Shown: piece after piece, positions 1 through 42,260 of the stretch | Layout: each line of letters starts with the position of its first letter | Numbering within the stretch: position 1 is the stretch's first letter | Source: Streptomyces sp. NRRL S-244 | GTDB taxonomy: Bacteria > Actinomycetota > Actinomycetes > Streptomycetales > Streptomycetaceae | Direction of reading: 5' to 3' | NCBI RefSeq assembly: GCF_000717915.1 | Contig: NZ_JOCX01000036.1 | Coordinates: 1 to 42,260, forward strand | Length of the DNA: 42,260 nucleotides | Program-made: the position numbers and the translations under genes | The notes under the pieces: generated by a model | What the model saw: the letters and a program-made list of their open reading frames with translations, nothing else | Told to the model about the DNA's origin: nothing | Database searches by the model: none

Positions 1-70
1 CCGCCGGCAGCCCCCGCACCCCCGCCGGAGGCACCGGCACCCCCGCCGGAGGCGCCGGCGGCACCGGCCC
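1..70. repeat. Short GC-rich direct repeats coding a Gly/Ala tail
   Basis: About three imperfect copies of a GCACCGGCACCCCCGCCGGA-like unit of roughly 18 bp lie at the left edge. On the minus strand they encode alternating Gly/Ala/Ser residues at the C-terminal side of the permease. This is a low-complexity coding repeat. Confidence 0.6.
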
Positions 71-1985
71 GCCGCCTCGCCCACCGCACCGGAACCGCGG
101 CGCAGTACCCGTCCGGATCGTTGGCGAGCGCCAACCCCGCCAGCCCGAACAGAATCACCGGCAGGTGCGCGGACTGCGTCACGTAGTCGGCCAGGACCCG
201 CGGGGCCACCGCGAAGACCACCCCCGCCACCACCGCGTACTGCGGCCGCCGGACCCCCGCCGCCACCACCACCGCCAGCCACACCAGCCCCGTCATGGCC
301 GTGAAGTCCGTCGCCGTGATCCGGGTGTTGTACGAAGCGACCAGCACGCCCCCGAACCCCGCCAGCCCCGCCGACAGCGTGAACAGCAGCAGCTTCGTCC
401 GCAGTACGGACACCCCCGAGGCCATCGCCGCCGCCGGAGCCGACCGCACGGCCAGCATCGCCCGCCCCGAAGGGGAGTTCCGCAGCGCGCTCAGCCCGGC
501 CCCGCACACCGCGACGACCACCACCAGCGCCAGACCCAGCGCCCGGTCGTCGCCGAGGTCCACCGGCCCGAACACCGGGCGCGGAACGGACCACCCCGAG
601 TCCCCGTTCCGCAGCCACCGCATCTGGAAGAGCACCTGGTCCGCGAGGAAGGCCAGCGCCAGCGTCGCCAGGGCCAGCGTCCGCCCGCCCAGCCGCAGCG
701 CCGGCAGCGCGACCAGCGCCCCGAGCACCGCGGCCGCGCACGTACCCACCGCCAGCGCCGCCACGAACGGCCAGCCCCGGCTCATCAGCAGCCCCGCCAC
801 CAGCGCGGCCCCGGTCACGAAGGTGCCCTGTGCGAGCGAGACCATCGCCCCGAGCCCGGTCACCACGGTGAAGGACATGAACACCAGCCCGAGGGCCAGC
901 CCTTGTGCGAGGAGCCCGCTCCAGAACGGCGTGGTCACGGTGTAGAAGGCCACGCCCAACGCCCCGGCGGCCGCCGCCCACACCCCCCACCGGCGCCCCC
1001 ACGAAGCCCCCGCCACATGGTCCGCGGGAGCCGCGTCCGGACCGCCCGCGTCCCCCGCCGCGGTCCCCGCAGTCCGCCCCCGCCGGGCCAGTACCAGCAG
1101 CCCGCCGAACAGGATCAGGAACGGCACCGCCGTCCGGAACCCGGTGATCCCCTCGGCGAACGAGGCGTACCCGGCCACCAGGTTCTGCAGTACTCCCAGC
1201 CCCAGTCCGCCCGCGAACGCGAGCGGCACGGACGCGAACCGCCCGATCACCGCCGCCGTCGCCGAGACGAACAGGAACAGGGTGAAGTCGTGCGCCGACA
1301 GCCCCAGCAGCGGCGTCGCCAGCACCCCGGCCAGCCCCGCCAGCGCGGACGAGATCATCCAGGCCACCGAGGACAGCCGGTCTGCGCTGATCCCGCGCAG
1401 CTCGGTCAGCGAGCGGTTGTCGACGGCCGCCCGCAGCCGCAGCCCCAGCCGCGTGTGCCGCATCAGCACCCACAGACCCACCGCCACCACCGCCGTCACC
1501 ACCCACGTGATCAGCTGGTCGGAGTCGACGCCCACCCCGTCGAGCAGCTGCCAGCTCCGGGCCGGGCTCGGCCCCACCCCCGGCAGCCCGAACTGGTTCT
1601 CCGCGGGCTTCACCGGCGCGCCCGCGTCCCCCAGCAGCTCCACGGCCCACAGCCCGGCCGCCGGCAGGGCCACCAGCAGCCCGATCGTGGCCACGATCTG
1701 CGCCGTCTCGCCGACGCGCGCGAGCCGCCGGAACATCAGCCGGTCCAGTCCCCACCCGAGCCCGGGGGCCAGTACGCAGACCACCAGCAGGGCCGCCGGG
1801 ACAGCCGGCCAGCCCAGCCCGGAGTGCACCTCGTAGAAGGTCAGCGCGCACAGGTAGGCGGTGGCCCCGTGAGCGAAGTTGAACAGCCCGGACGCCGAGT
1901 ACGACAGCACCAGCCCGGTGGCCAGCAGTGCGTACAGGGCGCCGGATACCAGACCGCTCAGCACGAAGACGAGCAGATCTCCCAT
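1..1985 (-). CDS. Fused branched-chain amino acid-type ABC permease (LivH-LivM), 3' end outside window
   Basis: Open from ATG at 1985 to the window edge, about 661 residues with no stop. The N-terminal half (MGDLLVFVLSGLVSGALYAL...) is a LivH-type permease with the family's N-terminal FNFAHG segment. After a charged linker rich in Arg/Ala/Gly at about residue 310-335 a second set of hydrophobic helices begins, with the LivM-type sequences VVTGLGAMVSLAQGTF and FGFAGLAL-like end. Families of this type normally use two separate permease genes, so this looks like a natural LivH-LivM fusion. The C-terminus runs into a Gly/Ala-rich repeat tail. The gene starts 10 bp after the stop of the lipoprotein binding protein, so the two are one operon. 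An ATPase gene pair (LivG/LivF) would be expected just beyond position 1. Substrate is inferred only from family. Confidence 0.88.
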   Translation of the reverse strand, partial: MGDLLVFVLSGLVSGALYALLATGLVLSYSASGLFNFAHGATAYLCALTFYEVHSGLGWPAVPAALLVVCVLAPGLGWGLDRLMFRRLARVGETAQIVATIGLLVALPAAGLWAVELLGDAGAPVKPAENQFGLPGVGPSPARSWQLLDGVGVDSDQLITWVVTAVVAVGLWVLMRHTRLGLRLRAAVDNRSLTELRGISADRLSSVAWMISSALAGLAGVLATPLLGLSAHDFTLFLFVSATAAVIGRFASVPLAFAGGLGLGVLQNLVAGYASFAEGITGFRTAVPFLILFGGLLVLARRGRTAGTAAGDAGGPDAAPADHVAGASWGRRWGVWAAAAGALGVAFYTVTTPFWSGLLAQGLALGLVFMSFTVVTGLGAMVSLAQGTFVTGAALVAGLLMSRGWPFVAALAVGTCAAAVLGALVALPALRLGGRTLALATLALAFLADQVLFQMRWLRNGDSGWSVPRPVFGPVDLGDDRALGLALVVVVAVCGAGLSALRNSPSGRAMLAVRSAPAAAMASGVSVLRTKLLLFTLSAGLAGFGGVLVASYNTRITATDFTAMTGLVWLAVVVAAGVRRPQYAVVAGVVFAVAPRVLADYVTQSAHLPVILFGLAGLALANDPDGYCAAVPVRWARRRAGAAGASGGGAGASGGGAGAAG

Positions 1986-1995
1986 GCCGACGGCC

Positions 1996-3273
1996 CTACT
2001 TGAAGGGGATGGGCCGGCGGCACGAGAAGGGCACCGAGACCTCGTACGCCTCGCCGCGCAGCTGGACGAGCGCTCCGCAGCCGAAGCTGTCCTTCTGTCC
2101 CTTGGGCTCCGAGCGGTCGCCGACGAGCGTGCCGGTGTCGGAGAAGCCCTGCGCGGCGGCCTGGAAGGACTCGACGGTCAAGTCCTTGCCCGCCTTCTGC
2201 GCGATGGAGACGAACAGGTCGGCCGACATGTACCCGGTGAGCGTGTGCATGCTCAGCGGGACGTCCTGCCCGCCCGCGGCCGCCTTCACGTCGGCCTTGA
2301 ACTGCGCCATGTTCGGGTCCGCCGACTCGAACGGCTGGAACTGCAGCAGGACGTGCACCCCGTCGAGGGCCTGCTTGGTGGCGTCCTTGGCGAGCAGTCC
2401 GGGGTCGTAGTCGGTCGGGTCGGAGAGCAGTCCCTGGTAGCCGCTGCGCTTGAGCGCGGTGAACAGGCCGATGTTGTTCGGGGTCTGCATGACCGAGACG
2501 ACGGCGTCGGGGGCCTTGCCGCCGTTGCTCTCCAGGATCTCCTTCACGTACGCGGACCAGTCGCTCGGCACCGCCGTCGCGGGTACCGAGGCCTTGGCGT
2601 AGGCGACCTTGAACCCGGCGGCGGCGAAGCCCTGCTGGAAGGTGCGGATGCCGAACTTCCCGGCGTCGCTGTCGTTGGCGATGACCGCGACGGACTTGCC
2701 CTGCGCGCCGCCGAGGAGTTGCCCGATGCCCTCGGGCCAGGTCTGGTTCAGGGTGCCGCCGGGGGAGGGGACCAGGCAGCCGTTGAACCCGTAGACGTAC
2801 TTGGGCCCGCAGAAGGAGGGCAGGGTGCCCCAGCCGAAGGTGGGGACCTTCTCCTGTTCCAGGAAGTCGGCGCCGGAGAAGGTGACCGAGCTCATCGGGG
2901 CGACCGCGAAGACCTTGTCCTGCTGGACGAGTTTGCGGGCGGCGGCCATGTTCTTGCCGGGGTCCTGCCCGTCGTCCTCCGCACCCAGGTAGTCGATCTT
3001 GCGTCCGTTGATGCCGCCCTCGGCGTTGGCCCTCAGGTACCGGGCCTTCGCACCGAGGTCGGTGTCCTTCTTGCTGTACCCGCTGGCGGAGGTCATGGAG
3101 ACGATCCCGCCGACCTTGATCGAGTCGGCGGTCACGCCGCGGGAGTTCCCGGCGGACCCGGGCTTGCCGGGGGATGAGCCGTTGGGGGCGGAGCTGTTGG
3201 AGGCGGAGTTGCAGGCGGAGACGAGCGCGAGCGCCGCCGCCGCGGCGGCCAGGGTGCGGATCGGTCGCAGCAT
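1996..3273 (-). CDS. ABC transporter substrate-binding lipoprotein, branched-chain amino acid type
   Basis: A 425-aa type I periplasmic binding protein (Peripla_BP_6-like) that would deliver amino acids or related small molecules to the permease encoded 10 bp downstream. A lipoprotein signal is clear: positive N-terminus, an alanine-rich hydrophobic stretch, then the lipobox LVSAC with Cys21 as the lipidated residue, followed by a Ser/Asn/Gly linker. The mature part opens GVTADSIKVGGIVSMTSASG, typical of LivJ/LivK proteins. I chose ATG 3273 over the longer in-frame start at 3360 because it gives the signal peptide directly and has GGAGGGG about 9 bases upstream. Promoter elements and two operator-like palindromes sit upstream. 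The actual ligand cannot be told from the sequence. Confidence 0.9.
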   Translation of the reverse strand: MLRPIRTLAAAAAALALVSACNSASNSSAPNGSSPGKPGSAGNSRGVTADSIKVGGIVSMTSASGYSKKDTDLGAKARYLRANAEGGINGRKIDYLGAEDDGQDPGKNMAAARKLVQQDKVFAVAPMSSVTFSGADFLEQEKVPTFGWGTLPSFCGPKYVYGFNGCLVPSPGGTLNQTWPEGIGQLLGGAQGKSVAVIANDSDAGKFGIRTFQQGFAAAGFKVAYAKASVPATAVPSDWSAYVKEILESNGGKAPDAVVSVMQTPNNIGLFTALKRSGYQGLLSDPTDYDPGLLAKDATKQALDGVHVLLQFQPFESADPNMAQFKADVKAAAGGQDVPLSMHTLTGYMSADLFVSIAQKAGKDLTVESFQAAAQGFSDTGTLVGDRSEPKGQKDSFGCGALVQLRGEAYEVSVPFSCRRPIPFK

Positions 3274-3304
3274 GTGTGGGATCCCCTCCGGTCGGAATCC
3301 CCGC

Positions 3305-3333
3305 ATTCTGTGCGTGACCTGACGACTCGTCAA
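3305..3333 (-). promoter_or_regulatory. Promoter of the binding protein-permease operon
   Basis: On the minus strand TTGACG (3333-3328) is followed after 17 bases by CAGAAT (3310-3305), a good match to the major vegetative sigma consensus. Transcription would start about 25-30 bases before the ATG at 3273. Confidence 0.6.
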
Positions 3334-3365
3334 TATCACCGGCGAGAAGAAATGATGCATCGTCA
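3320..3365. promoter_or_regulatory. Two 13-bp operator-like palindromes
   Basis: TGACGACTCGTCA at 3320-3332 is a perfect inverted repeat (6-bp arms, one central base) overlapping the -35 element. TGATGCATCGTCA at 3353-3365 is a closely related imperfect copy. Their centres are 33 bp apart, close to three helical turns, which fits cooperative binding of two dimers. The regulator is not identifiable here. Confidence 0.5.
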
Positions 3366-3386
3366 GTTAATGCGGAGAGGGGCCCG

Positions 3387-5210
3387 TCAGGGCTGGTAGA
3401 GGGCCGCCACCTCCTGCGCGTACGCCTTCTCGATCGCCCGCCGCTTCAGCTTCAACGAGGGTGTCAGCAGACCCCGCTCCTCCGTGAACTGCTCCGCCAG
3501 CACCCGGAAGGTGCGGATCGCCTCGGCCTGCGAGACCAGCGTGTTCGCGGCCACCACCGCCCGCCGCACCTCCGCCGTCAGATCCGGGTCGTGGACCAGC
3601 TGCGCCGCCGGCAGCTGCGGACGCCCGCGCATCTTCAGCCAGTGCGCGATCCCCTCCATGTCCAGCGTGAGCAGGGCGGCCACGTACGGCCGGTCGTTGC
3701 CGACCAGTACGCACTGCGAGACCAGCGGATGCGAACGCACCCGCTCCTCCAGGGCGGTCGGGGAGACGCTCTTGCCGTTGGAGGTCACCAGGATCTCCTT
3801 CTTGCGCCCGGTGATCGTGAGGTACCCGTCCTCGTCCAGACGCCCCAGGTCCCCGGTCGCCAGCCAGCCGTCCCGCAGCACCGCCTCCGTGGAGCGCGGG
3901 TCGTTGAGGTACCCGGCGAACACGTGGCTCCCGTGCAGCCACACCTCCCCGTCCTCCGCGATGTGCACCGTACTGCCCGGGATCGGCCGGCCCACCGTGC
4001 CGTACTTCGTCGCGCCCGGCGGGTTCGCGGTGGCCGCCGCGCAGGACTCGGTCAGGCCGTAGCCCTCGAACACCGTGATCCCGGCCCCGTCGAAGAACAG
4101 CCCGAGGCGGCGCGACATCGCCGACCCGCCCGACATGGCGTGCCGCACCCGGCCGCCCATCGCCTCGCGGACCTTCCCGTACACCAGCTTCTCGAAGAGC
4201 TGGTGCTCCATGCGCAGCCCCGCCGAGGGGCCGGGCCCGGTCCCGAACGCCTTCTGCTCGCGCGCCTCCGCGTACCGTACGGCCGCCTCGACCGCCCGGT
4301 CGAAGGGGCCCGTACGCCCCTCCGACTCCGCCTTGCGGCGGGCCGCCGCGAAGACCTTCTCGAAGACGTACGGGACCCCCAGCACGAACGTCGGCCGGAA
4401 AGCGGCGAGGTCCGGCAGCAACTCGGCCGCCGCCAGGACCGGCTGGTGACCCAGCTTCACCCGCGCCCGTACGGCCGCCACCTCCACCATCCGCCCGAAG
4501 ACGTGGGCGAGCGGCAGGAACAGCAGGGTGGAGGGCTGCTCCCCGGGCCCCGCCTGGAAGACGGACTCCCAGCGGGCCACCATCGTGTCGGCCTCGTACA
4601 TGAAATTGCCGTGCGTGAGCACGCAGCCCTTGGGGCGCCCGGTGGTCCCCGAGGTGTAGATGACGGTGGCGACGGCGTCGGGGGTGACCGCGGCGCGGTG
4701 CCGGTGCACCAGGTCCTCGGCGACGCCGCGGCCGTCCGCGACGAGCGCGTCGACGGCCCCGGCGTCGAGCTGCCACAGCCGCCGCAGGTGCGGCAGCCGC
4801 TCGATGACGGACCCGACGGTCATGGCCTGGTCCTCGTCCTCGACGACGCAGGCGGTGCAGTCGGAGTCCTGGAGGATCCAGTGCACCTGCTCGACGGAGG
4901 AGGTCGGGTAGACGGGCACGGGCTGGGCGCCGATCGCCCACAGGGCGAAGTCGAACAGCGTCCACTCGTACCGGGTCCGGGACATGACGGCGACCCGCTC
5001 CCCGAACCGGACCCCCTGGGCCAGCAGCCCCTTCGCCAGCGCGAGCACCTCGGCGGCGAGCTCCCCCGAGGTCACGTCCTGCCAGACCCCGTCGACCTTG
5101 CGCCCGAGCACCACCCGGCCGGGCTCCTCCTGGGCATGGCGGAACACGGCGTCGGCGAGCCCGCCGACGGGCGCCGCAACAACGACTGGTGGGACGGTGA
5201 TCTCGCGCAT
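3387..5210 (-). CDS. Long-chain fatty acid-CoA ligase (AMP-forming)
   Basis: A 607-aa ANL-superfamily enzyme that activates fatty acids to acyl-CoA through an acyl-adenylate. The P-loop-like motif YTSGTTGRPKG is present near residue 185, followed by LPLAHVFGR typical of FadD15-type long-chain ligases, the A5 motif GYGLTES, the ATP-binding TGDLGRLDEDGYLTITGRKKE and a final basic K-x-KRR near the C-terminus. ATG 5210 was chosen over 5345 because GGAGAGGAG lies just upstream and because homologous enzymes begin close to this point. It is read in the same direction as the downstream transporter operon, 113 bp away, but a separate promoter lies between them. Chain-length preference is inferred from family only. 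Confidence 0.93.
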   Translation of the reverse strand: MREITVPPVVVAAPVGGLADAVFRHAQEEPGRVVLGRKVDGVWQDVTSGELAAEVLALAKGLLAQGVRFGERVAVMSRTRYEWTLFDFALWAIGAQPVPVYPTSSVEQVHWILQDSDCTACVVEDEDQAMTVGSVIERLPHLRRLWQLDAGAVDALVADGRGVAEDLVHRHRAAVTPDAVATVIYTSGTTGRPKGCVLTHGNFMYEADTMVARWESVFQAGPGEQPSTLLFLPLAHVFGRMVEVAAVRARVKLGHQPVLAAAELLPDLAAFRPTFVLGVPYVFEKVFAAARRKAESEGRTGPFDRAVEAAVRYAEAREQKAFGTGPGPSAGLRMEHQLFEKLVYGKVREAMGGRVRHAMSGGSAMSRRLGLFFDGAGITVFEGYGLTESCAAATANPPGATKYGTVGRPIPGSTVHIAEDGEVWLHGSHVFAGYLNDPRSTEAVLRDGWLATGDLGRLDEDGYLTITGRKKEILVTSNGKSVSPTALEERVRSHPLVSQCVLVGNDRPYVAALLTLDMEGIAHWLKMRGRPQLPAAQLVHDPDLTAEVRRAVVAANTLVSQAEAIRTFRVLAEQFTEERGLLTPSLKLKRRAIEKAYAQEVAALYQP

Positions 5211-5290
5211 GCCCCGCTCCTCTCCGCGCAGCGCGGCGACGCTACCCCACCGCTCACCAGGGTTGATCACCGAGCGAAGACCTCCACAAG

Positions 5291-5335
5291 ACCTCCCCAG
5301 GGAGGTGTGCAGGCCCGGGGATAGGGAAACTCCCC
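5291..5335. promoter_or_regulatory. Two inverted repeats upstream of the acyl-CoA ligase
   Basis: ACCTCCC-CA-GGGAGGT (5291-5306) is a perfect 7-bp-arm palindrome. GGGGATAGGGAAACTCCCC (5317-5335) is a second inverted repeat with 5-bp arms. They lie 80-125 bp before the ligase start codon in a 198-bp gene-free interval and are plausible operators. The second resembles a site at 17451-17465. Confidence 0.4.
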
Positions 5336-5408
5336 GCCCCACCACCCCGGAAACACCGAACGCCGCCCCGATCCCGCGCCGGTCGGGACGCGGCGCGCAC
5401 CCGAGGGC

Positions 5409-7091
5409 TCAGCGGGTGTCCGGCGCGAAGGAGTCGAGCGCCGCGTCGAAGTGGCTCCGCGCCTCCGGGAGCCGGCCGACGGGCGCGGACACCCAGACGT
5501 CGTACATGCGCCCGTTCTCCTCCCAGCAGAGGTCGAAGGTGTGCCGGGCGCCTTCGGCGGCGGTGAAGCCGTTCCAGGTGAACTCCCACAGGGCGGCGGG
5601 CAGTCCGTTGTGCGTGGTCGGTACGACCGAGCCGTCGCGGTAGCCGGGGTTGCTGGCCGGGCCGCTCGCGTGCGAGAGGCGCATGACGGTGACCGGCCCC
5701 TCTGAGCCCGCGGGCTTCGTCTTGACGCCGATCCGGAAGGCCCCGTCCGGGGACACGTAGAAGACCCGCTGGTCGTCGGTGCTGCGCTGGAAACCGTTCG
5801 GTACGGCGAGGCTGAAGCCCTCGGCGTCGGACACCGTCCGGTACCCGGCGGGCGCGGGTTTGGCGTCGGCAGCGACGGCGGAGGCGACGGCGGAGGAAGC
5901 GGAGGAGGGGGCGGAGGCCCGGGCGGAGGCCCGGGCCGGGGCGGACGCGGTGGCGGGGGCGGGGGCCGTCTCCCGCGCGGCGTCCGGGGACCGCTCGCCG
6001 AACTGCGTGCTGACGGCCACGGCGCCGGCGACCGCGACGGCGAACAGCGCGGCGATCAGCCCCGCCCGCAGAGCGGGCCGGGTCCGCCGCGCCGGGGCGG
6101 ACGGCTGTACGACGTGCTCGGTGGGCGAGTACCCGACCGCGGCGCCGGGGCCACCCGGGCCGCCCGCGCCGCCCGGGCCACCCGGGCCACCCGGGCCACC
6201 CGCGCCGGACGCGGCCCCGGTCGCCGCGGCTGTCTCCGGACCCGTCCCGGGCGCCCGGTCGGCCACGGCGGGGACCGCTCCGGTGCTCACGTAGGCCGAC
6301 AGCAGCCGCTCGGCCTCCGCCGCTTCCATCCGCCGCTCCGGAAGGCGCTCCAGCAGGCCGCGGATGACCGGGGTCAGCGGCCCCGCTTGCGCCGGCGGCC
6401 GGATCTCCTCGTACACGACGGCATGCAGGACCCCGCCGAGCGAATCACGGTGGAACGGCGACTTCCCGGTCAGCGCCGCGCACAGCAGGACCCCGAGCGA
6501 CCACAGGTCGGATTCGGGACCCGCGGCCGCTCCCTGCATGCGCTCGGGCGAGGTGTACTCGGGCGAGCCGACGAACGCGCCGGTCTCGCTGATGGTGGTG
6601 GACCCGGCGAGCCGGGCGATGCCGAAGTCGGTCAGCACGACGCGCCCGGTCCCGGCCTCCAGGAGCACGTTGGCCGGCTTGACGTCCCGGTGGAGCACCC
6701 CGCGGGCGTGCGCCGCGCGCAGGGCGCCCAGCAGGGCCAGCCCCGTCCGCGCGGTCTCGGCGGGGTCCAGCGGCCCCTCGGCGCCGAGCCGGTCGGCCAG
6801 CGAGCCGCCCTCGACGAGTTCCATGACGATGTGGGGGCGCCCGTCGTGCTCCACGACGTCGTGCACCACCACCACGTGCGGATGCCTGACCTGCGCGACG
6901 GTCCGGGCCTCCCGCAGGGCGCCCCTGGCCTCCGTGCCCCCGTCGACATGGAGCTCCTTGACGGCTACGAGACGCCCGAGGAGCTCGTCGGAGGCCTGCC
7001 AGACGGTCCCCATGCCGCCGCGCCCCAACCGCCTCTCCAGGCGGTACCGTCCGGCGATCACGATGCTGCTGTCCGGCCCGTCGTGCGACAC
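5409..7091 (-). CDS. Transmembrane serine/threonine protein kinase
   Basis: A 560-aa Hanks-type kinase. The catalytic domain spans about residues 15-260: glycine loop GRGGMGTVW, VAVKEL lysine near 42, catalytic HRDVKPAN near 132, DFG near 155, then SPEYTSPE. A linker holds a Gly-Pro-Gly collagen-like run (about 290-315), followed by basic residues, a membrane helix (AGLIAALFAVAVAGAVAV, about 340-360), an Ala/Pro/Ser-rich stalk and an outer domain of about 150 residues with no PASTA repeats that I can see. GTG 7091 was chosen because GGAGGGG lies 7 bases upstream; longer frames run into the tRNA gene. The outer domain suggests sensing of an external cue, but its ligand is unknown. Confidence 0.9.
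   Translation of the reverse strand: MSHDGPDSSIVIAGRYRLERRLGRGGMGTVWQASDELLGRLVAVKELHVDGGTEARGALREARTVAQVRHPHVVVVHDVVEHDGRPHIVMELVEGGSLADRLGAEGPLDPAETARTGLALLGALRAAHARGVLHRDVKPANVLLEAGTGRVVLTDFGIARLAGSTTISETGAFVGSPEYTSPERMQGAAAGPESDLWSLGVLLCAALTGKSPFHRDSLGGVLHAVVYEEIRPPAQAGPLTPVIRGLLERLPERRMEAAEAERLLSAYVSTGAVPAVADRAPGTGPETAAATGAASGAGGPGGPGGPGGAGGPGGPGAAVGYSPTEHVVQPSAPARRTRPALRAGLIAALFAVAVAGAVAVSTQFGERSPDAARETAPAPATASAPARASARASAPSSASSAVASAVAADAKPAPAGYRTVSDAEGFSLAVPNGFQRSTDDQRVFYVSPDGAFRIGVKTKPAGSEGPVTVMRLSHASGPASNPGYRDGSVVPTTHNGLPAALWEFTWNGFTAAEGARHTFDLCWEENGRMYDVWVSAPVGRLPEARSHFDAALDSFAPDTR
6140..6215. repeat. GGGCCACCC-type tandem repeat inside the kinase gene
   Basis: A run of nine-base units of the type CGGGCCACC repeats about six to eight times with small changes, encoding the Gly-Pro-Gly linker between the kinase domain and the membrane helix. 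Length variation between strains is likely. Confidence 0.7.
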
Positions 7092-7167
7092 GTTGCTTCC
7101 CCTCCGACCCCGTGCGCCCATGATGCCGCACCACCGGATCGGCCCCGGCGAACAAGCACCGGGAACG

Positions 7168-7194
7168 CAAAAGAACCCCACCGAAGTGGGGTTC
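7168..7194 (-). terminator. Rho-independent terminator of tRNA-Leu
   Basis: On the minus strand GAACCCCAC-TTCG-GTGGGGTTC forms a perfect 9-bp stem with a UUCG tetraloop, followed by TTTT. It begins 4-5 bases past the CCA end of the tRNA. Confidence 0.92.
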
Positions 7195-7198
7195 CTGC

Positions 7199-7286
7199 TG
7201 GTGTCCGAGGGGGGACTTGAACCCCCACGCCCGATAAAGGGCACTAGCACCTCAAGCTAGCGCGTCTGCCATTCCGCCACCCGGAC
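7199..7286 (-). tRNA. tRNA-Leu (anticodon GAG)
   Basis: The minus strand folds as a class II tRNA. The acceptor stem GTCCGGG pairs with CTCGGAC, discriminator A, and CCA is encoded at 7201-7199. The anticodon arm is CTAGC-TTGAGGT-GCTAG, giving anticodon GAG, which reads CUC leucine codons. The long variable arm (TGCCCTTTATCGGGCG) and T-arm GGGGGTTCAAGTCCCCC are intact. A terminator follows directly. No clear -35 element was found upstream, though an AT-rich TATTGT lies about 40 bases before the 5' end. Confidence 0.97.
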
Positions 7287-7430
7287 CAGGTGGTCGGCCC
7301 CGGTTTCCCGCGGCGACAAGGACAACAATAGCAAAGGATCGGCGTGCTTCCGACCAGGTATTCGGGCCGGGCCGCTCGCTGACCTGCACGCATGTCCCCG
7401 GCGGGTCGGCGAGACCCGGCGTCTCGCGGT

Positions 7431-7892
7431 TCAGCGGGCCGGTTCGGCGTGCCCGGCCCTCAGCCAGTCGTCGTTGTGCTGCCACGCGTAGAGGGTGGTG
7501 CCGTCCATGTACGCGTAGTAGAGGCCGCAGCGCGCGGTGGCCTTCCCCCGGGCGTCCTTCGGGAACCAGTCCTCCTCGAGCGGGACCTCCTGCGCCTTCG
7601 GCCGCGGCTCGGTCGTGCACGCGACGGGGAGGCGGTCGTCCGTCAGGGTCGCCTTCAGGAGGCGGTCGCCGCCGGTCGTCCGCATCGCGTACCGCACCGA
7701 CTCCGCCTCGTCCGCCAGCCAGCGCGGGACCGAGGCCCGGGCCGACTTCGCCTCGGCCCCCGTCGCGTACGCGTTCGTCTCCTGGTGGCGGTTCCCGTAC
7801 CAGTCGGCCGCGGCCGGGAGGGCGACGACGATCGCGAGCCCCACGGCCGAGACGACTGCGGCGGTGGTCAGGATGACGGACCTGCGGATCAT
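7431..7892 (-). CDS. Small membrane-anchored or secreted protein of unknown function
   Basis: A 153-aa protein starting MIRRSVILTTAAVVSAVGLAIVVALPAAADWYGNRHQE. The N-terminus is one hydrophobic helix that could be a signal anchor or a cleaved signal peptide. The rest is polar, with two cysteines (CTTEPR and RCGLYYAY) that could form a disulfide outside the cell, and a Trp-rich end (YAWQHNDDWLRAGHAEPAR). I do not recognise the family. ATG 7892 was chosen because it places the hydrophobic segment at the very start; the longer frame adds an Arg-rich stretch. It stands alone between the tRNA gene and the KAS III gene. Confidence 0.65.
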   Translation of the reverse strand: MIRRSVILTTAAVVSAVGLAIVVALPAAADWYGNRHQETNAYATGAEAKSARASVPRWLADEAESVRYAMRTTGGDRLLKATLTDDRLPVACTTEPRPKAQEVPLEEDWFPKDARGKATARCGLYYAYMDGTTLYAWQHNDDWLRAGHAEPAR

Positions 7893-8059
7893 GGGGCGTT
7901 CGCTTCCCTCGGCGGCGGGCTGACGGCGTCCCCCCATCCTCCGCCCGCGCCGGCCGGCCGCGCGTCCCTCCACCGGGCGGGATCCGCGTACTCCTCAGGT
8001 CGGACGACCCCGACGGACACCCCGATCCCGGTACGGGTCGCGGATCCGCCCGACACCCG

Positions 8060-9001
8060 CTACGGGCAGCGGATGACCTGGCCCGCGTACGAGAGGTTGC
8101 CGCCGAAGCCGAAGAGGAGGACCGGGGCGCCGGTCGGGATCTCGCCGCGCTGGATCAGCTTCGAGAGCGCCATCGGGATGCTCGCGGCCGAGGTGTTGCC
8201 GGAGTCCACGACATCGCGGGCGACGACCGCGTTCACGGCGCCGATCTTGGCGGCGAGCGGCTCGATGATCCGCAGGTTCGCCTGGTGCAGGACGACGGCG
8301 GCCAGCTCCTCGGGGGAGATCCCGGCCTTCTCGCACACCTTGCGCGCGAGCGCCGGGAGCTGGCTGGTGGTCCAGCGGTAGACGGACTGGCCCTCCTGGG
8401 CGAAGACCGGCGGGGAGCCCTCGATGCGGACCGCGTGGCCCATCTCCGGGACCGAACCCCACAGGACCGGGCCGATGCCGGGGTCCTCGCAGGCCTCGAC
8501 CACGGCCGCGCCCGCACCGTCGCCGGTCAGCACGCAGGTGGTCCGGTCGGTCCAGTCGGTGATCTCGGTCATCTTGTCGGCGCCGATGACCAGGGCGCGG
8601 GTGGCGGAGCCGGCCCGGATCGCGTGGTCGGCGGTGGCCAGGGCGTGGGTGAAGCCCGAGCAGACGACGTTGAGGTCCATGACGGCGGGGCTGCCGCCCA
8701 TGCCCAGCTTGGCCGCCACGCGGGCGGCCATGTTGGGCGAACGGTCGATCGCGGTGGAGGTGGCCACCAGGACGAGGTCGATGTCGTCGGGGGTCAGCCC
8801 GGCGCCGGCGAGGGCCTTGCCCGCGGCGTGGAAGGCCAGCTCGTCCACCGGTTCGTCGGGGCCCGCCATGTGCCGGGTCTTGATGCCGACCCGGGAGCGG
8901 ATCCACTCGTCGTTGGTGTCGACCATCGCCGCGAGGTCCTCGTTGGTGATCACTTTCGCGGGCTGGTAGTGCCCTAGCGCCACCACGCGTGAACCGGTCA
9001 T
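8060..9001 (-). CDS. Beta-ketoacyl-ACP synthase III (KAS III / FabH-like)
   Basis: A 313-aa thiolase-fold enzyme that condenses an acyl-CoA primer with malonyl-ACP to begin fatty acid or polyketide chains. The catalytic triad is visible: Cys in DLNVVCSGFTHA (near 113), His in VVLHQANLRIIEPLA (near 238) and Asn in VDSGNTSAASIPMAL (near 268), followed by the C-terminal GFGGNLSYAG. Length is normal for the family. The start MTGSRVVALGHYQPAKV has AAGGGGGA about ten bases upstream. It is not next to fabD, acpP or fabF, so it may be a second, specialised KAS III rather than the housekeeping copy in the main fab operon; this is inference from context. Confidence 0.93.
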   Translation of the reverse strand: MTGSRVVALGHYQPAKVITNEDLAAMVDTNDEWIRSRVGIKTRHMAGPDEPVDELAFHAAGKALAGAGLTPDDIDLVLVATSTAIDRSPNMAARVAAKLGMGGSPAVMDLNVVCSGFTHALATADHAIRAGSATRALVIGADKMTEITDWTDRTTCVLTGDGAGAAVVEACEDPGIGPVLWGSVPEMGHAVRIEGSPPVFAQEGQSVYRWTTSQLPALARKVCEKAGISPEELAAVVLHQANLRIIEPLAAKIGAVNAVVARDVVDSGNTSAASIPMALSKLIQRGEIPTGAPVLLFGFGGNLSYAGQVIRCP

Positions 9002-9218
9002 AGGCGGGGTCCCCCTTAAGCGGAAGTCAGGATCACCCAGCTTGACCTGCTACTGGTGGGTACAGGTGCACGTGACCCAACAGGATTACCGCCCCTGAAT
9101 TTGGAGATTCCGGAGGATCTTCCTGCCGGGAGCGCCGCGCGACGGCGATCCGCGAGAATGGGCTCGTCAGCTGCACGACGGAGTGCGCGACGAGGAGAGA
9201 ACGGGCGGGCTGATCACC

Positions 9219-10055
9219 ATGGGACGGGTCACCGAGCGCCGTCGTGTCATCCGGGTACGCAACGGGGAGGCCGGGGTCCGCCCGGACACGCTGGTCGCCG
9301 AGGAGCCGCTGGAGATACGGCTGAACGGCAAGCCGCTGGCCATCACCATGCGCACCCCCGGCGACGATTTCGCGCTGGCCGTGGGTTTCCTGGTGAGCGA
9401 GGGAGTCCTCGCCGCCGCGTCGGACGTACGGGCCGTGACCTACTGCGAGGGGGCCACGGAGGACGGCTCGAACACCTACAACGTGGTCAACGTGCAGCTC
9501 GCGCCCGACGTTCCCTTGCCGGACATCACCCTCGAACGGAACGTCTACACCACCTCCTCCTGCGGCCTGTGCGGAAAGGCCAGCCTGGACGCGGTGCGCA
9601 CGGCGACCCGCTTCCCGCTCCAGCGGAGCGCGGCCGACGACGCCGTACGGATTCCCGCGCAGCTCCTCGGCGAGCTGCCGGACCGGCTCCGCGCGGCGCA
9701 GAAGGTGTTCGACCGCACCGGCGGGCTGCACGCGGCCGGGCTGTTCTCTCCGGAGGGCCGGCTGCTGGACGTGCGGGAGGACGTCGGCCGGCACAACGCC
9801 GTGGACAAGATCGTCGGCCGGGCGTTCCAGGCCGGCCGCCTCCCGCTGGACGGCGCGGTCCTGCTGGTGTCGGGCCGGGCCTCGTTCGAGCTGGCGCAGA
9901 AGGCGGTGATGGCGGGCATACCGGTGCTGGCCGCCGTCTCGGCCCCGTCCTCGCTGGCCGTGGACCTGGCCCTGGAGTCGGGCCTGACGCTGGTCGGCTT
10001 CCTGCGCGGGCCGAACATGAACATCTACGCGGGCGAGGAGCGGATCACGCTGTAG
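9219..10055 (+). CDS. fdhD: Formate dehydrogenase accessory sulfurtransferase FdhD
   Basis: About 278 aa from ATG 9219. FdhD moves sulfur from a cysteine desulfurase to the bis-MGD cofactor of formate dehydrogenase, and so activates it. The redox-active motif CGLC lies in [12 protein letters not shown] (near residue 114). Other family marks are [31 protein letters not shown], the [13 protein letters not shown] segment and the [14 protein letters not shown] end. A GTG at 9183 gives a 12-residue longer protein; I prefer [13 protein letters not shown] because family members start there, although the GAGGAGAG upstream is rather distant. No formate dehydrogenase subunit lies in the window. Confidence 0.95.
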
Positions 10056-10099
10056 CGGTCCGCCGGTCCGCCGGTCCGCCGTTTCTGCCGGTCCGCCGT
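10056..10099. repeat. GGTCCGCC tandem repeat between convergent genes
   Basis: Three perfect 8-bp copies of GGTCCGCC follow the fdhD stop, and a fourth comes after a GTTTCTGCC insertion. The 52-bp gap to the next convergent gene holds little else. Confidence 0.75.
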
Positions 10100-10107
10100 T
10101 TCCGGGG

Positions 10108-10545
10108 TCAGCGGCCCCGGCGGGCGCGGCCCTTGGCGGCCGGCTTGGCCTTGGCCTCCGGCTTCGGCGGGTCGATGCGGTGGAGGTCCAGGGTCGCCGG
10201 GATCGGCGTGACGCCCGGACCGCCGGACTGCGCCCACGCGATGACCTCGTCGGTCGCGGTGTCGTCCAGCGCCCAGCCGAACCAGGCCGCGCGGGCGCCC
10301 CGGCGGCGCGCCTCGGTGGTGGGCTGGACCACGATGACATTGGCCTGGGCGCACGGCCCGAGGCAGTCGCTCGTACGGACGGCCAGCCGGCCCCCCGACG
10401 CCGCGGCGGCCTCGCGCAGCCGGGTCAGCTGCCCGGCGTGGTCCGAGCCGGGGTTCTTGCGGGGGTCCCCACAGCAGCAGCCGCGGCAGACCACGAGGGT
10501 GCAGGGGCGTTCGGCGTGGGCGGCGAGCGGGCGTATCCAGGTCAC
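10108..10545 (-). CDS. Thioredoxin-like (2Fe-2S) ferredoxin-type protein
   Basis: A 145-aa small protein with a cysteine pattern CTLVVCRGCCCG ... TSDCLGPCAQANVIVVQP. This resembles thioredoxin-fold 2Fe-2S ferredoxins, in which four cysteines hold the cluster, with an extra pair of cysteines at the first site. The C-terminal 20 residues are Lys/Pro/Ala/Arg-rich and probably disordered. Start is GTG at 10545 (MTWIRPLAAHAERP). It converges on fdhD and is followed downstream on the opposite side by the transporter gene, so it is probably transcribed with or just after that gene (the transporter ends 10 bp upstream of this start). Electron transfer is a reasonable guess; partner unknown. Confidence 0.75.
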   Translation of the reverse strand: MTWIRPLAAHAERPCTLVVCRGCCCGDPRKNPGSDHAGQLTRLREAAAASGGRLAVRTSDCLGPCAQANVIVVQPTTEARRRGARAAWFGWALDDTATDEVIAWAQSGGPGVTPIPATLDLHRIDPPKPEAKAKPAAKGRARRGR

Positions 10546-10554
10546 CGCCGCACG

Positions 10555-11607
10555 CTACCGGGCCTGCGGTGCGGGGTGTTGGGCCTCGGGGGAGACCTCC
10601 ACCACATGCCCGGCGGGCAGTTCGGCGCCCGCCGCGGACTCGGCGTCCCGGGCGCGGCGGCGCGCCAGCACCGCGCACACCATCAGCTGCATCTGGTGGA
10701 ACAGCATCAGCGGCAGCACCGCGAGGCTCGCCTGGGCCCCGAACAGCACGCTGGCCATGGGCAGACCGGCCGCGAGGCTCTTCTTCGACCCCGCGAACTG
10801 GATCGCGATCCGGTCCGCCCGCTCGAACCCGAGCCGCTTCGCCCCGTACCAGCTCACCAGCAGCATGACGGCGAGCAGTACGGCCTCCACCGCCATCAGC
10901 GCGCCCAGGCGCGCGGCGCTGACCTGGTGCCAGACCCCGGCGGCCACGCCCGCGCCGAAGGCGGTGTACACGACGAGCAGGATCGAGCCGCGGTCGACGT
11001 AGCCGAGGGCCCTTTTCCGCCGGAGCAGGAAACCGCCGACCCAGGGGCGCAGGGCCTGGCCCAGCAGGAAGGGCAGCAGGAGCTGGACGACGATCTTGAG
11101 GAGGGAGCCGGGGGAGAACCCGCCCCCGCTGCCGCCGAGCAGCCCGGCGGCGAGGAGCGGGGTGAGGACGATGCCGGCGAGGCTGGAGAAGGAGCCCGCG
11201 CAGATCGCGGCGGGCACGTTGCCGCGGGCGATCGAGGTGAACGCGATCGAGGACTGGATCGTCGAGGGGACGAGGCAGAGGAAGAGCAGCCCGCTGTAGA
11301 GCGGGGGCGTGAGGACGGTGGGGACCAGCCCCCGGGCGGCCAGGCCGAGCACCGGGAAGAGAACGAACGTACAGGCCAGCACGGTGAGGTGGAGCCGCCA
11401 GTGGCGCAGGCCGTCGAGGGCCTCGCGGGTGGAGAGCCGGGCGCCGTAGAGGAAGAAGAGCAGGGCCACGGCCCCGGTGGCGGCGCCCTCGGCGACGGAG
11501 GCGGCGAGGCCGCGGGCGGGCAGCAGGGCGGCGAGGGCGACGGCGGCGAGGAGGGCCGGGATCCACGGGTCCAGGGGCAGCCGGGCGGGTAGGTGCGGGC
11601 GGCGCAT
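10555..11607 (-). CDS. Bile acid:sodium symporter-like (BASS / SBF_like) transporter
   Basis: A 350-aa polytopic membrane protein with about nine or ten hydrophobic helices. The segments FLYGARLSTREALDGLRHWRLH, FLCLVPSTIQSSIAFTSIARGNVPAAICAGSFSSLAGI and RIAIQFAGSKKSLAAGLPMASVLF are characteristic of the YfeH/SLC10A7-type branch of the BASS superfamily. ATG 11607 was chosen because it opens the conserved N-terminus and has GGAGAG upstream; the longer reading frame runs antisense through the LysR gene. It is divergent from the LysR regulator, with 160 bp between, which suggests that regulator controls it. The last 30 residues are polar. The substrate (an organic anion) is not known. Confidence 0.9.
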   Translation of the reverse strand: MRRPHLPARLPLDPWIPALLAAVALAALLPARGLAASVAEGAATGAVALLFFLYGARLSTREALDGLRHWRLHLTVLACTFVLFPVLGLAARGLVPTVLTPPLYSGLLFLCLVPSTIQSSIAFTSIARGNVPAAICAGSFSSLAGIVLTPLLAAGLLGGSGGGFSPGSLLKIVVQLLLPFLLGQALRPWVGGFLLRRKRALGYVDRGSILLVVYTAFGAGVAAGVWHQVSAARLGALMAVEAVLLAVMLLVSWYGAKRLGFERADRIAIQFAGSKKSLAAGLPMASVLFGAQASLAVLPLMLFHQMQLMVCAVLARRRARDAESAAGAELPAGHVVEVSPEAQHPAPQAR

Positions 11608-11702
11608 GTACGGGGACTCTCCGGTCGGTGGCTCGTCTGGCGGGGCCCCTTCATCGTCGTGGGCGGAGCGGTGATCGGGAAACCTGCACACCACACTTAC
11701 TG

Positions 11703-11721
11703 TCATCGCGCTTCGTGATGA
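11703..11721. promoter_or_regulatory. LysR-type operator candidate
   Basis: TCATCGCG-CTT-CGTGATGA is a 19-bp inverted repeat with 8-bp arms and one mismatch, containing a T-N11-A core as LysR-type regulators use. It lies 47 bp before the LysR start and about 100 bp before the divergent transporter start. Confidence 0.55.
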
Positions 11722-11767
11722 CCGTGCCACCATGGGAGAAATGAGAGGCATGGGAGCCAGGGGTGCC

Positions 11768-12619
11768 ATGTACGACCCGGTCCAGCTGCGCACCTTCCTC
11801 ACGGTGGCCCAGACGCTCAGCTTCACGCAGGCCGCGGGCCGCCTGGGCGTCCGGCAGTCCACGGTCAGCCAGCACGTACGGCGGCTGGAGGAGGCGACGG
11901 GCCGGCCGCTCTTCCTGCGGGACACGCACAGCGTGGAGCTGACGGAGGACGGCGAGGCGCTGCTGGGCTTCGCCCGGACCATCCTGGAGGCGCACGAGCG
12001 CGCGGCGGCCTACTTCACCGGGACCCGGCTGCGCGGGCGGCTGCGGTTCGGGGCGTCGGAGGACTTCGTGCTGACCCGGCTGCCGGAGATCCTGGAGGGC
12101 TTCCGCCACGAGCACCCCGAGGTGGACCTGGAGCTGTCGGTCGAGCTGTCCGGGACCCTGCACGAACGGCTCGACGCGGGGCGGCTCGACCTCGTCCTGG
12201 CGAAGCGGCGCGGTCCGGGGGACGAGCGGGGCCGGCTGGTGTGGCGCGACCGGATGGTGTGGATCGGGGCGGAGGGGCTGCGAGTGGACCCGGACCGGCC
12301 CGTTCCGCTGATCGTCTTCCCGCCGCCGGGGATCACCCGGGCCCGGGCGCTGGAGGTGCTGGAGCGGGACGGGCGGGGCTGGCGGATCGCCTGTACGAGC
12401 GGCAGCCTGAGCGGGCTGGTCGCGGCGGCCCGGGCCGGGCTGGGGGTGATGGCCCACACCCGCGGGCTCATCCCGCCGGGGCTCGTGAGGGTGGCGGGGC
12501 TGCCGGACCTCGGATCGGTGGAGTTCGCGCTGCTGCGGGGCGGGCGGAGCTCCCCGGCGGCGGAGGCGCTGGCCTCCGCGATCCTCTCGGGCGCGGACCG
12601 CCTCACCCGCCCCGCCTGA
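11768..12619 (+). CDS. LysR-family transcriptional regulator
   Basis: A 283-aa regulator. The N-terminal winged helix is typical: LRTFLTVAQTLSFTQAAGRLGVRQSTVSQHVRRLEEATGRPLFLRD, where the recognition helix is QSTVSQHVRRLE. The remainder is a periplasmic-binding-protein-like effector domain. ATG 11768 (MYDPVQLRTFL) was chosen over ATG 11732 and 11750 since it is where the family usually begins and AGGGG precedes it; this also leaves the operator palindrome outside the gene. It is divergent from the BASS transporter, and LysR proteins often activate the divergent gene while repressing their own. The inducer is unknown. Confidence 0.93.
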   Translation: MYDPVQLRTFLTVAQTLSFTQAAGRLGVRQSTVSQHVRRLEEATGRPLFLRDTHSVELTEDGEALLGFARTILEAHERAAAYFTGTRLRGRLRFGASEDFVLTRLPEILEGFRHEHPEVDLELSVELSGTLHERLDAGRLDLVLAKRRGPGDERGRLVWRDRMVWIGAEGLRVDPDRPVPLIVFPPPGITRARALEVLERDGRGWRIACTSGSLSGLVAAARAGLGVMAHTRGLIPPGLVRVAGLPDLGSVEFALLRGGRSSPAAEALASAILSGADRLTRPA

Positions 12620-12642
12620 CCCGCCCCCTGACGTGCCTGCCC

Positions 12643-12672
12643 GACTGCCGCCGCGCGGGACGGGCGGCAGTC
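12643..12672. terminator. Bidirectional terminator between convergent genes
   Basis: GACTGCCGCC (12643-12652) pairs perfectly with GGCGGCAGTC (12663-12672), a 10-bp GC-rich stem with a 10-base loop. It overlaps the stop codon of the minus-strand gene and follows the LysR gene by 24 bp. Confidence 0.7.
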
Positions 12673-14494
12673 AGGTGCTGAGCACCACCAGACCCTCGGC
12701 CGTGCGCAGGGTGCCCGGGGTGAGCGGGGCGAAGGTGACCGGGAGGGACAGGCGGGGCGGGTCGGATTCCGGCAGGGGGTCGAAGAAGTACGCCGCCTCC
12801 GACGCCGTGTCGCTGACCAGGTGGGGGTCGGCCGGTGAAGCCGTGGAGCGGGTCAGCGGGGTGCGGAACAGCATCCGCAGGTGGCGCAGGGTTTCCGGGG
12901 TGACCCCGGACGGGTGCGGCGCGGGTGCGGTGGCCGGGGCGTCGGGGTCGTCCGCGGCGGTCGCGCCGACCGGGGCGTCCGGCGGGATGGCCCCCGACAG
13001 CAGCAGCGCCAAGAGCACCGGAACGGCCTTGCGGCGCAGTGCTTCCGTCGCCTCGTACAGCCGGTGCGCGTGCGTCGCGGGCAGCGACAGGGCGAGGCTC
13101 CCGGCGGCGTCGCCGGTCGCGATCGGCACCGCCGAGCACACCACGCCGGGGGAGTACTCGCGCAGGTCGAACACCGGCGCCCCCGGAGCCACCGCGTCGA
13201 GGGCGGTGAACAGGACCCGGCTGTCGGTGATCGTCTGCGGGGTGAGCCGGGCCGGCCGGTACCGGGCGACATGGTCGCGGCGCCGGTCGGCATCGAGCTG
13301 GGTCAACAGGCACTTGCCGACCGCGCTGGCGTGCGCGGCGGCCTTGAAGTCCACCCACTCCTGCACCGGCGGCGCCCCCGGCCCGTCCGCCATCTGCGTG
13401 ATCCTGACCTCCCCCTCGGCGTACCGGCTCAGGTACACCGCCGCGCCCGCGCTGTCCCGGGCCAGGGACAGCGTGCGCTGGAGCTGGCCCGCGAGCCCTC
13501 CGGCGCCGGCCGAGGCGAGCCGGTCGAGGGCGGGCCCGCGCGCGAAGACGCCCGCGCCCGGCCGGTACGCGTACTCCTCCTCGCACAGCATCGCCAGCAG
13601 CGGCCGCAGCTCCGCCTCGGCCAGGCCGGACTCCCGCCGCAGCTGGGCGGCCCGTACCCCCAGCGGATGCTTTTCGAGGACCCGTACGACGGCCAGCGCG
13701 CGCCGCGCCTGCGCCATGGCCTCGCTCGTACCCGGGGAACGGACCGGCCCGGACACCCGCGTCGCGCGCCGGCGCGGTACGGACCGCTCCGGCTCCGCCG
13801 CGACCGGGGGCGTCGGCCGGAACGCGGCCAGCGCCGACGGCAGTCCGGGCCTGGGCAGCGGCACCGGGCCCAGATCGGGATCGTCGAGCTGGTCGACGTA
13901 CCGCAGCACGGTGGCCTGCGCGCACAGCCGGACCTCGCGCAGATCCCGGCGGCCGCCCGGCCGGTAGCCGCGCCGGCCCAGTTCGCGCGCCCAGAAGCGG
14001 GCGTCGTGGTGCTCGCCGCGCCGGGAGTGGTCGAGGAAGAGGCAGTACGCGGCCGACGCGGTCCGCGCCCGCCCGGAACCGGCGGCGAACTGCCACCAGA
14101 AGCGGGCGCCCTCGCGCAGCCCGGCCAGGTGCAGCAGGCAGCCGAAGACCACGGCCCCGGCCAGATCGGTGTGCCCGCTCTCGGCGAAGGCCGTGAGCTG
14201 CGCCTCCGCCTTCGGGCCGCACACGGCGGCCAGGCAGACGGCCTTGAGGTCGCGCCGGGCGCGTTCGGAGTCGAGCGGGCAGTCCCGCGAGGGATCGCTC
14301 CACCCGTACGCGGCCCGGCGGCGGGCGGGCGCCGCGGCGGCCCGCCCCCGGGAGGCGCGCAGCAGCCGGGCCTCGGCCGCGCCCAGATCGTAGTGCGGGT
14401 ACCGGTCGCGGACGCCGGCCCGGGCCAGGAACTCGGCCAGGGAGCGGCGGCCGGCCTCGCCGCCGCGCTCCTCCTTGCCCTCGCGGCGCCTCAT
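12671..14494 (-). CDS. IclR-type regulator with long helical N-terminal extension
   Basis: A 607-aa protein. Residues about 250-320 form an IclR-like helix-turn-helix (RALAVVRVLEKHPLGVRAAQLRRESGLAEAELRPLLAMLCEEEYAYR), and about 335-510 an IclR effector-binding domain (VDFKAAAHASAVGKCLLTQL ... DLREYSPGVVCSAVPI). The first 250 residues are Ala/Arg/Leu-rich helices (LTAFAESGHTDLAGAVVFGCLLHLAGLREGARFWWQFAAG) like TPR-type proteins seen with Streptomyces sigma-like factors. ATG 14494 overlaps the stop of the sigma gene as ATGA, so translation is coupled. An IclR protein usually has about 250 residues; this is more than twice that. It probably acts with the sigma-like protein, perhaps as its partner or modulator; that is inference. 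Confidence 0.78.
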   Translation of the reverse strand: MRRREGKEERGGEAGRRSLAEFLARAGVRDRYPHYDLGAAEARLLRASRGRAAAAPARRRAAYGWSDPSRDCPLDSERARRDLKAVCLAAVCGPKAEAQLTAFAESGHTDLAGAVVFGCLLHLAGLREGARFWWQFAAGSGRARTASAAYCLFLDHSRRGEHHDARFWARELGRRGYRPGGRRDLREVRLCAQATVLRYVDQLDDPDLGPVPLPRPGLPSALAAFRPTPPVAAEPERSVPRRRATRVSGPVRSPGTSEAMAQARRALAVVRVLEKHPLGVRAAQLRRESGLAEAELRPLLAMLCEEEYAYRPGAGVFARGPALDRLASAGAGGLAGQLQRTLSLARDSAGAAVYLSRYAEGEVRITQMADGPGAPPVQEWVDFKAAAHASAVGKCLLTQLDADRRRDHVARYRPARLTPQTITDSRVLFTALDAVAPGAPVFDLREYSPGVVCSAVPIATGDAAGSLALSLPATHAHRLYEATEALRRKAVPVLLALLLSGAIPPDAPVGATAADDPDAPATAPAPHPSGVTPETLRHLRMLFRTPLTRSTASPADPHLVSDTASEAAYFFDPLPESDPPRLSLPVTFAPLTPGTLRTAEGLVVLST

Positions 14495-15210
14495 GACTCG
14501 GGTGATTCGGCTGGGTCGGCGCACTCCGCCGCGTCGGCCGGTTCGGCGGAGGCGTCGAGCATGCGCGCGAGCCGGCGGTGGGCCTGGCCGAGCTGCGAGC
14601 GGACGGTGGCCTCGTCGACGCCCATCACGGACGCGGCTTCCCCCGGGGTGCACTGGAGCCCGTACCGCAGCAGCACGGCGTCGCGCTGGCGCTCGGCGAG
14701 CCGGGAGACGGCGGAGTAGAAGCGGATGGTGTCGGTCAGCACCTCGCACTGCTCATCGGCCCGGGCCTCCTTGAGGGCGGCCTCGAAGGCGCTGATGTCC
14801 ATCGGCTCGGGCGCGGTCGGTTCGGACGTGGTCGGTTCGGACGTGGTCGGTTCGGGCACGGTCGGTTCGGCCGGGAAGGCGCCGCGCGCTCCGCGCCGCT
14901 GCTGCCGGTCGACCAGCCGCTGCTTGAGGATGGTCCAGGCGTAGGCGTCGAGCCGGTCCATGTGGAGCATGCGTAACCACTCGTTCATGATCGAGTCGAA
15001 GGTGGCGTCCACCGCGTCCTCGGCAGCCGCGTCGGAGCCCAGCTGCAGGTACGCGAAACGCATGTACGAGGGCCGCCGGTTGGCGTGGAAGGCCCAGTAC
15101 GACAGGCGTGCCGTCGGGTCCCACTGGCTCATGGGCGTCGGCCGCCGCCGTCGGCTGGGCAGTGGCAGTCCCACGGCCCCACCGGACTCCTCTGGTCCGC
15201 CATCACTCAC
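14491..15210 (-). CDS. Sigma-70-family (ECF-like) RNA polymerase sigma factor
   Basis: A 239-aa protein. The C-terminal region 4 is clear: LAERQRDAVLLRYGLQCTPGEAASVMGVDEATVRSQLGQAHRRLARML. The N-terminal part (MRFAYLQLGSDAAAEDAVDATFDSIMNEWLRML...DAYAWTILKQRLVDRQQRR) looks like region 2. Between them is a low-complexity linker of repeated Thr/Ser-Glu-Pro units. GTG 15210 was preferred over an internal ATG at 15132 because AGGTGAGGTGG lies at the right distance, while the internal site has no ribosome-binding site. Stop and next start overlap as ATGA with the IclR-type gene. No anti-sigma gene with a recognisable zinc motif is adjacent. Confidence 0.82.
   Translation of the reverse strand: MSDGGPEESGGAVGLPLPSRRRRPTPMSQWDPTARLSYWAFHANRRPSYMRFAYLQLGSDAAAEDAVDATFDSIMNEWLRMLHMDRLDAYAWTILKQRLVDRQQRRGARGAFPAEPTVPEPTTSEPTTSEPTAPEPMDISAFEAALKEARADEQCEVLTDTIRFYSAVSRLAERQRDAVLLRYGLQCTPGEAASVMGVDEATVRSQLGQAHRRLARMLDASAEPADAAECADPAESPES
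14813..14870. repeat. 15-bp tandem repeat in the sigma-factor linker
   Basis: About three and a half copies of a 15-base unit of the form GTGGTCGGTTCGGAC encode PEPTTSEPTTSEPTAPEP between the two sigma regions. Copy number may vary between strains. Confidence 0.8.
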
Positions 15211-15622
15211 CGTTCCACCTCACCTCGTCCCCTGTGCGCGGACAGCCTGGCAGTGCGGGCGTACCCGGGGAGCGCAGAAGAGAGACGTCGAGAGATTACG
15301 TTCGGTGATGATCGGCCGATGACCGAGTTCGACCGCGCACGCGCCCACTCCGTGCGTACGCATATGCCGGAGCCAAGCCGGGCCGCCGTGCACCGGCGTG
15401 CGCCCCGTGGACCGGTGTCCGCGATGATCCGGTCCGGCTGTAGCATGGGCCCATTGCGAGGGCCGTGACGCAGAGGTCACCACCCTCGCTTTTGCGTTAC
15501 ACCCACCGACGTCCACCCCACGAAAATGCGGCACGTGGCCTTTCGGCGGTTCGATACCATGAACCGCATCACAATCCGTCACGTCACGTTGTCACCGCAT
15601 AGATGAAATGGAGCATCCGAGG
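15211..15622. other. Gene-free interval between the sigma factor and metG
   Basis: About 410 bp without a supportable gene. It holds the divergent promoters of the sigma operon and metG and one strong hairpin (next entry). A TAGCAT at 15441-15446 could be a -10 element but no good -35 was found with it. Several short frames here have no ribosome-binding site or recognisable content. Confidence 0.6.
15456..15493 (+). terminator. Intrinsic-terminator-like hairpin in the metG upstream region
   Basis: GCGAGGG (15456-15462) pairs with CCCTCGC (15483-15489), with an inner stem GTGAC/GTCAC, followed directly by TTTT. It sits 130 bp before the metG start and reads in the metG direction. It could be an attenuator in the metG leader or the end of a short RNA. 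No T-box or SAM-riboswitch consensus was seen. Confidence 0.6.
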
Positions 15623-17338
15623 ATGGCTCGACACCTGATCACCAGCGCGCTTCCCTACATCAACGGGATCAAGCACCTGGGCAACATGGTCGGGTCGATG
15701 CTTCCGGCGGATGTGTACTCCCGGTACCTCCGCCAGCGCGGCCACGACGTCCTGTACATCTGCGCCACCGACGAGCACGGCACCCCCGCCGAGCTCGCCG
15801 CGAAGGAGGCCGGCCTCTCCGTCGCCGAGTTCTGCGCGCAGGCCCACGACGCCCAGAAGGCGGTCTACGACGGCTTCGAGCTGTCCTTCGACTACTTCGG
15901 CCGCAGCTCCTCGCAGCAGAACGCCGAGATCACCCAGCACTTCGCGCGCCAGCTGCAGAAGAACGGGTTCATCGAGGAGCGCGCGATCCGGCAGGTCTAC
16001 TCGCCGGTCGACGGCCGCTTCCTGCCGGACCGCTACGTCGAGGGCACCTGTCCGCACTGCGGCTACGACAAGGCCCGCGGCGACCAGTGCGAGAACTGCA
16101 CCCGCGTCCTGGACCCCACGGACCTGATCGAGCCCCGCTCGGCGATCTCCGGCTCCACCGAGCTGGAGGTCCGCGAGACCAAGCACCTCTTCCTCCTCCA
16201 GTCCAAGCTCCAGCACGAGGTCGAGGCCTGGGTCGCGGAGCACGAGGAGGAGTGGCCGCAGCTGGCTTCCTCCATCGCCCGCAAGTGGCTGACCGAGGGC
16301 CTGCACGACCGCGCCATCACCCGCGACCTGGACTGGGGCGTGCCGGTACCGGCCGACACCTGGCCCGAACTGGCCGCCGACGGCAAGGTCTTCTACGTCT
16401 GGTTCGACGCGCCGATCGAGTACATCGCCTCCACCAAGGAGTGGGCGGACGCCGACCCGGCGAACCGCGACCACAAGTCGTGGTGGTACGAGGCCGAGGA
16501 CGTGCGCTACACGCAGTTCATGGCCAAGGACAACGTCCCGTTCCACACGGTGATGTTCCCGGCCACCGAGATCGGCACCCGCGAGCCGTGGAAGAAGGTC
16601 GACTACGTCAAGGCCTTCAACTGGCTGACGTACTACGGCGGCAAGTTCTCCACCTCGCAGAAGCGCGGCGTCTTCACCGACCACGCGCTGGAGATCCTCC
16701 CGGCCGACTTCTGGCGCTACTTCCTCATCGCCAACGCCCCCGAGTCCGACGACTCGTCCTTCACGTGGGAGCACTTCACCACCACGGTCAACAAGGACCT
16801 CGGCGGCACCCTCGGCAACTTCGTCAACCGCGTGCTGACCTTCTCCCGCAAGAAGTTCGGCGACGAGGTCCCGGCGGGCAGCCCGGCCGGCGAGGTCGAG
16901 GCCAAGCTGGGCGAGCAGATCGCCGAGCTGCTGGCCGAGTACGAGGGCCACATGGACTCCCTCCAGTACCGCAAGGCCGCGGCCGCGCTGCGCGCCCTGT
17001 GGTCCGCGGGCAACGCCTACCTCGACGAGAAGGCCCCCTGGCTGGAGGTCAAGACCGACCTGGACGGCGCGGCGCTCACCCTGCGCACCGCGATGAACCT
17101 GATCCACCTCTACTCGGTGGTCTCGGAGCCGTTCATCCCGGCCTCGGCGCGCACCATGCGCTCCTCGTTCGCGCTGGCCGACGACACGGCGACGTGGATC
17201 ACCCCGGAGCAGGCCAAGTCGCTGGACGCGGTCCCGGCGGGTACGCCGTTCACCGTGCCGCCGGTGCTCTTCGCGCGGATCGCCGAGGAGGACCTGGAGT
17301 CCTACCGCGAGCGCTTCGGCGGCTCCGAAACCGCCTGA
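15623..17338 (+). CDS. metG: Methionyl-tRNA synthetase
   Basis: A 571-aa class I aminoacyl-tRNA synthetase that charges tRNA-Met. The HIGH-type motif is HLGNM (near residue 18); a zinc knuckle [17 protein letters not shown] lies near 142; and the KMSKS-type loop reads [11 protein letters not shown] (near 340), as is usual in actinomycetes. The anticodon-binding domain follows and there is no C-terminal tRNA-binding (EMAPII-like) domain. ATG 15623 ([21 protein letters not shown]) was chosen because GGAG lies nine bases upstream and this is where the Rossmann fold starts; 15608 would add five residues. Housekeeping, single gene, with a strong hairpin after it. Confidence 0.98.
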
Positions 17339-17355
17339 CCCCCGCTGCCCGGGCC

Positions 17356-17387
17356 AAGGGGCGCGACCTTCCGAGGTTGCGCCCCTT
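17356..17387 (+). terminator. Terminator hairpin after metG
   Basis: AAGGGGCGC-G-ACCT pairs with AGGT-T-GCGCCCCTT around a TCCG loop, 18 bp after the metG stop. There is no T-tract, which is usual for strong actinobacterial hairpins. Confidence 0.75.
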
Positions 17388-17390
17388 CGC

Positions 17391-17413
17391 CGTACCCGTA
17401 CCCGTACCCGTCC
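17391..17413. repeat. CGTACC tandem repeat
   Basis: Three and a half perfect copies of the 6-bp unit CGTACC lie directly after the metG terminator. No function is apparent. Confidence 0.6.
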
Positions 17414-17450
17414 ACTTCGCCGTACCCCGTCCCCGTTCGCGGGCACACCG

Positions 17451-17465
17451 GGGTAGGGAAAACCC
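17451..17465. promoter_or_regulatory. Inverted repeat GGGT-AGGGAAA-ACCC
   Basis: GGGTAGGGAAAACCC has 4-bp arms around AGGGAAA. It is 62 bp before the glycosyltransferase start and resembles the site at 5317-5335 near the acyl-CoA ligase. It might be a binding site for a shared regulator. Confidence 0.4.
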
Positions 17466-17526
17466 GACCGTGAAGTGTCCACCTGGATGGGCAGACCCGG
17501 CCCGGTCGCGCGGCTGGAATGGGCCC

Positions 17527-18774
17527 ATGACCCCTTCCCCCTCCGTGTGCCGGACCGCCGGCTGGCTGGCAGCGGCCGCCTGGGCGCTGTCCTTTCCGCT
17601 CGTGTCCTCGCTGGGGCCGCACCGGCTGTGGGGCTGCTGCGCGGCCGTCGGCTACCTGTGCGCCGCGGCCCTCGACTCCCGCAGGCCGCGCGCCGCCGCC
17701 GTCGCCGCCCTGACGGGCGCGATCGCCGTCCCCCTGTTGTGGCTCGTGCTGAGCGGGCAGGGCCAGTCGGAGGTCATGGTCATCGAACGCTCCGGCAGGC
17801 TGCTGCTGGAGACCGGGCGGATCTACGTGGACCGGCCGGCGGGAGTGGCGCAGTACACCCCGTACCTGCCGGTCATGGCGGTCTTCGGCATCCCGCGCGC
17901 CGTGCTGGGCGGTCCGCTGGGCGATGCCCGGCTCTGGTGCGCGGCCGCGCTGTTCGGCGGCATGTGGGCCGGGCGCCGGCTGCTGGGCGGGCCGCGCTCC
18001 CCGTGGCTGCCGCTGCTGGTGGCCTCGCCGGTGGTGGCCCTGCCGCTGGCGGTGAGCGGGGTGGACCTCCCGCTGGCCGGGCTGCTCTGCCTGGCGCTGG
18101 CGGCCGCGGGGGCCGGGCGGCCGGTCCTGGCCGGAGCGGTGCTCGCCGGCGCCTGCGCGCTCAAGTGGACGGCGCTGCCCGCGGTGGCCGTGGCGGTCGC
18201 GCTGCTCGCCGCCCGCCGCGGCCGGGGTGCGGCGCTGCGCTGCGCACTGGTGGCCTTGCTGGGCTCGGCCGGGCTGGTCCTGCCCAGTGCGCTGCTCCAG
18301 CCGGCGGAGCTGTGGCGGCAGGTGTTCGCGTTCCCGACCGGACGGGCCGAGGTCCCCACCCCGGCGAGCAGCCCGCTTCCCGGGCATCTGCTGGCCGGAC
18401 TGGGCTCGTGGGGCTGGTACCTGACGGTGGTGCTGCTCGCGGTGGGCGCCCTCGCGGTGGCGCTCTCCCTGCTGGTGCGCCCGCCGTGCACGGTGGTGGC
18501 GGCCGCCGACCGCCTCGCGACCGGTCTCGTCCTGGCCTTCGCCCTGGCCCCGGCGGGCCGCTTCGGATACCTCGCGCTGCCGGTGCTGCTGTCGGTCTGG
18601 GCCCGGTCGGCGGCCGTCGCCGGCTCCCCGCGGCAGCGCTCCCTCATCGTGGCCGGTTCCGCGGGCCCCGATGCGCAAAGTGCCCGGCCGGTCAGCCCTC
18701 CGCGCCCCGCAGATGGGCCAGCACCGCGAGGACGCGCCGGTTTCCCCCGGCCGGGTCGAGGTCCAGCTTCATGA
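17527..18774 (+). CDS. Polytopic membrane glycosyltransferase, GT87-like
   Basis: A 415-aa protein with about ten hydrophobic helices. Like GT87 (DUF2029) polyprenol-phosphate-mannose-dependent mannosyltransferases it has a first outer loop with a conserved aromatic/charged stretch (IYVDRPAGVAQYTPYLPVMAVFGIPRAVLG) and a lysine-tryptophan in LKWTALPAVAVA. It would transfer a sugar from a lipid-linked donor at the membrane outer face. ATG 17527 was chosen because it begins the first helix. The last 28 codons overlap the convergent response-regulator gene by 83 bp, and the tail (SPPRPADGPAPRGRAGFPRPGRGPAS) is basic and Pro-rich. The acceptor is not known. Confidence 0.78.
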   Translation: MTPSPSVCRTAGWLAAAAWALSFPLVSSLGPHRLWGCCAAVGYLCAAALDSRRPRAAAVAALTGAIAVPLLWLVLSGQGQSEVMVIERSGRLLLETGRIYVDRPAGVAQYTPYLPVMAVFGIPRAVLGGPLGDARLWCAAALFGGMWAGRRLLGGPRSPWLPLLVASPVVALPLAVSGVDLPLAGLLCLALAAAGAGRPVLAGAVLAGACALKWTALPAVAVAVALLAARRGRGAALRCALVALLGSAGLVLPSALLQPAELWRQVFAFPTGRAEVPTPASSPLPGHLLAGLGSWGWYLTVVLLAVGALAVALSLLVRPPCTVVAAADRLATGLVLAFALAPAGRFGYLALPVLLSVWARSAAVAGSPRQRSLIVAGSAGPDAQSARPVSPPRPADGPAPRGRAGFPRPGRGPAS

Positions 18775-19360
18775 AGATGCTGCTCGCGTGTTTCACGACG
18801 GCGGCCTCGGTGACGAACAGCCGGGCCGCCAGGGCCTGGTTGTTGAGGCCCTCGGCCATGAGGCCCAGCACCTCGCGTTCGCGCGGGGTGAGCCGGGCGA
18901 GCGGCCGGTCCGCCGCCTGTCGCCCCAGCAGGACCCGGACGACCTCGGGGTCGATGACCGTCTGGCCCGCGGCGACCCGTTCGAGGGCGTCGAGGAACTC
19001 CGCCACCTCCCCGACCCGATCCTTGAGGAGGTAGCCCAGCCCGGCCGGACCGTCCGCCGCCGCACCGGCCGTCAGCAGCCGGGTCGCGTACGCCGTGGCG
19101 ACGTACTGCGAGAGCACGAGGACCGGCAACGAGCCGTCCCGGGAGCGCAGTTCGAGGGCGGCGCGCAGCCCCTCGTCGCGGAAACCGGGCGGCATCCGGA
19201 CGTCGGTGACGACGGCATCCGGCCGTTCGGCCTCCACCGCCCGTACCAGTGCGTCGCCGTCGCCGACGGCGGCGAGGACCCGGTGGCCGCCTCGGGTGAG
19301 GAGTTCCGTCAGCCCGGCGCGCAGCAGGACCGAGTCCTCCGCGAGGATCAACCGGAGCAC
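18692..19360 (-). CDS. NarL/LuxR-type response regulator
   Basis: A 222-aa two-component response regulator. The receiver domain shows acidic pocket residues (LAEDSVLLRAGL), phospho-acceptor Asp in VVTDVRMPP (about residue 53) and conserved Lys in YLLKDRV. The C-terminal LuxR helix-turn-helix is LTPREREVLGLMAEGLNNQALAARLFVTEAAVVKHASSIFMKLDL. It overlaps the stop of the histidine kinase gene by 13 bp, so the pair is translationally coupled. A convergent overlap of 83 bp with the glycosyltransferase gene lies at its 3' end. Target genes are unknown. Confidence 0.95.
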   Translation of the reverse strand: MLRLILAEDSVLLRAGLTELLTRGGHRVLAAVGDGDALVRAVEAERPDAVVTDVRMPPGFRDEGLRAALELRSRDGSLPVLVLSQYVATAYATRLLTAGAAADGPAGLGYLLKDRVGEVAEFLDALERVAAGQTVIDPEVVRVLLGRQAADRPLARLTPREREVLGLMAEGLNNQALAARLFVTEAAVVKHASSIFMKLDLDPAGGNRRVLAVLAHLRGAEG

Positions 19361-20682
19361 GGCACCTCCACCCGGAGTTCGGTGGGACCGCCCACCGGAC
19401 TGGACACCACCAGCCTGCCCTGCAACATCGCCACCCTGTCCGCGAGACCTGCCAGGCCCGCACCCGCACCGGGATCCGCCCCGCCGCGGCCGTCGTCGGT
19501 GACGGAGAGAGTCAGCCGGCCCCCGTCGACCTTACCGGCGATCCCGATGCGGGAGGCGCCACTGTGCTTGGCCGCGTTGGCCAGGGCCTCGGTGACGGTG
19601 AAGTACGCCGTGATCTCGACCGGTTCGGGCAGCCGCGGCACGTCCAGGTCGACGGTCACCGGCACGGGATGGCGCAGCGCGACCTCCGCGACGGCCGCCG
19701 CGAGCCCGTGGTCGGTGAGCACCTGTGGATGGATCCCCCGTACGAGGTCGCGCAGTTGCTCCAGCGCCCGGCGTGCCTCACCGCGGCCCCGGGCCACCAG
19801 CGCGGCCGCGTCGGCGGCCTGCGGCACGCGGCGCAGCTCCAGCTCGGCGAGGCCGAGGGTCATGCTGAGGGCGACCAGCTGCTGCTGCGCCCCGTCGTGC
19901 AAGTCGCGTTCGATACGCCGCCGTTCGGCCTCGAACGCGTCCACGAGACGTACCCGGGAGCGGGTCAGCTCCAGCACCCGGGGGTCCTCCTCGCGTGCTC
20001 CGAGCAGCAGGCGCGCGGTCTTCACCTGTGCCCCCGCGAGCAACCCGCCCGCGTACGCGGCCAGTACGAGCCCGACCAGTCCGACGGCGGTGCCGCCCAG
20101 GGCTTCCGGCGGGCCGGAGACGGCCCTGCCGGGGATCAGCATCACGGTCTCGGGGGCGAGGGCCCACACGACGACGGGGCTCGCCACGAGGATCAGCGAG
20201 AAGGCGAGCAGGGTGACGACCCCGAAGCCGGCCGCCCCGAACGCCGGCCCGAGCAGGGCGGCGTACCCGAGCTCCCGCCACGTGGCCCGCTCGCGCAGCC
20301 GGGTCCGCAGCCAGGCGGCCGGACCGGCCCCCGCGAGTGAGATGTGCGGATCGGGCACCGGGACCGGCTCCACCCACCGCAGCCGCCACCGCTCCAGGGC
20401 GCCGAGCGGCACACCGCCGGCGACGGCGCCGAGCAGCAGGAGCAGCCCGATCCCGGCCACCGCCAGCAGCACACCCAGCCCGACGAGCACCGCCAGCGCG
20501 AGCAGGACCCCGTACCCGAGGACCGTCCCGCTGCCGAGGTACGCCCAGCAGCGCCACGGCCACCAGGAGGCGAGGAATCGGACCGGCGTCTTCAGCGCCG
20601 CCCGGACGGCGACGGGCGGTTCGGCGCCCGGCGGTTCCTCGCGCGGCTCCCCGGGGGCGGCGGGTTCGGACATGCGGGACAT
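19348..20682 (-). CDS. Sensor histidine kinase, HisKA_3 type, partner of the response regulator
   Basis: A 444-aa kinase. The first half has several hydrophobic segments (VLLALAVLVGLGVLLAVAGIGLLLLLGAV and others, four to six helices), so sensing occurs at or in the membrane. The dimerisation/phosphotransfer box RIERDLHDGAQQQLVALSMTLGLAELELRRV has the reactive His near residue 261. The ATPase domain shows NAAKHSGASRIGI and the G-box DDGRGGADPGAGAGLAGLADRVAMLQG. ATG 20682 and ATG 20673 are both possible starts. The Pro/Glu-rich first 25 residues precede the membrane part. Signal unknown. Confidence 0.93.
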   Translation of the reverse strand: MSRMSEPAAPGEPREEPPGAEPPVAVRAALKTPVRFLASWWPWRCWAYLGSGTVLGYGVLLALAVLVGLGVLLAVAGIGLLLLLGAVAGGVPLGALERWRLRWVEPVPVPDPHISLAGAGPAAWLRTRLRERATWRELGYAALLGPAFGAAGFGVVTLLAFSLILVASPVVVWALAPETVMLIPGRAVSGPPEALGGTAVGLVGLVLAAYAGGLLAGAQVKTARLLLGAREEDPRVLELTRSRVRLVDAFEAERRRIERDLHDGAQQQLVALSMTLGLAELELRRVPQAADAAALVARGRGEARRALEQLRDLVRGIHPQVLTDHGLAAAVAEVALRHPVPVTVDLDVPRLPEPVEITAYFTVTEALANAAKHSGASRIGIAGKVDGGRLTLSVTDDGRGGADPGAGAGLAGLADRVAMLQGRLVVSSPVGGPTELRVEVPCSG

Positions 20683-20889
20683 GCGGCCAGCCTAGGGGGT
20701 GTCTTTCGGATCAGGCCGGCTCGGGCTCCCGGTGGAGGGCCGACTGCCCACAGGGACACAGGGGGTGCGCTCGCGGGGTCGATGGCTTGAAGTCACCCCT
20801 CCGCCGGAGATCTTGACGCGTCTGCGGCGTATCGAAGCGCCGCTGTGATCGTTTCTTCAGCCGGAACCCTCACAACGGGAGGACGCGCG

Positions 20890-21489
20890 GTGACGGCTTG
20901 GCAGTACCTCGCCGGAGCAGGCATGGTGGCGGCGCTGTGCCCGCTGTACGGCCATGTGGCGGTCGCGGACGACGGCACCGGACCCACCCCCCTCCGCGGC
21001 CACGGAGCCCGGCTCGACGCCTGCGTCCCGACCGGGCAGCCGCGGCCGCCCGCCGCCGTACCCCCGGCCGTCGTACCCCCGGCCGTCGTGCCGCCCGCGG
21101 TCCGGCCTCCGGTACGGGTGCTCGTGCCCGGCGCCGAGCGGCCGACCGTGCACCACCCGGGGCGGGGGCCCGCGCCGGCCGCCCCGGCCCCCGAGGCGCA
21201 GCCTCCCGGGCCGACGGCGAAGGCCGGGGCCGGGGAGCCGCAGCCCGCGCCACCCGCGCCGGATCCCGAGGCCGTTGCCGGGCCGGCGCCGGCCGAAACG
21301 CCTGCCCCGCCCCGGGCCGCAGCCGTGGCCGCGCCCGTCAGAGCCTTTCACGTGCGCCCGTACCACTCGATCGCCCTGGAGCGGCGCGGCCCGGGCGGTA
21401 TGTCCACCGTGATGCTCATGGTCGTCGTCACGACCCCGGCCGTGCTCGCCGCAGCCGCGCTGCGGCCGCGCTCCAAGAGCCGTCGCTGA
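20890..21489 (+). CDS. Proline/alanine-rich membrane-anchored protein of unknown function
   Basis: About 199 aa. Starts with a short hydrophobic segment (MTAWQYLAGAGMVAALCPLYGHVAVA), then a long Pro/Ala-rich region (PPAAVPPAVVPPAVVPPAVRPPV...) that would be extended, and ends with a hydrophobic stretch (STVMLMVVVTTPAVLAAAALRP) and a basic tail (RSKSRR). This pattern suggests a protein spanning the envelope or a cell-wall-facing stalk with a membrane anchor. GTG 20890 was chosen because GGGAGGA lies seven bases upstream; ATG/other starts at 20845 give 15 more residues. It is 82 bp before the DUF4239 gene in the same direction. No family recognised. Confidence 0.6.
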   Translation: MTAWQYLAGAGMVAALCPLYGHVAVADDGTGPTPLRGHGARLDACVPTGQPRPPAAVPPAVVPPAVVPPAVRPPVRVLVPGAERPTVHHPGRGPAPAAPAPEAQPPGPTAKAGAGEPQPAPPAPDPEAVAGPAPAETPAPPRAAAVAAPVRAFHVRPYHSIALERRGPGGMSTVMLMVVVTTPAVLAAAALRPRSKSRR

Positions 21490-21495
21490 CTCCGA

Positions 21496-21556
21496 CCACC
21501 CCTGCACCGACCCACCCCTGCACCGACCCACCGATCCACCGATCCACCGATCCACC
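21496..21556. repeat. Tandem repeats in the gap between the Pro-rich and DUF4239 genes
   Basis: Two copies of a 16-bp unit ACCCCTGCACCGACCC are followed by three or four copies of an 8-bp unit ACCGATCC. They fill most of the 82-bp intergenic space and stop just before the ribosome-binding site. Confidence 0.85.
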
Positions 21557-21571
21557 AACGGGAGAACCCTC

Positions 21572-22351
21572 GTGTCCGAATGGCTGGTCCTGGCCGTCGC
21601 CATGGCGCTCGTCTGCGCCCTCGTCCTCGCCTGCACCGCGCTCCGGCACCGCCGGGTCGCGGAGGACGAGGACACCAGCGAAACCCCCGACGTCATCGAG
21701 TACATGACGATGATGGTGGGCGTGGTCTACGCGATCGTGCTCGGCCTGGCCATCGCCGGAGTCTGGGAGGCGCGCGGCGCCGCCGAGGACAGCGTGCGCC
21801 GCGAGGCCCAGTCGCTGTACGAGGTCACCCAGCGCGCGGACGTCTACCCGGCCCCCGTCCGCGACCGGATCCGCGGCGAGGTCGACGCGTACGTCTCCCA
21901 CACCGTCGCCGTGGACTGGCCGCTGCTCACCTCCGGCCAGGGCGCCTCGTCCCAGGGCGCCGACCTGCTCGGCAAGCTGCGCACCGACGTGACCCACCAG
22001 AGCCCGGCGAACGAGCTCCAGGCGCAGGCCTACCAGCCGCTGCTGGACCACATCGCGGCCGCCGACGACGCCCGGCACTCGCGCATGCAGGCCGACGAGT
22101 CCACCCTGCCGAGCGTGGTGTGGTTCGGGCTGCTGGTCGGCGGATTGGTCACGGTGGGGCTGATCTTCACCCTGCAGATCCGCCGTTCGGGGCGGGAGCT
22201 GCTGCTGGCGGGGCTGTTCAGCGCGCTGATCGTGTTCCTGCTGTTCATGGTGTGGAGCTTCGACGCACCCTACGGCCGGGACGGAATCGATTCCGCGGGC
22301 CCGTTCCAGGACCTGTTCCCGAAGGTGGCGCTGGCCGCAGCCGAGCGCTGA
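21572..22351 (+). CDS. DUF4239 (bestrophin-like) membrane protein
   Basis: A 259-aa integral membrane protein. Two helices at the N-terminus (LVLAVAMALVCALVLACTAL and MMVGVVYAIVLGLAIAGVW), a soluble helical region of about 120 residues (AAEDSVRREAQSLYEVTQRADVYPAPVRDRIRGEVDAYVSH) and two C-terminal helices (LLVGGLVTVGLIFTLQI, LLLAGLFSALIVFLLFMVW). This arrangement and the E-A-x-S-L-x-x-L/V pattern fit DUF4239. GTG 21572 with GGGAGA upstream. It is 18 bp from the convergent MAB_1171c-type gene. Function is unknown; the relation to bestrophin channels is only a fold-level suggestion. Confidence 0.8.
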   Translation: MSEWLVLAVAMALVCALVLACTALRHRRVAEDEDTSETPDVIEYMTMMVGVVYAIVLGLAIAGVWEARGAAEDSVRREAQSLYEVTQRADVYPAPVRDRIRGEVDAYVSHTVAVDWPLLTSGQGASSQGADLLGKLRTDVTHQSPANELQAQAYQPLLDHIAAADDARHSRMQADESTLPSVVWFGLLVGGLVTVGLIFTLQIRRSGRELLLAGLFSALIVFLLFMVWSFDAPYGRDGIDSAGPFQDLFPKVALAAAER

Positions 22352-22369
22352 CCCCCTGAGGCCGCCGGC

Positions 22370-23557
22370 TCAGGCCGGTCCGCTCCCCGACAGCGCCACC
22401 TGCCGCCGTACGGCCGCCACCACCGGCGAATGCCGTAGCGCGTGCGAGATCCGTACGAGGTCGCGCGGCCCCCCGAGGGTGTCGAGGACGCTCTCGTCGC
22501 TCGCCCCGATGACCGCGCCCTCGGGGTCCGCCGAGCGGGCCTGGACGGCGGCCGCGACCATCGCCGCGTCGGCTACCGCCCGCGCCGTCTCCTCCTTCGC
22601 CCCCGCCGCGAGGGCCCGCGCGTACGCGTCCTCGCGGCGGCCGGGGTCGAAGTACGGGCCGAGGTGCAGGAATCCGTCGTGGATGTCCGACTCGCGCTGG
22701 ATCACCCGCAGCTCCGCCGGGGCCCACCAGGACATCTGCACGCAGGGCGTGCCGCTGGGGGCGCCGATCTGCACCTCGTGCCAGAGCGCGCCGAGGCGCC
22801 GGTACGTGGTCCAGGTCTGCCAGCTGTCGGACAGCCGCTGGCACAGCAGGGGCAGGACGAATCCGATCGCGCTGATCAGGGCGCCGACGGAGGCGAGCGG
22901 CGGGGCGATGTAGGTGCTCAGGTCGTCGAGGTCGTGGCCGGCCCAGCGGGCGACGACCGCGGAGATCTTGGTGGCGTCGTAGCTGAGGTTGAAGACGTAG
23001 CCCGAGACGATGATCATCAGGCCGATCCGCAGCCAGCCGTGCACCTGGAGGGACCAGCGCCAGCACATGGCCACCATCACGACGGCCGCCACCAGGTGCG
23101 CCGTCAGGTAGAGGGCGATCATCTGCTGGATGTACGGGGTGTTGGCGTAGTACGTGTCGAAGTCGCGCAGCCGCTCGACCGGGGCGTCGCCGAGCGCGAA
23201 GAGCACCACCAGCACCACGACGACCCCGCCGTAGCCGAGCATCCAGCGGCGCGAGATGCGCCGGGTCTCTTCGGGCGGGCCGCCGCGCCAGTTCACGATC
23301 AGCACCAGGCAGGCGGCGCTGAATAGGGTGATCAGGCAGTAGACGAGCGGGGCGGAGACGTTGGTGATGCCGGTCCACTTGTTGACCGCCTCGATGGTGG
23401 GCGGGGCGGCGAAGGTGAACACCGACCCGGCCAGGACCAGCAGGGCGCAGACCGACCGCAGGAGCGGGTCGCGCCAGTTGTGCCGTAGCGCCGGCAGCTT
23501 GAAGGCGAGTGAGACCGCCAGGGCGGCTGCCGGTATGTAGTAGTCCTGGCCGTTCAA
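22370..23557 (-). CDS. MAB_1171c-type multi-pass membrane protein (putative transporter or receptor)
   Basis: A 395-aa protein. About seven hydrophobic helices occupy residues 5-255 (YIPAAALAVSLAFKLPAL, ALLVLAGSVFTFAA, LVYCLITLFSAACLVLIVNW, WMLGYGGVVVVLVVLFALG, QMIALYLTAHLVAAVVMVAMCW, IGLMIIVSGYVFNLSY, LASVGALISAIGFVLPLL), then a cytoplasmic region of about 140 residues (WTTYRRLGALWHEVQIG ... ). The seven-helix region plus a helical C-terminal domain is characteristic of MAB_1171c (DUF6545) proteins. Start TTG 23557 overlaps the IrrE stop by 4 bp (TTGA), so the two are coupled. In actinobacteria these proteins go with XRE/IrrE pairs, as seen here. No transport activity can be inferred from sequence. 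Confidence 0.82.
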   Translation of the reverse strand: MNGQDYYIPAAALAVSLAFKLPALRHNWRDPLLRSVCALLVLAGSVFTFAAPPTIEAVNKWTGITNVSAPLVYCLITLFSAACLVLIVNWRGGPPEETRRISRRWMLGYGGVVVVLVVLFALGDAPVERLRDFDTYYANTPYIQQMIALYLTAHLVAAVVMVAMCWRWSLQVHGWLRIGLMIIVSGYVFNLSYDATKISAVVARWAGHDLDDLSTYIAPPLASVGALISAIGFVLPLLCQRLSDSWQTWTTYRRLGALWHEVQIGAPSGTPCVQMSWWAPAELRVIQRESDIHDGFLHLGPYFDPGRREDAYARALAAGAKEETARAVADAAMVAAAVQARSADPEGAVIGASDESVLDTLGGPRDLVRISHALRHSPVVAAVRRQVALSGSGPA

Positions 23558-24111
23558 CGGTCGTTCCTGTGCCCCCGGTATCCGAGCGAGGCCTCGATGC
23601 GGCCCGCCAACTGATCACGCTGTGCGGGCGCCCGATGGCTCGCGGAACCGGCGAGCCAGGTCCGGCACCGGCTGCCCAACAGTAAACCGAACGTCTCCGC
23701 CTCGGTCTCTTCCGAGACGTCGGCCCGCGTGCGCGCGGCCACGCTCCGGACGGTCTCGCCGAGGTCGGCCTCGTCGGAGAGCATCCGGGCGGCGACGGCG
23801 GCTCCGTCGACGTGGTGGCTGCAGTGGCCGGCCTTCATGTGCCACAGCTCGTGGCCCAGGATGACCAGCTGGTGGTCGGGTGCGGTGCGTTCCTCGATGA
23901 CCACCAGATCGCGGTCCGCCATGTCGAGCCACAGTCCGCTGGCCGTCCCCGGCGGGAACGAGGCCATCCGGAAGTCCACCCGGCGGCCGCGGTGTCTGCT
24001 CATGCCCTCGCAGAGGGCGGCGTAGAGGTCCACGGGTTCCACGGGCGCGGTCAGCCGGAGCCCGGCCACCAGTTCGCCGCACAACCGGCGCTGCTCTCTG
24101 CCTATGCTCAC
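23554..24111 (-). CDS. ImmA/IrrE-type metallopeptidase
   Basis: A 185-aa protein with the zinc-peptidase motif HELWH in LVILGHELWHMKAGHC (near residue 88) and a following acidic residue (ETEAETFGLLLG) that fits the third zinc ligand region of ImmA/IrrE proteins (COG2856 type). In ICEBs1 and related systems such peptidases cut an XRE repressor to turn on target genes. Here the XRE protein is encoded 67 bp upstream and the membrane protein overlaps its end by 4 bp. GTG 24111 has GGAGAAC just upstream. Catalytic activity is inferred from the motif; the substrate is most simply the adjacent XRE protein, but this is untested. Confidence 0.85.
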   Translation of the reverse strand: MSIGREQRRLCGELVAGLRLTAPVEPVDLYAALCEGMSRHRGRRVDFRMASFPPGTASGLWLDMADRDLVVIEERTAPDHQLVILGHELWHMKAGHCSHHVDGAAVAARMLSDEADLGETVRSVAARTRADVSEETEAETFGLLLGSRCRTWLAGSASHRAPAQRDQLAGRIEASLGYRGHRNDR

Positions 24112-24178
24112 CGTTCTCCCCGTCGGCGCGGATCCGGATCAGGACTCAAGGATCAGACCCAGACTCTCGACCGGGTCA

Positions 24179-24844
24179 TCATTCATTCGGTTTGACGCTT
24201 TCGAGAAGCATGTCCAGCCACTCGGTCACCTTGTCCCGGTGTTTGTCGCTGGGCAGTTGGGCCGCGCGCCAGGCGATGCCGCGGACACCGTGGTTCTGCA
24301 GGAGTCTTGCCAGCGGATCGCCGGTCGAAGCCGCCGGGGCGGGTACGGTTTCGCGCGTGCGGCCCGCGTAGTCCTGGAGCAGCTGCTGCTCGGTCCGCTG
24401 GAGGGCGTCGGTGAGGGCCTCGGCGTCGTGCGCGGTGAGGAAGCCGGCGTGGACGCCGAAGAAGCGCTGGATCGCGTCGCAGTGCTCCATGGTGGGCCGG
24501 CGGTCGCCGTTGATGAGGGCGCCCGCCTGCTGGCGGGACATGCCGGCGCCGTCCGCGATCTCCTGCTGTGTGTAGCGGCGTCCGTTCGGTTTCAGCCGGG
24601 TGCGCCGGAGCAGGTCGAGGCGCTGGAGGAAGCGCGTCTGCAGGCAGGGCTCGACGGCGGGCCGGCCGTCCAGCAGGGACCGGACCACGTCGGCGGGTAC
24701 GCCGGAGGCCTCGGAGAGGCGGCGCAGGTCGAAGACCTTGTTCAGGTCGTGGCCCATCTTGCCCGCGAGTTCGGCGACGCGCGTGACGGTGGCTGCCAGG
24801 GGCGCGTTGGCCACCGCGACGGGAGCCGGGAAGCCGTCTGTCAC
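24179..24844 (-). CDS. XRE-family transcriptional regulator
   Basis: A 221-aa regulator. The helix-turn-helix is near residues 94-121 (YTQQEIADGAGMSRQQAGALINGDRRPTMEHCDAIQRFFG). Before it is a helical region (MGHDLNKVFDLRRLSEASGVPADVVRSLLDGRP) that resembles a second, degenerate HTH. GTG 24844 was chosen since AGGAGA lies eight bases upstream and the upstream frame is otherwise Arg/Pro-rich without a ribosome-binding site. It is the first gene of the unit with the IrrE peptidase and the MAB_1171c protein, and it is divergent from an MmyB-type regulator. It may repress its own operon; the palindrome at 24935-24948 is a candidate site. Confidence 0.9.
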   Translation of the reverse strand: MTDGFPAPVAVANAPLAATVTRVAELAGKMGHDLNKVFDLRRLSEASGVPADVVRSLLDGRPAVEPCLQTRFLQRLDLLRRTRLKPNGRRYTQQEIADGAGMSRQQAGALINGDRRPTMEHCDAIQRFFGVHAGFLTAHDAEALTDALQRTEQQLLQDYAGRTRETVPAPAASTGDPLARLLQNHGVRGIAWRAAQLPSDKHRDKVTEWLDMLLESVKPNE

Positions 24845-24934
24845 CAGTGGTTCTCCTAGATCGCGGCGGGGTCGGTACGGGCACATGGTCGGCTTTTGGA
24901 ATCTAGCCGAGGACCCGCCGCAGGGCCAGAACTT

Positions 24935-24948
24935 GCCACAGCTGTGGC
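24935..24948. promoter_or_regulatory. 14-bp perfect palindrome in the divergent XRE/MmyB region
   Basis: GCCACAGCTGTGGC is perfectly self-complementary. A TTGCCAC that includes its left arm recurs at about 24975-24981. It lies about 90 bp before the XRE start and 40 bp upstream of the -35 of the MmyB-type gene, so either regulator could use it. Confidence 0.55.
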
Positions 24949-24986
24949 GGGAATGAGCTGTCAAGAGGCTGGAATTGCCACGATAG

Positions 24987-25016
24987 TTGACACTCGAATG
25001 AAGTCGGTAGCAGGAT
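24987..25016 (+). promoter_or_regulatory. Promoter of the MmyB-type regulator
   Basis: TTGACA (24987-24992) is followed after 18 bases by CAGGAT (25011-25016), nearly the consensus for the vegetative sigma factor. It gives a leader of about 40 bases before GTG 25064. Confidence 0.65.
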
Positions 25017-25063
25017 CGCCAGAGGAAATTGAAGATCCAGACCGTGAAGAGGGGGAGCTCTCG

Positions 25064-26053
25064 GTGCCACATCTCGCAGCGGTGGGCCCGTCCGATGGGT
25101 TTGCCCGAGCCGGTGAGGAGCGCCTTGCGGGCGAAGAGTCCGCACGCGGCGCAGTGCGGTCGGAGCGACGCAAGGAGATTTTGCGCCAGCGGCGCGAGGA
25201 ACTGGGCCTGAGCCAGGAGGACCTCGCCGCCCGGCTGCGCATCAGCGTCCGCGCCTACGGCAACTGGGAACGCGGCCTGGTCAAGGAATGGACCGACCGC
25301 AAACTGCTCGCCCTGGCCGAGGCCTTGGAGATGAGCGAGCGGCAGTGCTTCTGGCTCTTCCGCGTCATGGTCGACCGGGACCCGCCGTCGACCTGGCGGG
25401 CGGCCGAGGAGAGCCGGCTGCCCCAGGACCCCGCCCAGCGCGACTACCTGTGCGACTACGCGGCGCTCATGGAGGCCGTGCCGTACCCGAGCTTCCTGGT
25501 GGACCACCGCTGGGACGTGGCGCTCACCAACTCGGCGTTCGACAAGCTCTTCCAGTCGGTGCGCCCGCATCCGACGGCCCTGCCGGACGACAACTTCCTG
25601 CGCTTCGTGCTGTTCCACCCGGACGCCGCGGCCGTGCTGGAGGACCACGAACCGGCCTGGTGCGTACCGCTGCTGGCCCAGTTCGCCGGCGCGCTCGCCG
25701 CGGCCCCGGAGGACGAGGGCCTGAGCAGCATCCGCCAGGAGGTGGCCCGCGATCCGTTCATGGAGGCGGCCTACCGCTACGGGGTGCCGCACTGGCTGAG
25801 CACCCACGGGGCGGACGCCGCCGAGCGCGACGGGGCCGTGCGGACCGTCCGCCACTGGGACCCGCGCTGGGGCCACGTGCGCTGCCGGATGGTGGCCGAA
25901 TCCAGCCGGATGCTCGACGGGATGGGCCTCACCCGGATCACCATGATCCTGTCGACTCCGCAGGGCGCGGCGACGGACCCGGTCCGGGGCGGCGCGACCG
26001 CCCCGCTCCACCAGGGGCCCCGGCTGCGCGCCGTGCCCTCGCTGGAGGACTAG
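25064..26053 (+). CDS. XRE regulator with MmyB-like ligand-binding domain
   Basis: A 329-aa protein from GTG 25064. The N-terminal helix-turn-helix (RRKEILRQRREELGLSQEDLAARLRISVRAYGNWERGLV) is followed by a long domain with the MmyB pattern (VDRDPPSTWRAAEE ... YAALMEAVPYPSFLVDHRWDVALTNSAFDKLFQSVRPHPTALPDDNFLRFVLFHPDA), which in related Streptomyces regulators has a fatty-acid-like ligand pocket. The GTG has GAGGGGGAG at the right distance; longer starts (24896, 24998) lie upstream of the promoter found here. It is divergent from the XRE/IrrE/MAB_1171c unit and may control it. Ligand unknown. Confidence 0.88.
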   Translation: MPHLAAVGPSDGFARAGEERLAGEESARGAVRSERRKEILRQRREELGLSQEDLAARLRISVRAYGNWERGLVKEWTDRKLLALAEALEMSERQCFWLFRVMVDRDPPSTWRAAEESRLPQDPAQRDYLCDYAALMEAVPYPSFLVDHRWDVALTNSAFDKLFQSVRPHPTALPDDNFLRFVLFHPDAAAVLEDHEPAWCVPLLAQFAGALAAAPEDEGLSSIRQEVARDPFMEAAYRYGVPHWLSTHGADAAERDGAVRTVRHWDPRWGHVRCRMVAESSRMLDGMGLTRITMILSTPQGAATDPVRGGATAPLHQGPRLRAVPSLED

Positions 26054-26081
26054 TCCCGGCGGGGGACACTGGGAGCCTCCA

Positions 26082-26141
26082 TCACGGGTCGATCCCGTGT
26101 CGCGGATCGGATGCCACGGATCGTGGCACCGATCGTGGCAC
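26082..26141. promoter_or_regulatory. Operator-like repeats before the GH4 gene
   Basis: CACGGG-TCGAT-CCCGTG (26082-26098) is one inverted repeat. TGCCACG-GAT-CGTGGCA (26112-26128) is a second, with 7-bp arms. The half-site GATCGTGGCAC occurs again at 26131-26141, 12 bp further on. They fill the 107 bp between the MmyB-type gene and the GH4 start. Confidence 0.6.
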
Positions 26142-26160
26142 GGGCGAAGGGCGGTAAGGC

Positions 26161-27516
26161 GTGCGGCTGACCATCCTCGGCGGGGGCGGATTCCGGGTCC
26201 CGCTCGTCTACGGTGCACTCCTCGGCGACCATGCCGAGGGCCGGGTGTCCCAGGTGACGCTGTACGACGAGGACCCCGCCCGGCTCCGCGCCATGGCCCG
26301 GGTGCTGGCGGACCAGGCGGCCGCCTCCGGAGCGCCCGACGCCCCGGCCGTCACCGCCACCGGGGACCTCGACGAGGCCCTGCGCGGGGCCGACTTCGTC
26401 TTCTCCGCCATCCGCGTCGGCGGCCTCGAAGGGCGCGCCGCCGACGAGCGGGTCGCGCTGGCCGAGGGCGTGCTGGGCCAGGAGACGGTCGGCGCGGGCG
26501 GGATCGCGTACGGCCTGCGGACGGTGCCGGTCGCCCGGGAGATCGCCCGCCGGGTGGCCCGCATCGCCCCCGAGGCCTGGGTCATCAACTTCACCAACCC
26601 GGCCGGGCTGGTCACCGAGGCCATGGCCGAGGAGCTCGGCGACCGGGTGATCGGGATCTGCGATTCCCCGGTGGGGCTCGGCCGGCGCATCGCCCGGCTG
26701 CTCGGTGCCCGCCCCGAGGAGGCCTGGATCGACTACGTCGGCCTCAACCACCTGGGCTGGGTCCGCGGGCTGCGCATCGGCGGCCGCGACGAACTGCCGC
26801 GGCTGCTGGCCGACACCGAGGCGCTGGAGTCCTTCGAGGAGGGCCGCCTGTTCGGGGCCGAGTGGCTGCGCTCGCTCGGCGCGATCCCGAACGAGTACCT
26901 GCACTATTACTACTTCAACCGCGACACCGTACGGGCGTACACGCAGGCCAAGCAGACCCGCGGGGCGTTCCTGCGCGACCAGCAGCGCGGGTTCTACGCC
27001 GAGGCGGGCCGGGCGGACCAGGCGGCCGGGGCGGCGCTGGCCGCCTGGGACCGGACCCGGGCCGAGCGGGAGGCCACGTACATGGCCGAGAACCGCGAGG
27101 CGGCCGGCATGGGCGAGCGCGACGAGAGCGATCTGGAGTCCGGCGGGTACGAGAAGGTGGCGCTCGCGCTGATGCGGGCCATCGCGCGGGACGAGCGGGC
27201 CACGCTGATCCTCAACGTGCCGGGCCGCGGCGTGCTGTCCGTGCTCGACGCGCAGGCGGTCATCGAGGTGCCGTGCCTGGTCGACGCGAACGGCGCGCAC
27301 CCGGTGGCCGTGGACCCGCTGCCGCTGCACGCGGTGGGCCTGGTGACCTCCGTCAAGGCGGTCGAGCGGGAGGTGCTCGCGGCCGCCGCGAGCGGCTCCC
27401 GGGCGGACGCCGTCAAGGCCTTCGCGCTGCACCCGCTGGTGGACTCGGTCGGGGTGGCCCGGCGGCTGCTGGAAGGGTACGCGGCCGAGCACCCGGGCCT
27501 GGCCTACCTGCGCTGA
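26161..27516 (+). CDS. GH4 family glycosidase (6-phospho-beta-glucosidase-like)
   Basis: A 451-aa NAD- and Mn-dependent glycosidase. It hydrolyses phosphorylated (or related) glycosides by oxidation and elimination rather than by acid-base attack. The Rossmann motif ILGGGGFRVPLVYGALL opens the protein; the metal-binding Cys sits in GICDSPVGL (near 162), and GLNHLGWVRGL carries another active-site His near 199; NFTNPAGLVTEAM is also a GH4 hallmark. GTG 26161 is 107 bp after the MmyB-type gene. Exact substrate (cellobiose-6-P or other) is not decided by sequence. No PTS or ABC sugar transporter gene is adjacent. Confidence 0.92.
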   Translation: MRLTILGGGGFRVPLVYGALLGDHAEGRVSQVTLYDEDPARLRAMARVLADQAAASGAPDAPAVTATGDLDEALRGADFVFSAIRVGGLEGRAADERVALAEGVLGQETVGAGGIAYGLRTVPVAREIARRVARIAPEAWVINFTNPAGLVTEAMAEELGDRVIGICDSPVGLGRRIARLLGARPEEAWIDYVGLNHLGWVRGLRIGGRDELPRLLADTEALESFEEGRLFGAEWLRSLGAIPNEYLHYYYFNRDTVRAYTQAKQTRGAFLRDQQRGFYAEAGRADQAAGAALAAWDRTRAEREATYMAENREAAGMGERDESDLESGGYEKVALALMRAIARDERATLILNVPGRGVLSVLDAQAVIEVPCLVDANGAHPVAVDPLPLHAVGLVTSVKAVEREVLAAAASGSRADAVKAFALHPLVDSVGVARRLLEGYAAEHPGLAYLR

Positions 27517-27561
27517 TCCCGCGCCGGCCGGACCGCCGGGGAGGGTCCCCCGTACGGCTCA

Positions 27562-29682
27562 GTGGGCATGCGGTGGGGCGGGGGCGCTGTGAGAGTGCGA
27601 GATGTGACCACTGCCCCCGCCGAAGCCGCAGCCGCGCCGGCGGCCGCGGAGCCTCCCGTGCTGGACCGGCGGCGGCGCAACGTCGTCTTCGGCACGATCA
27701 TGCTGGGGGTGCTGCTCGCGGCCCTGGACCAGACGATCGTCGGCACCGCGCTGCCCACGATCGTGGCGGATCTCGGCGGCGGCGAGCACATGTCGTGGGT
27801 GGTGACCTCGTACCTGCTCGCGGAGACCGTCGCGACGGTGCTCGTGGGCAAGTTCGGTGACCTCTTCGGCCGGAAACTGATCTTCCAGATCTCCGCGATC
27901 GTCTTCATCACGGGCTCGTTCCTGTGCGGCCTGGCGAGCAACATGTCCCTGCTCATCCTGTGGCGGGGCGTCCAGGGCGTCGGCGCCGGCGGCCTCATGG
28001 TCACCTCCATGGCCCTGATCGCCGACGTGGTCCCGCTGCGCGAACGCGGCAAGTACCAGGGCGCGATCGGCGCCGTCTTCGGGGTCGCGACCGTCATCGG
28101 GCCGCTGCTCGGCGGCCTGTTCACCGACCACCTCACCTGGCGCTGGGCGTTCTACGTGAACGTCCCGATCGCGATCCTGGTGGTCGTCGCGGCGGCCCGG
28201 ACGATCCCCTCGGTCCGGGCACCCGGGGGCGCCCGGATCGACTACCTGGGCATCGCCCTGGTCGCGGTGGGCTCCAGCGCCCTGATCCTGGCCACCAGCT
28301 GGGGCGGGAACGAGTACGCCTGGGGCTCCGCGAGGATCATCGGGCTGTTCGTGCTCGGCGTGCTGGCCCTGGCCCTGTTCTGCCTGGTCGAGAGGCGGGC
28401 GGCGGAGCCGATGCTGCCGATGCGGCTCTTCGGGAACCAGGTCTTCACGGTCTGCTCGGTGCTCAGCTTCGTAGTCGGCTTCGCCATGCTCGGCGCGATG
28501 ACCTTCCTGCCGACGTACCTCCAGTACGTGGACGGGGATTCGGCCACGGTCTCGGGCGTACGGACCCTGCCGCTGGTGATCGGGCTGCTGATCGCGTCCG
28601 TCTTCAGCGGGAACGTCACCAGCAAGACCGGGCGGTACCGGATCTTCCCCATCGTCGGCAGCCTGGTGATGGGCGTCGGGCTGTACCTGCTCTCGCGGAT
28701 GGGCCCGGAGACCGGCGCGTGGCTGGAATCGCTGTACATGTTCGTGCTCGGTGTCGGGATCGGCCTGTGCATGCAGGTCCTGACGATCGCCGTGCAGAAC
28801 ACCGTGGACTACGCCGACCTCGGAACCGCCACATCAGGTGTCACGTTCTTCCGTACGCTCGGCAGCTCGTTCGGCACCGCCGTGTTCGGAACCATCTACG
28901 CCAACACCCTGGGCCCCGCGCTGGAGAAGGCCGTCGCGGAGGCCGCGCGGGCCACCGGGGCCGATCCGGCGGAGCTGGCGAAGGCAGCCCAGAGCCCCCA
29001 GGGCGTCCACGGGCTCGACCCGGCGGCGGCCGCCCCGATCGTCGAGGCCTACGCGCACGCACTGCACACGGTGTTCCTGTGGACGGTGCCGGTGGCCGGG
29101 GTCGGCTTCGTCGTCGCGCTCTTCCTCAAGCAGGTCCGGCTGCGCGACAGCGCCCGCGCGGCGTCGACGGACATGGGCGACGGCTTCGCCTCACCGGCCA
29201 CGGCCTCCGGCGATTCGGCCAAACTGCTGGAGCTGGCGGTCGGCAAGCTCGTACGGAACATGGGGCCGGAGACGGCGCGGGCGATCGTGAACGCCTCGGA
29301 CACCCGGCTGGACATCGCGGGTGCGTGGGCGGTGATGCAGGTGGAGATCACGACCCGTACGGTCGGCCACGCGAGCCTCGGGCTCATCGCCTCGCGCCGC
29401 GCCCTGCCGCCGGAGGTCCTGGTGCCGGTCTTCGACCGGATGGAGCAGGAGGGGTACATGACCCGCGAGGGTGCCTTCTTCACGCTCACGCCGGCGGGGC
29501 AGCGGGAGGCGGCGACCCTCACGAAGGCGTGGGGGGACTGGCTAGGCGGCGAACTGGAGAAGGACCGCGGCCGCCCGCGGAGCGAGGAACTCCGGGCGGC
29601 GGCCGACGCGATCGCGAAGCGGCTGCTCGTGGAGGACCTGAGCGAGGGCTACTTCGCGCAGAAGGCCCCGGCGGGGCTGTGA
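27562..29682 (+). CDS. DHA2-type MFS drug exporter with extra winged-helix-like C-terminus
   Basis: A 706-aa protein if the first start is used (GTG 27562; ATG 27568 and GTG 27589 are also possible and no ribosome-binding site decides). Residues about 35-530 are a 14-helix DHA2 major facilitator with motif LDQTIVGTALPTIVADLGG, motif A GKFGDLFGRK and LIADVVPLRERGKYQG. The C-terminal 165 residues are soluble and look like a small helical/winged-helix domain (LDIAGAWAVMQVEITTRTVGHASLGLIASRRALPPEVLVPVFDRMEQEGYMTREGAFFTLTPAGQREAATLTKAWGDWLGG), similar to MarR-type DNA-binding or PadR-type domains. A usual DHA2 exporter has about 500-550 residues. Gene lies 45 bp after the GH4 gene, same strand. 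Exported drug unknown. Confidence 0.85.
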   Translation: MGMRWGGGAVRVRDVTTAPAEAAAAPAAAEPPVLDRRRRNVVFGTIMLGVLLAALDQTIVGTALPTIVADLGGGEHMSWVVTSYLLAETVATVLVGKFGDLFGRKLIFQISAIVFITGSFLCGLASNMSLLILWRGVQGVGAGGLMVTSMALIADVVPLRERGKYQGAIGAVFGVATVIGPLLGGLFTDHLTWRWAFYVNVPIAILVVVAAARTIPSVRAPGGARIDYLGIALVAVGSSALILATSWGGNEYAWGSARIIGLFVLGVLALALFCLVERRAAEPMLPMRLFGNQVFTVCSVLSFVVGFAMLGAMTFLPTYLQYVDGDSATVSGVRTLPLVIGLLIASVFSGNVTSKTGRYRIFPIVGSLVMGVGLYLLSRMGPETGAWLESLYMFVLGVGIGLCMQVLTIAVQNTVDYADLGTATSGVTFFRTLGSSFGTAVFGTIYANTLGPALEKAVAEAARATGADPAELAKAAQSPQGVHGLDPAAAAPIVEAYAHALHTVFLWTVPVAGVGFVVALFLKQVRLRDSARAASTDMGDGFASPATASGDSAKLLELAVGKLVRNMGPETARAIVNASDTRLDIAGAWAVMQVEITTRTVGHASLGLIASRRALPPEVLVPVFDRMEQEGYMTREGAFFTLTPAGQREAATLTKAWGDWLGGELEKDRGRPRSEELRAAADAIAKRLLVEDLSEGYFAQKAPAGL

Positions 29683-29695
29683 GCCGAGACCGTGG

Positions 29696-29956
29696 TCACA
29701 GTCCGGCCGACCGGCCGCTGGTGATGCGGCTCCACAGGGAGCGCGTGGCGCCGAAGCCGCTCTCGTGCACCCAGACGTGGGCGCAGGACGGGCACTGCAG
29801 GTGCAGCAGGCTGCCGGTGTTGGTGAGCAGGTAGCGCCAGTGCGCGGAGCAGGTGCGCTGCTGCTCGCAGGAAGCGCAGCCGCGGGCGTCGTCGCAGCTC
29901 GGGCAGGCCACCCAGGCGCGTCGCCCGGGGTCCGCCTGCGGGTCAAGGGGCAGCAT
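29696..29956 (-). CDS. Small cysteine-rich zinc-ribbon-like protein
   Basis: An 86-aa protein from ATG 29956 with cysteines arranged as CPSCDDARGCASCEQQRTC and later CPSCAHVWVHESGFG. Such pairs normally bind zinc. The N-terminal MLPLDPQADPGRRAWVA is unremarkable. It overlaps the stop of the DUF6400 gene by 14 bp and is therefore the second gene of a two-gene unit. The family is not one I can name; zinc binding and a role in nucleic-acid or protein contact are inferences from the pattern. Confidence 0.65.
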   Translation of the reverse strand: MLPLDPQADPGRRAWVACPSCDDARGCASCEQQRTCSAHWRYLLTNTGSLLHLQCPSCAHVWVHESGFGATRSLWSRITSGRSAGL

Positions 29957-30215
29957 GGCCGTCCCCGCGCGGGGCGAGCACGCCGGCGGCGACCAGGCCG
30001 TCGTAGACGCGCTGCTGCTCGGCGTCGAGGCCGGAGTACAGCAGGTCGTACGCCGCCTCTTCACCGCGCAGTACCTCGATCGGGTCCCAGTCGGGGCCGA
30101 GGGCGGCCATGACCTGGGCCCGCCGGAGGACCTCCTGGGCGGTGAGGTCGACGGCGAAGTCGACCAGCTCGGGGGTGCCCGGGCCGGTGGGGGGTGTGGG
30201 GTGGTGTGGGGCCAT
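29943..30215 (-). CDS. DUF6400-type small protein
   Basis: A 90-aa protein. The stretch DFAVDLTAQEVLRRAQVMAALGPDWDPIEVLRGEEAAYDLLYSGLDAEQQRVYDGLVAAGVL resembles DUF6400 proteins known only from actinobacteria. ATG 30215 was chosen because it is placed a few bases from the predicted transcription start (see promoter), with no ribosome-binding site, so the mRNA is probably leaderless; the longer frame to 30272 would begin upstream of the promoter. It overlaps the next gene. Function is unknown. Confidence 0.72.
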   Translation of the reverse strand: MAPHHPTPPTGPGTPELVDFAVDLTAQEVLRRAQVMAALGPDWDPIEVLRGEEAAYDLLYSGLDAEQQRVYDGLVAAGVLAPRGDGHAAP

Positions 30216-30222
30216 ACGTCTG

Positions 30223-30252
30223 AACTTAGGTATGCCTTCCTTCCTGTGGCAA
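30223..30252 (-). promoter_or_regulatory. Leaderless-type promoter with an iron-box-like half
   Basis: On the minus strand TTGCCA (30252-30247), 18 bases, then TAAGTT (30228-30223), with the ATG only seven bases after. The sequence AAGGCATACCTAA covers the -10 and resembles one half of a DtxR/IdeR (DmdR1) iron box, TTAGGT in the other orientation. The other half of the site is degenerate, so the iron-box reading is weak. Confidence 0.5.
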
Positions 30253-30365
30253 GAGGGGGTGGGAGATGTCACAGCAGGCCGGCGGCGGGGCGGCGGCAGG
30301 TCGATGGCCGGTCGGCGGCCGGTCGGTGGCGGGGCGCGCCCGGTCGGTGGCCCCTGTTCGCGGCT

Positions 30366-30851
30366 CTAGGGCGTCGGGTAGTCGTACGACGGGACGGGCG
30401 GCAGGGTCGGCCCGAGCTCGGGGCGCCAGGCCCGCAGGACCGTCACCGAGGGCGCGTAGAGGGCCTCCGGGATCCCGTCCGGGGCGAACCACTGCCAGCG
30501 CAGGATCTTGTGCGGCTCGGTGACCTTGGGCGTGCCCCGGGCGGCGCCGGTGACGGCCCCCGCGGTCAGGCGGGTCGTCCCGGCCTCGGGGGAGAGCTGG
30601 ACGGTCAGCATCCGGATGTCCCCGGGGGCCGCCCGCAGATCCGTTTCCTCGGCCAGTTCGCGGGCGGCGGCCTGCTCGAAGCTCTCCCCGGGGTCGACCT
30701 TCCCGCCGGGCAGTTCCCAGCGGCCGTCGTGCGCCTGGCCGAGGAGCACCCGCCCGGCGGCGTCGGTCACGACGAGGCCGACGCCGACGACGGCGTTGGG
30801 CCGGGGGACGGCCCGTGCCGGGCGTCCGGGCTGGTCGTTCGGTGTGGTCAT
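30366..30851 (-). CDS. NUDIX hydrolase
   Basis: A 161-aa nucleotide-diphosphate-X hydrolase. The Nudix box is complete: [24 protein letters not shown] (G-x5-E-x7-R-E-x2-E-E), which binds the divalent metal. Preceding [29 protein letters not shown] is the usual start of the fold. ATG 30851; the longer frame to 31514 runs antisense through the flavoprotein gene and is not real. It is divergent from the TrxR-like gene with a palindrome between. Members of this group can act on 8-oxo-dGTP or other damaged nucleotides; which substrate is not clear here. Confidence 0.88.
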
Positions 30852-30859
30852 CGCTCCAT

Positions 30860-30874
30860 TTGCCGGTTCGGCAA
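30860..30874. promoter_or_regulatory. Palindrome between the NUDIX and flavoprotein genes
   Basis: TTGCCG-GTT-CGGCAA is a perfect inverted repeat with 6-bp arms in the 65-bp divergent interval. It is a plausible operator for both genes. A nearby TTGTCA (about 30881-30886) could be a -35 element for the flavoprotein gene. Confidence 0.5.
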
Positions 30875-30916
30875 CAGCGTTTGTCAAGCGGGTCGGCCGG
30901 CGGCACCCTCGGCGGT

Positions 30917-31939
30917 ATGGACGACGCGAGGGACAACACGCTGACGGGCTCTTTCGACGTGGTGGTCGTGGGCGGCGGGACCGCCGGACTGGCCGGGGCG
31001 CTGACCCTGGCCCGGGCCCGCCGTTCGCTGCTGGTGCTCGACTCCGGCAGCCCCCGCAACGCCCCCGCCGCCCACCTGCACGGCTACCTGGGCCGGGACG
31101 GGGCGAGCCCGGCGGAGCTGCTGGCCGCGGGGCGGGCCGAGGTGACCGGGTACGGGGGCGAGATCCGCTCCGGGGCGGCCGGCACCGCGCTCGCCGCCGA
31201 CCGGCTGCCCGGCGGCGGCTTCCTCGTCCGGTGCGCCGACGGGTCCTCGGTCCGGGCCGGCCGGCTGCTGATCGCCACCGGGCTGGTGGACGAGCTGCCG
31301 CAGCTGCCGGGGCTCCGGGAGCGCTGGGGGCGGGACGTGCTGCACTGCCCGTACTGCCACGGCTGGGAGGTCCGCGACGAGCCGGTCGCGGTCCTGGCCA
31401 CCGGCCCCGTCGCCGTGCACCAGGCGCAGATGTGGCGGAGCTGGACCGACCGCGTGACCCTGCTGACCCACACCCGGCGCCTGACCGACGCGGACCGGGA
31501 GCTGCTGTCCGCACTCGGTGTCGCGGTGGTGGAGGGTGAGGTGACCGGTCTCGCCACCGAAGGCGACCGGCTGGCCGGGGTGACCTTGGCCGACGGCGCG
31601 GCCGTGGCGTGCACGGCGCTCGTGGTGGCCCCGAGGTTCACCGCCCGCGCCGGGGTGGCGGCGAGCCTCGGGCTGTCCGTCGCCACCGTGGAGCGGGCCG
31701 GAGCGGCGATCGGCACCTGCCTGGAGGCCGATCCGGCGAGCGGGGCCACCGCGCTGAGCGGCGTCTGGGCCGCCGGGAACGTGGCCGGCCCCATGGAGCA
31801 GCTGGCCGGGGCGGCCGCGGCCGGGGTCCGCGCGGCCGTGGCGATCAACACCGACCTGATCGAGGAGGAGGGCCGGAGGGCCCTCGAAGCCCACCGCGCT
31901 GCCGGCCGGAGCACCGGCCGGAGCGCGAGCGGGGCGTAG
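30917..31939 (+). CDS. TrxR-like FAD/NAD(P) oxidoreductase with CPYC motif
   Basis: A 340-aa flavoprotein. The FAD-binding motif [30 protein letters not shown] starts the protein. The pair of cysteines in [16 protein letters not shown] is like that of thioredoxin reductase relatives that oxidise dithiols (the GliT/HlmI/DepH group). The NAD(P) half has a weak nucleotide motif ([15 protein letters not shown]), and the end carries [33 protein letters not shown] 30917 was preferred because it places the FAD fold at residue 15. No thioredoxin gene is adjacent, so it need not be a classic thioredoxin reductase. Substrate unknown. Confidence 0.87.
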
Positions 31940-31985
31940 CCCGTCGGACACGTGTGCGGGTTTCGGCCAGGGCGGGTCCGTGCAG

Positions 31986-32028
31986 GCTCTGAGCAGTCTG
32001 ATCTTCGTACCGTTCATCGGCTCAGAGG
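31986..32028 (+). promoter_or_regulatory. Inverted repeat in the FAD monooxygenase leader
   Basis: GCTCTGAGC (31986-31994) can pair with GCTCAGAG (32020-32027) across a 25-base loop. The ribosome-binding site CGGGGGGC lies just after. The hairpin may limit access to the start codon or be an operator. Confidence 0.35.
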
Positions 32029-32043
32029 CTCGGGGGGCTCGCA

Positions 32044-33468
32044 ATGGCACATGTGCTGGTCATCGGCGGAGGTGTCGGAGGGCTGGCGACCGCGCTGCTC
32101 GCGGCGCGGTACGGGCACACCGCCGAAGTGTTCGAACGCGATACCCGCGCACCCGGTGCCGCGCTCGACCGGGACTTCTTCGGATGGCACCGGCCGGGCG
32201 TCCCGCAGGCCGCGCAGCCGCACGCCCTGCTCGGCGCGGCCCGTACCGTCCTGCGGCAGGAACTGCCCGACGTCCACGCGGAGATGCTGCGGCTCGGGGC
32301 CCGCGAGCGGCACGAGCTGGACTGGTTCGACGTACGCCCGCCGGCGCGGCCCGGCGACGAGGACCTGGTGATGCTCCAGGCCCGGCGCATCGTGCTGGAG
32401 AGCGCCCTGGCCTCCGCGCTGCGCGCGGAACCGGGAGCCGTCATGCACCACGGGGAGACGGTGACCGGGCTGCTGGCCGAGCCGACGGGCTCCGCCGTAC
32501 GGGTGAGGGGCGTGACCACGCGGGCCGGTGCGTACACGGGGGACCTCGTCGTGGACGCGGGCGGGCGGCGCGGCGGCGTCGAGCGACTGCTGCCCGCGGC
32601 GGGCTGCCGGCCGCCGGTCGTGGAACGGCACCGCACGGGGCTGGCGTACTTCTGCCGCTGGTACCGGCTGCCCGAGGGGATGGAGGAGGGGCCGCGCCGG
32701 CCCTGGGCGGTGACCGGCGGCACCTTCGCCGGGTGCGCCGTCTTCCCCGCCGACAACCGGGTGTTCGCCGTGACCCTGTTCGTCCACACCGGGGACACCA
32801 CCCGCTCCGCGCTGCGCGATCCCGCCGTGTTCGAGGCCGCCGCGCGCGCCTTTCCGCCCGGTGCGGCCTGGCTGGGCCTGGGCGCCGAACCGCTGTCGGG
32901 CGTACTGGCCACGGCGAGCCTGGACAACCGGTGGAGCGCGCTGGTCGACGAGCGGGGGCCGGTGGCGACCGGACTGGTGGCGATCGGGGACGCGATCGCG
33001 CACACCAACCCGACGCTGGGTCAGGGCACCTCGCTGGCGCTGTGGGCCGCGTGCCGGGTGGCCCGTACGGCGCACCAGGACGCGGGATCGGTGCGGTTCG
33101 CCGCCGCGTACCACGCGTGGGCCGTGCGGACCCTGAAGCCGTGGTTCGACTTCCAGGTGGTGGCCGACGCGGCCATCGGCGAGCGGTTCGCGACGCGGGC
33201 CGGGCGGACGGATCCGGCGCGCGTGGTGGCCGCCCTGTTCGAGTGCGCACTGGAGGACCCCGAGGTGATGCGGGCCCGCGCGCGGGTGCGGCACCTGGTC
33301 GAGCCGCCGGAGCGGGCGTACGCGGACCCGCAGGTGCGGGCGCGGGTGGAGCGCTGGCTGGCGGCCCGCCCCGGGTACGCGCCGCACGTGGCGGGGCCGG
33401 ACCGGGAGGAGTGGGAGAGGCTGGTCTACGACCCGGCGGTCGGGCCGAGGACATCGGCGAGGTCGTAG
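32044..33468 (+). CDS. FAD-dependent monooxygenase-like oxidoreductase
   Basis: A 474-aa flavoprotein of the PHBH-like class. The ADP-binding motif HVLVIGGGVGGLATALLAARYGHTAEVFERD is at the N-terminus, and the second FAD motif ATGLVAIGDAIAHTNPTLGQGTSLALWAA follows in the middle. This GD-x6-P pattern belongs to aromatic hydroxylases, halogenases and geranylgeranyl reductases alike. ATG 32044 has a GGGGGGC upstream. The 3' end overlaps the convergent ligase gene by 43 bp. No cluster of biosynthetic genes is near, so the substrate cannot be guessed. Confidence 0.87.
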   Translation: MAHVLVIGGGVGGLATALLAARYGHTAEVFERDTRAPGAALDRDFFGWHRPGVPQAAQPHALLGAARTVLRQELPDVHAEMLRLGARERHELDWFDVRPPARPGDEDLVMLQARRIVLESALASALRAEPGAVMHHGETVTGLLAEPTGSAVRVRGVTTRAGAYTGDLVVDAGGRRGGVERLLPAAGCRPPVVERHRTGLAYFCRWYRLPEGMEEGPRRPWAVTGGTFAGCAVFPADNRVFAVTLFVHTGDTTRSALRDPAVFEAAARAFPPGAAWLGLGAEPLSGVLATASLDNRWSALVDERGPVATGLVAIGDAIAHTNPTLGQGTSLALWAACRVARTAHQDAGSVRFAAAYHAWAVRTLKPWFDFQVVADAAIGERFATRAGRTDPARVVAALFECALEDPEVMRARARVRHLVEPPERAYADPQVRARVERWLAARPGYAPHVAGPDREEWERLVYDPAVGPRTSARS

Positions 33469-34499
33469 CCGACGACCTCCTCGAGCTGGGCGTACGTACA
33501 GCTCGGCGGTTCGCGGTCGGGCCGCCAGCGGCGGAACTGCGCGGTGTGCCGGAAGCGGTCGCCCTCCATGTGGTCGTACGCGACCTCGCAGACGCGCTCG
33601 GGGCGCAGCGGCACCCAGGAGAGGTCCTTCTTGCCGGTCCAGCGGCTCTGCGCGCCGGGCAGCCGGGCGCTCTCGTGCGCGGACTCCTCGGCCCAGGCGG
33701 CCCAGGGGTGCCCGGCGGTGTCCTCCATCCGCAGCGGTGCGAGCTCGTCCACCAGCTCGGCGCGGCGCTTCATCGGGAAGGCGGCGCAGACCCCCACGTG
33801 CTGGAGGGCGCCGTGGTCGTCGTACCGGCCCAGGAGCAGCGATCCGACAATCGGACCGCTCTTGTGGAAACGGAAACCCGCGATGACGACGTCGGCCGTA
33901 CGCTCGTGCTTGATCTTGAACATGAGACGGGCATCGGGCCGGTAGGGGAGATCGAGCGGTTTGGCGACCACCCCGTCGAGCCCGGCGCCCTCGAACCGCT
34001 CGAACCACTCCTGCGCGAGCGCGGGGTCAGTGGTCGCGGGCGCGAGGTGAACGGGGGGCCGAGCAGTGGACAAGGCGTTGGTGAGGGCGTTGCGGCGGTC
34101 GGCGAGCGGGGTGTCGAGGAGCCCCTCGTCGCCCAGCGCGAGCAGATCGAAGGCGACGAAGCTGGCGGGGGTCGTCCGCGCCAGCATGTCGACACGGGAC
34201 TGCGCGGGATGGATCCGCTCGGTCAGCCGGTCGAAGTCCAGCCGCCCGCCGTGAACGATGACGATCTCGCCGTCCACCACGCAGCGGGCCGGCAGGTTGT
34301 CCTTCAGCGCGGTCACCAGCTCGGGAAAGTACCGGGTCAGGGTCTTGCCGGTGCGGCTGCCGATCTCCACCTCGTCGCCGTCGCGGTGCACGATGGCCCG
34401 GAATCCGTCCCATTTCGCCTCGTACTGCATACCCGGCGGGATCTTGGCCACCGACTTGGCGAGCATCGGCTTCACGGGCGGCATCACGGGCAGATCCAT
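33426..34499 (-). CDS. ligC: ATP-dependent DNA ligase, LigC type
   Basis: A 357-aa ligase with only the nucleotidyltransferase and OB-fold domains. The catalytic lysine is Lys29 in YEAKWDGFRAIVHRDGDEVEIGSRTGKTLTRYFPEL (motif I), followed by VVDGEIVI (motif III), FVAFDLLAL (IIIa), GLDGVVAKPLDLPYRPDARLMFKIKHERTADVVI (IV-V). Size and motifs fit LigC of actinobacteria, which seals nicks with ATP. It is divergent from a LigD-polymerase-like gene 75 bp away. In mycobacteria the LigC/Prim-PolC pair was reported to work in base excision repair; the same job is likely here. ATG 34499 opens the motif region properly. Confidence 0.95.
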   Translation of the reverse strand: MDLPVMPPVKPMLAKSVAKIPPGMQYEAKWDGFRAIVHRDGDEVEIGSRTGKTLTRYFPELVTALKDNLPARCVVDGEIVIVHGGRLDFDRLTERIHPAQSRVDMLARTTPASFVAFDLLALGDEGLLDTPLADRRNALTNALSTARPPVHLAPATTDPALAQEWFERFEGAGLDGVVAKPLDLPYRPDARLMFKIKHERTADVVIAGFRFHKSGPIVGSLLLGRYDDHGALQHVGVCAAFPMKRRAELVDELAPLRMEDTAGHPWAAWAEESAHESARLPGAQSRWTGKKDLSWVPLRPERVCEVAYDHMEGDRFRHTAQFRRWRPDREPPSCTYAQLEEVVGYDLADVLGPTAGS

Positions 34500-34574
34500 G
34501 TCTTAGATTCTGCGGTGGTACGTCCCTGCCCGCCCGGTATGCGCACCAGGCGGGGGCCGCCTACCGTGGCGCAC

Positions 34575-35594
34575 ATGGGTGCATCCGGTAATGCCATCGA
34601 GCTGGACGCGGGCGGGCGGACCGTGCGGCTGTCCAGCCCGGACAAGGTCTACTTCCCCGAGCGGGGCCTGACGAAGCTGGACGTGGCGCAGTACTACCTG
34701 TCGGTGGCCGACGGGATCACGCGCGCCCTGCGCAACCGGCCCACCACCCTGGAGCGCTACCCCGAAGGCGTGGAGGGCGAGTCCTTCTTCCAGAAGCGGG
34801 CCCCGAAGAACCTGCCCGACTGGATTCCGACCGCCCACATCGAGTTCCCCAGCGGGCGGACGGCCGACGAGATCTGCCCGACCGAGCCGGCCGCCGTCCT
34901 GTGGGCCGCCAACCTCGGCTGCCTCACCTTCCACCCCTGGCCGGTGCGGCGCGAGGACACCGACCGGCCCGACGAACTGCGCATCGACCTGGACCCGCAA
35001 CCGGGCACCGACTACCACCACGCGGTGATCTGCGCCCACGAACTGCGCGACGTACTGGAGGACCTGGGCCTGCGCGGCTGGCCCAAGACCTCCGGCGGGC
35101 GAGGGCTGCACGTCTTCGTCCCGATCGAGCCGCGCTGGACCTTCACCGAGGTCCGGCGCTGCGCGATCGCGATCGGCCGCGAGCTGGAACAGCGGATGCC
35201 CGGCAAGGTGACCACGGCGTGGTGGAAGGAGGAGCGCGGCGAGCGGATCTTCGTCGACTACAACCAGACCGCCCGCGACCGCACGATCGCCTCGGCGTAC
35301 TCCGTGCGCCCGCGCCCGCACGCCCCCGTCTCGGCCCCGCTGCGCTGGGACGAGATCGACTCGGCCGAGCCCCGCGACTTCGACATCACGACGATGCCGG
35401 CGCGCTACGCCGAGCTCGGGGACCTGCACGCGGACATGGACGACCACGCCTTCACCCTGGACGCGGCCCTGGAACTGGCCGAGCGCCACGAACACGACCA
35501 CGGCCTGGGCGACATGCCGTACCCGCCGGACTACCCGAAGATGCCGGGCGAACCGAAGCGCGTCCAGCCGAGCCGGGCGAAGCACGAGGACTGA
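34575..35594 (+). CDS. LigD-type polymerase / Prim-PolC-like protein
   Basis: A 339-aa archaeo-eukaryotic-primase-type polymerase like the LigD polymerase domain. The catalytic acidic pair is RIDLDPQPG (near residue 138), preceded by the FFQKRAPKNLPDWI loop. The later FVDYNQTARDRTIASAYSVRPRPHAPVSAPLRWDEI (near 225) contributes the third carboxylate. There is no nuclease or ligase domain fused, so it is a stand-alone enzyme as in Prim-PolC. ATG 34575 starts at MGASGNAIELDAGG. It is divergent from ligC and fills short gaps, probably with a preference for ribonucleotides as in the family. Confidence 0.93.
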   Translation: MGASGNAIELDAGGRTVRLSSPDKVYFPERGLTKLDVAQYYLSVADGITRALRNRPTTLERYPEGVEGESFFQKRAPKNLPDWIPTAHIEFPSGRTADEICPTEPAAVLWAANLGCLTFHPWPVRREDTDRPDELRIDLDPQPGTDYHHAVICAHELRDVLEDLGLRGWPKTSGGRGLHVFVPIEPRWTFTEVRRCAIAIGRELEQRMPGKVTTAWWKEERGERIFVDYNQTARDRTIASAYSVRPRPHAPVSAPLRWDEIDSAEPRDFDITTMPARYAELGDLHADMDDHAFTLDAALELAERHEHDHGLGDMPYPPDYPKMPGEPKRVQPSRAKHED

Positions 35595-35597
35595 GTG

Positions 35598-35629
35598 CCC
35601 TGTCAGTGGCGGATGCCATGCTCACAGGG
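35598..35629. repeat. Nested inverted repeat before the VOC gene
   Basis: CCCTGT (35598-35603) pairs with ACAGGG (35624-35629), and inside it TGGC pairs with GCCA around GGAT. It lies 4 bp after the polymerase stop and 22 bp before the VOC start. It may be a weak terminator, an operator or a dispersed Streptomyces repeat. Confidence 0.5.
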
Positions 35630-35650
35630 AGGACGGAAGGAGTACGGGTC

Positions 35651-36445
35651 ATGCTCACGACGGACTACACGGACGGCTCGCCGAACTGGGTCGACCTCGG
35701 CACGCCCGACCTCGACGGCGCCGCCGGGTTCTACAGCGGACTGTTCGGCTGGGACTACCGGCCGGGCGGCGAGGAAGCCGGCGGATACGCGATGTTCCAG
35801 CTCGACGGCAAGACGGTGGCCGGCGGCATGGCCGTCGCGCCGGAGGAGGTCCGGTCGGCCTGGACGCTGTACTTCCAGAGCCCCGACGCGGACGCCACGG
35901 CGGCCGCCGTGGTCAAGGCGGGCGGCACGGTGGCGGTCGCGCCCAGGGACGTCATGGGCCTCGGCCGGATGGCGATCTTCGCCGACCCGGCGGGGGTCAC
36001 GTTCTCGATCTGGCAGCCGGGCAGGATCGAAGGCCTCGGCGCGGTGACCGACGTCGGCACCCTGTGCTGGACCGAGCTGTACACGGGCGACGTGCCGGCG
36101 GCCGCCGCCTTCTACGGCTCGGTGTTCGGGTGGGAGATCAGCGAAATGCCCTTCGAAGGCGGCTCGTACACCGTGGTCAAGGCGGCGGGCGCGTCCGACG
36201 AGGCGGCCTTCGGTGGCCTGGTCCCGATCGGGTCCGACCCGGTGGAGGACGCCGAACGCCCCTACTGGACCCCGTACTTCGAGGTCGCCGACTGCGATGT
36301 GACCGCGGCCCGGGCGGAGGAGTCGGGCGGCAAGGTCCGGCTGTCGCCGGTGTTCATGGAGGGCGTCGGCCGCTTCGCGAAGCTGGCGGACCCCTACGGC
36401 GCGCGGTTCGCGGTCATCGCCAGCGCTCCCGCGCCCGGGGCGTGA
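35651..36445 (+). CDS. Two-domain VOC (glyoxalase-like) protein
   Basis: A 264-aa protein with two vicinal-oxygen-chelate modules, about residues 10-125 and 137-262. Both halves carry the phrase AAGFYSGLFGWDY / AAAFYGSVFGWEI and a second part of the type GRMAIFADPAGVTFSIWQPG / GRFAKLADPYGARFAVI. The domains may form one metal site together. Members range from glyoxalases to antibiotic-binding proteins. ATG 35651 has GGAG at eight bases. Same strand as the polymerase, but a hairpin lies between. Substrate unknown. Confidence 0.9.
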   Translation: MLTTDYTDGSPNWVDLGTPDLDGAAGFYSGLFGWDYRPGGEEAGGYAMFQLDGKTVAGGMAVAPEEVRSAWTLYFQSPDADATAAAVVKAGGTVAVAPRDVMGLGRMAIFADPAGVTFSIWQPGRIEGLGAVTDVGTLCWTELYTGDVPAAAAFYGSVFGWEISEMPFEGGSYTVVKAAGASDEAAFGGLVPIGSDPVEDAERPYWTPYFEVADCDVTAARAEESGGKVRLSPVFMEGVGRFAKLADPYGARFAVIASAPAPGA

Positions 36446-36470
36446 GGAGCGCGGCCGGCAGCGAAGCGGT

Positions 36471-36488
36471 GTTGATCAGGCGTTGATC
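36471..36488. promoter_or_regulatory. Direct repeat GTTGATC before the WhiB-like gene
   Basis: GTTGATC occurs at 36471-36477 and again at 36482-36488, 11 bp apart, on the same face of the helix. It lies just upstream of the WhiB-like start and may be a regulator site. Confidence 0.4.
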
Positions 36489-36506
36489 GGACGTCCATCG
36501 GCGGCG

Positions 36507-36767
36507 ATGAGTATCTCCGGCATGTCGATGAACACCGCCACCACCACCGCAGCACCCGCCTGGTACGACCTCGCCCTCTGCGCCCAGACGGGCCCGGGCT
36601 TCTTCTTCCCCGAGCCCGGCTCGTCCCTGCGGGACGCGAAGCGGCTGTGCGGGGCGTGCGAGGGCCGCGCGGCATGCCTGGAGTACGCCCTGGCCAACGA
36701 CGAGCGATTCGGCGTCTGGGGCGGCCTCTCGGAGTCGGAGCGCCTCGCCCTGCGCCCGCGCGGCTGA
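36507..36767 (+). CDS. WhiB-like (Wbl) iron-sulfur regulator
   Basis: An 86-aa protein from ATG 36507 (several starts lie close together; no clear ribosome-binding site, so leaderless expression is possible). The four cluster-binding cysteines are Cys25, Cys48, Cys51 and Cys57 (LCAQTG ... RLCGACEGRAACLEYAL), followed by the signature GVWGGLSE. WhiB proteins bind a 4Fe-4S cluster and usually contact the major sigma factor. The basic C-terminal tail (LALRPRG) is short. It stands between a VOC gene and a desaturase gene in the opposite direction, and a strong terminator follows it. Which developmental or stress genes it controls is not known. Confidence 0.93.
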   Translation: MSISGMSMNTATTTAAPAWYDLALCAQTGPGFFFPEPGSSLRDAKRLCGACEGRAACLEYALANDERFGVWGGLSESERLALRPRG

Positions 36768-36802
36768 CCGGGCCCGCGAGCGGCCGGCACCGCCGGACAA
36801 GG

Positions 36803-36839
36803 CGAAACCCTGGCAGGGCGGGGCCGTGCCAGGGTTTCG
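36803..36839. terminator. Bidirectional terminator between the WhiB-like and desaturase genes
   Basis: CGAAACCCTGGCA (36803-36815) pairs perfectly with TGCCAGGGTTTCG (36827-36839), a 13-bp stem with an 11-base loop. The genes on either side converge on it. Confidence 0.85.
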
Positions 36840-36840
36840 G

Positions 36841-36868
36841 GGCGCTGCGGGGGCGCTGCGGCGCTGCG
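36841..36868. repeat. GCGCTGCGG short tandem repeats
   Basis: Three near-identical GCGCTGCG(G) units follow the terminator before the desaturase stop codon. No function is evident. Confidence 0.6.
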
Positions 36869-36884
36869 TGACGTTGCGGAGCGG

Positions 36885-37856
36885 TCAGGCCTTGCGGGCC
36901 GCGATACGGGCCGCGCGGGCGGCCAGGCGCTCGTCGAACTTGCGGGCCTCGGAGTCCAGGCCGTTCATGAAGAGCCCGAGCTCCTCCTGGGCCTTCTGGC
37001 CCTCCGGGCCGAGACCGTCGATGTCCATGATCTTCAGGAAGCGGATCACCGGGCTCAGCACGTCGTCGTGGTGGATCCGCAGGTTGTAGACCCCGCCGAT
37101 CGCCATCTGCGCGGCCATCCGCTCGAAGCCGGGCATGCCGTGACCGGGCATCCGGAAGTTGACCACGACGTCCCGCACGGCCTGCATCGTCAGGTCCGGG
37201 GCGATCTCGAAGGCCGCGCCCAGCAGGTTGCGGTAGAAGACCATGTGCAGGTTCTCGTCCTGCGCGATGCGGGCCAGCATCCGGTCGCAGACCGGGTCAC
37301 CGGACTGGTGGCCGGTGTTGCGGTGCGAGATGCGGGTCGCGAGCTCCTGGAAGGCCACGTACGCCACCGAGTGCAGCATCGAGTGCCGGTTGTCGGACTC
37401 GAAGCCCTCCGACATGTGCTGCATGCGGAACGCTTCCAGCTTGTCCGGGTCCACGGCGCGCGAGGCCAGCAGGTAGTCGCGCATCACGATGCCGTGGCGG
37501 CCCTCCTCGGCCGTCCAGCGGTGCACCCAGGTGCCCCAGGCGCCGTTGCGCCCGAAGAGCGTGGCGATCTCGTGGTGGTAGCTGGGGAGGTTGTCCTCGG
37601 TCAGCAGGTTCACGACCAGCGCGATCTTGCCGATGTCGGTGACCTTGGACTGCTCCGGGTCCCAGGCCTCGCCGTCCTCGAAGAAGCCCGGGAAGTTCCG
37701 GCCGTCGCTCCACGGGACGTACTCGTGGGGCATCCAGTCCTTGGTGACCTTCAGGTGGCGGTTGAGTTCCTTCTCGACCACCTCTTCCAGCGCGTACAGC
37801 AGCTTGGCGTCGGTCCACGCCTCCGAGCTGCCGAGGTGGGGAGAGGTGATTGTCAC
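36885..37856 (-). CDS. Acyl-ACP desaturase (diiron)
   Basis: A 323-aa soluble fatty acid desaturase. The diiron ligands are visible in TEDNLPSYHHEIA (first E..H pair), WTAEEGRHGIVMRDYL (E-E-x2-H) and RIAQDENLHMVFYR (E-x2-H). GTG 37856 was chosen over upstream starts because AGGAG lies six bases before it and the operator region is upstream; the N-terminus VTITSPHLGSSEAWTDAKLLYALEEVVEKELNRHLK fits the family. It introduces a double bond into acyl-ACP, affecting membrane fluidity. Its promoter carries a strong tandem palindrome, so it is surely regulated. No electron donor gene is adjacent. Confidence 0.93.
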   Translation of the reverse strand: MTITSPHLGSSEAWTDAKLLYALEEVVEKELNRHLKVTKDWMPHEYVPWSDGRNFPGFFEDGEAWDPEQSKVTDIGKIALVVNLLTEDNLPSYHHEIATLFGRNGAWGTWVHRWTAEEGRHGIVMRDYLLASRAVDPDKLEAFRMQHMSEGFESDNRHSMLHSVAYVAFQELATRISHRNTGHQSGDPVCDRMLARIAQDENLHMVFYRNLLGAAFEIAPDLTMQAVRDVVVNFRMPGHGMPGFERMAAQMAIGGVYNLRIHHDDVLSPVIRFLKIMDIDGLGPEGQKAQEELGLFMNGLDSEARKFDERLAARAARIAARKA

Positions 37857-37883
37857 GGGTGCTCCTGGGGACAAAGCGAAATA

Positions 37884-37914
37884 CCTACGGTTCCGTAGCC
37901 TACGAATCCGTAGG
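37884..37914. promoter_or_regulatory. Tandem palindromic operator of the desaturase gene
   Basis: Two adjacent palindromes, CCTACGGTTCCGTAG (37884-37898) and CCTACGAATCCGTAGG (37899-37914), sit side by side with centres about 15-16 bp apart. Two dimers of a TetR-type regulator could bind them. They cover the -10 region and the transcription start of the desaturase. Confidence 0.75.
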
Positions 37915-37940
37915 TTAAGCGGAGCGTGAGGACCAGCCAA
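37912..37940 (-). promoter_or_regulatory. Promoter of the desaturase
   Basis: On the minus strand TTGGCT (37940-37935), 17 bases, TAACCT (37917-37912). The -10 overlaps the outer arm of the operator, so bound regulator would block RNA polymerase. Confidence 0.6.
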
Positions 37941-38039
37941 GCCCCAGGCGTTCATATGACCGGTTACATCCGGTTATCTGTGCAGTTTGAGGGCGTGCGC
38001 GAAGGGCCCGCCGGAGCGAAAGTCGCCCCGGCAGGTGGC

Positions 38040-38072
38040 CCGCGACACCCGCCTTGACGGCGGGCGTCGCGG
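38040..38072 (-). terminator. Terminator of the ABC-F gene
   Basis: CCGCGAC-A-CCCGCC pairs with GGCGGG-C-GTCGCGG around TTGAC, a 13-bp stem with one internal mismatch, 20 bp after the ABC-F stop. Confidence 0.8.
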
Positions 38073-38092
38073 CACGATCCGCAAGAAACGGC

Positions 38093-39733
38093 CTAACCGT
38101 GCCAGAGCGCCTCGCGCACCTCCTCGGCCGTGGTCGGCTCCAGCTCGCCGTCGAGCAGCAGCCACCGGGTGATCCCGATCGACTCCAGGAACGGCACGTC
38201 GTGGCTGGCCACCAGCAGCGCGCCCTGGTACGACCCCAGCGCGTCCGTGAGCTGCCCTACGCTCGCCAGGTCCAGGTTGTTCGTCGGCTCGTCCAGCATC
38301 AGCAGCTGCGGAGCCGGCTCCGCCAGCAGCAGCGCCGCCAGCGCCGCCCGGAACCGCTCGCCGCCCGACAGGGTGCCGGCCGGCCGGTCCGCCCGGGCGC
38401 CCCGGAACAGGAAGTGCGCGAGCCGCGCCCGGATCAGGTTGTTCGAGGCCTGCGGGGCGAACCGGGCCACGTTCTCCACCACCGACCGGCTCTCGTCGAG
38501 CACGTCCAGCCGCTGCGGCAGGAACCGCGTCGGCACGTGCGTGATCGCCTCACCGGACACCGGCGCGAGCGCCCCCGCGATCGTGCGCAGCAGGGTCGTC
38601 TTGCCGCTGCCGTTGCGGCCCACCAGCGCGATCCGCTCCGGCCCGCGCAGCTCCCACTCGCCCGCGGCCCGGGCCCCGTGCGCCAGGTGCACGTTGCTCA
38701 GGGTCAGGACCCGGCGCCCCGGCGGGACCTGCGTGGCGGGCAGCTCGATCCGGATCTCGTCGTCGTCCCGGACAGCCTCCGCCGCCTGGTCCAGCCGCTC
38801 CTTCGCCTGCGCCAGCTTCTCGGTGTGCAGGATGCGGTGCTTGCCGGCCGACTCCTGCGCCGCGCGCTTGCGGGCGCCCATGACGATCTTCGGCTCGCGC
38901 TTGGTGTCGTACATCTTCTGGCCGTACCGCTTGCGCCGCGCCAACTTCAGGTGCGCGTCGGACAGTTCCCGCTTCTGCCGCTGTACGTCGGCCTCCGCGA
39001 CCCGGACCATCCGCTCGGCCGCGTCCTGCTCGGCGGCGAGCTGCTCCTCGTACGCCGTGAAGTTCCCTCCGTACCAGCGGACTTCACCGTCGTGCAGGTC
39101 GGCGATCTGGTCGACCCGCTCCAGCAGCTCCCGGTCGTGGCTGACCAGGAGCAGCACCCCGGACCAGGACTCGACCGCCGCGTACAGCCGGCGCCGGGCC
39201 CGCAGGTCCAGGTTGTTCGTCGGCTCGTCCAGCAGCAGGACGTCGGGGCGGGCGAGGAGCAGGGCGGCGAGGCGCAGCAACACGCATTCGCCGCCGGACA
39301 GTTCACCGACCGTACGGTCCAGGCCGGTCCGGGCGAGACCGAGCTGGTCGAGGGCGGCCAGGGCCCGCTCCTCGACGTCCCAGTCGTCGCCGACCGCGGC
39401 GAAGTTCGCCTCGGTGGCCTCGCCCGCCTCGATGGCGTGCAGGGCGGTACGGACGGTGCGGATGCCGAGCGCCTCGTCCACGCGCAGGGCGGTGTCGAGG
39501 GTGACGCTCTGCGGGAGGTAGCCGATGGTGCCGGCCACGGACAACTGGCCGTCGGACGGCTTCAGTTCACCCGCGATGAGTTTCAGCAGGGTGGACTTCC
39601 CGCAGCCGTTGAGCCCGATCAGGCCGGTGCGGCCGGGGCCGACGGCCAGCTGGAAGTCCTCGAAGACGGGAGTGCCGTCGGGCCAGTCGAAGGACAGGGC
39701 GGAGCAGGTGATGAATGCAGGGGTATGGCTCAT
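38093..39733 (-). CDS. ABC-F family ATPase (ribosome protection / translation factor type)
   Basis: A 546-aa protein with two ABC ATPase domains in one chain and no membrane segment. Walker A motifs GLNGCGKST (about 40-48) and GRNGSGKTT (about 369), signatures LSGGE (about 143) and LSGGERF (about 456), and Walker B LLLDEPTNNLDL / LMLDEPTNNLDL are complete. The inter-domain linker (about 220-300) is long and charged (AEADVQRQKRELSDAHLKLARRKRYGQKMYDTKREPKIV), as in ABC-F proteins that reach the ribosome. ATG 39733 has GGAGG upstream. Some members give resistance to ribosome-targeting antibiotics. The 150-base structured leader fits such a role, but resistance is not shown by sequence alone. Confidence 0.93.
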   Translation of the reverse strand: MSHTPAFITCSALSFDWPDGTPVFEDFQLAVGPGRTGLIGLNGCGKSTLLKLIAGELKPSDGQLSVAGTIGYLPQSVTLDTALRVDEALGIRTVRTALHAIEAGEATEANFAAVGDDWDVEERALAALDQLGLARTGLDRTVGELSGGECVLLRLAALLLARPDVLLLDEPTNNLDLRARRRLYAAVESWSGVLLLVSHDRELLERVDQIADLHDGEVRWYGGNFTAYEEQLAAEQDAAERMVRVAEADVQRQKRELSDAHLKLARRKRYGQKMYDTKREPKIVMGARKRAAQESAGKHRILHTEKLAQAKERLDQAAEAVRDDDEIRIELPATQVPPGRRVLTLSNVHLAHGARAAGEWELRGPERIALVGRNGSGKTTLLRTIAGALAPVSGEAITHVPTRFLPQRLDVLDESRSVVENVARFAPQASNNLIRARLAHFLFRGARADRPAGTLSGGERFRAALAALLLAEPAPQLLMLDEPTNNLDLASVGQLTDALGSYQGALLVASHDVPFLESIGITRWLLLDGELEPTTAEEVREALWHG

Positions 39734-39741
39734 GGAGGCCT

Positions 39742-39836
39742 CCAGGTTGCGTGAGTGGTACGTGCAACTCGGGGAGACAGCCGACGGTGGGATCCGATGG
39801 CGGATCGGCGGGATCGGTGGGATCGGTCGGTGTCTC
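39742..39836 (-). promoter_or_regulatory. Structured 5' leader of the ABC-F mRNA
   Basis: On the minus strand GAGACACCGAC (39836-39826) pairs with GTCGGCTGTCTC (39785-39774) with one bulge, closing a loop that contains CCGAT/ATCGG and three 9-bp repeats. A second hairpin GTTGC/GCAAC lies directly before the ribosome-binding site. This is a possible attenuation leader. Confidence 0.5.
39802..39829. repeat. GGATCGGYG tandem repeat in the ABC-F leader
   Basis: Three 9-bp copies of GGATCGGCG / GGATCGGTG / GGATCGGTC lie in the untranslated leader. Confidence 0.7.
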
Positions 39837-39841
39837 GAACC

Positions 39842-39853
39842 TCAGACGAGCAA
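39842..39853 (-). CDS. Possible three-codon upstream ORF (fMet-Leu-Val-stop)
   Basis: TTG-CTC-GTC-TGA on the minus strand, with GGAG seven bases before the TTG. It begins about 30 bases after the predicted transcription start and 110 bases before the ABC-F start. Very short upstream ORFs are known in antibiotic-induced ABC-F leaders. Such a short frame can arise by chance, so this is speculative. Confidence 0.25.
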   Translation of the reverse strand: MLV

Positions 39854-39890
39854 TGTCCTGCTCCGTTTCGACGGCAGTGGGGCGTCGACG

Positions 39891-39919
39891 AAGCTACGGA
39901 CGGCCGGAGCCGCCCGCAA
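39891..39919 (-). promoter_or_regulatory. Promoter of the ABC-F gene
   Basis: On the minus strand TTGCGG (about 39919-39914), 17 bases, TAGCTT (about 39896-39891). It would give a leader of about 150 bases. Confidence 0.5.
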
Positions 39920-39930
39920 TCGAATTAACC

Positions 39931-39961
39931 GTGGGAGGGGGCGGGGGAGGGGGAGGGGCGG
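39931..39961 (+). other. G-quadruplex-forming purine tract
   Basis: Five runs of three to five guanines separated by single A or C bases (GTGGGAGGGGGCGGGGGAGG and onward) lie between the SsgA-like and ABC-F genes. The C-rich strand is the one read as mRNA-like for these minus-strand genes. Confidence 0.6.
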
Positions 39962-39988
39962 TGCCGGGGCCGGTGCCAGGGCCGGGCT

Positions 39989-40405
39989 TCAGCGCGGGTC
40001 GCGCATCAGCTCGGCCAGGCTGTGGTCCATGTCGAGGTACAGGTGCTCCAGACCCGGCGGCACGACCGCCGCCGCCCGCTCCAGGAACCGGTGCAGCTCG
40101 GCCGTCAGCATCAGCACGATCGCCACGCCCTCGGGCGCGTGGAACTCGATCGTGGTCCGGTCGATGTCGTACGGCCGCACCCGCACGTCGCCGCACCCCG
40201 TGGGGCGGTCCAGCCCCGATTCGAGGAGCTCGCGGGCGAACGTCCACGAAACCTCGACGCCTTCCAGGGTGGCCGGAGCGGGGAAGGCCATGCGCACCGC
40301 GAAGGGATCGGCACGGTCGTAGCAGAGCGTGACGGGTACGGTCTCGACCTTCGGGGCGGTGGCGACCAGACGGGCCTGCACGGCCTGCTCGATAACAGTG
40401 ATCAA
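39989..40405 (-). CDS. SsgA-like protein (SALP), sporulation / cell division
   Basis: A 138-aa protein of the SsgA/SsgB family found only in morphologically complex actinomycetes. Family patterns: VPVTLCYDRADPFAVRMAFPAPA, VSWTFARELLESGLDRPTGCGDVRVRPYD, and a C-terminal LERAAAVVPPGLEHLYLDMDHSLAELM. TTG 40405 was chosen because AAGGGAGCGAG lies upstream and gives the usual family length (about 135-145); a GTG/ATG at 40516 would add 37 residues of low-quality sequence. SsgB recruits FtsZ to sporulation sites, and other members handle septum or wall work. Which SALP this is cannot be told. Confidence 0.9.
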   Translation of the reverse strand: MITVIEQAVQARLVATAPKVETVPVTLCYDRADPFAVRMAFPAPATLEGVEVSWTFARELLESGLDRPTGCGDVRVRPYDIDRTTIEFHAPEGVAIVLMLTAELHRFLERAAAVVPPGLEHLYLDMDHSLAELMRDPR

Positions 40406-40583
40406 GGCTCGCTCCCTTGCGGCGGATCTGCTGCCGGGCGTGGGGTGAAGCCCGGCAACCGGATAGACGCCGGAATCGGCAAATCCGTGCATGCGAACTG
40501 ACGTGAGCTGTGTCACCGATTGGCTGGAACGCGTCCGTTTGATCGCACAGAGTAACGAGGGGAGGGGTGCGGGTGAAGGGGCC

Positions 40584-41000
40584 TCAGTCGCTGCCGCACG
40601 CCCCCGAGTGGTCGCAGAACGGCTGGTTCCCGCTCACTCCACAGGCGCAAAGCATCGCCCTGGTCTCCCGCCGGACGGTCCCTTCGGGGGTCGTCACGCG
40701 CAGATCGCCGCGCATCACGAGCTGACCGGCGGGCGACCGTACGACCGTGGTCGGCCGGTCCGGCTCCTCGGCCGGCCCGCCGTCGGCGAGCCGGTACTGG
40801 AGCGCGCCCGAGGGGCACCGGCGGATCACCTCGGCGACCCGCTCCGGCTCGGCGCCGTCCGGCTGTACCCACGGACGCTTCCCCGAGTCGAACACCTCGG
40901 GGAGGCCGCTCACGCATTCGGCGGCGTGCAGGCACCGCCCGGTGTCGTAGGTGACGGTGATGCGCTTGCCGTCGTAGGCCTTGGGTTCCTTGGATGGCAT
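40584..41000 (-). CDS. Fe-S protein: Fer4_19-type domain plus altered CDGSH domain
   Basis: A 138-aa protein. The N-terminal half (GRCLHAAECVSGLPEVFDSGKRPWVQPDGAEPERVAEVIRRCPSGALQYR) is a divergent 4Fe-4S ferredoxin domain (YjdI type) with three cysteines in view. The C-terminal half (MLCACGVSGNQPFCDHSGACGSD) is a zf-CDGSH-type unit, but where the canonical FCDGSH has its cluster-binding His four residues after the Cys, here FCDHSG places His two residues after it. ATG 41000 starts MPSKEPKAYDGKR. A divergent promoter region of 74 bp separates it from the secreted protein gene. Role in redox or iron-sulfur metabolism is inferred. Confidence 0.85.
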   Translation of the reverse strand: MPSKEPKAYDGKRITVTYDTGRCLHAAECVSGLPEVFDSGKRPWVQPDGAEPERVAEVIRRCPSGALQYRLADGGPAEEPDRPTTVVRSPAGQLVMRGDLRVTTPEGTVRRETRAMLCACGVSGNQPFCDHSGACGSD

Positions 41001-41037
41001 GGCCTCAGCGTAGGAACGCGGCGGCACGGACGCACCC

Positions 41038-41066
41038 TGGACGCCGAATCCGGTGTGCATTAGCTT
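41038..41066 (+). promoter_or_regulatory. Promoter of the secreted beta-propeller-like gene
   Basis: TGGACG (41038-41043), 17 bases, TAGCTT (41061-41066). The ATG is only nine bases after the -10 and has no ribosome-binding site, so the mRNA is probably leaderless. Confidence 0.55.
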
Positions 41067-41074
41067 CCGGCGCC

Positions 41075-42163
41075 ATGAGACTTCTTGGAGTTGGCATGTG
41101 CGCGGCGGCTCTGGCGGTGGGTCTGCTGGCCGCCCCGGCACACGCGGAGGACCCGGGCGACGTGCAGGGGTTACGGGACGGGCGCGCGGCCTGGGCGCTG
41201 AAGGACACCGGCAAGGACGCCCGGTTCCGCGGGCTGGCGGCGGTCAGCCGCTCCACGGCCTGGGTGGCCGGCTCCAAGGGCACGGTCCTGCGCACGGTGG
41301 ACGGCGGCCGCAGCTGGCGTGACGTCTCACCGCCGGGCGCGGTCGCCGAGGGCCTGGAGCTGCGCGACATCGAGGCCTTCGACGCACGGCGCGCGGTGGC
41401 CCTGTCCATCGGGGAGGGCGAGGCTTCGCGGGTGCTGCGCACCGAGGACGGCGGCGCCACCTGGACCGAGGCCTTCCGCAACCCCGACCCGCGGGCCTTC
41501 TACGACTGCCTCACCTTCTTCGACTCCCGCCACGGGCTGGCCATGAGCGACCCGGTGGACGGCAAGTTCCGGATCCTGTCGACGGACGACGGCGGCCGCA
41601 ACTGGGCGGTGCTGCCGAGTACGGGGATGCCGGACGCCCTGCCGGGCGAGGCGGGCTTCGCGGCCAGTGGCCAGTGCCTGGTGAACGCCGGGCCGCGCGA
41701 CGTGTGGCTGGCCACGGGCGGCGGCGCGGTCGCCCGGATCCTGCACTCGGCGGACCGCGGCCGCACCTGGCGGATCGCCGAGTCGGGGATCCCGGCGGGC
41801 GACCCGGCCAAGGGGGTCTTCGCCCTGGCCTTCCGCGACCGTACGACGGGCCTCGCGGTCGGCGGCGACTACCGCACCGGCGAGGCCTCCCCGCAGGCAG
41901 CCGCGGTATCGGCGGACGCGGGCCGCACCTGGCGCCCGGCCTCGACCCCGCCCCCCGCCTACCGCTCGGGCGCGGCCTGGCTCCCGCACCTGCGCACGGC
42001 GGCCCTGGCGGTGGGCCCGACGGGCACGGACGTGACGACGGACGGGGGCAGGACCTGGAGGGCACTGGCCCAAGGCTCGTTCGACACGGTCGACTGCGCG
42101 GGCGACGGGGGCTGCTGGGCAGCGGGGGAGAAGGGGAGGGTGGGGAGGCTGGAGGGGGCTTGA
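41075..42163 (+). CDS. Secreted YCF48/BNR-repeat beta-propeller-like protein
   Basis: A 362-aa protein with a signal peptide (MRLLGVGMCAAALAVGLLAAPAHA, cleaved after AHA). The mature part has about seven repeats around the phrase DGGRSWRD / DGGATWTE / DGGRNWAV / DRGRTWRI / DAGRTWRP / DGGRTWRA, the S/A-x-D-x-G-x-T/S-W Asp-box of sialidases and of YCF48-like propellers. Asp-box repeats are structural and do not show sialidase activity; no catalytic sialidase residues were recognised. Similar proteins are often called oxidoreductases without direct evidence. ATG 41075. It would be secreted by the general pathway. Confidence 0.85.
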   Translation: MRLLGVGMCAAALAVGLLAAPAHAEDPGDVQGLRDGRAAWALKDTGKDARFRGLAAVSRSTAWVAGSKGTVLRTVDGGRSWRDVSPPGAVAEGLELRDIEAFDARRAVALSIGEGEASRVLRTEDGGATWTEAFRNPDPRAFYDCLTFFDSRHGLAMSDPVDGKFRILSTDDGGRNWAVLPSTGMPDALPGEAGFAASGQCLVNAGPRDVWLATGGGAVARILHSADRGRTWRIAESGIPAGDPAKGVFALAFRDRTTGLAVGGDYRTGEASPQAAAVSADAGRTWRPASTPPPAYRSGAAWLPHLRTAALAVGPTGTDVTTDGGRTWRALAQGSFDTVDCAGDGGCWAAGEKGRVGRLEGA

Positions 42164-42260
42164 GGGGGACATCGGGCTCCGGGGGGGCAGGGTTCCGGTC
42201 GGCCGGGGTCGGTGAAGGGTCCGGGGGCGTCCCGTCAGTCCACTGTCCTTCCGTGTCGGG
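42164..42260. other. Right-edge interval without a visible gene
   Basis: 97 bases of G-rich sequence after the propeller gene. No hairpin with T-tract, ribosome-binding site or gene start is visible before the window ends. Confidence 0.5.

What the first reader, a model, noticed from the sequence alone, without database searches (positions are those of the whole stretch)
22370..26053. XRE - IrrE peptidase - MAB_1171c membrane protein operon divergent from an MmyB-type regulator
The three minus-strand genes are close together (67 bp, then a 4-bp TTGA overlap). A membrane protein, a metallopeptidase with HELWH and an XRE regulator in one unit suggests a signalling chain in which the membrane protein senses a cue and the peptidase cleaves the XRE repressor, by analogy with ImmA/ImmR of ICEBs1. 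The divergent MmyB-type regulator could sense a ligand and set the basal level. Family and motifs are seen; the pathway is inference. The role of the MAB_1171c family is, as far as I know, not experimentally established.
Basis: partly seen in the sequence, partly recalled or inferred. Interest (0 to 1): 0.72.

Follow-up and report, generated by a model that had tools for sequence, protein, structure and literature searches.

The report
Receptor, peptidase and EspR-like regulator operon
This Streptomyces operon pairs a seven-helix membrane protein and a zinc peptidase with a DNA-binding protein related to the mycobacterial regulator EspR, and the same trio recurs widely in actinobacteria, which suggests an unrecognised way of passing membrane signals to genes.

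Summary
Confirmed. On the minus strand from 24844 to 22370: an XRE regulator, a HELWH protein, and a MAB_1171c/DUF6545 membrane protein overlapping the peptidase stop by 4 bp; a MmyB-type gene diverges from 25064. In 80 related loci XRE-peptidase is kept in 80, the divergent gene in 79, the membrane gene in 59.

Three identities change the picture. The peptidase models as the IrrE/PprI fold. The "putative transporter" is a predicted 7-helix, N-out/C-in protein shaped like GPCRs. The XRE protein is EspR-like. In 20 of 20 non-Streptomyces loci fetched by the membrane family alone (20 of 24 hits), an HExxH peptidase and, within 1.2 kb, an EspR-like XRE accompany it. In an EspR-bearing genus, peptidase and membrane gene occur in the same 62 of 118 genomes, beside espR in 61.

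Two operator-like elements in the divergent promoter persist where the MmyB-type gene lacks an HTH; XRE is therefore the likelier binder.

Best reading: 7TM sensor, then peptidase, then inactivation of an EspR-like regulator. Cleavage and ligand are inferred; XRE is missing beside most paralogous pairs, so other substrates remain possible.

The parts
24179..24844 (-). EspR-like XRE regulator, 221 aa; HTH in residues ~75-150, conserved C-terminal segment ~176-217
   Evidence: ORF; HTH_3; hhalign with EspR-like family, probability 97.9, E 3.9e-13; profile's best PDB hits are EspR, E 0.01
23554..24111 (-). M78-type (ImmA/IrrE fold) zinc peptidase, 185 aa; relatives often named 'toxin-antitoxin system, toxin component' by NCBI
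23839..23853 (-). HELWH zinc-binding and catalytic motif (H87, E88, H91)
   Evidence: H87, E88, H91 in 132 of 132 family sequences; invariant in 34 of 34 diverse members
23707..23709 (-). E135, likely third zinc ligand
   Evidence: 132 of 132; 34 of 34; ligand role inferred from the IrrE family (recalled)
22370..23557 (-). MAB_1171c/DUF6545 membrane protein, 395 aa, start overlaps the peptidase stop by 4 bp
   Evidence: NF042915 148.9 bits; PF20182; model
22838..23557 (-). Seven transmembrane helices, predicted N-out/C-in (residues 1-240)
22433..22822 (-). Cytosolic helical DUF6545 domain (residues 246-375), with D294 invariant in the family alignment
   Evidence: PF20182 residues 246-375; D294 invariant in 33 of 33; cytosolic side predicted
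25064..26053 (+). Divergent MmyB-type regulator, 329 aa: HTH plus PAS-like MLTR ligand-binding domain
   Evidence: HTH_3 and MLTR_LBD; kept in 79 of 80 loci, no HTH in 37 of 79
24935..24948 (.). O1: perfect 14-bp palindrome GCCACAGCTGTGGC, candidate operator
   Evidence: At most 1 mismatch to GCCACAGYTGTGGC in 79 of 79 loci; no other exact match in the 7.1-Mb genome
24974..24992 (-). O2: TGTCAACTATCGTGGCAAT, second conserved element, 43-44 bp start to start from O1
   Evidence: Matches TGTCAACTATYGTGGCAWT exactly in 76 of 79 loci, 2 mismatches in 3; its 17-base core is found nowhere else in the genome at up to 2 mismatches

Best explanation
The locus is a membrane-to-DNA signalling module. A 7TM, receptor-like MAB_1171c/DUF6545 protein (N-out, C-in) is made together with a cytosolic M78-type zinc peptidase. 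The peptidase acts on an EspR-like XRE protein. In the resting state the XRE protein binds two conserved elements (O1, O2) in the divergent promoter and controls its own operon and the MmyB-type gene. When the 7TM protein meets its (unknown, perhaps lipid) cue, its cytosolic DUF6545 domain turns on the peptidase, which cleaves or otherwise inactivates the XRE protein and changes expression from the divergent promoter. The MmyB-type ligand-binding protein adds a second, intracellular input. Shown here by sequence and prediction: family identities, fold of the peptidase, 7TM topology, operon order, conservation, co-inheritance, operator-like elements. Inferred: sensing, activation, cleavage, who binds O1/O2, direction of control.
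Against: An EspR-like XRE lies close to the peptidase-membrane pair in only 8 of 20 paralogous Streptomyces loci, so another substrate is possible. The membrane gene is missing in 21 of 80 orthologous loci (2 at contig ends), though as one event, and there XRE-peptidase persists. EspR persists in 55 genomes without the orthologous pair. Two Streptomyces loci have XRE and membrane gene but no peptidase hit (L199, L200). No XRE-peptidase or peptidase-membrane fusion was found in the loci held. Deleting the S. lincolnensis LBD-only gene changed 10 other genes, none of them numbered next to it (PMC10717218). GPCR likeness is only shape: Foldseek's best E is 0.12, and the Z ranking is a second look at Foldseek's own candidates.
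Confidence: 0.5

Rival explanations
1. The core is the 7TM protein plus peptidase: the receptor controls a peptidase whose substrate is not (or not only) the neighbouring XRE protein, for example another regulator or a membrane protein; the XRE protein merely sets expression of the operon.
For: Peptidase-membrane pairing is the tightest: 20 of 20 paralogous loci against 8 of 20 for XRE; identical 62-genome distribution; stop-start overlaps and touching coordinates in 12 of 12 pairs entered; r 0.86 against 0.64.
Against: XRE is directly upstream of the peptidase in 80 of 80 orthologous loci and within 1.2 kb in 20 of 20 non-Streptomyces loci; in one Streptomyces clade XRE-peptidase stays while the membrane gene is gone; the known substrates of this fold are HTH proteins (ImmA-ImmR in passages of PMC2701414; IrrE-DdrO in abstracts).
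Confidence: 0.25
2. A toxin-antitoxin pair: the HELWH protein is the toxin (as NCBI names it) and XRE the antitoxin.
For: NCBI's name for most of those listed relatives that carry an NCBI name; Xre-COG2856 pairs were proposed as TA-like (PMC2701414 passages); 32 plasmid records hold distant copies.
Against: No phage hit at E <= 1e-5; plasmid copies all under 60% identity, 27 of 32 records non-mobilizable; stable synteny; an added 7TM gene; espR, a known regulator, takes the XRE place in two loci read in detail; the same paper reads COG2856 as a repressor protease.
Confidence: 0.07
3. The MAB_1171c protein is a transporter, and XRE plus peptidase only regulate its synthesis.
For: NCBIfam name 'putative transporter'; an M. 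abscessus MAB_1171c mutant made about 50% less biofilm and had lower clarithromycin and cefoxitin MICs, amikacin unchanged (PMC8707978 passages).
Against: One 7-helix bundle with GPCR-like arrangement and a helical C-terminal part; no transporter family among Pfam hits at E <= 0.01. The mutant phenotypes fit a sensor equally well. A 7-helix transporter is not excluded.
Confidence: 0.12
4. The peptidase fold is a non-proteolytic sensor or scaffold, as in regulators of the same fold that bind acyl-CoA (PrpR type, recalled).
Against: All four metal-site residues are invariant in 34 diverse members.
Confidence: 0.06

Closest known systems
ImmA-ImmR of ICEBs1 / COG2856-Xre pairs (Makarova 2009, PMC2701414, passages seen)
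   Same: M78-fold peptidase gene next to an XRE-type repressor gene
   Different: Here a third, 7TM gene overlaps the peptidase gene; the XRE is EspR-like; no phage copy found; no cleavage data
IrrE/PprI-DdrO of Deinococcus (abstracts)
   Different: IrrE/PprI carries extra domains and responds to DNA damage; no 7TM partner known to me (recalled)
EspR of Mycobacterium (PDB 3r1f, 3qf3, 4ndw)
   Same: Window XRE residues 64-213 align with the EspR-like family; true espR sits beside the peptidase and membrane genes in 61 of the 62 genomes that have them
   Different: Window protein has an N-terminal extension and a variable linker; DNA-bridging not tested
MmyB/MltR regulators (3pxp; PMC3406030, passages seen)
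   Same: HTH plus PAS-like MLTR ligand-binding domain; a fatty acid modelled as myristate seen in MltR
   Different: That paper places the S. coelicolor members beside antibiotic genes or SDR/MDR reductases; here beside XRE-peptidase, with no HTH in 37 of 79 loci
SLCG_7083 of S. lincolnensis (PMC10717218, abstract, passages and Results section seen)
   Same: 223-aa MLTR_LBD-only protein; its published guide target occurs exactly in 8 of 136 loci, each time inside the divergent LBD-only gene
   Different: The parts of the paper I saw do not discuss divergent XRE-peptidase genes and treat it as a transcriptional regulator, although no HTH is described in it

Membership tests
Peptidase M78 (ImmA/IrrE) | HExxH plus downstream Glu | tested here: met
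   H87, E88, H91, E135 invariant
Peptidase M78 (ImmA/IrrE) | PF06114 profile match | tested here: inconclusive
   The window protein has no hit; 14 of the 34 aligned members do, best E 5.2e-5
Peptidase M78 (ImmA/IrrE) | IrrE/PprI fold | tested here: met
Peptidase M78 (ImmA/IrrE) | Cleaves the cognate XRE repressor | not testable with these tools
   Needs protein biochemistry
EspR-like XRE | Sequence similarity over HTH and C-terminal helices | tested here: met
   hhalign probability 97.9, E 3.9e-13 over residues 64-213; PDB profile search: EspR first, E 0.01 only; single sequence finds no EspR at E <= 0.1
EspR-like XRE | Nucleoid-associated, DNA-bridging protein | not testable with these tools
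   -
MAB_1171c (NF042915) / DUF6545 | Profile score over the curated cut-off | tested here: met
   148.9 against 100 bits; PF20182 50.4 against 24.4
GPCR | Seven helices, N-out/C-in, GPCR-like packing | tested here: met
   predicted, similarity of shape only
GPCR | Detectable homology or receptor function | tested here: inconclusive
   No GPCR among PDB sequence matches; Foldseek best E 0.12
Type II toxin-antitoxin system | Mobile, patchy, phage/plasmid borne | tested here: not met
   Phages none at E <= 1e-5; plasmids 32 of 72,556 records, all under 60% identity; synteny in 80 of 80
MmyB/MltR regulator | XRE HTH plus MLTR_LBD | tested here: met
   Met for the window gene; HTH absent in 37 of 79 orthologous loci

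The most novel reading that the evidence does not exclude
Actinobacteria own a dedicated class of 7TM-receptor/M78-peptidase pairs that control EspR-family DNA-binding proteins by proteolysis, a bacterial counterpart of receptor-triggered release of a transcription factor; the EspR of many mycobacteria is itself under such a pair, and lineages without the pair have freed EspR from it.
Probability: 0.4. Interest if true: 0.87.

Novelty: new variant of a known kind. Interest (0 to 1): 0.72.

Why it matters
If true, it gives a function to a large unassigned membrane family (MAB_1171c/DUF6545, now called a transporter), replaces a misleading 'toxin' name, and offers an upstream control for EspR-type regulators. 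In Streptomyces up to nine peptidase matches per genome would be parallel sensing channels, often beside a FAD monooxygenase gene that might make or modify the cue (speculation).

Tried and rejected
Single-sequence searches: the HELWH protein found nothing in Pfam, NCBIfam, PADLOC or the PDB, and the window XRE found no EspR in the PDB at E <= 0.1; a profile of 34 peptidase relatives also found no M78 entry in the PDB by sequence (best E 0.21, a zinc metalloproteinase). Foldseek alone gave no hit at E <= 0.001 for either model. Sigma-70 and terminator scans were empty. Per-protein hydrophobic-segment counts (7 to 15 with a crude rule) were too rough to use; only the family average was used. 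Pairwise BLASTP between the window membrane protein and the mycobacterial one is not significant; that link rests on the family models (41 bits to NF042915, below its cut-off of 100; PF20182 23.9 against 24.4 bits) and on gene context. Regulon search: O1 (exact) and O2 (up to 2 mismatches) are found nowhere else in the genome, so no regulon was predicted; the backward control pattern of O1 also occurs once, so a single hit of O1 by itself means little and the weight lies on conservation. Fusions: none except one MAB-MAB double protein. Idea dropped: that the MmyB-type gene belongs with the GH4 gene; in relatives it stays with XRE while GH4 is 3 kb off (L060) or not found nearby. Toxin-antitoxin reading: see rivals. 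Literature: 'MAB_1171c' gives 1 paper, 'DUF6545' 0. Searches listed no title or abstract on such a module. One search was useless as a negative (its word beginnings match common words, 71,165 papers), and may have missed text written with a slash. Only open-licence papers are held, so absence from print is not shown.
Full report
What is there. The window lies in a 7.1-Mb genome whose relatives are Streptomyces. On the minus strand, XRE (24844-24179), a HELWH protein (24111-23554) and a MAB_1171c/DUF6545 membrane protein (23557-22370) follow each other with a 67-bp gap and a 4-bp overlap; a MmyB-type gene (25064-26053) runs the other way.

Conservation of the neighbourhood. Eighty loci encoding relatives of the peptidase (the best 80 of 132, 71-98% identical) were checked with profiles built here. 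XRE lies directly upstream in 80 of 80, the membrane gene directly downstream in 59 of 80 (21 without, 2 of these at contig ends), and the divergent MmyB-type gene in 79 of 80 (the other is a short contig cut inside XRE). On a quick tree of peptidase plus XRE (SH-aLRT support only) the loss of the membrane gene is one event (support 95); the HTH state of the divergent gene needs at least two changes on that tree, though starred branches force only one. Of 199 genomes of the genus, 152 have a peptidase match at E <= 0.001, and one genome has nine.

Paralogous loci. Twenty loci around peptidases about 44-56% identical to the window's were picked and fetched. All 20 have a MAB_1171c-type gene beside the peptidase (in two, with a FAD gene between them). 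Eight have an EspR-like XRE within 0.5 kb by the profile, one has it 2.7 kb off (L114), 11 have none in the stretch. A FAD_binding_3 monooxygenase lies within 1.5 kb of the membrane gene on the same strand in 18 of these 20, in 18 of the 59 orthologous loci with the membrane gene, in 6 of 20 Streptomyces loci chosen by membrane family, and in 0 of 20 outside Streptomyces (Pfam on four of them). Several paralogous loci carry two membrane genes in tandem, and one has them fused (L129).

Searching from the membrane side. The family NF042915 alone was searched in 197 genomes of the class; 37 had a match at E <= 0.001. Of 24 hits outside the window's genus I fetched 20, from 18 genomes; left out were G245, G313, G274 and G347 (G245 and G347 later proved to have the peptidase). 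All 20 have an HExxH peptidase directly upstream of the membrane gene and an EspR-like XRE within 1.2 kb, in 18 within 160 bp: 15 upstream and one downstream on the same strand, 4 convergent. The profiles were seeded from some of these loci and iterated on all, so they are not independent; the weakest scores were 87 bits (XRE), 97 (peptidase) and 106 (membrane protein). From the 42 Streptomyces hits I fetched 20 loci covering 21 hits: 16 have the peptidase nearby (in one, L190, the order is membrane gene, XRE, peptidase) and 11 an EspR-like XRE, three of these 1.3-1.9 kb off; L187, L197, L199 and L200 lack the peptidase by the profile. No XRE-peptidase or peptidase-membrane fusion turned up in the loci held.

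The XRE protein is EspR-like. The XRE partner of locus L170 hits EspR in the PDB at E 6e-23. The window XRE family aligned to the EspR-like family gives hhalign probability 97.9, E 3.9e-13 over residues 64-213; its profile's best PDB hits are the EspR entries, at E 0.01 only, and the single sequence finds none at E <= 0.1.

The mycobacterial link. Of 75 genomes with any peptidase match at E <= 0.001, 62 have an orthologue (74% identity or more); the membrane gene is found in the identical 62. In 61 of the 62 the peptidase lies 1.08-2.74 kb from espR (60 of them 1.08-1.29 kb, about the length of the membrane gene; the last is on another contig). Peptidase and membrane coordinates touch in 12 of 12 pairs that I entered. 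These genomes are related, so the shared set is not 62 independent events. I did not determine which named species lack the pair. A paper notes rv3848 upstream of espR in M. tuberculosis (PMC3315491, two passages seen).

The divergent gene and the promoter. Of 79 divergent genes, 42 have HTH plus ligand-binding domain and 37 only the latter (MLTR_LBD 55.8 and 43.0 bits in the two scanned). Two elements in the intergenic region are kept: O1 GCCACAGYTGTGGC with 0 mismatches in 68 and 1 in 11 of 79, O2 TGTCAACTATYGTGGCAWT exact in 76 and with 2 mismatches in 3, at 43-44 bp start to start in all 79. Mononucleotide shuffles reach O1 with at most one mismatch in 1 of 1580. Neither occurs elsewhere in the window's genome at the stringency used. 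Since they persist in the 37 loci without the MmyB HTH, XRE is the likelier binder; this is inference. SLCG_7083 of S. lincolnensis is very probably the orthologue of the HTH-less form: length and domain agree, and its published guide target occurs exactly in 8 of 136 loci, each time inside this gene. Its deletion raised six lipid-metabolism genes and two sporulation/division genes and lowered two cyclitol-cluster genes, which fits a fatty-acid-type ligand (MltR holds a fatty acid modelled as myristate). The immediately neighbouring gene numbers are not on that list, which speaks against strong control of the XRE operon by this protein under those conditions; that the XRE genes are the neighbours in S. 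lincolnensis is itself inferred.

Mechanism. I favour 7TM protein, then peptidase, then XRE inactivation, because peptidases of this fold act on HTH proteins (IrrE-DdrO in abstracts; ImmA-ImmR in passages of PMC2701414), because the trio is so widely kept, and because the metal site is invariant. The main doubt is the substrate: outside the orthologous set the peptidase-membrane pair is tighter than the peptidase-XRE pair, while within it the reverse holds in one clade.

Novelty. Xre-M78 pairs are known; a coupled 7TM third gene and EspR-type partners did not show in the listings, which cover open-licence full text only and of which two were poor negatives (see Tried and rejected). I rate it a new variant of a known kind.

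Noticed in passing
L113, L117, L125, L199, L202-L205 and others: A FAD_binding_3 monooxygenase gene sits by the membrane gene in many Streptomyces loci (18 of 20 paralogous loci) but in none of 20 outside the genus; it might make or modify the sensed compound.
   Followed up: partly
L169:3072-3680, L195:6384-6962, L196:6315-6944, L198:6358-6945: A small protein with weak PAP2 (lipid phosphatase) hits, all below the Pfam cut-off, follows the membrane gene.
   Followed up: partly
L129:2522-5188 (minus): Two MAB_1171c-type proteins in one open frame; tandem separate copies in L115, L116, L118, L119, L124, L125, L127 and L128.
   Followed up: partly
L044, L048, L054, L061, L072, downstream of the peptidase: In the clade without the membrane gene, a 74-78-aa protein follows the peptidase in the five loci looked at; the one scanned (L054) has no Pfam hit.
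   Followed up: partly
L060:6001-6603: The peptidase gene gives two overlapping profile hits, as if a piece behind the motif were duplicated or inserted.
   Followed up: no
window 26161-27513: GH4-family glycosidase gene right after the MmyB-type gene; linked to it in the window's clade and L043, 3 kb off in L060, not found nearby in the other relatives.
   Followed up: partly
window 21572-22348: Bestrophin-like membrane protein gene, convergent with the MAB_1171c gene and kept there in most loci of the window's clade.
   Followed up: no
window 19351-20682: Sensor histidine kinase with a PF13796 sensor domain on the minus strand.
   Followed up: no
window 23554-24111, database names: NCBI names many relatives 'toxin-antitoxin system, toxin component'; nothing found here supports a toxin.
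   Followed up: yes
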